IMG/VR virus record: IMGVR_UViG_3300030116_004132
Location: 1 to 31,878 of that record
Strand: one strand, 5' to 3'
Origin: a virus
DNA length: 31,878 nucleotides
Shown here: positions 1 through 31,878 of the stretch, piece after piece
How positions within the stretch are numbered: position 1 is the first letter of the stretch
How the letters are laid out: the number at the start of each line of letters is the position of its first letter
Position numbers and translations under genes: made by a program
Notes under the pieces: model-generated
The model's database searches: none
What the model was told of the DNA's origin: nothing
The model's input: only the letters and a program-made list of their open reading frames with translations

Positions 1-125
1 TCGTCCTTTTCCCCGTAGGTATACTTTGCCTGTTCGCAATACATCAGTATGTTTTCGTGTTCATGTGGTTTCAACCAGTTGTCCAACATATGAATTGGAA
101 CATCTTTTCCATAAACAAATTTCAT
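1..125 (-). CDS. Partial CDS at window edge, possible 2OG-Fe(II) oxygenase N-terminus
   Basis: Only the first 41 codons are visible; the gene runs off the left edge. The product begins MKFVYGKDVPIHMLDNWL. Its ATG shares one base with the TAA of the preceding oxygenase gene (TAATG), the same coupling used throughout this operon, which makes the start convincing. The opening pattern, a short strand, then 'DNWL', then an acidic helix, resembles the N-terminus of small 2OG-Fe(II) oxygenases. No iron-binding motif is in view, so the function is a guess from context. Confidence 0.55.
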   Translation of the reverse strand, partial: MKFVYGKDVPIHMLDNWLKPHEHENILMYCEQAKYTYGEKD

Positions 126-736
126 TACTTACTCGAATTGTATTGGGTTACTGCAAAGTTGAATGCAATGGAGATACGTGGATTGCCAGGTGTCGGTTTG
201 TTTGCCTTGACTTCGTGCATCAGATATGAAGGGAACATAATCAGATCTCCTTCTGTAATATCAGGAGAGAATGTTTCCTCATAGTTGTGTGAATCGAACT
301 CTAATGAATGAGATCGAATGATGCCCATCGGATCAGTAAAGGTCAATGGACTATGCACCTCCTTATCATAACATAGAAAATGAACACATGCAAAATGATT
401 TGGGTCTAAAGGATCGCCAATATGATTGTGCGACTCCTGATATTCTTCATCTTCATAACAATTATACCAACATTCGTCCACCTCCACTTCAAACTTGTTA
501 TCGAAGAAAGTTTTAATTAGATTATGATACTGTCTCTGTAGTTCTCCCTGAGACATAAAGAACCGATTGATGTCGTCTCTTTCGTGACTAGTCGTAATCT
601 TTGTGGTTAACCATCCTTCTGGTGGTGTTAATGTTCTCTTAGTTCGATTGATGAAAGGTAAAAGATCTTGCTTCAGTCTTTCATTGTCCTCAACCTGTCC
701 TTTATAATAAGAAACAGGAAATATTGTATGTCTCAT
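125..736 (-). CDS. 2OG-Fe(II) oxygenase-like protein (203 aa)
   Basis: The C-terminal half has the double-stranded beta-helix pattern of small phage 2OG-Fe(II) oxygenases. An HNH cluster lies at residues 103-105, a strand with 'FTDP' follows near 133-136, then 'GDLIMFPSYLMHEV' with His174, then Arg187 before the last strand (NPRISIAFNF). Arg187 would bind 2-oxoglutarate and His174 would be the distal iron ligand. The proximal site is H-x-H rather than the classic H-x-D, as in the 276-aa and 172-aa proteins of this window. The start overlaps the preceding stop as ATGA and the stop overlaps the next start as TAATG, so it is mid-operon. The substrate is unknown. Confidence 0.82.
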   Translation of the reverse strand: MRHTIFPVSYYKGQVEDNERLKQDLLPFINRTKRTLTPPEGWLTTKITTSHERDDINRFFMSQGELQRQYHNLIKTFFDNKFEVEVDECWYNCYEDEEYQESHNHIGDPLDPNHFACVHFLCYDKEVHSPLTFTDPMGIIRSHSLEFDSHNYEETFSPDITEGDLIMFPSYLMHEVKANKPTPGNPRISIAFNFAVTQYNSSK

Positions 737-1110
737 TGTTGACCTCTGCTATGGTTCTCTTTAGGTTCATTATAGTACATATGAGTGGATTCTTTGACAA
801 TTTGTTGATCATGTTTACTCTTGCGTCTCTTGACAAACTTAAGTTGATGCCATTGATGTTCATAGCAACAGACTAGGATATGAATGTGTTTGTGTGGATT
901 GCCCTTCTCATACTTACAATTAGGTTTCTCTCGTAAACCTGTTTCGATTGTAATGTAGTTTTGAAGTGGTCGCCAATTAAACTTAGCCCTGTGTTCATTA
1001 TCAACAGGAGTTCCCTTCCAATAAACCCATCCTTCATCTATAGTGCCAAGATCATTTTCCCAGATTACATAATCGTTAACTTCGGGGACGTATTGTTCTT
1101 CTGTATCCAT
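733..1110 (-). CDS. Conserved cyanophage hypothetical protein (125 aa)
   Basis: The protein is polar and rich in aromatic and charged residues, with 'YWKGTPVDN', 'WRPLQNYITIETG' and a His/Cys-rich core 'HKHIHILVCCYEHQWH'. I recall similar small proteins from T4-like cyanophages but know no function. The frame is open upstream to 1128, but the ATG at 1110 is preferred because it overlaps the previous stop as TAATG. Its own TGA overlaps the next start as ATGA. The His/Cys cluster could bind metal; this is inference only. Confidence 0.75.
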   Translation of the reverse strand: MDTEEQYVPEVNDYVIWENDLGTIDEGWVYWKGTPVDNEHRAKFNWRPLQNYITIETGLREKPNCKYEKGNPHKHIHILVCCYEHQWHQLKFVKRRKSKHDQQIVKESTHMYYNEPKENHSRGQQ

Positions 1111-1688
1111 TAGATTAAATCTATCCAACCTGTGATAATTGTTTTTTCTAATTTTTCATCGACTCTACCTCTATGGGTATGTGTCCACTCTGCTGGCCAA
1201 ATGACAGTTTTGCCTTTTTCAGCTGCGACATATTTATCCTGATATAACCACTCTGTTCCTCCATCGGGATTGTCGGTTAGATAGGTCATCCAAACAAATG
1301 CTCGATCCTTATGATCTACACCAGATGATCTCTCAAAATGCCACACTGTATAACCTTCGCCTGGTGCATACCTTTGAATATTGAATCCATCTGAGAACCT
1401 AGATTCAAGACCACCTGCGTATTCATATTCATCAAAGAATGAGTCTAACACTTTATCCATTGAATCAAAGTATTCTTTAAGACACCACTCGTTTTCACAG
1501 AACATCATATGTAAGTGCAAATCAGTAGATGATTTACCATGTCCTCTAAAAACACCACCTTCCATTACATTTGCATTGGGAGTTGCTTGATAGGATCGTT
1601 TGTTTACATATGTGCAGGTTTCATAGAAGTTGAGAAGATTATCGCATATTCTTGGATCAATCTTTCCCTCAAAGATGAAGTCTGGCAT
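1110..1688 (-). CDS. Prolyl-4-hydroxylase-type 2OG-Fe(II) oxygenase (192 aa)
   Basis: This has the P4H-type core: 'YAPGEGYTVWHFE' with His117 and Glu119, a strand 'FVWMTYLTD', the glycine turn 'DGGTEW', 'KGKTVIWPAEWTHTHRG' with His172 just before Arg-Gly, and Lys182 before the final strand 'TIITGW'. The iron site is H-x-E, a known but less common variant of H-x-D. Lys182 sits where this family binds the 2OG carboxylate. The start and stop are both coupled by TAATG overlaps to the neighbouring small genes. The substrate (protein prolyl, free amino acid or other) cannot be inferred. Confidence 0.85.
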   Translation of the reverse strand: MPDFIFEGKIDPRICDNLLNFYETCTYVNKRSYQATPNANVMEGGVFRGHGKSSTDLHLHMMFCENEWCLKEYFDSMDKVLDSFFDEYEYAGGLESRFSDGFNIQRYAPGEGYTVWHFERSSGVDHKDRAFVWMTYLTDNPDGGTEWLYQDKYVAAEKGKTVIWPAEWTHTHRGRVDEKLEKTIITGWIDLI

Positions 1689-1852
1689 TAATTTGGAACT
1701 GCTTTTAGGTCTTTTGGACTATGACCTTCGTTTAATAATTGATTTAATCTGACTCTTGCCTGTTCTTTGGTGAGTCCTTTACAGTTCGGTTCTGTGCATT
1801 CGTGCCATCCCATCGTGCTCTGTACTACGATTTGCCATAATTTTTCTGCCAT
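1688..1852 (-). CDS. Small hypothetical protein (54 aa)
   Basis: The product runs from MAEKLWQIVVQS to KDLKAVPN. It has an aromatic N-terminal strand followed by an amphipathic helix (LTKEQARVRLNQLL), and a Cys pair near residues 19-24 (CTEPNC). The ATG lies 4 nt after the previous TAG and the TAA overlaps the next ATG as TAATG. This tiling leaves no unexplained gap and supports a real gene. I recognise no function. Confidence 0.72.
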   Translation of the reverse strand: MAEKLWQIVVQSTMGWHECTEPNCKGLTKEQARVRLNQLLNEGHSPKDLKAVPN

Positions 1853-1856
1853 AGTT

Positions 1857-2687
1857 CTATGAAAATTTAATTGGTGCGGTGCGGGTGTTGATTTCCCCAG
1901 TCATCATTGCATTGAATGAAATAGTAATACGGGGAATGCCTTGATAGTCGTGCCATGCTTGTTGTACCCCGTGTGGAAGCCACGAAGGGAACATAAACAA
2001 ACTACCATTATTTACTATCGGTGAAACTACACCTGAGTTATGTGCAGCAAAGTCTTTATTGACATTTGGTTCAATAACTCTTGCAGCAGGTCTTGGATCA
2101 CTGAAAGTTGTCGTCTGTGCGTGTGTTGTACCTACATTTGGTACACTTATATGAAATACTCCACTAAAAATTGAATTTGGATGAGTATGATTCATATGGC
2201 AATAGAATGGTTTATATCCAACATTTGCCCACATTGAAGTAAGATAGACTTCTTCTACCTTAAAATCATAATATGCAAAGACAGCAGCAGACTCCTGAAG
2301 TAAAAACTCGTGAACATCTTCCATATCATCTTGTAGATGAAGGTTGTCAAAACTATACCAACCTAGAGGATCTTTTGGATCTCCTGCAATTGTTCCTCTA
2401 CTCTCATCTTTAGTTGCTTTTAATATTCTATCTTTAATACTGCTTAAAAAATCTCTATCTGATACTCTTGATTTAAAAAGTAATGAGGGAAAAAGAACAC
2501 CAATGTCCCTATCGGTAACTTTGATTTCCTCTTTCACCTCTCTGGGAGATACAGGTTCATTATCTATTTGATTTACGACTCCAGTATTAATAGTAAACCC
2601 ATTCTGAGATTTGAATCCACCTTTTGGTTTACCATTTGGAATCTTCGCATCACTATTCCATGATAATTCATGCTTAGCTTTTGTCAC
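1857..2687 (-). CDS. 2OG-Fe(II) oxygenase-like protein (276 aa, GTG start)
   Basis: The central to C-terminal region matches the TIGR02466-like phage oxygenase pattern: 'MWANVGY', then 'NHTHPNSIFSGVFHI', then 'TTFSDPRP', then 'NNGSLFMFPSWLPHGV', then 'IPRITISFN'. In GTG-start numbering the likely ligands are in His167-x-His169 and His239, with Arg253 for 2OG. An open frame reaches a TTG four codons earlier. However, GGAGG lies 5 nt before the GTG at 2687, so that start is chosen. A good sigma70-type promoter ends about 20 nt upstream, making this the first gene of the operon running to the left edge. The first ~60 residues are Lys/Gly/Asn-rich and probably flexible. Confidence 0.82.
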   Translation of the reverse strand: MTKAKHELSWNSDAKIPNGKPKGGFKSQNGFTINTGVVNQIDNEPVSPREVKEEIKVTDRDIGVLFPSLLFKSRVSDRDFLSSIKDRILKATKDESRGTIAGDPKDPLGWYSFDNLHLQDDMEDVHEFLLQESAAVFAYYDFKVEEVYLTSMWANVGYKPFYCHMNHTHPNSIFSGVFHISVPNVGTTHAQTTTFSDPRPAARVIEPNVNKDFAAHNSGVVSPIVNNGSLFMFPSWLPHGVQQAWHDYQGIPRITISFNAMMTGEINTRTAPIKFS

Positions 2688-2707
2688 ACGTACCTCCAAC
2701 TATTGAT

Positions 2708-2736
2708 ATTATAGCATAAAAAATTGATTTAGACAA
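2708..2736 (-). promoter_or_regulatory. Sigma70-type promoter with extended -10
   Basis: On the minus strand, TTGTCT (-35) and TATAAT (-10) are separated by 17 nt. The -10 is preceded by TGC, giving the extended form TGCTATAAT. The predicted start near 2700 leaves a leader of about 13 nt before the GTG at 2687. The -35 overlaps the stop codon of the 64-aa gene. Confidence 0.7.
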
Positions 2737-2923
2737 GGAACTCATTCATATAGTAATCAACTGTAACCTCCATCTTGGCAGCTTCCTTCTCTAGGTAGTC
2801 GCCATGTTGAGCAAGACCTTTATAGTATTCTTGTCTCTGTTTCCATTTAATAATTTCGATTTCAGATTTAATCATGTAGTCCTTCAGTAATTCCATAAAT
2901 TGTTCTATTTCTTCGTCATTCAT
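2729..2923 (-). CDS. Small acidic helical protein (64 aa)
   Basis: The product is predominantly charged and helical (NDEEIEQFMELLKDYM, EIIKWKQRQEYYKGLA), with no membrane segment or known motif. Its ATG overlaps the halogenase stop by 8 nt (ATGAATGA), so it is probably translated with the halogenase. It is the last gene before the promoter at 2708. Function is unknown. Its position suggests an accessory to, or simple co-expression with, the halogenase. Confidence 0.72.
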   Translation of the reverse strand: MNDEEIEQFMELLKDYMIKSEIEIIKWKQRQEYYKGLAQHGDYLEKEAAKMEVTVDYYMNEFLV

Positions 2924-4664
2924 AAGTGACGAATCCTTTGGGTCTTTCCTTCCATTTTTGCTTTGTAGGTTTTACTTTTTGTACTTTCCTTTTAATACGT
3001 TCTGGCATTTGATCATATATCTCTTGTGGCACTTGATCTTGTGTCCCAACAAAAGTGTAATCATCCTTCTCTTCGTGTATACTCCTAGATAGGTATTCGT
3101 GTAGTGAAGGGCAACTCATCGCATAATGTATGTATTTCTTTTGTGTTTCCTTGTACAAATCCTGTAACCTATCGCAATGCAATTCTGGATCAAACTTTTT
3201 CAATATTCCTAATGCTCTATGCACCTGTGCATCAATCGGAGAATAATTCATCCCTGCAGCAATACACTGGAATCCTGCATTACCATCCCTAAATTGATGA
3301 TACTTATGTGCAGATGTAGCATAGTAGAGTAATTCAAGATTTTCTCCCATATCAGTTTCATAGTTCAATGAATTATTAACTGTTGGATCAATCCTAACTC
3401 TCTCTGTTACATCCTGCCAATATGGTGTATCATTTCTAGGACTCAATGCATAGTGCATAGCAACAAAGTTTGCGTGTCCATAGTAAATGTTTTTGAGTGC
3501 ATAGTTAAATGAATCTCTATCCCACTGATTAACAAAACCTTTGCGTAGTGTGTATATCAATGATAGTAACCACTCATACGTGGTCATCAATCCTGTACTC
3601 TCTAGTGGTTCAATAAAACCACTGGATAAACCAATCGCAACTACGTTCTTCTCCCATGTCTTTTCGTGTATTCCATTTCTCATTGTAATTGGTTTGAACT
3701 CAAGATCATCAACTGGAATCTTCTCATATCTGGTGCGAATATATTTCTTGAACTCTTCAAGAGCTTTATCATCACTGATATGTTTATCGCTATATGCATA
3801 CCCTGCACCTACACGTGACCATAGAGGTATATTCCATGCCCATCCATTATTAAGAGCAGTGCAATTTGTAAATGGTTGTAGTTGTGTAGTCTTATCTGTA
3901 TATGGTATGTGTGTTGCCCATGCTTTATTATTTGGAATCAAATTTTCAATGCTGTTGAATTTAACTCCCAATGCCTCCTCTAATAACAAACTCTTGAAAC
4001 CAGTGCAATCAATGTACAAATCAGCAGTTAGTTTTTGTTTGTCTGCTAATATTAGAGACTCTACCCCATCATCATTTGTATTAACCTTCTCAACTGTAGA
4101 GTTGATTAACTTTACACCTTTTGGAAGACAAATTGTTTTCTTAAGATATTGTCCGAATGCGGTAGCATCAAAATGAAATGCAACATCAGATACAAAGGAA
4201 AAACCAGGTGTTTTACCAGTGCTATCATCAGACATTTTATTGTTCTCTGCAACTGCAGCAATGGGATAATGGCAACGTGCATATGAATTACCATCAAAGA
4301 TACCACTTCTATTACCTTTTAAGAACCACCAGTCGTTTTGTCCTACTTGTTCTACTGGTCTTTGATATTCTCCAAATGGATAGTGGAATCCTCCTGTGTT
4401 CTTGCCTGACCAATCTGTAAACTTGATGCTTAACTTGTAACTTCCATCTGTTTCTTTTAGAAAGTCTTTATCCTCAAGTCCTATTAATGATGTCCAATGT
4501 TTTATACCACCAAGAGTACTCTCTCCAACTCCCAATATAGGAAAGTCTGGACTCTCAATGATAGTGACATTCATCTTTGGAAACTGTGTTGCAAATGTCG
4601 CAGCAGTCATCCAACCAGAAGATCCACCACCTACGATGCATACACTTTTAATCTTTTTGCTCAT
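2916..4664 (-). CDS. Flavin-dependent (tryptophan-type) halogenase (582 aa)
   Basis: The N-terminus has the FAD dinucleotide motif 'VGGGSSGW' at about residues 11-18, then 'VGEST' near 46-50. Lys77 in 'GSYKLSIKF' aligns with the catalytic lysine (Lys79 in RebH). The halogenase signature W-x-W-x-I-P is at 275-280. 'FIEPLESTG' near 350-358 contains the Glu-Ser pair that includes the catalytic glutamate. The family uses reduced FAD, halide and oxygen to make hypohalous acid, and Lys delivers it to an electron-rich aromatic. The frame is open to a TTG at 4688, but the ATG at 4664 is the better start. Length is slightly above typical (~530 aa). Cyanophage Syn10 is known to encode an active family member, VirX1. 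The substrate here is unknown, and I see no dedicated flavin reductase nearby. Confidence 0.88.
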   Translation of the reverse strand: MSKKIKSVCIVGGGSSGWMTAATFATQFPKMNVTIIESPDFPILGVGESTLGGIKHWTSLIGLEDKDFLKETDGSYKLSIKFTDWSGKNTGGFHYPFGEYQRPVEQVGQNDWWFLKGNRSGIFDGNSYARCHYPIAAVAENNKMSDDSTGKTPGFSFVSDVAFHFDATAFGQYLKKTICLPKGVKLINSTVEKVNTNDDGVESLILADKQKLTADLYIDCTGFKSLLLEEALGVKFNSIENLIPNNKAWATHIPYTDKTTQLQPFTNCTALNNGWAWNIPLWSRVGAGYAYSDKHISDDKALEEFKKYIRTRYEKIPVDDLEFKPITMRNGIHEKTWEKNVVAIGLSSGFIEPLESTGLMTTYEWLLSLIYTLRKGFVNQWDRDSFNYALKNIYYGHANFVAMHYALSPRNDTPYWQDVTERVRIDPTVNNSLNYETDMGENLELLYYATSAHKYHQFRDGNAGFQCIAAGMNYSPIDAQVHRALGILKKFDPELHCDRLQDLYKETQKKYIHYAMSCPSLHEYLSRSIHEEKDDYTFVGTQDQVPQEIYDQMPERIKRKVQKVKPTKQKWKERPKGFVTYE

Positions 4665-4794
4665 TCTTTTTCTTTCTTCGTTCTTCAACTAATTTTAGGA
4701 ACTCCTCATCTGGAGTAAAGATTACAGGACCTTCGGCAATCCTCTCTTCCAGTTCATCCAATAATGGATCCTTTTCATTGTTTTCGTTAGTCAT
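4648..4794 (-). CDS. Small acidic/basic protein (48 aa)
   Basis: The product starts MTNENNEKDPLLDELEERI and ends in a strongly basic tail (ERRKKKNEQKD). The ATG lies two bases after the previous TAA. The stop falls 17 nt inside the halogenase gene, consistent with the tight tiling here. There is no known domain. It occupies the only room between the HTH gene and the halogenase, which is the main support for its reality. Confidence 0.62.
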   Translation of the reverse strand: MTNENNEKDPLLDELEERIAEGPVIFTPDEEFLKLVEERRKKKNEQKD

Positions 4795-4796
4795 TG

Positions 4797-5081
4797 TTAC
4801 AAGAGATCTAAGTCTTTTCCGTGTCTGAGTTTATCCACTTCAACAGGTGGCACAAAGGCATTGTAATTATTTCTAATTTGCTCTAGTCTATCTGCTTGAG
4901 CACCTAGTTTTTTTAAGACAGTGCGACTATTAACATCAAACTTTTTAGCAGATGCATCAATGTCCTTTCCATGAAGAACATCAATTAAAAAATCACATTC
5001 AGACTCATCTAAGTCTGATTCTAACCTATGTATTGTTCCTAAAATGCTCAATTTAAATACCCCTATCTTGTGTGGTTTCAT
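4797..5081 (-). CDS. Putative helix-turn-helix protein (94 aa, or 84 aa from a TTG start)
   Basis: The region 'DESECDFLIDVLHGKDI' followed by 'SAKKFDVNSRTVLKKL' reads like a sigma-region-4/LuxR-style helix-turn-helix ('...a.kf.v...TV...l'), so DNA binding is plausible. The ATG at 5081 gives a 29-nt overlap with the upstream oxygenase and has no clear ribosome site. A TTG at 5051 lies one base after the upstream TAA with AGGGG 8 nt before it. I consider this TTG (84 aa, MSILGTIHRL) equally likely. It could regulate this operon or host genes; nothing in the sequence decides. Confidence 0.7.
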   Translation of the reverse strand: MKPHKIGVFKLSILGTIHRLESDLDESECDFLIDVLHGKDIDASAKKFDVNSRTVLKKLGAQADRLEQIRNNYNAFVPPVEVDKLRHGKDLDLL

Positions 5082-5943
5082 CTACGATTGTATCTAATTG
5101 GGATAACTTTGGATACATTCCCTTAAAGGTGTCTCCAGTTCGTTTATCCTTTTTCATATCGTCATCCATTTCTATTCTACCTGTATTTTCATTGAACTGC
5201 AAGATCATCTTTCTACCTGATTGTCTTGCTTCCTTTCTAAAGTTATCAGATACACCAGTATGATCATTTGTATATGTGGTTACGTGGTCACTAAGCCATC
5301 CTGTACAAACATATTTTGAACCCCTAGTAACAACTTCCCCTCTATGATGAAAATACCAAGAAGCAGGGAAACAAATTAATTTGCCTTGTTTTGGTGCTAC
5401 ACTGAATATGTCATTTTTTCCTGGTCCGACTCTAAACTGCGTATGTCCACCATCATAATCATCATTGAGATAAAAGAGATATGTAAATAATCTCCTTGCC
5501 TGTAATACAGATCCAGAATCTCTATATCCTCTAATTGGAAATACTATTGTATCTAAAATTGGAGAGACATCATCATCAGCATGCCAATCATATGACTCTC
5601 CCTCTTGAGTTCTTTGTATCTGGTATCCAGAGTCAACTAACTCTGATTTTGTACACTGGACTTCGCTCCCTAATTTATCTTTTATAAACTGCAAGTATTT
5701 CTTTACATATGGATTCAATGCCTTAAAAAACATTTCATCCTCTTCTTTCCAATCCTCCCATTGAGATATCCATAAATCAGTGGATTTTTTGATACCAGTA
5801 TTATCATTACCAGATTCTTCGGATGTTATACCCTTACTCTTACGATTATCGTATTCAAATTTGTCAATAATCTTTTTACATTCTCTTGGTAGGAGTACAT
5901 CATCATATTCTGCTACCATTTCGGCAAAGTTAGTTGCCATCAT
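5053..5943 (-). CDS. 2OG-Fe(II) oxygenase, prolyl-4-hydroxylase type (296 aa)
   Basis: This is the most canonical oxygenase in the window. 'YDWHADDD' gives the H-x-D pair His121/Asp123. 'LFTYLFYLNDDYDGGHTQF' is the core strand plus glycine turn. 'GKLICFPASWYFHHRGE' gives His200, and 'GSKYVCTGW' gives the 2OG-binding Lys210. The ~75-residue C-terminal tail after the core is polar and Asp/Lys-rich with no known motif. GGGAGGA lies 8 nt before the first of two tandem ATGs (5943 or 5940), and the gene overlaps the upstream stop by 14 nt. The substrate is unknown. Confidence 0.87.
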   Translation of the reverse strand: MMATNFAEMVAEYDDVLLPRECKKIIDKFEYDNRKSKGITSEESGNDNTGIKKSTDLWISQWEDWKEEDEMFFKALNPYVKKYLQFIKDKLGSEVQCTKSELVDSGYQIQRTQEGESYDWHADDDVSPILDTIVFPIRGYRDSGSVLQARRLFTYLFYLNDDYDGGHTQFRVGPGKNDIFSVAPKQGKLICFPASWYFHHRGEVVTRGSKYVCTGWLSDHVTTYTNDHTGVSDNFRKEARQSGRKMILQFNENTGRIEMDDDMKKDKRTGDTFKGMYPKLSQLDTIVDETTQDRGI

Positions 5944-6448
5944 CGTTAGTTCCTCCCTTCAAATTAAATGCTAAAATTATTCTTTTTTCCATTATAGGTG
6001 GACTGAAGTGATATATCTCTGGATCCCAGATTAAAACATCACCCACAACAACTTTAGAAGATGTTGAATTACTTTTGTGTAGTGGATCTTGAAAATAAGT
6101 TGATTGTCCATCGTTTAAAAACAAACAACCAGAAGCACTTATTTCTCTTGCCACATGATTATGTATAGGATGAAATCCACCAGGTTCATACACTTGAACC
6201 CAAGAGTTATCGAATGCCTCCTCTGGTGCTATGACATCCAAAAGTTCCTTAATCCAAGGAACTGAATGTGGCATATTTGGGGTTCCATAAGTCGTAGTTA
6301 ATCTCCCATGTTTAACATACTGACCATATTTTAAACACCACTCCTCAAGTTTATCAACCCACCCATCAGGTATATCGATATGAGACTTGATAACAATGGA
6401 CGGTGGAAATAGTTGTCTGTGTTCAGTTTTTAATTTTTCTTTACTCAT
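5930..6448 (-). CDS. 2OG-Fe(II) oxygenase-like protein (172 aa)
   Basis: The double-stranded beta-helix core shows 'WVQVYEPGGFHPIHNHVA' with His96-x-His98, then 'STYFQDP', then 'VVVGDVLIWDPEIYHFSPP' with His147, then 'KRIILAFNL' with Arg156 for 2OG. The proximal motif is H-x-H, as in the 203-aa and 276-aa paralogues, so the three probably form one subfamily. The start overlaps the 134-aa methyltransferase-like gene by 8 nt and the stop overlaps the next oxygenase start, so it is translationally coupled on both sides. It could also be described as cupin-like. Confidence 0.78.
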   Translation of the reverse strand: MSKEKLKTEHRQLFPPSIVIKSHIDIPDGWVDKLEEWCLKYGQYVKHGRLTTTYGTPNMPHSVPWIKELLDVIAPEEAFDNSWVQVYEPGGFHPIHNHVAREISASGCLFLNDGQSTYFQDPLHKSNSTSSKVVVGDVLIWDPEIYHFSPPIMEKRIILAFNLKGGTNDDGN

Positions 6449-6845
6449 AAAATGCTTCTAATCCAACTGGTTTTCCAAAACTGTAGTCATAAGTTAATGC
6501 ATCGTTGCAAACATAATGTGGATGATCAGGTTCAACACCTAATCTTTTACACAACTCAAGATGATTATCCTCCATAAGTTCTACTGCATACAACATATTG
6601 TTTAGTATGTGTTCCTCATCATGATACTGCAATAATGTATTTTTAAGAGTAACCAAAAAGTTACCACTACCTGCTGAATTATCTAGGAAAGTAGAATTAG
6701 GATTCTTTTTTATATCATCTGGTATATCGTTTATCATTTTAGCACAAACATCCATAGGTGTAAACACTTCGCTAGTAGCGTTTATCCTATCATCGGATCT
6801 TTCAATTACAGACCCTACACTTTTATTATGATCATTCCTCTTCAT
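6441..6845 (-). CDS. N6-adenine methyltransferase SAM-binding half (134 aa)
   Basis: The sequence has the entry motif of gamma-class N6-adenine methyltransferases: 'EVFTPMDVCAKMI' near residues 26-38, motif I 'LDNSAGSGNFL' (54-64), a motif II acidic end 'YAVELMEDN' (86-94) and motif III 'CNDAL' (113-117). It stops right where motif IV (N/D-P-P-Y) should follow. An NPPY motif instead occurs in the C-terminal part of the 1039-aa protein encoded just upstream and coupled by an ATGA overlap. It may be half of a split methyltransferase, or the truncated remnant of a full-length one. The SAM-binding residues look intact. Confidence 0.8.
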   Translation of the reverse strand: MKRNDHNKSVGSVIERSDDRINATSEVFTPMDVCAKMINDIPDDIKKNPNSTFLDNSAGSGNFLVTLKNTLLQYHDEEHILNNMLYAVELMEDNHLELCKRLGVEPDHPHYVCNDALTYDYSFGKPVGLEAFYE

Positions 6846-9800
6846 AAAATATCAGGAATAGTTCTGAATAATTCTTTTGAGTTAGTATTTACTATTCTGT
6901 TCTTTAGAACCATTTGATGCACCTCATCAGACCTCAAATAATCTGCAAGTTTATTACTCTCCTCTTCCGAAGATGTTTTTATAATAACTGTAGATCCACT
7001 GATAGCATGATCGTATGGTTTGATACGAATCTGTCCAAAACCTTGTCCACCATATTTACTATTCATTACGACTCCATGTTGATTAACACAACAAGTATAC
7101 TGAGACTTATCAACATTAGTGATTTGCATCTCTCCATTTTTACCACCCATTGTGGTTATCATAGGATACTCTCCCTCAATCAATTGATTTAAGTTCAAAT
7201 CTCCACGTTGATAGCGATGTCCCATGTTGTTAGGAACATCTGAAACAAAATCTGGATTAGTAAATCTAATACAAGTATCATCAGTAAGTTGAATATTCTT
7301 TACTGTACCATCAAGATAAGTTAGTTTTGTTAGTCCAGTATATCCACGTTTCCATGTACAAATACAGGTTTCTGTCATTGATATGGATGGGAATGTATCA
7401 GGAGATAATGCTTCAATAGAAACAATACCTGGTGTTGAAAACAAAGTTCTTCTAAACTTTGATGTGGATTTAGCAAAGTGTTTTGATCTGATTACCTCTG
7501 ATACATAATCAGATCTTTTCATTGCACTTAGATAGAAATGTGTATCTAAAGTTTTTGCACACCCACCTGTAGTTGCACCTGTTACTGTAGATGTATCTGT
7601 ATATGGTGGATTACCAACTGTAGCACTAAACTGCATTTTGTAATTACTAAGGTTGTCGGTTACATTAATTTTAGCATTAATCTGCTTTATTGCATAGCGA
7701 TGAGTAGGATCGTTTTCCCACACCACTATATCATCAGGTTCCCAAGATTTATTCTCTATTGCATATAAAGAATGAAGTCCAGAGGGATCTCCATGTATAT
7801 ACAACTTTTCAGTTGCACACTTTTTTGAAGGAACCATCCTATCAAGAATATCTAATGAAAGTGTTTTTTGATTCTTTCTTGTTGTTGCAAGTTTCTGTAA
7901 GGTTCCACATTCATCTTTAGACATAGAATGTTCAATATCTATGATCCCTTGGTTGATTCTATTGATCCATGATTTAGGTATAATCTTTTGTTCTAAACAA
8001 GATTTAATAATACCAGTGGTGTCTCCTGTATCATGTTCATAATATTCTGAATTAAGAATACTATCTACACTTTTAGGTGTGGATTTATTCTTTATCATAT
8101 GGAAGATAACTAATCCTATTCTCTCCATGTATGCTTGAACAGTTTCTGTTTTCTGTGCTATTTCAGACTTATCATAGTGTGTAGAAAATTTGGATGAACT
8201 GGTAAGTTTCTTATTACTCTTTGCGTTAGCATTGTTCTCATTTACTGTAAAGGAACTCCATGAAGATAACTTCGCACTCTTCTGGAAACTATCAAATTCA
8301 ATGTCTCCCAACTTAAGAAAATCTAACTGAGATACAATACTTGATATTAAAGATATTGCACTATCCACATCATTAGATAAAATTTCATTTAGACGTTCTG
8401 GTGTTACTTCTTCAAAATCAGAGAAGTATTCAAAGATAGGAACTAAATCAAGAAGTTCATATTCAGATTCTGTTAATTCATGATTCAAATCACATGCAGT
8501 AAAATACATGTTTCTGATTGTAGTAAAACAACGCTCTGGGCAAAAATCAATTACATCCCAAGAATTTCTTTTTGTCGATCCACCACGGAAAGCAAACTGT
8601 GTCCATTGTTCTCTTGATGATCCTTCTGCACAATTCATAACAGTATCAATACCCTCTGCAGTTAGACCAAGAACATTTGCAGTTTTGGTTAGGATAACTG
8701 TAGAAGTATTGGTATCAATATGTGATCTGATTGTCTCAGAATTTTCTCTAGTATCTGAAGTTACAACTAATGGTTTAAACCTTGTTGATTTAAAATAATC
8801 TACAAGTGCATGACATGATGCCATAGAAGGCAAAGTTATCATTATGTGTCTACAATTCTTTAGTATTCTTTTGTTATACTTTATTCCATCTTGAGTAAAA
8901 ACTTTACTCATAAATTCATCAACTAATATTGGTTCAGCAAAATCATCCTCATCTTTGTTTACCCTAAAAATGTTACCCATTGCATCAGGATCATCGCCAT
9001 ACAAATCTTGGTATTTACTAGACTCATACTTTGCAAGAATCAATCTCATCTGTGGAGAATTTTCATACTCTTTTATACCTTGCAGTTTATACAACTGCTC
9101 CTCAAAATATGAATACACAAATCTAAATTTAGGAAAATCTTCTAAGATTTTATGTGCAGTTCCTGAGACATACAACACTTTTGTATCGAAGTGATCTCTA
9201 AGACTTATCCATTGATCTCCCTCATATCCAAGATGTGCTTCATCAAATACTATCAGATCAATATTACAAGGTAAGTTCTTATATCTGTTGGGAGCTTGAA
9301 TAGTTGAATATAGAACTATTTGTTTGTCAGTTCCCATCCAATATTCTATCTCATTCTTAAACTGATCTACTTCTCCATCACGAATATCAATGAATATAAT
9401 ATTATCAAAGTTTTTAAATTCTTGGGAATCATCTCTCCATGATTGTTTAGGGGAGTTTCTATATGAAACAACTAAGGATACTTTAACACCACTCTCTACA
9501 ATAGAGGAAAGAACCATTGTAGATTTACCTGCACGACACTTTGCAAATAACAAGTATTCTTTCCACTCATCCCATGTTGAAGTTATCTCAGATACAAACT
9601 CTTGCTGATGTTTGCGAAGTTTACGATATTCTTTCTCTTCTACGTTATCTGTAAAAAACTCTTCTTCGATAAGATCTTTAACAACATCAATACTTAAACC
9701 ATGACCCTCTTCAATCTTGTAAGTCTCTCTACCAGTTTGTGTAATACCACGTTGTTTTTTTAACCAAGTATGTATCTCATGATCTCTACCATCAAAATCT

Positions 9801-9961
9801 GTCCACCATCCTCTCTTTATCCTTGCACTACCAACTGCTGCTAAATCTTGTTTTGATTTACCGTAGTCTCCACCTTTATGTCTATCTTCATATGTGTGTA
9901 TGGTTTCTCCTAAACCGAAGGCAGACGGATTACCTTTAAACCCGTCAAGATAAATGTTCAT
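6842..9961 (-). CDS. GIY-YIG-like / SF2 helicase / methyltransferase-like protein (1039 aa)
   Basis: Residues 1-82 look like a GIY-YIG/T5orf172-type nuclease: 'IYL' near the start, 'LGET' and 'EDR' in the middle, 'EIHTWL' and a closing 'ETYKI'. Residues ~110-480 are an SF2 helicase: Walker A 'CRAGKST' (142-148), DEAH (240-243), 'SGTAH' (266-270), and a motif VI-like 'QFAFRGGS' (455-462). Residues ~715-790 look like a methyltransferase with a degenerate motif I, acidic 'WENDP' (748-752) and intact motif IV 'GNPPY' (783-787). Residues ~790-1039 are probably target recognition. The order nuclease-helicase-methylase recalls single-chain restriction enzymes (type ISP). AGGAG sits 3 nt before the ATG. 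A role in restriction of host or rival DNA is inference. Confidence 0.82.
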   Translation of the reverse strand: MNIYLDGFKGNPSAFGLGETIHTYEDRHKGGDYGKSKQDLAAVGSARIKRGWWTDFDGRDHEIHTWLKKQRGITQTGRETYKIEEGHGLSIDVVKDLIEEEFFTDNVEEKEYRKLRKHQQEFVSEITSTWDEWKEYLLFAKCRAGKSTMVLSSIVESGVKVSLVVSYRNSPKQSWRDDSQEFKNFDNIIFIDIRDGEVDQFKNEIEYWMGTDKQIVLYSTIQAPNRYKNLPCNIDLIVFDEAHLGYEGDQWISLRDHFDTKVLYVSGTAHKILEDFPKFRFVYSYFEEQLYKLQGIKEYENSPQMRLILAKYESSKYQDLYGDDPDAMGNIFRVNKDEDDFAEPILVDEFMSKVFTQDGIKYNKRILKNCRHIMITLPSMASCHALVDYFKSTRFKPLVVTSDTRENSETIRSHIDTNTSTVILTKTANVLGLTAEGIDTVMNCAEGSSREQWTQFAFRGGSTKRNSWDVIDFCPERCFTTIRNMYFTACDLNHELTESEYELLDLVPIFEYFSDFEEVTPERLNEILSNDVDSAISLISSIVSQLDFLKLGDIEFDSFQKSAKLSSWSSFTVNENNANAKSNKKLTSSSKFSTHYDKSEIAQKTETVQAYMERIGLVIFHMIKNKSTPKSVDSILNSEYYEHDTGDTTGIIKSCLEQKIIPKSWINRINQGIIDIEHSMSKDECGTLQKLATTRKNQKTLSLDILDRMVPSKKCATEKLYIHGDPSGLHSLYAIENKSWEPDDIVVWENDPTHRYAIKQINAKINVTDNLSNYKMQFSATVGNPPYTDTSTVTGATTGGCAKTLDTHFYLSAMKRSDYVSEVIRSKHFAKSTSKFRRTLFSTPGIVSIEALSPDTFPSISMTETCICTWKRGYTGLTKLTYLDGTVKNIQLTDDTCIRFTNPDFVSDVPNNMGHRYQRGDLNLNQLIEGEYPMITTMGGKNGEMQITNVDKSQYTCCVNQHGVVMNSKYGGQGFGQIRIKPYDHAISGSTVIIKTSSEEESNKLADYLRSDEVHQMVLKNRIVNTNSKELFRTIPDIL

Positions 9962-10111
9962 TGTCTCCTAATAAATTGGGTGCGAGAAACAAAAACTAGG
10001 ACTTACAGGACGTAATTTCTCAGAGAGGATTTACGATCTTGTGATCAAATCAAGATTTCGACCTGATCTGGGACAACCATAGATCCTTGCCTGTTTTGTT
10101 TCCCTGCATAT
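9962..10111 (-). promoter_or_regulatory. Long 5' leader of the 1039-aa gene, GATC-rich
   Basis: About 145 nt lie between the predicted transcription start and the ATG at 9961, unusually long for this window. The leader contains four GATC sites within about 55 nt (10034-10086) and an inverted repeat ATCTTG/CAAGAT. It could encode an 11-codon leader beginning ATGGTTGTCCCA. No larger gene fits. It may hold an operator or a translational control element. Confidence 0.4.
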
Positions 10112-10139
10112 ATTATAGCATTAAAAAACCCCCTGTAAA
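10112..10139 (-). promoter_or_regulatory. Sigma70-type promoter nested in a terminator
   Basis: On the minus strand, TTTACA (-35) and TATAAT (-10) are spaced 16 nt, with TGC before the -10 (extended form). The -35 is exactly the loop of the hairpin at 10127-10146, and the spacer contains its 3' arm and U-tract. It should drive the 1039-aa gene and the operon after it. Confidence 0.72.
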
Positions 10140-10146
10140 GGGGGTT
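10121..10146 (-). terminator. Intrinsic terminator after the 89-aa gene
   Basis: On the minus strand, AACCCCC pairs with GGGGGTT around a 6-nt loop TTTACA and is followed by further T residues (six counting the arm's two). It sits about 10 nt after the stop of the 89-aa gene, so it should end the cp12 transcript. Confidence 0.85.
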
Positions 10147-10156
10147 GTGACACTTT

Positions 10157-10426
10157 TTAAACTGTCTTAGACCTTCGCATTCTTGTCTTACTTTCAGTAT
10201 ATTCTACAGGTGCCCATTCAATTTCCTTCTCTTTGGTTTTTCTTAAATTAGCACTCTCTTTTTTTACAAAGGTACTAGACTCTTCCTTAACATTTTTTGC
10301 AAGGGATTGCCCACCATTTAATTTTTTCTCAACCTTTGGTGGTTCAAACTGTTTTAGATAACCTTTCCTACTGAAAAGTTTATTAGTACCTACAGCATCC
10401 TCAGAGGTTATTGGTTCATCAATCAT
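10157..10426 (-). CDS. Basic hypothetical protein (89 aa)
   Basis: The protein is highly charged, Lys/Glu/Ser-rich, and ends in a basic tail (KTRMRRSKTV). There are no membrane segments, cysteines or recognisable domain, and it is probably largely disordered. It overlaps the cp12 stop by 8 nt (ATGATTGA), so it should be co-translated with cp12. It is followed directly by an intrinsic terminator, making it the last gene of that short unit. Function unknown. Confidence 0.7.
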   Translation of the reverse strand: MIDEPITSEDAVGTNKLFSRKGYLKQFEPPKVEKKLNGGQSLAKNVKEESSTFVKKESANLRKTKEKEIEWAPVEYTESKTRMRRSKTV

Positions 10427-10646
10427 CGTACACTAGACACTCTGGTTCGTCTGGGTGGACATCGCAGAATACTTCTAGTACGTTTGGATCATGATGATCT
10501 CCTGCTTCGATCTCTGCTTTGTGATGCTCAACATATTCTTCTAAGTCATGCAACTCATCTTCTATATGATGACGCATTGGTTCAGAAGTAGTTGGATCGG
10601 CAAGGATTTGTTTATCCTTTTGGATGTGGTCTTCAATAGTTTTCAT
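10419..10646 (-). CDS. cp12: CP12-like Calvin-cycle inhibitor
   Basis: The C-terminus, 'VFCDVHPDEPECLVYDD', is close to the CP12 signature (Cys, about eight residues, 'ECRVYDD'), with Cys61 and Cys70 forming the redox pair that binds GAPDH. The centre ('DELHDLEEYVEHH') resembles the acidic helical CP12 core. CP12 bridges GAPDH and phosphoribulokinase and shuts down carbon fixation in the dark. Phage CP12 is thought to divert host carbon toward the pentose phosphate pathway. At 75 aa the length is normal for the family. The N-terminal cysteine pair of plant CP12 is absent. AGGAGGT sits 5 nt before the ATG, and an exact TATAAATA late-promoter octamer lies upstream. Confidence 0.8.
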   Translation of the reverse strand: MKTIEDHIQKDKQILADPTTSEPMRHHIEDELHDLEEYVEHHKAEIEAGDHHDPNVLEVFCDVHPDEPECLVYDD

Positions 10647-10671
10647 AGTGACCTCCTATATCCTACGTTAC

Positions 10672-10679
10672 TATTTATA
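10672..10679 (-). promoter_or_regulatory. T4-like late promoter before cp12
   Basis: The minus strand reads TATAAATA, an exact match to the T4-type late consensus, about 26 nt before the cp12 ATG and in an otherwise empty gap. The predicted start leaves room for the strong AGGAGGT site. Confidence 0.7.
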
Positions 10680-10687
10680 ATTTAGCA

Positions 10688-10906
10688 CTATCCTTTTATG
10701 TTTGCAACTTCCAGTGTTTCTTTACGAACAAACACACCTTTTAAATCATAATACAACTTATGGTTCTCTGTGTTAACATAGTGTCCTGTTATGTTAGCAC
10801 CATCGCACGAATATCCATATCCTATAACTTTTTCTGGAACACCATCAATACGAAATCTTTTATCTGAGTGTAGGTAGGTTCCGTAGACTTCATCTAAGTT
10901 AAACAT
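10688..10906 (-). CDS. Hypothetical protein (72 aa)
   Basis: The product starts MFNLDEVYGTYLHSDKRF and is rich in Tyr and Gly (VIGYGYSCDGANITGHYV), with an alternating beta-strand look and no transmembrane span. It stands alone between a promoter with extended -10 upstream and a late promoter downstream. I recognise no family. Its single-gene unit with a sigma70-type promoter suggests early expression. Confidence 0.68.
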   Translation of the reverse strand: MFNLDEVYGTYLHSDKRFRIDGVPEKVIGYGYSCDGANITGHYVNTENHKLYYDLKGVFVRKETLEVANIKG

Positions 10907-10928
10907 AAGTATCTTGAAATGTTAGGAT

Positions 10929-10937
10929 ATTATAACA
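10929..10937 (-). promoter_or_regulatory. Extended -10 promoter element before the 72-aa gene
   Basis: The minus strand reads TGTTATAAT, a consensus extended -10, about 25 nt upstream of the ATG at 10906. No good -35 is present at 16-18 nt, as allowed for extended -10 promoters. Confidence 0.5.
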
Positions 10938-10980
10938 TAGTATCTATGTCATCTAATATTTCTTTACGTTTACTTTAGAT

Positions 10981-11214
10981 TTATATGTCATCCTTGTTGT
11001 AGAATGTACCAAAGAATCCACTATCCCCATCCTTACGATTTTCCATCTTGTCAATTACTTCACTAGCATCTATGATATTTTCAATGTTCGCCATCATATC
11101 TGCAATATGTTTGCTGACAAATGGTTTCTCTTGTCTTGCTGAAAATGCAAGTGCATTTCTTAAATTCTCCTGTGCGTCTCTCAGCGATGTTTTAACTGTG
11201 TCTGATAGTGCCAT
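10981..11214 (-). CDS. Conserved cyanophage hypothetical protein (77 aa)
   Basis: It has an amphipathic helical N-terminal half (LSDTVKTSLRDAQENLRNAL), 'VSKHIADMMANIENII' and a Gly/Phe-rich end (GDSGFFGTFYNKDD). I recall this pattern from other T4-like cyanophages as an uncharacterised protein. The ATG directly follows the TAG of the 32-aa gene (TAGATG). It is the last gene of the ho1 unit before a new promoter. No function can be assigned. Confidence 0.78.
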   Translation of the reverse strand: MALSDTVKTSLRDAQENLRNALAFSARQEKPFVSKHIADMMANIENIIDASEVIDKMENRKDGDSGFFGTFYNKDDI

Positions 11215-11313
11215 CTACTTTTTTCTTGTTGATTTTTTAAATACTCCTAACTTTGCTAGAAGGTACACTGATAGTATTGTCCAAAAGACAACTTCTAATC
11301 CTACGTTATTCAT
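11215..11313 (-). CDS. Tiny single-span membrane protein (32 aa)
   Basis: The product consists of a short polar start (MNNVGLE), one hydrophobic helix of about 17-19 residues (VVFWTILSVYLLAKLGVF) and a basic tail (KKSTRKK). This fits an N-out/C-in single-pass peptide by the positive-inside rule. The ATG overlaps the previous stop as ATGA and the TAG abuts the next ATG. It resembles in shape, but not in any motif I can name, the small subunits of photosynthetic complexes. Confidence 0.65.
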   Translation of the reverse strand: MNNVGLEVVFWTILSVYLLAKLGVFKKSTRKK

Positions 11314-11474
11314 GGTGTGTATTCGTAACCATACTTTTGAAGATACTCCTCAAACAATTCATCTGGGACTCTACCTTCCCAATAATCCTTTTCGGTGTAA
11401 GTCTTCATTTTATCACGAGTTTGCTCTGTTGGCAACTCATTGTTGATCCATTCTGATTGCTTGTTCAAAAACAT
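11310..11474 (-). CDS. Small hypothetical protein (54 aa)
   Basis: The product starts MFLNKQSEWINNELP and continues with 'TRDKMKTYTEKDYWEGRVPDELFEEYLQKYGYEYTP'-type acidic/aromatic sequence (residues 20-54). The start lies 38 nt inside the 50-aa gene in another frame. The stop overlaps the next ATG (ATGA). An internal ATG at codon 23 is an alternative start and would remove the long overlap. Protein-like composition and tiling support it. Function unknown. Confidence 0.6.
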   Translation of the reverse strand: MFLNKQSEWINNELPTEQTRDKMKTYTEKDYWEGRVPDELFEEYLQKYGYEYTP

Positions 11475-11589
11475 TCTGTAATTCTTTTGATGTTAAATTA
11501 TTTAACCAACTCCAATCTGGGTCTTTTTTGTCCCATTCTGCAGTAAAAGAACCATCATCGTTTCTGTTGATTTTTAAAGAATCTTTCAT
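11437..11589 (-). CDS. Small hypothetical protein (50 aa)
   Basis: The product begins MKDSLKINRNDDGSFTAEWD and continues with 'DPDWSWLNNLTSKELQNVF'. It has a short beta-turn start, then an aromatic motif and a helix. Similar short proteins with the 'DW(S)WLN.LT' pattern are familiar from cyanophages, without a known role. The ATG overlaps the ho1 stop as ATGA, so it is probably co-translated with ho1. Confidence 0.68.
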   Translation of the reverse strand: MKDSLKINRNDDGSFTAEWDKKDPDWSWLNNLTSKELQNVFEQAIRMDQQ

Positions 11590-12269
11590 CTTGGTATGCG
11601 ATCAAAGATTGCTCTAAAAACAATTTGAAAGAATGATTTTGCTGCGTTACCTTTTAACTCATCAAACATATACATGTTTAATCTGAATGCATAATTTGCC
11701 TCTGTAATGATAGCATTCTTCTCTGATTCTGTAAGTGGTAACTCATCCAATACACTACGGTATTTTTCTTTATATAATTTAGAATCTTTGATATTTTCAA
11801 ACTCATAAAAGTCTAAACCAGCTTTCTCTAAGTTCATTGCTTTCTTTGCAATGTTCTTTAGTATTTGACCACCAGATAAATCTCCCAAGTATCTGGTATA
11901 GTGGTGACCAACTAATAATTCTGGTTCATCCTCTGCAACTTCACGAATACGATTAACATATTGTTTACATGCTTGACTTGGTTCTATTTTAGTTCTCCAT
12001 TCAAGACCATAAAAATATTGTAAATCCTTTTCTAATGCTATCAATCTCTCTAATTCTGGAAAATATAAACTACCAACTATGGGATGTGTTCTCAAACCAT
12101 ATACTTCTTCTTCTAATGCTTTGTAAACAAAGTAGAGATCTGATACTAAGCATTTATAGTTGTCTGGACTTACTACTCCACGCAGAAATGATTTAACAAA
12201 TGCAGTGTTCTCTGCTGCTGTATGTGATTTCTTTGTTCCTACCTTTAATTCTTTTGCAAAGTTAGTCAT
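11586..12269 (-). CDS. ho1: Heme oxygenase (ferredoxin-dependent, cyanobacterial type)
   Basis: At 227 aa, the length and pattern match cyanobacterial HO-1. Proximal heme ligand His16 is in 'KKSHTAAEN', and the distal helix 'HHYTRYLGDLSGGQ' (122-135) has the glycine-rich flexible section over the heme. The 'PELERLIALEKDL' region is also typical. It opens heme to biliverdin with release of iron and CO, using reduced ferredoxin, and supplies the precursor of phycobilins. Cyanophage ho1 is an established auxiliary gene. Here no bilin reductase (pebS or pcyA) is adjacent, but a CpeT-type lyase is encoded about 2.3 kb upstream in transcription order. The ATG overlaps the stop of the small 42-aa gene, which is preceded by a late promoter. 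Confidence 0.95.
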   Translation of the reverse strand: MTNFAKELKVGTKKSHTAAENTAFVKSFLRGVVSPDNYKCLVSDLYFVYKALEEEVYGLRTHPIVGSLYFPELERLIALEKDLQYFYGLEWRTKIEPSQACKQYVNRIREVAEDEPELLVGHHYTRYLGDLSGGQILKNIAKKAMNLEKAGLDFYEFENIKDSKLYKEKYRSVLDELPLTESEKNAIITEANYAFRLNMYMFDELKGNAAKSFFQIVFRAIFDRIPR

Positions 12270-12390
12270 TTTGTTCTTTTTTAAGTTCTTTTCGGATCAT
12301 TTTTGCATACCAAACATCTTCTTTTGTATACAATTTGCGATTCTTTTTTGCGATCTTAATGATCCTTTTAGCTGCTTTTTTGTCCTCCAA
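12262..12390 (-). CDS. Small basic protein ahead of ho1 (42 aa, TTG start)
   Basis: The product is a Lys-rich helix (EDKKAAKRIIKIAKKN) followed by 'LYTKEDVWYAKMIRKELKKEQND'-type sequence ending at the ho1 start. No ATG or GTG is available near the frame's beginning. TTG at 12390 has AGAGG 8 nt upstream and is the likely start. The stop overlaps the ho1 ATG by 8 nt. The '(Y)TKEDVWYAK' pattern is familiar from cyanophage small proteins. It may bind nucleic acid by charge alone. Confidence 0.6.
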   Translation of the reverse strand: MEDKKAAKRIIKIAKKNRKLYTKEDVWYAKMIRKELKKEQND

Positions 12391-12414
12391 AACGGGATCC
12401 TCTAAGGGTGTTAG

Positions 12415-12747
12415 TTAAGTATTTATACCATTTGACCTTATTGATCCCGAAACTGAGAAACTTTCGCTTGCTTTTCTTACTCTAAATTTAGGATTTAATT
12501 GAAGTAATTTTTCGTGTTCTGATAGTTTATCTTTTACATAAACCATATCATCTTGAAGTTTATCTACCTTTTGATTTAAAGATTGAATCAACTCCTCTAC
12601 CATATACATTTCTTCTGTATATGGATCTTTGACCCTTACCTCAAACCTTTCTTCTGGTGTTAATCTTTTTCTGTATGGGTATAACCAATCCTCTACTTCA
12701 GATACACATACCCATAAGAATTCTCTAATACTAAACAGAATTTTCAT
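12415..12747 (-). CDS. Coiled-coil protein (110 aa)
   Basis: The N-terminus is hydrophobic/aromatic (MKILFSIREFLWVCVSEVEDWLYPY) and might sit at a membrane. Residues ~45-85 form a heptad-like coiled coil (MVEELIQSLNQKVDKLQDDMVYVKDKLSEHEKLL region), and the tail is Ser/Arg-rich. It overlaps the preceding gene by 17 nt. Its last codons contain an exact TATAAATA late-promoter octamer for the following ho1 unit. Function unknown. Confidence 0.7.
   Translation of the reverse strand: MKILFSIREFLWVCVSEVEDWLYPYRKRLTPEERFEVRVKDPYTEEMYMVEELIQSLNQKVDKLQDDMVYVKDKLSEHEKLLQLNPKFRVRKASESFSVSGSIRSNGINT
12420..12427 (-). promoter_or_regulatory. T4-like late promoter for the ho1 unit
   Basis: The minus strand reads TATAAATA, located inside the final codons of the 110-aa gene and 30 nt before the TTG of the 42-aa gene. 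The octamer is an exact match, and no other promoter is visible between here and ho1. Confidence 0.6.
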
Positions 12748-12937
12748 GATCTCCTGTAAATCCTATTGAGAAACTACTCTTACTGCTCTTCTGAGAATTA
12801 ACTTCATCGCAGATAGTATTAACCACTCTTATGATGTCTTCGGTATCTCCTTCCATATTTTGTTTGACATAGTCATACTTTAGGAAGAAATCATCAGCAA
12901 CATTTTTAAACTCTTCTTGAGTTATGTTGTTCTTCAT
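12731..12937 (-). CDS. Small hypothetical protein (68 aa)
   Basis: The product starts MKNNITQEEFKNVADDFFL; it is acidic and helical, with a Ser-rich end (NSQKSSKSSFSIGF). An in-frame GTG exists at 12949. The ATG at 12937 overlaps the epimerase stop as ATGA, with an AGAGGTGG purine stretch upstream, so it is chosen. No known domain. It is part of the cpeT-to-coiled-coil operon. Confidence 0.72.
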   Translation of the reverse strand: MKNNITQEEFKNVADDFFLKYDYVKQNMEGDTEDIIRVVNTICDEVNSQKSSKSSFSIGFTGDHENSV

Positions 12938-13956
12938 AGTTTGATCCACCTCTGATTGTTAAGTGTCCAGTTAGTAACCTCTGCTATACGTTCGCGAACT
13001 GATTTAGCAGGTGTCCAACCGAGTTCTCTCATCTTACCACCATCTAATGCATATCGCAAGTCATGTCCTGGTCTGGAAGAATGGAAATCAACCAACTCAT
13101 ACTTAAGTTCCTTACCCTGTGCATCAGCAATGATCTGTGCTAACTCAAGATTGTTTAATTCTTCTGATCCTACAATATTAAACTTAGGACACTTTGCATT
13201 TCCCCAAGTGGGTTCAAATGTTCCCTTGTATTGTAGTAAGAAATATACTGCTGATGAAACATCTTCAGCGTGTATGTAGTGTCTTGAGCCAGGAATTGTC
13301 CTAGTCTTGTCGCTATGTATTGTTATAACTTCTCCATCCCTTGCTCTCTTAATACACATAGGGATAAACTTCTCTGGGTGTTGTCTTTCCCCGAATACAT
13401 TCATAGTATGTGTAATGTATATTGGAAGTTTGTATGTATTCTCATATGCTACTGCTAACTCTTCTGCACCTGCCTTAGTCGCACTGTATGGGTTTGTTGA
13501 ATTGTATCTATCATTCTCTTTATACTTGATACCGTTAGGAGCAGGACCAAACACTTCATCTGTGCTAAAGTAAACAAATCTTTCAAGATTGTCTTGCTTT
13601 CTTGCAAACTCTAAAATGTTAGCAGTGCCCACAACATTATCCATAATGAACTCCATAGGATAATCTATGCTACGATCTACATGAGACCCTGCTGCTAAAT
13701 GTAAAATATAATCTACCTGTCCAATTTCACTACAGACTAATGGATTGAGTTCTGCCTTAAGATCATGATGTACGATCTTTACACGTTTCCTAACTTCGGG
13801 ATCAAAGGATAGCATAATATCGTGCAGACGATTAAGATTACCACTATAATCTAATCTATCAAGAGTAATGATCTCCCAATCAGTATGTTTTAGTAAGTAA
13901 CTGATTGTATGGTGTGCAATAAAACCTGCTCCACCTGTAATAAGTGCTTTTGTCAT
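12934..13956 (-). CDS. NAD-dependent epimerase/dehydratase, dTDP-glucose 4,6-dehydratase-like (340 aa)
   Basis: This is an extended short-chain dehydrogenase. The NAD motif is 'TGGAGFIA' (7-14), with Ala replacing the third Gly. 'LHLAAGSHVDRSI' (86-97) is the RmlB-like strand. 'FSTDEVFG' (130-137) carries the Thr-Asp-Glu triad used for 4,6-dehydration, and Y157-x3-K161 is the catalytic pair in 'YSATK'. 'NVFGERQHPEKFIP' (186-199) is the substrate region. RmlB converts dTDP-glucose to the 4-keto-6-deoxy sugar; the other RmlA/C/D steps are not seen here. A related nucleotide-sugar substrate is possible. It may modify LPS or phage components. It follows the 218-aa gene by 2 nt. Confidence 0.88.
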   Translation of the reverse strand: MTKALITGGAGFIAHHTISYLLKHTDWEIITLDRLDYSGNLNRLHDIMLSFDPEVRKRVKIVHHDLKAELNPLVCSEIGQVDYILHLAAGSHVDRSIDYPMEFIMDNVVGTANILEFARKQDNLERFVYFSTDEVFGPAPNGIKYKENDRYNSTNPYSATKAGAEELAVAYENTYKLPIYITHTMNVFGERQHPEKFIPMCIKRARDGEVITIHSDKTRTIPGSRHYIHAEDVSSAVYFLLQYKGTFEPTWGNAKCPKFNIVGSEELNNLELAQIIADAQGKELKYELVDFHSSRPGHDLRYALDGGKMRELGWTPAKSVRERIAEVTNWTLNNQRWIKL

Positions 13957-13958
13957 AA

Positions 13959-14615
13959 TTAAATAAAACCTTTGGCAAGTGCTTTTTCGTGTATAAAGAA
14001 TACTATAGTTAGTCTATCAGTTTTTGGACTATTTCCAAAACATCCAGTTAGAGCATGGATGTTATATCCGTCGTATGCTACCAATCTATTATACACGTTT
14101 TCTACGTTTGTGAACAGAGTGTTACGACTATCCAGAATTGATGTTCCTGTATTAGGTGGGGGATCTGGATTTAAATATATTACCCCCGCACATGATAAAG
14201 AATCTCTATGAAATCTATCTGTATAAAATTCATTTAACATATTAACTGTGTTGGCAGGACTCCTATGAAAATATGTTGTAATCATAGGATCTAACAAAGG
14301 ACCATTTGCTACCTTTGTTTCTTCTCCATATATTTCAGAAAGATCTTTTCCTATGTACTCATCTTCATAATGTGGATATTTCCAGTCTTTAAGATTTCTC
14401 TCCTCCCACACAAAATCAAATATATCTTTCTCTATCTGTAATAATTCTTCGTTACTTCCATAACCTAATTTCTTAAACTTCTCAGATCTTATTCCTCTCC
14501 ATCCTGGTCCTGTATCAGGTCTATCAGAAATTCTCCATGACCTATCTCTAATAGCAAGTTCTCTTACGTGTTCAACGTCTGGAAAATAATTATCTTTTAT
14601 TGTAATGTCAATCAT
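13959..14615 (-). CDS. 2OG-Fe(II)-oxygenase-like protein, DUF6445-like (218 aa)
   Basis: The N-terminus ('DNYFPDVEHVRELAI') is followed by 'GWRGIRS'. The core has 'FHRDS' (His136/Asp138), 'AGVIYLNPDP', a 'GTSIL' turn, 'YDGYNIHALTG' with His187, and 'TDRLTIVFFI' with Arg201. This matches the H-x-D...H iron triad plus Arg layout of small 2OG oxygenases annotated as DUF6445 in my memory; that label is less certain than the fold. It is coupled to cpeT by ATGA and lies 2 nt before the epimerase gene. It could act on a sugar or peptide; the substrate is not known. Confidence 0.75.
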   Translation of the reverse strand: MIDITIKDNYFPDVEHVRELAIRDRSWRISDRPDTGPGWRGIRSEKFKKLGYGSNEELLQIEKDIFDFVWEERNLKDWKYPHYEDEYIGKDLSEIYGEETKVANGPLLDPMITTYFHRSPANTVNMLNEFYTDRFHRDSLSCAGVIYLNPDPPPNTGTSILDSRNTLFTNVENVYNRLVAYDGYNIHALTGCFGNSPKTDRLTIVFFIHEKALAKGFI

Positions 14616-15124
14616 ACTCTATCAAATTGAAAAGGTCCATAATCAGATCCCCAGACTTTTTCGTTTGTAGTCTTGGAGTATCCAATATCTATTGTAGTAT
14701 ATGTGGTGGTTGTTATGTGAACTCTACTTTGAACGTATGAGTCTCTCACTGTGCAATCGCATCCATACAAACCACCAGAAAAGGTATTATAATCTACTTG
14801 ATTGAATAGTAGGTCACAACCACTGTTATGATGTAAATCATCTGGAGTAATACTTTCCAGATTCTGAAACCCGACGAATTTGTTTTTTTCTTTAAGGTCA
14901 TAGTTTTTTACTTTCATTAATTCTCCATCCATCACAGGTTCAATAACAAATTGTCGATAAGGTCTACCTTGATCATATGTATATGCCTGTTCTCCATATA
15001 TCAAATTGTTACCAATATCTTTATGTATTAGTCTAATATGAGCATAGAATGTAGGATTTTGGTATGCCTGTCTCTTATTATCAAATGTTCCTATTAATAA
15101 CTCTCTAAGTCTCTGTATACTCAT
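14612..15124 (-). CDS. cpeT: CpeT/CpcT-type phycobiliprotein chromophore lyase (170 aa)
   Basis: The family pattern is clear. It starts 'LRELLIGTFDNKRQA..NPTFYAHI', then 'YGEQAYTYDQ..PYRQFVI', 'GCDLLF', 'FSGGLYGCDC', and the closing 'KVWGSDYGPFQFDR'. These enzymes attach bilins to specific cysteines of phycobiliproteins. Phage CpeT proteins are known from marine cyanophages, though their in vivo role is unsettled. An open frame reaches a TTG at 15136; the ATG at 15124 is the natural start. It overlaps the 59-aa gene by 20 nt. With ho1 in the same window it suggests manipulation of phycobilin metabolism. The length is near that of cyanophage homologues and slightly short of the cyanobacterial ~200 aa. 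Confidence 0.88.
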   Translation of the reverse strand: MSIQRLRELLIGTFDNKRQAYQNPTFYAHIRLIHKDIGNNLIYGEQAYTYDQGRPYRQFVIEPVMDGELMKVKNYDLKEKNKFVGFQNLESITPDDLHHNSGCDLLFNQVDYNTFSGGLYGCDCTVRDSYVQSRVHITTTTYTTIDIGYSKTTNEKVWGSDYGPFQFDRV

Positions 15125-15284
15125 CCTGTAGACCAAACTTTGATAACATAGAAATCAGTGTGTCGTATGGAATCCATGCAGGATCTTCATCCATAAATTG
15201 CACTTCTACTTCTTGTACGTTTTTTTGTAAGAATCTGCTGTAAGATGTTCTTACATTTTTAACAAAAGACACTGGGTTATACAT
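15105..15284 (-). CDS. Small hypothetical protein upstream of cpeT (59 aa)
   Basis: The product starts MYNPVSFVKNVRTSYSRFL and has 'VQEVEVQFMDEDPAWIPYDTL', ending acidic. It is probably a small alpha/beta protein. The ATG at 15284 is chosen over a TTG one codon earlier, with GGAGA about 12 nt upstream. It is the first gene after the promoter at 15303 and therefore heads the cpeT operon. No family recognised. Confidence 0.68.
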   Translation of the reverse strand: MYNPVSFVKNVRTSYSRFLQKNVQEVEVQFMDEDPAWIPYDTLISMLSKFGLQDEYTET

Positions 15285-15302
15285 CAATAAATTGTTTCTC
15301 CA

Positions 15303-15331
15303 ATTATAAAACCCTCAACTAAAAAAGTCAA
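15303..15331 (-). promoter_or_regulatory. Sigma70-type promoter nested in a hairpin, heading the cpeT operon
   Basis: On the minus strand, TTGACT (-35, 5 of 6) and TATAAT (-10) are separated by 17 nt. The -35 lies in the 5' arm of the hairpin at 15309-15337 and the spacer contains loop plus 3' arm. Confidence 0.72.
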
Positions 15332-15337
15332 GGGTTT
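15309..15337 (-). terminator. Terminator-like hairpin before the cpeT operon
   Basis: On the minus strand, AAACCCTTGACT pairs with AGTTGAGGGTTT (12 bp, two G-U pairs) around a five-T loop, followed by TATAATT. The T-tract is weak, so termination efficiency is uncertain. It would end the transcript carrying the cupin and 47-aa genes. Confidence 0.6.
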
Positions 15338-15417
15338 ATGTCTTTATATAGATTTTTATTCAAGGTGGATGCTGATACTTCTTCATCTGATTGCTTGGAT
15401 AATTGTTTACGTTTAAG
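15328..15417 (-). other. Open 29-codon frame lacking a start codon, directly after the 47-aa gene
   Basis: In frame with the 47-aa gene and just past its TAA, 29 sense codons read LKRKQLSKQSDEEVS and onward to NLYKDINP before a TGA. The composition is protein-like, but no ATG, GTG or TTG occurs near the beginning. A perfect anti-SD complement (TAAGGAGGT) ends 9 nt before this frame. It could be a read-through extension, a gene that lost its start, or chance. Confidence 0.3.
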
Positions 15418-15561
15418 TTAGAAAACCTCCTTACATATACGTTTACAAATATGGTCTTTGTCGTCGCAATCAATTAAGCATTCGTAATATTCTGTGATTT
15501 TATCGTTATGGGGGTCTTGGTGTTCACCCGCCAACTGATTAAAAGGAATTAAGTTATGCAT
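15418..15561 (-). CDS. Conserved cyanophage small protein (47 aa)
   Basis: The product starts MHNLIPFNQLAGEHQDPHND and continues with a cysteine-containing helix (YYECLIDCDDKDHICKRICKEVF). The four cysteines, at about residues 27, 32, 39 and 43, could bind a metal or form disulfides. I recall near-identical small proteins in other T4-like cyanophages, uncharacterised. TTGGAGA lies 6-8 nt before the ATG. It is the last gene before the hairpin at 15309. Confidence 0.72.
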   Translation of the reverse strand: MHNLIPFNQLAGEHQDPHNDKITEYYECLIDCDDKDHICKRICKEVF

Positions 15562-15704
15562 TAATTGTCTCCAAAATTTAGTTTAATAATAAAAATAACG
15601 AAAAAGGTTTTAGTGCATCTTGTTCCTCCTAATTCTTGAATTATTTAGACAATAAATGTCTGTATTCGCTGATACAATGTCTTTATCTTAACAAAAAGAA
15701 ATGC
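15562..15704 (-). other. Intergenic region with a minimal start-stop frame and inverted repeat
   Basis: No gene of useful length lies here. A consensus AGGAGG sits 6 nt before ATG-CAC-TAA at 15610-15618, giving a two-residue frame. An inverted repeat AGACA-N5-TGTCT lies at 15647-15661. The rest is AT-rich spacer leading to the 47-aa gene. Confidence 0.45.
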
Positions 15705-16052
15705 CTACGTGATTGTACCTACTCGTCCATAATCATCCATTAATCTTACAATATCATCCTCTCTACACTCTCCAGTTTGAGTCTCAATAATAGTCATTCC
15801 TTCATCCCCTGCCCTTGCTCTATGTGGGGATGTTTCCATAACTATATACAAGTCTTCTGGTTTTGCATCGTATTCAGATCCATCAGTAATAACTATCCCA
15901 CTCCCCTCTGTAATAACCCAAAATTCTTTTCTGTGGTTATGATATTGATAAGAGAAAGAACAGTTCGGTTTGAGATATAATCTTTTTACTTTATAATTTG
16001 GTTCATCCAATAAAACTTCATAATGTCCCCATGGTTTAATCACTTTCTCCAT
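15705..16052 (-). CDS. Cupin, mannose-6-phosphate isomerase type II-like (115 aa)
   Basis: The protein is a single cupin with the ManC C-terminal-domain look. It starts 'KPWGHYEVLLDEPNYKVKRLYLKPN', then has metal motif 1 'SYQYHNHRKEFWVITEG' (His38, His40, Glu43), then 'DLYIVMETSPHRARAG' with His77, and the typical 'ETQTGECREDDIVRLMDDYGR' end region (90-111). It would interconvert fructose- and mannose-6-phosphate or bind a related sugar. The nucleotidyltransferase domain found in full-length ManC is missing, so it is a stand-alone isomerase-like unit. With the epimerase in this window it points to sugar metabolism. The ATG follows the 68-aa stop by 3 nt. Confidence 0.85.
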   Translation of the reverse strand: MEKVIKPWGHYEVLLDEPNYKVKRLYLKPNCSFSYQYHNHRKEFWVITEGSGIVITDGSEYDAKPEDLYIVMETSPHRARAGDEGMTIIETQTGECREDDIVRLMDDYGRVGTIT

Positions 16053-16055
16053 ATA

Positions 16056-16262
16056 CTATCTCCATTTCGTCAGTGGTTTTACTGTGTGTGGATTTTTTAG
16101 TGTTTTTACATAATCTATCACTTCATCCCGCAATGCCATTAATTCATCAAAGCAACCTTGATTGTGTGCACAACCACGCAATTTGGTATTTGGTTCATAT
16201 AATGATTCAAGTAGTAAAGTTTTACTACGATCCCATTTGTCGTGGTCAGATTCGTTGCTCAT
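16056..16262 (-). CDS. Small hypothetical protein (68 aa)
   Basis: The product starts MSNESDHDKWDRSKTLLLE, then 'EPNTKLRGCAHNQGCFDELMALRDEVIDYVKTL' (residues 23-55) and a basic end. The two cysteines and adjacent His/Asn could form a small metal or disulfide site. The helix after residue 37 is amphipathic. The ATG overlaps the 73-aa gene's stop as ATGA. No family recognised with confidence. Confidence 0.7.
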   Translation of the reverse strand: MSNESDHDKWDRSKTLLLESLYEPNTKLRGCAHNQGCFDELMALRDEVIDYVKTLKNPHTVKPLTKWR

Positions 16263-16480
16263 TTTTTCTTTCCTTTTGATTTTTTGTGTTGTGCTACAAA
16301 GTTTCTAGCAGAGGATTCATTGCGACAAAATTTTAAGATTTCACCCTCGTGTACAACTGCTATCTTTTTACCATCTGATGGTATTCCATAATATCCATCA
16401 TTGGTAGCAAATCCTGCTTTACTATCCTTATAGAACCTAGCGATTGCTCTAAGTTCTTTTTGTTCGGGAGTTAAAGGCAT
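16259..16480 (-). CDS. Small basic protein (73 aa)
   Basis: The product has a helical start (TPEQKELRAIARFYKDSK), a Gly/Tyr-rich middle (GFATNDGYYGIPSDGKKIAVVHEGE) and a Lys-rich end (QHKKSKGKKK). The basic tail suggests nucleic-acid contact. Coupled starts and stops on both sides (TAATG and ATGA) support it as a gene in a four-gene operon with the cupin. No known function. Confidence 0.7.
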   Translation of the reverse strand: MPLTPEQKELRAIARFYKDSKAGFATNDGYYGIPSDGKKIAVVHEGEILKFCRNESSARNFVAQHKKSKGKKK

Positions 16481-16620
16481 TAAAATACTGCTGTTGTAGA
16501 AACAATAGTTGCATTTGGGTTTCTTGCAAGAGCGACCTGCTGTGCATCATGGTAGTTTGCAGCATTTACTATTTCATTGAATAGTTTTCCTGCTACCATT
16601 AGTTGTACTTTAATTTTCAT
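16480..16620 (-). CDS. Conserved cyanophage small protein (46 aa)
   Basis: The product, MKIKVQLMVAGKLFNEIVN followed by 'ARNPNATIVSTTAVF', has a beta-alpha-beta look: an N-terminal strand, a helix 'NYHDAQQVALAR' and a final strand. I recall close relatives in many T4-like cyanophages, none characterised. AAAGGAA lies 6-9 nt before the ATG, and the TAA overlaps the next ATG as TAATG. It begins a new unit after the methyltransferase. Confidence 0.75.
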   Translation of the reverse strand: MKIKVQLMVAGKLFNEIVNAANYHDAQQVALARNPNATIVSTTAVF

Positions 16621-16646
16621 AGGAGTTTCCTTTTAATTATATATTC

Positions 16647-16678
16647 ATTATAATATAGCATTCATTCAATAATGTCCA
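16647..16678 (-). promoter_or_regulatory. Weak promoter-like region before the 46-aa gene
   Basis: The minus strand carries TGGACA (16673-16678), TGCTATATT (16652-16660) and TATAAT (16647-16652). Spacing from TGGACA is 15 nt to TATATT and 20 nt to TATAAT, neither ideal. It overlaps the end of the methyltransferase gene. Confidence 0.3.
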
Positions 16679-17753
16679 TAATGGACACTTTGTAATCTGT
16701 CACACGTTTCTGTATTAGTTTACCATATTCTTCATTAAGTTCGCAACCTATGTAATCTCTACCTAATTGTTTTGCTACCATTCCAGTAGTACCCGATCCC
16801 ATGAAAGGATCTAAAATTATATCTCCTTTCTCACTCCCTGCTTTGATACAAGGTTCAATTAACTCAGGTGGAAATACAGCAAAGTGTGCACCTTTGTATG
16901 GTTTATTTGTTACTGACCAGACAGATCGTTTATTCTTTGTTGGATATGATTTTGTAAGTCCGCTATGCGGTTGGAGTCCTGTTCCTGCGTTGTGGTATTT
17001 TCCGTTTGTTCTGTCTCTTGTTCCCCAATCTTTTGCGGGTTCTTTGATTGCTTCATTATTGTAGTAATACTTCTTGTTTTTACTGAATAAAAATATATAT
17101 TCGTGTGCTTTAGTACACCTATCCCTCACACTTTCTGGCATAGGGTTAGGTTTATGCCAAATAATATCTTGTCTAAGATACCATCCATCTGCTCTCATTG
17201 CGAAGGCAAAGAGCCAGGGGATTCCAATAAGGTCTTTTTCCTTGAGTCCTGAGATTCTATTTCCTCTACGAGGACACACATCTGGTAAGTCTTGTTTAGT
17301 ATTTGAGACACTTTGTTTTGGAAGTCCTTGTCCTTTTCCTGGTCTGTAGTTATAGTAACTATCGCCAAGATTAACCCAACAAGTTCCATCATCTGTGAGC
17401 ACATTTCGCACCTCCTTGAATACGTTTACTAATTGATCAATATATTCTTCTGGAGTCTCTTCCAATCCGATTTGATCATCTTGTCTTATTGCACCACACT
17501 TAGGGCAAACAGTTTTGTATATTGCATCCCCTACCCCTGCCATCTTATCATGATTTTTATGACCAGTAATACAATTACTAGGATTAACTTTTGAGTCTCT
17601 CATATGATTGCAATTTGGATCTCCTCCTATCCAAGTAGCAGTTCCATAATCACGTAAACCAAAATAAGGTGGAGATGTAACACACATCCTTGCAGGTTCG
17701 TCAAATTGTTTGAGTGTCTCTCGACAATCTCCAAATAAAATAGTGTCTCTCAT
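16662..17753 (-). CDS. Site-specific DNA methyltransferase, beta class (363 aa)
   Basis: Motif IV 'TSPPYFGLRDYG' comes first (residues ~26-37) and motif I 'LDPFMGSGTTGMVA' comes near the C-terminus. This is the permuted beta-class order; TSPPY is usual in N4-cytosine methylases, although N6-adenine activity cannot be excluded. Between them are 'DDGTCWVNLGDSY' and 'ADGWYLRQDIIWHKPNP'. An insertion near residues 48-90 has 'CNH' and 'CPKCG', a probable zinc-binding finger. It would methylate phage DNA to resist restriction or alter expression. No cognate endonuclease is next to it. The ATG overlaps the 34-aa stop as ATGA. Confidence 0.92.
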   Translation of the reverse strand: MRDTILFGDCRETLKQFDEPARMCVTSPPYFGLRDYGTATWIGGDPNCNHMRDSKVNPSNCITGHKNHDKMAGVGDAIYKTVCPKCGAIRQDDQIGLEETPEEYIDQLVNVFKEVRNVLTDDGTCWVNLGDSYYNYRPGKGQGLPKQSVSNTKQDLPDVCPRRGNRISGLKEKDLIGIPWLFAFAMRADGWYLRQDIIWHKPNPMPESVRDRCTKAHEYIFLFSKNKKYYYNNEAIKEPAKDWGTRDRTNGKYHNAGTGLQPHSGLTKSYPTKNKRSVWSVTNKPYKGAHFAVFPPELIEPCIKAGSEKGDIILDPFMGSGTTGMVAKQLGRDYIGCELNEEYGKLIQKRVTDYKVSIMDIIE

Positions 17754-17854
17754 CCGTATAAATGTACGTTATAATGTTTGCGAACTGGTGGATACTTGGG
17801 TTTAGGTTTGACCCTAACCACTTTGAGTATCCTGAGTAGTGTGTCTGTTTTCAT
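17750..17854 (-). CDS. Tiny basic protein (34 aa)
   Basis: The product starts MKTDTLLRILKVVRVKPKPK and ends 'VRKHYNVHLYG'. It is Lys/Arg/Pro-rich with no acidic residue except Asp4. Its ATG overlaps the previous TAA (TAATG) and its TGA overlaps the methyltransferase ATG (ATGA). This precise fit into the gap is the main evidence. It could be a nucleic-acid-binding peptide or only a coupling cistron for the methylase. Confidence 0.62.
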   Translation of the reverse strand: MKTDTLLRILKVVRVKPKPKYPPVRKHYNVHLYG

Positions 17855-18123
17855 TAAGTTAACCCCATAGCGATTTTCATAAATTGAAACTGAGGATCAA
17901 ACCCCATAATAATTTTACTGATTCCTATTGTCAATAGGAATGCAAACATAATTACAACATCCCACATTTTATTTTTTATATAAAATGGTAATGCAAGTGA
18001 TTCAAAGATTACATTAAGCATAGCACCAAAAAAAGTACTTACATGTAATGTAACAAAGTATCCTAGTATTATACCATATGTGCCTATCATTCGAGCAACA
18101 ACAATTAATCTGTTTGTTTTCAT
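17854..18123 (-). CDS. Small membrane protein (89 aa)
   Basis: Two clear hydrophobic spans (about residues 12-30, IGTYGIILGYFVTLHVSTF, and 54-73) flank a moderately hydrophobic middle segment near 34-48 that could be a third span. The N-terminus is basic (KTNRLIVVARM). It probably lies in the host inner or thylakoid membrane. It is coupled to the helicase gene upstream (ATGA) and to the 34-aa gene downstream (TAATG). I recall similar cyanophage proteins without known function. Confidence 0.75.
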   Translation of the reverse strand: MKTNRLIVVARMIGTYGIILGYFVTLHVSTFFGAMLNVIFESLALPFYIKNKMWDVVIMFAFLLTIGISKIIMGFDPQFQFMKIAMGLT

Positions 18124-19292
18124 GATCTGATAACTGAGGTAGCTGCCTGTCCTTTGTTGAATACAGTATCTACAACTGCTTCAACCTTTCTTGCGGTTGA
18201 AATACCAACCTTAGAGTAAACTGGAACACATACAAGACCATAAACCTTGTCCTCTGCACCCTTACGGATTACTCTACCAATAGTCTGACTAATACCAATG
18301 TAATCCATAGATCTCATAAACAATACTGCCTCAAGACCTTTTACATTGATACCCTCTGAGAGGATGCTGTGATGGAGTACAACAAACTTTGTACCATCTA
18401 CACCCCACTCGTTAAGTGTGGTAAAGAACTCTTCTCTACTAACCTTCTTACCATTAACAAAAGCACCTGTCTTAGAAGTAATAAACATCCAGTTGTATCC
18501 ACGTACTTGTAGATCTACAACAAAAGGAGTTTGAGATATCAGGTTAGTAATCTGCTTTGTAGACTTTGCACATATCAATACTTTGTCCTTCTGAATGTTA
18601 TCAAGAGCATTGATCATTTGATCGCAATCAGCATCTACAACCAACTCGTCCTTCTCTAGTATTCTTGTCTTGTATACTGCAACCTTTGGTGGTAAGATAT
18701 GTCCTTCCTCCACTAACTTAGGTGCAGGTACTTGACAAATAACATTACCAAAGATAGCAGGATTGTTCATACCTACCTTAAGAGGTGTAAGAGAATGCTT
18801 TGGTGTAGCAGTAAAGAAGTATGCTCTTGCTGAATGTGTTGAGAAGTGCTCAACTGCTTCAACAAAGTTCTTCTGAACTCCATTGTGTGCTTCATCAAAG
18901 TAAATGGTATCTACATGAATCTCAGACTCCACGACTTTATGGAGAGAATGATATGTTGTGAATATTATCTGATTGAATGCACATTTCTTTGCTGCCCAAA
19001 CAGATATACGAGTTGAATCAGTTGTAGAGTAATACTTTGTCTCTCCACTATGAACGTGCAGTACATCATCAGGATCAATATCAATCATTTCACGGAACTC
19101 TGAGCATAACTGCTTTGCAAGTAATATACGTGGTGCAACTACTACAATAGTCTGAGGAGCACTCTTGAACTGATATATCGCATCTTCTATCATGCACATT
19201 GTTTTACCACCACCAGTCGGAACAATAACTTGTCCCTTAGTGTTAGACTGCATAGCAACTAAAGAATCAATTTGGTGTGGACGTAATTGCAT
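18120..19292 (-). CDS. SF2 DEAH-box helicase (390 aa)
   Basis: A compact superfamily 2 helicase. The N-terminal 'LRPHQIDSL' is a Q-like motif. Walker A 'PTGGGKT' is at 25-31, DEAH at 133-136, motif III 'FTATP' at 160-164, motif V 'ILSEGINVKG' near 310-319 and motif VI 'QTIGRVIR' at 336-343. It resembles UvsW/type III restriction-subunit helicases but is shorter than T4 UvsW (~500 aa) and lacks an obvious extra N-terminal domain. A likely role is ATP-driven remodelling of branched DNA or R-loops during replication and recombination. A sigma70-type promoter lies upstream, but no ribosome site is evident before the ATG. Confidence 0.88.
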   Translation of the reverse strand: MQLRPHQIDSLVAMQSNTKGQVIVPTGGGKTMCMIEDAIYQFKSAPQTIVVVAPRILLAKQLCSEFREMIDIDPDDVLHVHSGETKYYSTTDSTRISVWAAKKCAFNQIIFTTYHSLHKVVESEIHVDTIYFDEAHNGVQKNFVEAVEHFSTHSARAYFFTATPKHSLTPLKVGMNNPAIFGNVICQVPAPKLVEEGHILPPKVAVYKTRILEKDELVVDADCDQMINALDNIQKDKVLICAKSTKQITNLISQTPFVVDLQVRGYNWMFITSKTGAFVNGKKVSREEFFTTLNEWGVDGTKFVVLHHSILSEGINVKGLEAVLFMRSMDYIGISQTIGRVIRKGAEDKVYGLVCVPVYSKVGISTARKVEAVVDTVFNKGQAATSVIRS

Positions 19293-19313
19293 TAAATTTG
19301 TTTCGTTACACTT

Positions 19314-19342
19314 ATTATAGCAAACGCAACATCATTTTGCAA
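19314..19342 (-). promoter_or_regulatory. Sigma70-type promoter with extended -10, before the helicase
   Basis: On the minus strand, TTGCAA (-35) and TATAAT (-10) are separated by 17 nt, with TGC before the -10. The predicted start is near 19307, about 15 nt before the ATG. It lies in the only non-coding gap between the helicase and the zinc-ribbon gene. Confidence 0.72.
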
Positions 19343-19359
19343 ATCATTGTGCCAGTATA

Positions 19360-19680
19360 TTAACTGTCTTTGTCTATCTTTTCTGAAAGTCTTTTAAGTG
19401 CTTCTTCCCATCCATCTTTATCTTGAGACCACTTATCTAATGGACAAGACTCTAATACAATCCTAGCTTTACCAGGTATAAAGCACCCACATTCTGCACA
19501 TATATCTTTCTTCTTTATCCACATTTCACAAGATTTACAAATCTCATGTCTAATCTTGTAGGTCTCATCAGATACTACTAAAGAACTAGCTCCGTTCTTA
19601 TTAATATAGTTTATGATATCCCAAGAAAAATTGGCAAAATTCTTTGTTTTCTCAATAAAAGATGGTTCAGTTGGTTCCAT
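19360..19680 (-). CDS. Zinc-ribbon-like conserved phage protein (106 aa)
   Basis: The helical N-terminus is followed by a cysteine cluster: 'ICKSCEMW' (Cys48, Cys51), 'ICAECGCF' (Cys61, Cys64, Cys66) and 'ESCPLDKW' (Cys79). This is consistent with a C-x2-C...C-x2-C zinc ribbon. I have seen the '(R)HEICKSCE...CGCFIPGKARI...CPLDKW' pattern in cyanophage proteins next to tail-fibre genes. The role is not known. It follows the glycine-rich fibre gene by 14 nt and may belong to the late structural unit. Confidence 0.78.
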   Translation of the reverse strand: MEPTEPSFIEKTKNFANFSWDIINYINKNGASSLVVSDETYKIRHEICKSCEMWIKKKDICAECGCFIPGKARIVLESCPLDKWSQDKDGWEEALKRLSEKIDKDS

Positions 19681-19694
19681 AATATTATGTATTA

Positions 19695-20849
19695 CTAAGG
19701 TGTGGCAGGAAAATCTCCCTTAATTGTAGTGGCACTGATAGATCCAATTACACTATAACTTGTTCCTGTAATTGCTTTTCCTGGTAAACCACCATTCCCA
19801 GTATTATTAGTATCTCCACCTGCAAGTGCCCACTCTCCACCTGCTCCACCAGTTTCGCCTGGTTGTCCCTGAGAAGAGTTACATCCATTATCAGGATCAG
19901 GTGGTCCACCATTATCTCCTTGTAGTGGGTTGGGTGCTTCATTTCCATATCCTCTTCCATTACCACCATCACCACCTTCTCCACCAAGTCCACCAGCTAC
20001 CTGATACTCATTAAGGCAGTCATCATAGTAATAATAAGCAGTTGTTTCAAACCAACAACTTCCCCACCAGTTACAACGTCTTGCTCTAGCACATCCAGAT
20101 CCCGAATAGCATCCAGATGCTACCCATCCAGATGGGCAACTAGGACAACTACCACAATCCCGAACAGTATCAGTATCTTGACATAATCCACTAGCACCTT
20201 GAGCTCCTTGAGCACCTTTCTCTCCTCCACCACCTCCACCATAAATTCTTGCGGAAGATCTTACAAGTACAGTTAAATTTTCTCCACCAGTAGAAATTAT
20301 AGAAAGTGCAGTTCCACCAGTCTGTCCAGAGATTGAAACATTGCCAGGTTTTCCACCACCTACTCCAGGTGCACCCTTAATTGTACCAGTAACATCAAAT
20401 AAAAGATTATATGCAGGAGACTGTTCAAATGAAGCTGCAGGAGTAAGTGCATTATCAGATCCTATGTCTCCATCTATGAAAATTGTTTTAGTTATAGTTT
20501 TGTCTAAATTACTATTCCAACTTAGAGCATCAATATCAAAATAAATATCAGATCCAGTTTGTGTAATATAATAAAATTTTATAGCATTTCTAAATTGAGA
20601 CAAAGAAACATCACTAACAGAACCTATTGCAGAATTTTCTGTAGCATCTGGAACTATTGGGTTTGGACTTTGGGGATTTGTATCTCTCTTCAACTCTGAC
20701 ATGCTAATGGGAGCAGCATCAGAAGCAAAGAATTCAGACCCACTAGAAGAAGTTTTTTGAGATTGTGCTCTAAAAGTTCTCCTCAACTCACTAAAAGTTA
20801 TGGGTCCTGAAGCGAAAAATGGTCCTGCTTTTGATACTGATACAGACAT
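19695..20849 (-). CDS. Glycine-rich tail-fibre protein with cysteine-rich insert (384 aa)
   Basis: Residues ~12-92 contain three loosely repeated 'ISxSELRR'-type units (PITFSELRR, PISMSELKR, VSLSQFRN). The middle is beta-rich. The C-terminal half is glycine-rich with a GGGGGG run, collagen-like 'KGAQGAQGASG' and many Gly-Gly turns. It recalls phage adhesins built of polyglycine helices, such as T4-like gp38 proteins, but I see no sequence proof of homology. A segment at residues 223-278 carries nine cysteines plus Trp/Tyr-rich sequence, unusual for a virion protein. A late promoter lies 19 nt upstream and no clear SD is seen. It probably contacts the host surface. Confidence 0.8.
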   Translation of the reverse strand: MSVSVSKAGPFFASGPITFSELRRTFRAQSQKTSSSGSEFFASDAAPISMSELKRDTNPQSPNPIVPDATENSAIGSVSDVSLSQFRNAIKFYYITQTGSDIYFDIDALSWNSNLDKTITKTIFIDGDIGSDNALTPAASFEQSPAYNLLFDVTGTIKGAPGVGGGKPGNVSISGQTGGTALSIISTGGENLTVLVRSSARIYGGGGGGEKGAQGAQGASGLCQDTDTVRDCGSCPSCPSGWVASGCYSGSGCARARRCNWWGSCWFETTAYYYYDDCLNEYQVAGGLGGEGGDGGNGRGYGNEAPNPLQGDNGGPPDPDNGCNSSQGQPGETGGAGGEWALAGGDTNNTGNGGLPGKAITGTSYSVIGSISATTIKGDFPATP

Positions 20850-20867
20850 ATATACGATCTTTTTTAT

Positions 20868-20875
20868 TATTTATA
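20868..20875 (-). promoter_or_regulatory. T4-like late promoter before the glycine-rich fibre
   Basis: The minus strand reads TATAAATA, an exact octamer, partly overlapping the gap after the second halogenase. It is 19 nt upstream of the fibre ATG. Confidence 0.68.
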
Positions 20876-20876
20876 T

Positions 20877-22343
20877 TTATTTTTTGATTATGACTGAACC
20901 GTTCAAAACAGATCTATGGGGAACATAATTTTTTTTCTTTTTGATACTTTGTAATACTTCATGTAATGATTTTGAATCTTCTAATATCTTTTTTGCTTTG
21001 GGTAAATCTTTCAAAAATTTATTTACTGAATCTACGTTTATCATTTCTAAACCATTACTAACCTGTATAAAACTATCAATATGAAATTGAGAGTCCTCAT
21101 CTGTAATTCCACAAGGTATAAATTCAAGAGAACATTTCTCTTCATATGCTTTCATCCAATCTGTTTTATTATCAGTCATATACTGCCAGAATGGAGAATC
21201 CGTTCTGTTAGTATTATAGTGTAGGCATATAAAATTAAACACATCTACATAACTTTCCTCATTAAAATTATTATAATTTATCCTATCAAACTCTAAGAAT
21301 TTAAGAGTGGTATTATTCTTTACAAAGAATTGTATTTGGTTGTAAAGTATCTGAAGTCCTGTTGATTCTAATGGTTCAATAAATCCACTTGCAAGACCAA
21401 CTGATAAGCAATTCCCTATCCAGTTCTTTTTATAATAGCCTGGTTTGTAATGAATTATTCTTGGATCTTCATTTAACTCTACACCATGATTCTTTTTCAA
21501 CCATTCATTATAATTTTTCTTCGCCTCTTCATCAGTAGTAAACTTAGATGAATATACATAACCAGTTCCATATCTTTTCCTCAATGGAATTTGCCATGTC
21601 CAACCATCTTTTGTTGCTTCTGCTTGTGTATATGATGGTATTTCTACAAGATTATGAGGTATTTGCTGTGGGATTGCTCTGTCTAATGGGAGATAATTTG
21701 TAATATCAACCCAATCTGGATTAAGATGTTTGAATAAAACATTGCTAAATCCAGAAGCATCAACATAAAAATCAGCAGTTACTTCTCCCTTATTTTTAAA
21801 TACAATACTTTGTATACTCTTTCCGTCTGAATTTACTTTCTCTACTACATCATCAATATGATCTATTTCATCTTTAATATCATCTAAAATATATTTTGTA
21901 ATTAGTTGCGTATCAATATGAACTGCGTGATTGTAATAAAAATCATGACTAGGAACTGTTGTAGTTGCTTTATTATATAAGGTTCCTCCATTAAATGTTC
22001 CATTTGGAATTGAGTGTAGAGATTCTGGATACTCTCCTCTTGAATTATCAAGATTACATTCATTAAATCCATGAAAATATTCTTTATTCTTCGTCCAATT
22101 TTTAAATAGAATTCCTAATTTTACTGTACTTCCAGTATCTTTTATAAAATCTGCAGGATGAATATGAAGATATCGTCTAATGAAATCTACAAATGCTTGT
22201 GTTGTACTCTCTCCAACACCTATCGTTTTTCTTTTACTATCGTAATATACTTCTACTTTAACTCTACCTGCAAAAAATCTTTTGAATACAGCTGCAGTCA
22301 TCAGTCCAGATGTACCAGACCCAATAATAATAATTTTTTTCAT
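20877..22343 (-). CDS. Flavin-dependent halogenase, second copy (488 aa)
   Basis: FAD motif 'IGSGTSG' is at 7-13 and 'VGEST' at 43-47. Lys75 in 'STVKLGILF' is at the catalytic-lysine position. W-x-W-x-I-P is at 248-253 ('GWTWQIP'), and 'FIEPLESTG' places the Glu-Ser pair at 326-327. All family hallmarks are present. At 488 aa it is shorter than typical tryptophan halogenases. It is clearly divergent from the 582-aa copy by eye outside the motifs, so it is not a recent duplicate. Its place between two tail-fibre genes, 8 nt after the 723-aa stop, suggests late expression with virion genes. The substrate is unknown; I see no flavin reductase in the window. Confidence 0.87.
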   Translation of the reverse strand: MKKIIIIGSGTSGLMTAAVFKRFFAGRVKVEVYYDSKRKTIGVGESTTQAFVDFIRRYLHIHPADFIKDTGSTVKLGILFKNWTKNKEYFHGFNECNLDNSRGEYPESLHSIPNGTFNGGTLYNKATTTVPSHDFYYNHAVHIDTQLITKYILDDIKDEIDHIDDVVEKVNSDGKSIQSIVFKNKGEVTADFYVDASGFSNVLFKHLNPDWVDITNYLPLDRAIPQQIPHNLVEIPSYTQAEATKDGWTWQIPLRKRYGTGYVYSSKFTTDEEAKKNYNEWLKKNHGVELNEDPRIIHYKPGYYKKNWIGNCLSVGLASGFIEPLESTGLQILYNQIQFFVKNNTTLKFLEFDRINYNNFNEESYVDVFNFICLHYNTNRTDSPFWQYMTDNKTDWMKAYEEKCSLEFIPCGITDEDSQFHIDSFIQVSNGLEMINVDSVNKFLKDLPKAKKILEDSKSLHEVLQSIKKKKNYVPHRSVLNGSVIIKK

Positions 22344-22351
22344 AAATTAAA

Positions 22352-24523
22352 TTAAGATAAAGTCAAACTTGTGCTTCCAATTCCTGCAACTGTGAATGTT
22401 AGAGTAGATCCAACTACACTTATTTGAACAGGAGTTCCAGTTCCACTTGTAAATCCATTTGCAGCAGTTACAATTCCTGTTTGATTAGCAAATCCTACCC
22501 ATTCATCATCGCAATATGCTTGATGTTCCCCTGCATCTGTATTATAAATTATAGATCCAGTTTGAGTTATAACACCAACTCTTTGAGCAGTTGTTGAGTG
22601 AGGAGTCCTCATTGCTCTAGCAGAACTAAGACCTGGACCAGGACCACTTCCTGCTTTAGAGAAGTCAACTGCAGAAAGAGGTACGTGCGTACCTACACCT
22701 AATAGACTATTCTCATCGCCTAATAAACCAGAATTATAAATCCTAACCTGCGTATTAAAGAATCCTGCAGCTTGATAGCATGCGAAAGATTCAGCAGTAT
22801 TATTTTCGTATAAGTATGCTATCGAAGTTGTCCCTACACCAACTGCACCAAAGCTTGCTTGTCCACCGACTACTAAAGCACCACTAACAGCATTGCTAGT
22901 GTACTCATTACTTGTATTAATTCCAAGTCTTCCAATTAATCCTGTCTTTGCCTCTGCATCAAAATCAACCTGTGGATCAGCAGTTCCAATACCAATACTG
23001 GTTCCTGCACCAACACTAGAATTTACATATACTTTTCCGAAAGTATTAACTCCTGCATTATTAATCTTAGAAGCAATAACATTTGGTAAATTAAATGTCC
23101 CTGCATCAATTGATCCACCTATCTTAAAGTTTCCACCAATAAATGCATTACCTGTAATAGTTGATGTACCAACAACATGTAACTTATGTTGTGGAACCGC
23201 AACACCTATACCTAAATCTCCTTGATAGGTAAGGGTCATCATATCTCCATTGGATTGTCCATTAACAAAGTTAAAGTTACCTGTTGATAATCCTGCAGGA
23301 CCTCCATGAAGAACTAAATTAAAGTCTCCTGTATCGTTATTGACAATATCAAGTGTTTTATCAGCAACACCAAACTTCATTGCTGCAGAACTAGCACCAA
23401 CACCTACTGATTGTCCAATAGAAAGTACAGAACTATCTCCTTCAGAAACTATTTCTATCTTTGCAACACCAGATGGTTTACGGATCTGAATATCAGAGGT
23501 AGGAAGAACTGTTCCTAAACCGATAAACTGTCCGTTATTTGCAAGAATAGTTCCACCAGTACCAACATGAAGAATATCAGTTACTGTGCTTACTCCTATT
23601 GTTGAGAAACCTGATTTTATTTCAGATGCATTTAATATAACTACATTGCCAGATCCAAGATTAAATCCTTCTGTTCCTGTTCCTATCCTTCCATCTGCTT
23701 CCTTATTAACTAACTCAAACCAAGCACCTGCATGTGCATATAATGCTTTTCCACTTGCATGAACGTGGGCAAATGCACCGTGATATGTTACTGGAGATGG
23801 TAGATCATCATAAGTTGAATACAAGAATGGAATTACATTACTTGTTGCTGCACCAACAATTCTACCGTTGGCATCAATACTTCCATCAACTTTTAGTGCA
23901 TCAACCCCAGATTGAAGTTGAGTTACTGTTAATAAAGGTAGTGCTGTACTATCAATAATTGATGTAACACCTGTTATTCTTGCTTCAGGACCTTCAAATG
24001 AAAGTTGTCTTGTTGTTATTATACCTGTTGCCTTAATATCTCCTGTTGAATTTATTCCAACACCTGGAGAATCCATATCGTCTGCAGTTCCACCAATTTG
24101 AAGGGCATTGTATGGAAGTTCAGTTGCTATACCAACATATCCTGCAGAATATATGCTTGAGAAACCTAAACCTGGATTTACATCAATCCATTGAGATGTA
24201 GGTAAATTTACCAACCTACCACCATCTCCAAAGTAAGTAACAACTCCTGTTGTAGAAGTTGCAGTGATGATACCTGAGAGTACAGATGTTATACCAACCT
24301 CAACTTGTCCTATAGTTGCTACTCCCGAAACTATAGCACCTTCTTCAATAAACGTAGTTTTTATTGTTGCTACTCCGACAACCTTCGTTGTGCCCCTGAC
24401 ATCCAAAAACTCCCTTGGAACCGATGTACCGATTCCAACCAGACCATTAGGATTTACGATAAAATTGTCGTCATCAACTTGGACACCATTACGAAAATTA
24501 AACGACTTCTTATAATTAGGCAT
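22352..24523 (-). CDS. Tail-fibre/virion structural protein (723 aa)
   Basis: The sequence is low in charge and rich in Gly, Val, Thr and Ile, with recurrent units of the form 'GIGTxxP...LDVxG' (for example at residues 31-43), 'GVATI' and 'YFGDGG'. This is the beta-repeat texture of trimeric phage fibres. The N-terminus 'MPNYKKSFNFRNGVQVDDDNF' resembles starts of other cyanophage fibre proteins. No enzymatic motif is visible. It follows the 1759-aa gene by 13 nt and probably shares its transcript. It may form part of the distal fibre or baseplate decoration. The exact counterpart in T4 is not recognisable. Confidence 0.82.
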   Translation of the reverse strand: MPNYKKSFNFRNGVQVDDDNFIVNPNGLVGIGTSVPREFLDVRGTTKVVGVATIKTTFIEEGAIVSGVATIGQVEVGITSVLSGIITATSTTGVVTYFGDGGRLVNLPTSQWIDVNPGLGFSSIYSAGYVGIATELPYNALQIGGTADDMDSPGVGINSTGDIKATGIITTRQLSFEGPEARITGVTSIIDSTALPLLTVTQLQSGVDALKVDGSIDANGRIVGAATSNVIPFLYSTYDDLPSPVTYHGAFAHVHASGKALYAHAGAWFELVNKEADGRIGTGTEGFNLGSGNVVILNASEIKSGFSTIGVSTVTDILHVGTGGTILANNGQFIGLGTVLPTSDIQIRKPSGVAKIEIVSEGDSSVLSIGQSVGVGASSAAMKFGVADKTLDIVNNDTGDFNLVLHGGPAGLSTGNFNFVNGQSNGDMMTLTYQGDLGIGVAVPQHKLHVVGTSTITGNAFIGGNFKIGGSIDAGTFNLPNVIASKINNAGVNTFGKVYVNSSVGAGTSIGIGTADPQVDFDAEAKTGLIGRLGINTSNEYTSNAVSGALVVGGQASFGAVGVGTTSIAYLYENNTAESFACYQAAGFFNTQVRIYNSGLLGDENSLLGVGTHVPLSAVDFSKAGSGPGPGLSSARAMRTPHSTTAQRVGVITQTGSIIYNTDAGEHQAYCDDEWVGFANQTGIVTAANGFTSGTGTPVQISVVGSTLTFTVAGIGSTSLTLS

Positions 24524-24536
24524 CTACTTACACTTT

Positions 24537-27500
24537 TTAGTTATTTAGTCTTTGTTCTAATGAATCAACTTTTGCGTTGAGTTCTTTGATTGCTTCCACA
24601 AGTAGGGGAACAACTCTATCATAATCAACAGCAAGATATCCATTCTTGCGTGTTGTAACTGCTTCTGGTAAAACTTCTTCAAGTTCCTGTGCAATTACAC
24701 CAACATCTTTACCTGTCTTTCCAGACTTATCATTCCAATCATATGTGTTACCACTGATTGATATAACTTTAGCAAGAGGATCATCAATAGGAGTAATATT
24801 ATCTTTCAATCTAGCATCAGATGTGTAGAATGCAGTGATGTCTCCTTCTACATTTAAGTCTGATGTAATTGTTGTAACTGTACTGATTGAAACACTACTT
24901 CCAATCGCAGCACCTATAACAAGATCTCCACCTCTGGTGTCAATAGTTGTTGTACCACCAACACCAAGTCTAATTCCATCAATGTATGCAGTTTCAAATG
25001 CTTGGTCTTCCTTACCAATGTATGCTCCTTTATCAACGTCAGGAATAATACCTGTCTCAGCAACTATCTCATCGCCAAATGTTGATTTACCAGAGATACC
25101 CATACCACCTGTAACAACAAGAGCACCAGTAGTTCTACTTGTTGATGGAGTGGCATCATCTAACTTAAGATTTCCAGTAATTGTTGCTGTATTTCTAAGT
25201 CTAACTTCTCCATTAAAGGTAACAGGACCATCAAACTGAGATAATACTGTTCCAGATTTACCACCTTCAACTCTTAATCTTTCTTTGATTAATACTTCAT
25301 CAAATACAACACTTAATCTACCTGCCTCTTGTCCAGTTACAGTAGGAGAAGGAACATCAAATGTTCTCTCTTGTCCAGTTGCAGAACTGGATTTCTTATT
25401 ACCGATAAAGAAGTCTCCTTCGCTGTTCATACCAGTATAAACAACGACACCCGCAGATTTCTTCTGAGACTGTGCTAAGAAGGATTCTTGATCTGTTAAG
25501 GTTCTTACCTGTACTTGAGGTAGACCAGTAGAATAGTTACCTGGACCAAAACCAAGATATTCAAATGTATGTCCAGAAGCACGAATAATAGATGGTCGTC
25601 TTAATTCAATTGCTCTTGGTTTTATCTTCTTAGCAATTGATTGTGAATCATGAGTTTCTTTTGGAGTTCCGAATACACCACGGATAACATTCAGTTCATT
25701 GAGGTTGGTTCCGCTAAACTCTGAATTAGCAATCCTCATGATCTCATTATCAATTTGGATATAAGATCCGAGTGGGAATTGATTTAGAGTTGCAATACCA
25801 CAGAGAACATTATCAGTAACAGCAATGACATCGCCAGTTGTTATTGGTGTATGTAGGAAGAACTTATCTCCATCATATGGAGAAATTCCTCTTGTTCCTA
25901 AATTCTCTACTACTCCGTCAGAAGCAGCATTATTGGCATCAAAACCATGAGGTAATAGATATGAAGCACCTGATAATGAATCGGATGTTTTAACTGTGAA
26001 TGTGGTAACACCAACCTTCTCATTAACAACATAAGTTCCTAACTTATTATTGTTTGAATCTTTAAATTCAAGTTTAGATCCTGCTGTAAATCCGTGAGCA
26101 AAATCAGTAGTAAAGGTTGTAATACCTAAAACTGGTCCTGCGACTGTGTTTACATGAACAGAAGGTCCTAAGTTAAGAGCATACTGTCCTGAATGAATCT
26201 CAATATCTCCTGCAGTTATAGCAACTGCAACCTGATTTTTCTCAGGTATTGAAGCAATCTTATAATATCCCTCTCCAGTTGTTCCGATTCCTGTTATCTG
26301 AAGAGTATCTCCTATGTTTGTAGAAATACCTGAAGCAGCTATTGTAACTCCTGCACCTGTACCAGAACCTAAAACTGATGGATCAAAGTCTAATACTTCT
26401 CCATCAACATATCCAGATCCCTTAGATATGAAACTTACATCTGTTATAGTTCCACCTGTTCCAACTACTACTTTAGCAGTTGCACCATCCCAAGTTGTGG
26501 TTCCATCATTAAGTAGTTTAACATTATAATGTGTACCTTCATTGTATCCACTACCACCTGAGAATGTACTATATGTGTTTACACCTGAGAATCCGTGCTC
26601 TCTATCAAATGTAATAGTTGCAATTCCTGCAGTAGCAGTAGTGAATATTGTTGTAATACCTGTAATTTTCTTACCGATACCAAAGTCTTCTACAAATGAA
26701 TCTAAACTTTCTCTTGTTAAACTCTTTGTAAGATCATTAGATACAACTTCTCCAATTGGAGCTCTCTTTGCAAATGATTTTATAGGACCAGGATTATCAT
26801 TTGGATTATCCTTATCTAATTCTGGATAAAGGTTAGTAACGTTCTGACTGTATTTGAATTCATTAAATTCTTCAGGTATTGCATTATTAGCATTTAATAC
26901 GTAACCATGATAAACACCGTCTTGTACATCCTTAATGTAATCTGCAATTACCTCTGAACGATACACATAATAGTTTCTCTTAGTATCATTCTTTTCAAAT
27001 CTTGGTAGATTTAAGTTTCTTTGTGTAGTATCGCTATTGAATATTCCTGGTGTGCGAGTAACACCGTCAACATCAGTTGCTGAATATTCAAATGTATGAT
27101 CATTTACAATACCAGTTACAGCGAATCTTCCATTATATCCTGTATTATCTAATCCACCAGTGTTAGTTGTGCTTCTTACATTAAAGATATTAACTAAGTT
27201 ACCTGTGTTTAATTGGTGTGGAATTTCAGCAGTTACAGTTACAATACCTGCACTTCCTGCAATACATGTACTGATAAATCTTGGGTTTCTATCAAAGTCA
27301 TGGTCTGTAGCACCAATACTTACTCTTGTTGAATCAGCATCATTTCTAAATGCAGTAGAACTTGATTCTTGTATAATGAATGTTTCAGCAGGTTCTTTTG
27401 CATTATCGGCATCTTTTGGAACAACTATTCTAACTTTATATAATTTTTCATCTAAACTTCTGGAATCATCTACTCTTTCAAGGAAAGTATTATCAGATGT

Positions 27501-29816
27501 TGCTGTTAAAACAGAAACTCCATTTGTGTTCAACGCACTGTAAATATCATTCGGATGAGTAGTATGTACGTACCAGTTACCAACATTAGAGTCAAACTGA
27601 ACTGGGTGTCCTACATCTCCTGCTTTCTTGTCAGAAACTCTACTGGTTATTGTTAAATCAGTACCACCATATACAGTAACAGGTGTGTTACTATCAGCAG
27701 CTGCCTTGGAAGATGCTAATTTAATTGTAGTAGAACTTTCTTTTATTACATAATAAATTCTATCGTTAACAACATTTTCTGGAAGATCACCAGTAGCACT
27801 GCTAACTAAAACACTTTCTCCAGTTAATAGATTATGTGTTCCAATAGTAAATATGTTATTGGAAGGTCCTGATATTACAGGGAATATTTTATATGCTACG
27901 TTAGTTCCAAGAGAAGTAGTTCCACCACTAACAGTATTATCTACCATACAGATAGGAGCACTAAAAGTACCAATACCTGCACCTAAGTTTACCTTAAGTG
28001 TATCATCTTTCTGTGCACCAACTCTATAACCTTGTGTTAAAATTGGAGGAACATCATCAAAGTTGTTAAATCCAAAGAGATATAATTGACTTGAAATACC
28101 AACTGCTGTTGTAAGACCAACATCTAAAGTTTGCCAATCAACATTAGTATTACCACCCTCTATTGATCTTGGTGTTATGATAGATGTTAGATAGAATCTA
28201 TTATCCTTATCAAACGCAGCTTTTCTAAATCCTTCAGAAGCAAGAGAGAATTGTCCAAAGTTTGAGTTAGAGTTAGTAATAGAAGCATCACCACCACTTA
28301 AGGTTTCAAAATGCTTATTATATCCAATCGCAAATACAGACACGATCTGCATAACAGAATCATTACTGATCTTGATATGTGTAGTATCCCATCCTGTGCG
28401 ATATACAGCATCAGAATCTAAGTGATATACTTTTGCTTTATCTAATGATGATGAACCAGATGATAATTCTGCACCTGTTTTCTTACTTATAGATCTTCCT
28501 TCATAACTTCTTGTTGCTTCATTATATTTTACAAATGCACGATCATCTTTCTGTAGTGATATACCAGTAAACTGGGCAACAACCATAGAACGGAAACCAG
28601 ATGCTTTTGATCCATCTGCATGCATACCTTGCATACCAAAGACAGATCTCAATGAAATATTAAAGATGTAAGGAGAAGCACCAGATACAGTATCAGTTTC
28701 AATTGTTACTACCGCACCACTAACATCAGGTAGAGTTAATAAGTTAGGTTGAACATATGGTAAGAGATAGGTAAATGTTTTCTCATTAATTATACTCTGT
28801 ACTTTAGTTGATATATTGTAATCGTTTACGTTATCAGGGACACCAACACCATCAATCTTAATTGGAGTTCCTTCATTAAATCCATGATCCAATACAGTAG
28901 TAACTGTTATAATTGGTCCTGCTGTACCACCACTACCAGATTCAATTCTAGCAATTGATAGTGGATCTGAAGCAAACGCACCTACAATTTCCCATTCTGG
29001 TCTCTGCTTTGCAAAAGCATCAGGTTCATCAGGATATTTCTCTGGAATATTTCTTATAGAACTGAACGCATTTGACAGTTTACTATAATACATATCAAGG
29101 TCAGTTATATCATAACCAGAAACCTTGTTAACACCATCAGCATATTCAAAACAAGTTAGTTTATGGTGAGAGAAACTTGGTTTTGATCTGTTAGTTGTTG
29201 AGAAATCAACTGGATCAGTATATACAGTTCCTAATTCATTTCCATCAAATATTGAAAACTGCCAGAAGTAGGATGTACCAGTAATTCTGAAGAGAGCAGA
29301 ATATCCCGCATCATCATCTGTTGGGTTTGGAACATATTTTGGTCTTATTTTTGTCTTTCTTAAATCTAATCCAACAAGTGATGTACCACGAGGAACAATT
29401 GTACCACCATAAACACTATTGAACTTATATAACTGGTTTTCTACCTGATTTAAATCAAAGTTTGAATCTAAATTTAAAGATATTTGTTCGGAAGGTGGAG
29501 ATTTTGTACCAGATGGAGAGACAACTCTTACACCTAAAGCAGGATCATTGAGGATCGCAAAACCAGGTCTATTATCTACAACGTGCTCGCCTGGAAAAAG
29601 CAAGATTGTAGTTTGTTCTATCTTATCGTTATTATTTCCTTTTAGATATGAAAATCTGGCAGACTCTATTAATGCCCTTTGAATCGTTTTAAAAGGTTTA
29701 GCAAGAGAATTTCCTTGGTTTTCAATACTATCGGTGGCTTCAAGATCGTTCGGATTGACATAAAGAGTCCTTCCGTCCGTGTTCTTGATAAAATTATCTA
29801 ATTTATTAAGTGGCAT
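24537..29816 (-). CDS. Large virion/tail-spike-like protein with C-terminal S74 chaperone (1759 aa)
   Basis: The N-terminus (GRTLYVNPNDLEATD..., then 'KPFKTIQRALIESA') resembles the start of pectate-lyase-type beta-helix proteins. The long centre is Thr/Val/Gly/Asp-rich beta-repeat sequence. The C-terminus is an S74-type intramolecular chaperone: 'TSDARLKDNI' with Ser1666 and Lys1671 as the likely self-cleavage dyad, 'GVIAQELEEVLPEAV', 'AVDYDRVVPLLVEAI' and a final coiled coil. S74 domains drive trimer assembly and are then cleaved off. A CATAAATA late-promoter match lies about 32 nt upstream. There is no clear SD before the ATG; a palindromic GTCGTGTACGAC occupies that spot. Confidence 0.88.
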   Translation of the reverse strand: MPLNKLDNFIKNTDGRTLYVNPNDLEATDSIENQGNSLAKPFKTIQRALIESARFSYLKGNNNDKIEQTTILLFPGEHVVDNRPGFAILNDPALGVRVVSPSGTKSPPSEQISLNLDSNFDLNQVENQLYKFNSVYGGTIVPRGTSLVGLDLRKTKIRPKYVPNPTDDDAGYSALFRITGTSYFWQFSIFDGNELGTVYTDPVDFSTTNRSKPSFSHHKLTCFEYADGVNKVSGYDITDLDMYYSKLSNAFSSIRNIPEKYPDEPDAFAKQRPEWEIVGAFASDPLSIARIESGSGGTAGPIITVTTVLDHGFNEGTPIKIDGVGVPDNVNDYNISTKVQSIINEKTFTYLLPYVQPNLLTLPDVSGAVVTIETDTVSGASPYIFNISLRSVFGMQGMHADGSKASGFRSMVVAQFTGISLQKDDRAFVKYNEATRSYEGRSISKKTGAELSSGSSSLDKAKVYHLDSDAVYRTGWDTTHIKISNDSVMQIVSVFAIGYNKHFETLSGGDASITNSNSNFGQFSLASEGFRKAAFDKDNRFYLTSIITPRSIEGGNTNVDWQTLDVGLTTAVGISSQLYLFGFNNFDDVPPILTQGYRVGAQKDDTLKVNLGAGIGTFSAPICMVDNTVSGGTTSLGTNVAYKIFPVISGPSNNIFTIGTHNLLTGESVLVSSATGDLPENVVNDRIYYVIKESSTTIKLASSKAAADSNTPVTVYGGTDLTITSRVSDKKAGDVGHPVQFDSNVGNWYVHTTHPNDIYSALNTNGVSVLTATSDNTFLERVDDSRSLDEKLYKVRIVVPKDADNAKEPAETFIIQESSSTAFRNDADSTRVSIGATDHDFDRNPRFISTCIAGSAGIVTVTAEIPHQLNTGNLVNIFNVRSTTNTGGLDNTGYNGRFAVTGIVNDHTFEYSATDVDGVTRTPGIFNSDTTQRNLNLPRFEKNDTKRNYYVYRSEVIADYIKDVQDGVYHGYVLNANNAIPEEFNEFKYSQNVTNLYPELDKDNPNDNPGPIKSFAKRAPIGEVVSNDLTKSLTRESLDSFVEDFGIGKKITGITTIFTTATAGIATITFDREHGFSGVNTYSTFSGGSGYNEGTHYNVKLLNDGTTTWDGATAKVVVGTGGTITDVSFISKGSGYVDGEVLDFDPSVLGSGTGAGVTIAASGISTNIGDTLQITGIGTTGEGYYKIASIPEKNQVAVAITAGDIEIHSGQYALNLGPSVHVNTVAGPVLGITTFTTDFAHGFTAGSKLEFKDSNNNKLGTYVVNEKVGVTTFTVKTSDSLSGASYLLPHGFDANNAASDGVVENLGTRGISPYDGDKFFLHTPITTGDVIAVTDNVLCGIATLNQFPLGSYIQIDNEIMRIANSEFSGTNLNELNVIRGVFGTPKETHDSQSIAKKIKPRAIELRRPSIIRASGHTFEYLGFGPGNYSTGLPQVQVRTLTDQESFLAQSQKKSAGVVVYTGMNSEGDFFIGNKKSSSATGQERTFDVPSPTVTGQEAGRLSVVFDEVLIKERLRVEGGKSGTVLSQFDGPVTFNGEVRLRNTATITGNLKLDDATPSTSRTTGALVVTGGMGISGKSTFGDEIVAETGIIPDVDKGAYIGKEDQAFETAYIDGIRLGVGGTTTIDTRGGDLVIGAAIGSSVSISTVTTITSDLNVEGDITAFYTSDARLKDNITPIDDPLAKVISISGNTYDWNDKSGKTGKDVGVIAQELEEVLPEAVTTRKNGYLAVDYDRVVPLLVEAIKELNAKVDSLEQRLNN

Positions 29817-29847
29817 TGTCGTACACGACCATGAGATTTCTATGTTT

Positions 29848-29855
29848 TATTTATG
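29848..29855 (-). promoter_or_regulatory. T4-like late promoter for the 1759-aa gene
   Basis: The minus strand reads CATAAATA (7 of 8 to TATAAATA, the same form as at 30910), 32 nt before the ATG, in an 84-nt non-coding gap. Confidence 0.6.
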
Positions 29856-29900
29856 GTAGTAGAAGTTACCCTACTTTCATGATGTAGTACCAAACAACTA

Positions 29901-30074
29901 TTAAAGGTCTGAGTGTGTTTGCATTTCAAACCACTCTTCTTCAGTTTCGGCATATTTTCCCAATACAGATGCTTTTCCATCGGCATCTAAGATACCAATA
30001 AGTTCCCCATCTTTTGCTCTGCTGATCATTTCATACTTGTTTTGTTGAAATTCTTCAGATGTTATAATGTCCAT
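29901..30074 (-). CDS. Phd/YefM antitoxin-like small protein (57 aa)
   Basis: The product starts MDIITSEEFQQNKYEMISRA and continues 'KDGELIGILDADGKASVLGKY'. This closely follows the Phd/YefM antitoxin layout (M..IT..EF..N..E...R...GE...I.D..GK...L). A frame open to a TTG at 30107 exists, but the ATG at 30074 lies 4 nt after the upstream TAA and is preferred. No Doc, RelE or YoeB-type toxin is adjacent; its only operon partner is the 64-aa gene. It could be an orphan antitoxin against a host toxin, a DNA-binding repressor, or a chance resemblance. Confidence 0.65.
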   Translation of the reverse strand: MDIITSEEFQQNKYEMISRAKDGELIGILDADGKASVLGKYAETEEEWFEMQTHSDL

Positions 30075-30078
30075 TTGG

Positions 30079-30273
30079 TTACTTAAGTGATAAATCTGCG
30101 TATTCAATTTGGTCTGCTTTTAAGTATTCTTTACAGACTTTCAATACACCCATGAATTCATCGGTGGTATCGCATTCTATTAAGTTTTCTTCTTCCTTGC
30201 TGCCAACCAATAAAAATGATTTGGCACATAAGTCTATGACCACATGGTCAACGAATTCAGAAGGATCAATCAT
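30079..30273 (-). CDS. Small hypothetical protein behind a consensus promoter (64 aa)
   Basis: The product starts MIDPSEFVDHVVIDLCAKS, then 'FLLVGSKEEENLIECDTTDEFMGVL' (20-44) and an acidic end. It has alternating strand/helix character, with no membrane span. A frame open to 30297 exists, but that codon overlaps the -10 box, so the ATG at 30273 is the start. No clear SD is visible in its short leader. It is first in the operon with the Phd-like gene. Not recognised as any toxin family. Confidence 0.65.
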   Translation of the reverse strand: MIDPSEFVDHVVIDLCAKSFLLVGSKEEENLIECDTTDEFMGVLKVCKEYLKADQIEYADLSLK

Positions 30274-30295
30274 CCACAACTTAAAAAGTACTATC

Positions 30296-30324
30296 ATTAT
30301 ATAGCACTATTAGGTTGATGTCAA
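30296..30324 (-). promoter_or_regulatory. Perfect-consensus sigma70 promoter
   Basis: The minus strand reads TTGACA, 17 nt, TATAAT: all 12 consensus bases and optimal spacing. It is expected to fire early with unmodified host polymerase. It sits within a late structural region and directs the 64-aa/57-aa pair. Confidence 0.85.
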
Positions 30325-30330
30325 GGACGT

Positions 30331-30873
30331 TTATAAACCTAAGAGAGATTTTAATTCATCAGTAGTAAGACCTACTTTTTCAAGTTTTTGTGATGCTGTT
30401 AAAGTAGATGCGGTTGAAACAGTACTCCAAGCGTTAGTAACTCCTATTCCTGCATCAGCACCACCAGCTGCTGTATCCCACGCTAAAGCTTTTTGACGTA
30501 ATACTACAGGTGGTGTAAACGTGGTTACTCCAGTAGGAACTGGTCCCCATGGACTTGTAACGACCACAGCTGCTCCTATAGTTGCAGCATTAACAGAATA
30601 ATAAGTTCCACTTAGATCATCAATTTGACTCCAAGTTTGAGCACCTTCATCAAAGACTCTAACTTTTCCAAGCACTGGTTCAGGTGGAGCAACTGGAGTA
30701 GAGTTTGCGGGTGCATTATAATATGAAGGATTCTCTGGAGCAGATGGTTTCTCAAATGTCCCAATATATTCCTTATGTTCCTCACCATAACTATACAGTG
30801 GGCAAGTATTTTCAGATTCTACAGTAACAGTGCGTTCTACACCATCAGCAGTTTTGCAGGTTACGGTTGCCAT
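30331..30873 (-). CDS. Probable virion-associated protein (180 aa)
   Basis: The product starts MATVTCKTADGVERTVTVE; it has a Pro/Ala-rich linker (residues ~43-67), beta-rich Thr/Val/Gly sequence, then a short helical end ('ASQKLEKVGLTTDELKSLLGL'). Its composition and its place after the collar fibre and behind a late promoter suggest a small structural or fibre-associated protein. The C-terminal helix recalls small oligomerisation tags. No named family recognised. The stop lies just before the -35 of the next promoter. Confidence 0.7.
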   Translation of the reverse strand: MATVTCKTADGVERTVTVESENTCPLYSYGEEHKEYIGTFEKPSAPENPSYYNAPANSTPVAPPEPVLGKVRVFDEGAQTWSQIDDLSGTYYSVNAATIGAAVVVTSPWGPVPTGVTTFTPPVVLRQKALAWDTAAGGADAGIGVTNAWSTVSTASTLTASQKLEKVGLTTDELKSLLGL

Positions 30874-30909
30874 ATACTTTTACAACAATTATCTAAGTTT
30901 AATTACACC

Positions 30910-30917
30910 TATTTATG
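30910..30917 (-). promoter_or_regulatory. T4-like late promoter overlapping the collar-fibre stop
   Basis: The minus strand reads CATAAATA. Its TAA is the stop codon of the collar fibre at 30913-30915, and the ATG of the 180-aa gene is 37 nt downstream. Confidence 0.58.
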
Positions 30918-31878
30918 TTTTTATAATAGGCAGGAAATTTATGTTTCTTGGTCTGGTCTCAGCACCATTAAATCCACCGTTTGTAGCATTTGGTGCACCA
31001 CCTTCAACATTTCTAATAAAACTAGCATCATCAGCAGCAGGTCTATCATTAACACCACCAGTCCAATCTTGGTTTCCAACAGCATGAATTGGTATGTCAT
31101 GAGTGTGAGTCTGGAATTGATGTTGTTGGGATGTAGCAAATCCTCTACCACTATCTACACCTCTATTATCATCATATCCTCTAATAAATTCTCCACGAAG
31201 ATCAGGAACATTAAAGTTCTGTCCACTTCCTCCGTATTGATAACCGATTGCATTGAATAAATCTTGATATTGTCCAGCTGATGGGAAGTTACTTATATTA
31301 CCATATGATGAACCATCGCAGTATAAGAATCCAGAAGGTGGATTTGGATAATTTCCACTTCCCTTGTCACCCGCAAACCACACGATACTACCCGTAACAA
31401 CACCACCGACTGCACCTGTTCCTTGAATACCCTGAACACCCTGAATACCCTGAATACCTTGTCCACCAACAACACCACTAATACCTTGATTACCCTGAAG
31501 TCCCTGAATACCCTGAGATCCTATAATACCCTGTATACCTTGATTACCGTCACCAGTCTGTCCTTGAACACCTAATATTCCTTGTATACCCTGAATACCC
31601 TGAATACCTTGAACACCCTGATTACCATCTGGACCTTGAATACCTAAGATACCCTGAATACCCTGAATACCTTGAGAACCTACACCATTGTCACCTTGAA
31701 TACCTTGATTACCCTGAATACCTTGTATACCTTGGAAACCTTGTGCACCATCAGCACCATTATTTCCTTGGATACCTTGAATACCCTGAATACCTTGCTG
31801 TCCCTGAACACCTTGAATACCCTGAAATCCCTGAATACCTTGTAAACCCTGATTACCTTGTATACCTTGGAAACCTTG
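30913..31878 (-). CDS. Collagen-like tail fibre with tail-collar domain (partial, 3' 321 codons)
   Basis: The frame is open from the right window edge to the TAA at 30913; the start is outside. Up to about 31407 the protein consists of Gly-x-y triplets dominated by Gln-Gly-Ile. Then 'GSIVWFAGDKG' leads into a phage tail-collar domain: 'GFLYCDGSSY', 'YQDLFNAIGYQYGG', 'FNVPDLRGEFIRGYDD', 'SQQHQFQTHTHDIPIHA' and a final 'RPRNINFLPIIKT'. Collar domains of this kind occur at fibre tips of T4-type phages; the collagen-like part probably forms a trimeric shaft. The His-rich 'THTHD' may bind metal, as seen in T4 gp12. Proline is nearly absent from the triplets. Confidence 0.9.
   Translation of the reverse strand, partial: QGFQGIQGNQGLQGIQGFQGIQGVQGQQGIQGIQGIQGNNGADGAQGFQGIQGIQGNQGIQGDNGVGSQGIQGIQGILGIQGPDGNQGVQGIQGIQGIQGILGVQGQTGDGNQGIQGIIGSQGIQGLQGNQGISGVVGGQGIQGIQGVQGIQGTGAVGGVVTGSIVWFAGDKGSGNYPNPPSGFLYCDGSSYGNISNFPSAGQYQDLFNAIGYQYGGSGQNFNVPDLRGEFIRGYDDNRGVDSGRGFATSQQHQFQTHTHDIPIHAVGNQDWTGGVNDRPAADDASFIRNVEGGAPNATNGGFNGAETRPRNINFLPIIKT
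31407..31878 (-). repeat. Tandem 9-nt repeats encoding Gly-Ile-Gln collagen-like triplets
   Basis: On the plus strand the unit reads approximately ataccctga / ataccttga and is repeated with variation to the window edge. On the coding strand the units give Gly-Ile-Gln and related triplets. The array is a good substrate for replication slippage or recombination in multiples of 9 nt without loss of frame. Confidence 0.85.

What the first reader, a model, noticed from the sequence alone, without database searches (positions are those of the whole stretch)
6441..9961. Restriction-modification-like pair with methyltransferase motifs divided between two coupled genes
The 134-aa gene ends just after motif III of an N6-adenine methyltransferase and has an intact SAM motif (NSAGSGNF). 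The NPPY catalytic motif appears only in the C-terminal part of the upstream 1039-aa nuclease/helicase-like protein. The two genes overlap as ATGA, so they should be made together. This suggests a methyltransferase rebuilt in trans, with gene order reversed relative to motif order. The alternatives are decay of a full methyltransferase or a SAM-binding regulatory subunit. A nuclease-helicase-methylase machine on a phage could attack host or competing phage DNA. I know of no described system with this exact split.
Basis: partly seen in the sequence, partly recalled or inferred. Interest (0 to 1): 0.78.

Follow-up and report, generated by a model that had tools for sequence, protein, structure and literature searches.

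The report
Phage DNA methylase split in two
A marine phage encodes a DNA adenine methylase as two separate genes, one carrying the cofactor-binding half and one the catalytic half fused to a helicase; the same two halves occur split or fused in other phages, which makes this a natural test of how such enzymes are cut, swapped and rejoined.

Summary
The 134-aa gene is not a truncated methylase but a member of a family of SAM-binding halves (motifs X-I-II-III); relatives lie in 80 phage records and 360 viral-contig stretches. An NPPY-type gene occupies the slot just upstream in 74 of 83 loci, and in 8 of the other 9 that gene runs off the contig. Conversely, 108 of 110 loci found by the NPPY half have the SAM half within 1 kb downstream; the other 2 end there. 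Aeromonas phages carry both halves as one gene in the same order, and that protein's moderate-confidence model matches circularly permuted (beta-class) methylases across both halves. In two T4-like phages the pair sits in T4's dam slot.

Five close relatives lack that half and the whole nuclease-helicase, yet keep both methylase halves under purifying selection. Best reading: a split, permuted N6-adenine methylase with an optional Type ISP-like nuclease-helicase. Assembly, SAM binding and restriction are inferred.

The parts
6441..6845 (-). SAM half (134 aa): motif X EVFTP about 6756-6770, motif I NSAGSGNF 6657-6680, motif II about 6564-6587, motif III about 6486-6503; no NPPY
   Evidence: phrog_4376; alignment; profile hits on CamA and M.BseCI motif X-I region, E 0.001-0.003; motif names recalled
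6842..9961 (-). 1039-aa nuclease-helicase-methylase protein; stop overlaps the SAM-half start as ATGA
9662..9961 (-). N-terminal domain, residues 1-100; T5orf172/GIY-YIG nuclease by homology only
   Evidence: homologues L031, L072, L087 above Pfam cutoff; the window's own sequence no hit; alignment
8462..9634 (-). SF2 helicase-like ATPase, about residues 110-500; Walker A K146 and DEAH 240-243 present
   Evidence: HsdR 3h1t, UvsW 2oca
7832..8461 (-). linker region, residues 501-710; position of a coupler, not modelled
   Evidence: position between helicase and methylase matches; inference
7637..7810 (-). cis first half (predicted beta1-beta3) with degenerate SAM motif GDPSGLHS, about residues 718-775
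6845..7636 (-). catalytic half plus target-recognition region, residues 776-1039; NPPY at 7601-7612
7637..9970 (-). cassette (nuclease-helicase-linker-cis half) absent in L015, L016, L017, L019 and L092 with both flanks retained
10112..10146 (-). terminator-like hairpin with an overlapping promoter-like site (TTTACA-16-TATAAT, TG before it) ahead of the operon
   Evidence: consensus matches; numbers in the region not above shuffles

Best explanation
The locus encodes a natural split DNA N6-adenine methyltransferase. The 134-aa protein is the SAM-binding first half of the Rossmann domain (motif X and beta1-3, motifs I-III). Residues 776-1039 of the 1039-aa protein are the catalytic second half (NPPY) plus the target-recognition region. 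The two are translated together and are proposed to dock beta1 against beta4, making one active site in the motif order IV...TRD-X-I-III, that of circularly permuted beta-class enzymes, although the motifs themselves look gamma-type. In this phage the catalytic half is fused to a nuclease-like domain and an SF2 helicase, giving a Type ISP-like restriction-modification machine; the fused N-terminal part includes a degenerate, probably SAM-dead first half, which I read as a leftover or placeholder. Steps supported by computation: obligate pairing, natural fusion, fold classes, cassette loss, purifying selection. Steps inferred: that the halves bind, that SAM sits only in the small subunit, that adenine in DNA is methylated, that DNA is cut.
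For: Stand-alone SAM-half family. NPPY ORF upstream in 74 of 83 loci, 62 of those 74 overlapping it. SAM half within 1 kb downstream in 79 of 80 short-NPPY loci and 29 of 30 window-type NPPY loci, the other two cut by contig ends (80 of 166 kept for the first set, all 30 for the second). 26 of 74 catalytic partners start within 40 aa of motif IV and so have no first half of their own, including P-SSM2. Fusion: L021's split 341-aa partner matches residues 3-264 of the 415-aa PX29 protein (29% identity, E 3e-21), and PX29's SAM-half match follows in the same chain. VIA-align of the fusion model: the 20 best rows span both halves (1 to 369-408), Z 8.6-10.5, among them M.BceJIV, MboIIA, RsrI, CcrM and EcoP15I Mod. 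Canonical motif I in 74 of 74 SAM halves but in 4 of 48 cis halves, equal to the shuffled expectation of 4.0. Helicase-less relatives: flanks 89-97% identical, dN/dS about 0.11 for both halves against the window; within that group 0-3 nonsynonymous against 2-12 synonymous codons in the catalytic half. The pair replaces dam in the primase-dCTPase interval of KpV477 and PSD9.
Against: The window's C-terminal 350 aa already fold as a whole gamma-class methylase in the model (CamA Z 18.7, M.TaqI Z 18.3), so the trans half would have to displace the cis half or act otherwise. The cis motif GDPxGxHS is conserved among its relatives, which is odd for a pure relic. S-CAM7 isolate CC03 has a partner with an intact-looking motif I, DPAMGGGQY, and NatCom_35866 a partner with its own motif X and DPACKTG. 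In ACG-2014f the SAM half lies upstream of its candidate partners. The fusion model is only moderate (pLDDT 67, pTM 0.64), Foldseek found nothing at E<=0.001 for it, and Z 8.6-10.5 is not far above the 7-8 usual for models without a clear match (note). The helicase-less catalytic gene has no obvious ribosome-binding site (by eye). No direct evidence of binding, methylation or cutting.
Confidence: 0.7

Rival explanations
1. The 1039-aa protein is a self-sufficient methylase-helicase-nuclease whose cis half binds SAM through a variant motif (GDPxGxHS with an acidic motif II), and the 134-aa protein is an accessory that binds SAM as a sensor or stabiliser.
For: Complete gamma-type fold in cis; conserved cis motif within its subfamily; intact-looking cis motif I in S-CAM7 CC03; K-T-G variants in NatCom_35866 and the Lactobacillus protein.
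Against: 26 of 74 partners have no cis half at all; the cis halves of several partners begin directly at beta1 without motif X; the cis half is missing in L015, L016, L017, L019 and L092 while the SAM half is kept; cis halves carry no canonical motif I above chance.
Confidence: 0.2
2. The SAM half is a SAM-dependent regulator of the nuclease-helicase rather than part of a methylase.
For: SAM is an effector of some helicase-type restriction enzymes (recalled); the genes overlap.
Against: Most short-form loci pair the SAM half with a 186-207 aa catalytic half and no fused helicase, and the fusion proteins contain only catalytic and SAM parts.
Confidence: 0.05
3. The locus is a decaying full-length methylase.
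For: Degenerate cis motif I.
Against: SAM half full length against its own family; dN/dS 0.05-0.12 over SAM, catalytic and helicase segments in the six comparisons that were not saturated.
Confidence: 0.03

Closest known systems
Type ISP restriction-modification enzymes (LlaGI, LlaBIII)
   Same: Order nuclease - SF2 helicase - helical linker - gamma-type N6A methylase - TRD; the window C-terminal model matches LlaGI (Z 16.5) and LlaBIII (Z 15.1).
   Different: Type ISP are single chains with an Mrr-family nuclease (PMC4666363 abstract start, PMC4872093 passages); here the N-terminus is T5orf172-like by homology and the SAM half is a separate protein.
Beta-class (circularly permuted) amino-methyltransferases (M.RsrI, CcrM, MboIIA, M.BceJIV, EcoP15I Mod)
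   Same: Order IV...X-I-III as gene order here and as one chain in PX29; the fusion model aligns across both halves.
   Different: The halves are separate proteins here, and the motif I type (NSAGSGNF, EPSCGDGN) is like the gamma/N6_Mtase family rather than DPFxGSG (recalled).
Circularly permuted M.EcoKI-like DAMs of jumbo phages (PMC7824862, passages seen)
   Same: Probably covers the fused PX29-like form: a permuted Clade 2 DAM in phages.
   Different: The passage mentions permutation only; none of the 12 of 17 passages shown mentions a split methylase.
Natural two-polypeptide C5 methylases M.AquI and M.EcoHK31I (PMC3404938, passages seen)
   Same: One methylase made of two polypeptides.
   Different: Cytosine-5 enzymes split in the variable region or at motif IX, not between the SAM half and the catalytic half.
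Lactobacillales 'Eco57I methylase-domain protein' + 'N-6 DNA methylase' pairs (e.g. L. brevis plasmid NC_008499.1)
   Same: Large ResIII-Eco57I protein overlapping a downstream SAM-half gene by one base.
   Different: Larger proteins (about 1480 and 235-245 aa), distant in sequence (35% over residues 16-95); function not described in the records.

Membership tests
Type ISP R-M enzyme | single polypeptide holding all activities | tested here: not met
   SAM motif lies in a separate gene
Type ISP R-M enzyme | Mrr-family nuclease at the N-terminus | tested here: not met
   No Mrr hit for the 1039-aa protein; aligned homologues hit T5orf172
Type ISP R-M enzyme | SF2 helicase-like ATPase | tested here: met
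   ResIII E 5.2e-8, Walker A and DEAH conserved
Type ISP R-M enzyme | all-helical coupler between ATPase and methylase | not tested
   residues 501-710 were not modelled
Type ISP R-M enzyme | gamma-class methylase and TRD at the C-terminus | tested here: met
   Fold only: CamA Z 18.7 over model 4-350, LlaGI Z 16.5; motif I degenerate
Beta-class amino-methyltransferase | order IV-VIII - TRD - X - I-III | tested here: met
   As adjacent genes here and as one chain in PX29
Beta-class amino-methyltransferase | both halves in one chain | tested here: not met
DNA N6-adenine methyltransferase | SAM-binding motif I and NPPY catalytic motif in one functional unit | tested here: inconclusive
   both present, but in two proteins whose binding was not shown
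DNA N6-adenine methyltransferase | methylates adenine in DNA | not testable with these tools
   needs co-expression and modification sequencing
Pfam N6_Mtase (PF02384), 134-aa protein | score at or above the gathering cutoff | tested here: not met
   20.2 against 20.4 bits
Pfam Eco57I (PF07669), 1039-aa protein | score at or above the gathering cutoff | tested here: not met
   21.4 against 25.3 bits

The most novel reading that the evidence does not exclude
The SAM half is a detachable cofactor cartridge: one conserved small subunit serves very different catalytic/recognition proteins, and in proteins such as this one a SAM-dead cis half caps the catalytic half until the SAM-loaded subunit displaces it, so that nuclease-helicase and methylase are switched by subunit assembly. 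The family would then show, in living phages, the steps of the fission-fusion route to circular permutation: gamma-order protein with dead cis half plus trans SAM half, then catalytic half plus trans SAM half, then the fused beta-order enzyme.
Probability: 0.3. Interest if true: 0.78.

Novelty: new variant of a known kind. Interest (0 to 1): 0.62.

Why it matters
How methylases came to exist in circularly permuted classes is usually argued by two models, duplication and fission-fusion, whose relative weight is debated (PMC3320104, passages seen). This family offers separate halves, a variant with a redundant dead half, and a natural fusion, all testable in one laboratory strain. A conserved SAM subunit that pairs with divergent catalytic halves would also be a natural split-m6A reporter, and it gives function to gene families now labelled 'hypothetical' (phrog_4376, phrog_5172, phrog_11371 are 'unknown function'). 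The optional nuclease-helicase cassette shows phages moving between a methylase-only state and a full restriction-modification-like state at the same locus.

Tried and rejected
Decay or truncation of the 134-aa gene: rejected. Internal start at Met776 giving a short catalytic isoform: considered because a Met sits there in all 10 proteins of alignment A4, but I see no ribosome-binding site before it (by eye), so not claimed. RNA families and tRNAs in the window: no hits. PADLOC on the large protein: no family at E<=0.01. NCBIfam on the large protein: none at E<=0.01. The short catalytic half against PDB sequences gave only METTL5 at E 0.1. A scan of viral contigs with the Lactobacillus SAM half found no relative. 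Only two structure jobs were allowed and no coordinates are returned, so the 1039+134 complex, the distance between motif I and NPPY, and the linker could not be examined. L056's 1063-aa upstream protein, which lacks the motif searched for, was not examined further. Neighbours of the Lactobacillaceae matches were not read (two plasmid records were).

Caveats on counts. The 80 loci are the best of 360 by SAM-half similarity, so SAM-half conservation within them is partly selection by the search; the reverse sets were chosen by the catalytic half. Contigs were not dereplicated and several appear in more than one set (e.g. L024/L106, L012/L183). In one search, 15 hand-picked pairs were compared; 11 had catalytic halves at 19-28% identity with SAM halves at 66-73%, the other 4 had catalytic halves at 41-89%. 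The locus with the most distant SAM half, L094, counts as a partner through an earlier motif match in the same 1482-aa protein; its NPPYQ is at residue 1146. L103 and L104 are called Ah1 and phiAS5 from record lengths only.

Papers: passages only of PMC7824862, PMC3404938, PMC3320104, PMC4872093 and PMC4335053 (the last mentions 'split DNA methyltransferases' of 2-3 subunits as a class, by personal communication); the start of the abstract only of PMC4666363; all else as search listings. That no paper describes this split rests on nine searches of the held open-access library. Motif names, the alpha/beta/gamma classes and the M.TaqI motif were recalled.
Full report
WHAT IS THERE. The window is a 31,878-base virus record. 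On the minus strand a 1039-aa gene (6842-9961) is followed, with an ATGA overlap, by a 134-aa gene (6441-6845). The small protein has EVFTP, NSAGSGNF and VELMEDN, which I read as motifs X, I and II of an amino-methylase, and ends after the motif III region. The large protein has ResIII helicase motifs and NPPY at residue 784.

THE SMALL GENE IS A FAMILY OF ITS OWN. It matches phrog_4376 from end to end. tblastn finds relatives in 80 phage records at E<=1e-3; the 43 best listed (54.9% identity or more) are cyanophages or a marine virus. In the eight such records opened the gene is 124-145 aa. In IMG/VR 360 stretches encode relatives and the best 80 were kept; in one-per-species bacterial and archaeal genomes the pattern search gave only two.

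ITS PARTNER IS AN NPPY PROTEIN. In 74 of 83 loci (L012-L094) an ORF with an NPPY-type motif sits in the slot just upstream; in 8 of the other 9 the upstream ORF runs off the contig, and one (L056) has a 1063-aa protein without the motif; other same-strand ORFs of 90 aa or more carry the motif in 8 of 433 cases. 62 of the 74 pairs overlap. One of the cut ORFs (L051) is nonetheless related to the catalytic part of the PX29 fusion, E 5e-13. The reverse test: 79 of 80 short catalytic halves and 29 of 30 window-type catalytic halves have a SAM half within 1 kb downstream, and the two exceptions end at the contig edge. Exceptions in order exist: in two ACG-2014f isolates the SAM half is upstream of its candidate partners.

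THE PARTNERS DIFFER GREATLY. They are 186-207 aa proteins that begin at motif IV, 240-340 aa proteins with a first half in cis, 380-520 aa proteins, and helicase fusions of 1020-1120 aa. Of 74 partners 26 have fewer than 40 residues before motif IV and therefore no first half. In 11 of the 15 hand-picked locus pairs the catalytic halves are only 19-28% identical while the SAM halves are 66-73% identical; the loci were retrieved by the SAM half, so part of that contrast is built in.

A NATURAL FUSION. Aeromonas phages PX29 and Aeh1 have one 415-aa gene with NPPY at residue 9 and the SAM half near residues 280-370. The split 341-aa partner in L021 matches PX29 residues 3-264 at 29% identity, E 3e-21, and phrog_11371 covers both parts. 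A further profile, phrog_9133, is matched by the SAM half at 734-812 and by catalytic halves at about 802-872, the unpermuted order. The AlphaFold model of the PX29 protein is moderate (pLDDT 67, pTM 0.64), and Foldseek gave no match at E<=0.001. Among the 1000 chains that VIA-align then compared, the 20 best rows, Z 8.6-10.5, span both halves in order and include M.BceJIV, MboIIA, M.RsrI, CcrM, M1.HpyAVI, EcoP15I Mod and M.PvuII, while CamA and M.TaqI rows cover only one half or the other. I take this as good but not decisive support that the two halves form one permuted methylase domain.

THE SURPRISE IN THE LARGE PROTEIN. Residues 690-1039 alone give a better model (pLDDT 73.9, pTM 0.76); residues 718-770 form a beta-alpha-beta-alpha-beta unit with block pLDDT mostly 90-97. 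The model matches whole gamma-class methylases: CamA Z 18.7 over residues 4-350, M.TaqI Z 18.3, LlaGI Z 16.5. So the large protein does have a first half in cis. Its would-be motif I reads GDPSGLHS. Across the 48 partners with a cis half, a canonical motif I pattern occurs in 4, exactly the 4.0 expected from shuffling, against 74 of 74 SAM halves. Several cis halves begin at beta1, without room for motif X. Against this reading: the GDPxGxHS motif is conserved in its subfamily, S-CAM7 CC03 has an intact-looking DPAMGGGQY, and NatCom_35866 has a partner with its own motif X and DPACKTG.

A CASSETTE. Window bases 7637-9970, which encode the nuclease-like domain, helicase, linker and cis half, are absent from L015, L016, L017, L019 and L092, whose flanks are 89-97% identical in the main matches and whose catalytic gene starts at the Met equivalent to residue 776. 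Five other close loci have the 1039-aa form. dN/dS between the window and relatives is 0.05-0.12 for catalytic, SAM and helicase segments in six comparisons; two comparisons with L031 were saturated. Among the five helicase-less loci the catalytic half shows 0-3 nonsynonymous against 2-12 synonymous codon changes per pair; SAM-half changes there are too few to judge. So the catalytic half without helicase and cis half is maintained.

FUNCTIONAL CONTEXT. In T4, dam lies between gene 61 (primase) and gene 56 (dCTPase). In Klebsiella phage KpV477 and Shigella phage PSD9 the same interval holds the split pair, in KpV477 with a 110-aa gene between the halves. This suggests replacement of Dam by the split enzyme. 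N-terminal domains of three aligned homologues of the large protein are T5orf172 (GIY-YIG-like) by Pfam; the window's own and S-CAM7's gave no hit. Helicase relatives in the PDB include HsdR (3h1t) and UvsW (2oca).

BEYOND PHAGES. A Lactobacillus MAG has a 1482-aa ResIII-Eco57I protein overlapping a 244-aa SAM half. In the family of that genome 30 of 301 genomes match the SAM half; in 22 the match lies in an ORF of 234-262 aa, in one in a broken copy and in seven as a weak hit inside a longer ORF. 71 plasmid records match, 32 of them Enterococcus. In the two plasmids opened the pair is adjacent and overlaps by one base. So the arrangement is also bacterial.

INTERPRETATION. Best supported: a split, permuted N6-adenine methylase whose catalytic half is here fused to an optional nuclease-helicase, working like a Type ISP enzyme but failing its definition (single chain, Mrr nuclease). 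How the trans half coexists with the cis half is open; displacement is my bold reading, not shown. Use by the phage is inferred: protection of its DNA in the short form, and possibly restriction of host or rival DNA in the long form.

NOVELTY. Split C5 methylases (M.AquI, M.EcoHK31I) are known (PMC3404938 passages), a permuted M.EcoKI-like phage DAM has been noted (PMC7824862 passages), and 'split DNA methyltransferases' are mentioned as a class (PMC4335053 passage). I found no description of this split in nine library searches. Hence: new variant of a known kind.

Noticed in passing
window 9962-10105 (-): The 144-nt leader before the 1039-aa gene has closing ends that can pair (GGGAAACAAAAC with GUUUUUGUUUCUC); its interior is replaced in L018 and L020, while helicase-less L015, L017 and L019 keep the window's version. 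Folding z-score -1.85; no Rfam match.
   Followed up: partly
window 16662-17753 (-): A second DNA methyltransferase gene (363 aa, phrog_67, E 5.9e-79), near a helicase gene at 18120-19292.
   Followed up: no
window 2916-4688 and 20877-22343 (-): Two tryptophan halogenase genes (phrog_2928) in one phage fragment.
   Followed up: no
window 125-736, 1110-1688, 1857-2699, 5053-5943, 5930-6448 (-): Five 2OG-Fe(II) oxygenase-like genes, two of them directly downstream of the SAM half.
   Followed up: no
L080, L090, L091: Two NPPY/NPPF genes in tandem ahead of one SAM half, as if one SAM subunit could serve two catalytic proteins.
   Followed up: no
L009 5085-5486 and 12001-12402: S-CAM7 isolate 0910CC49 carries two separate catalytic + SAM-half pairs, each with an ATGA overlap.
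   Followed up: partly
L008 4421-5000: In phage MA01 about 580 nt without an annotated gene separate the helicase-NPPY gene from the SAM half; in several other loci a gap of about 560 nt is found.
   Followed up: no
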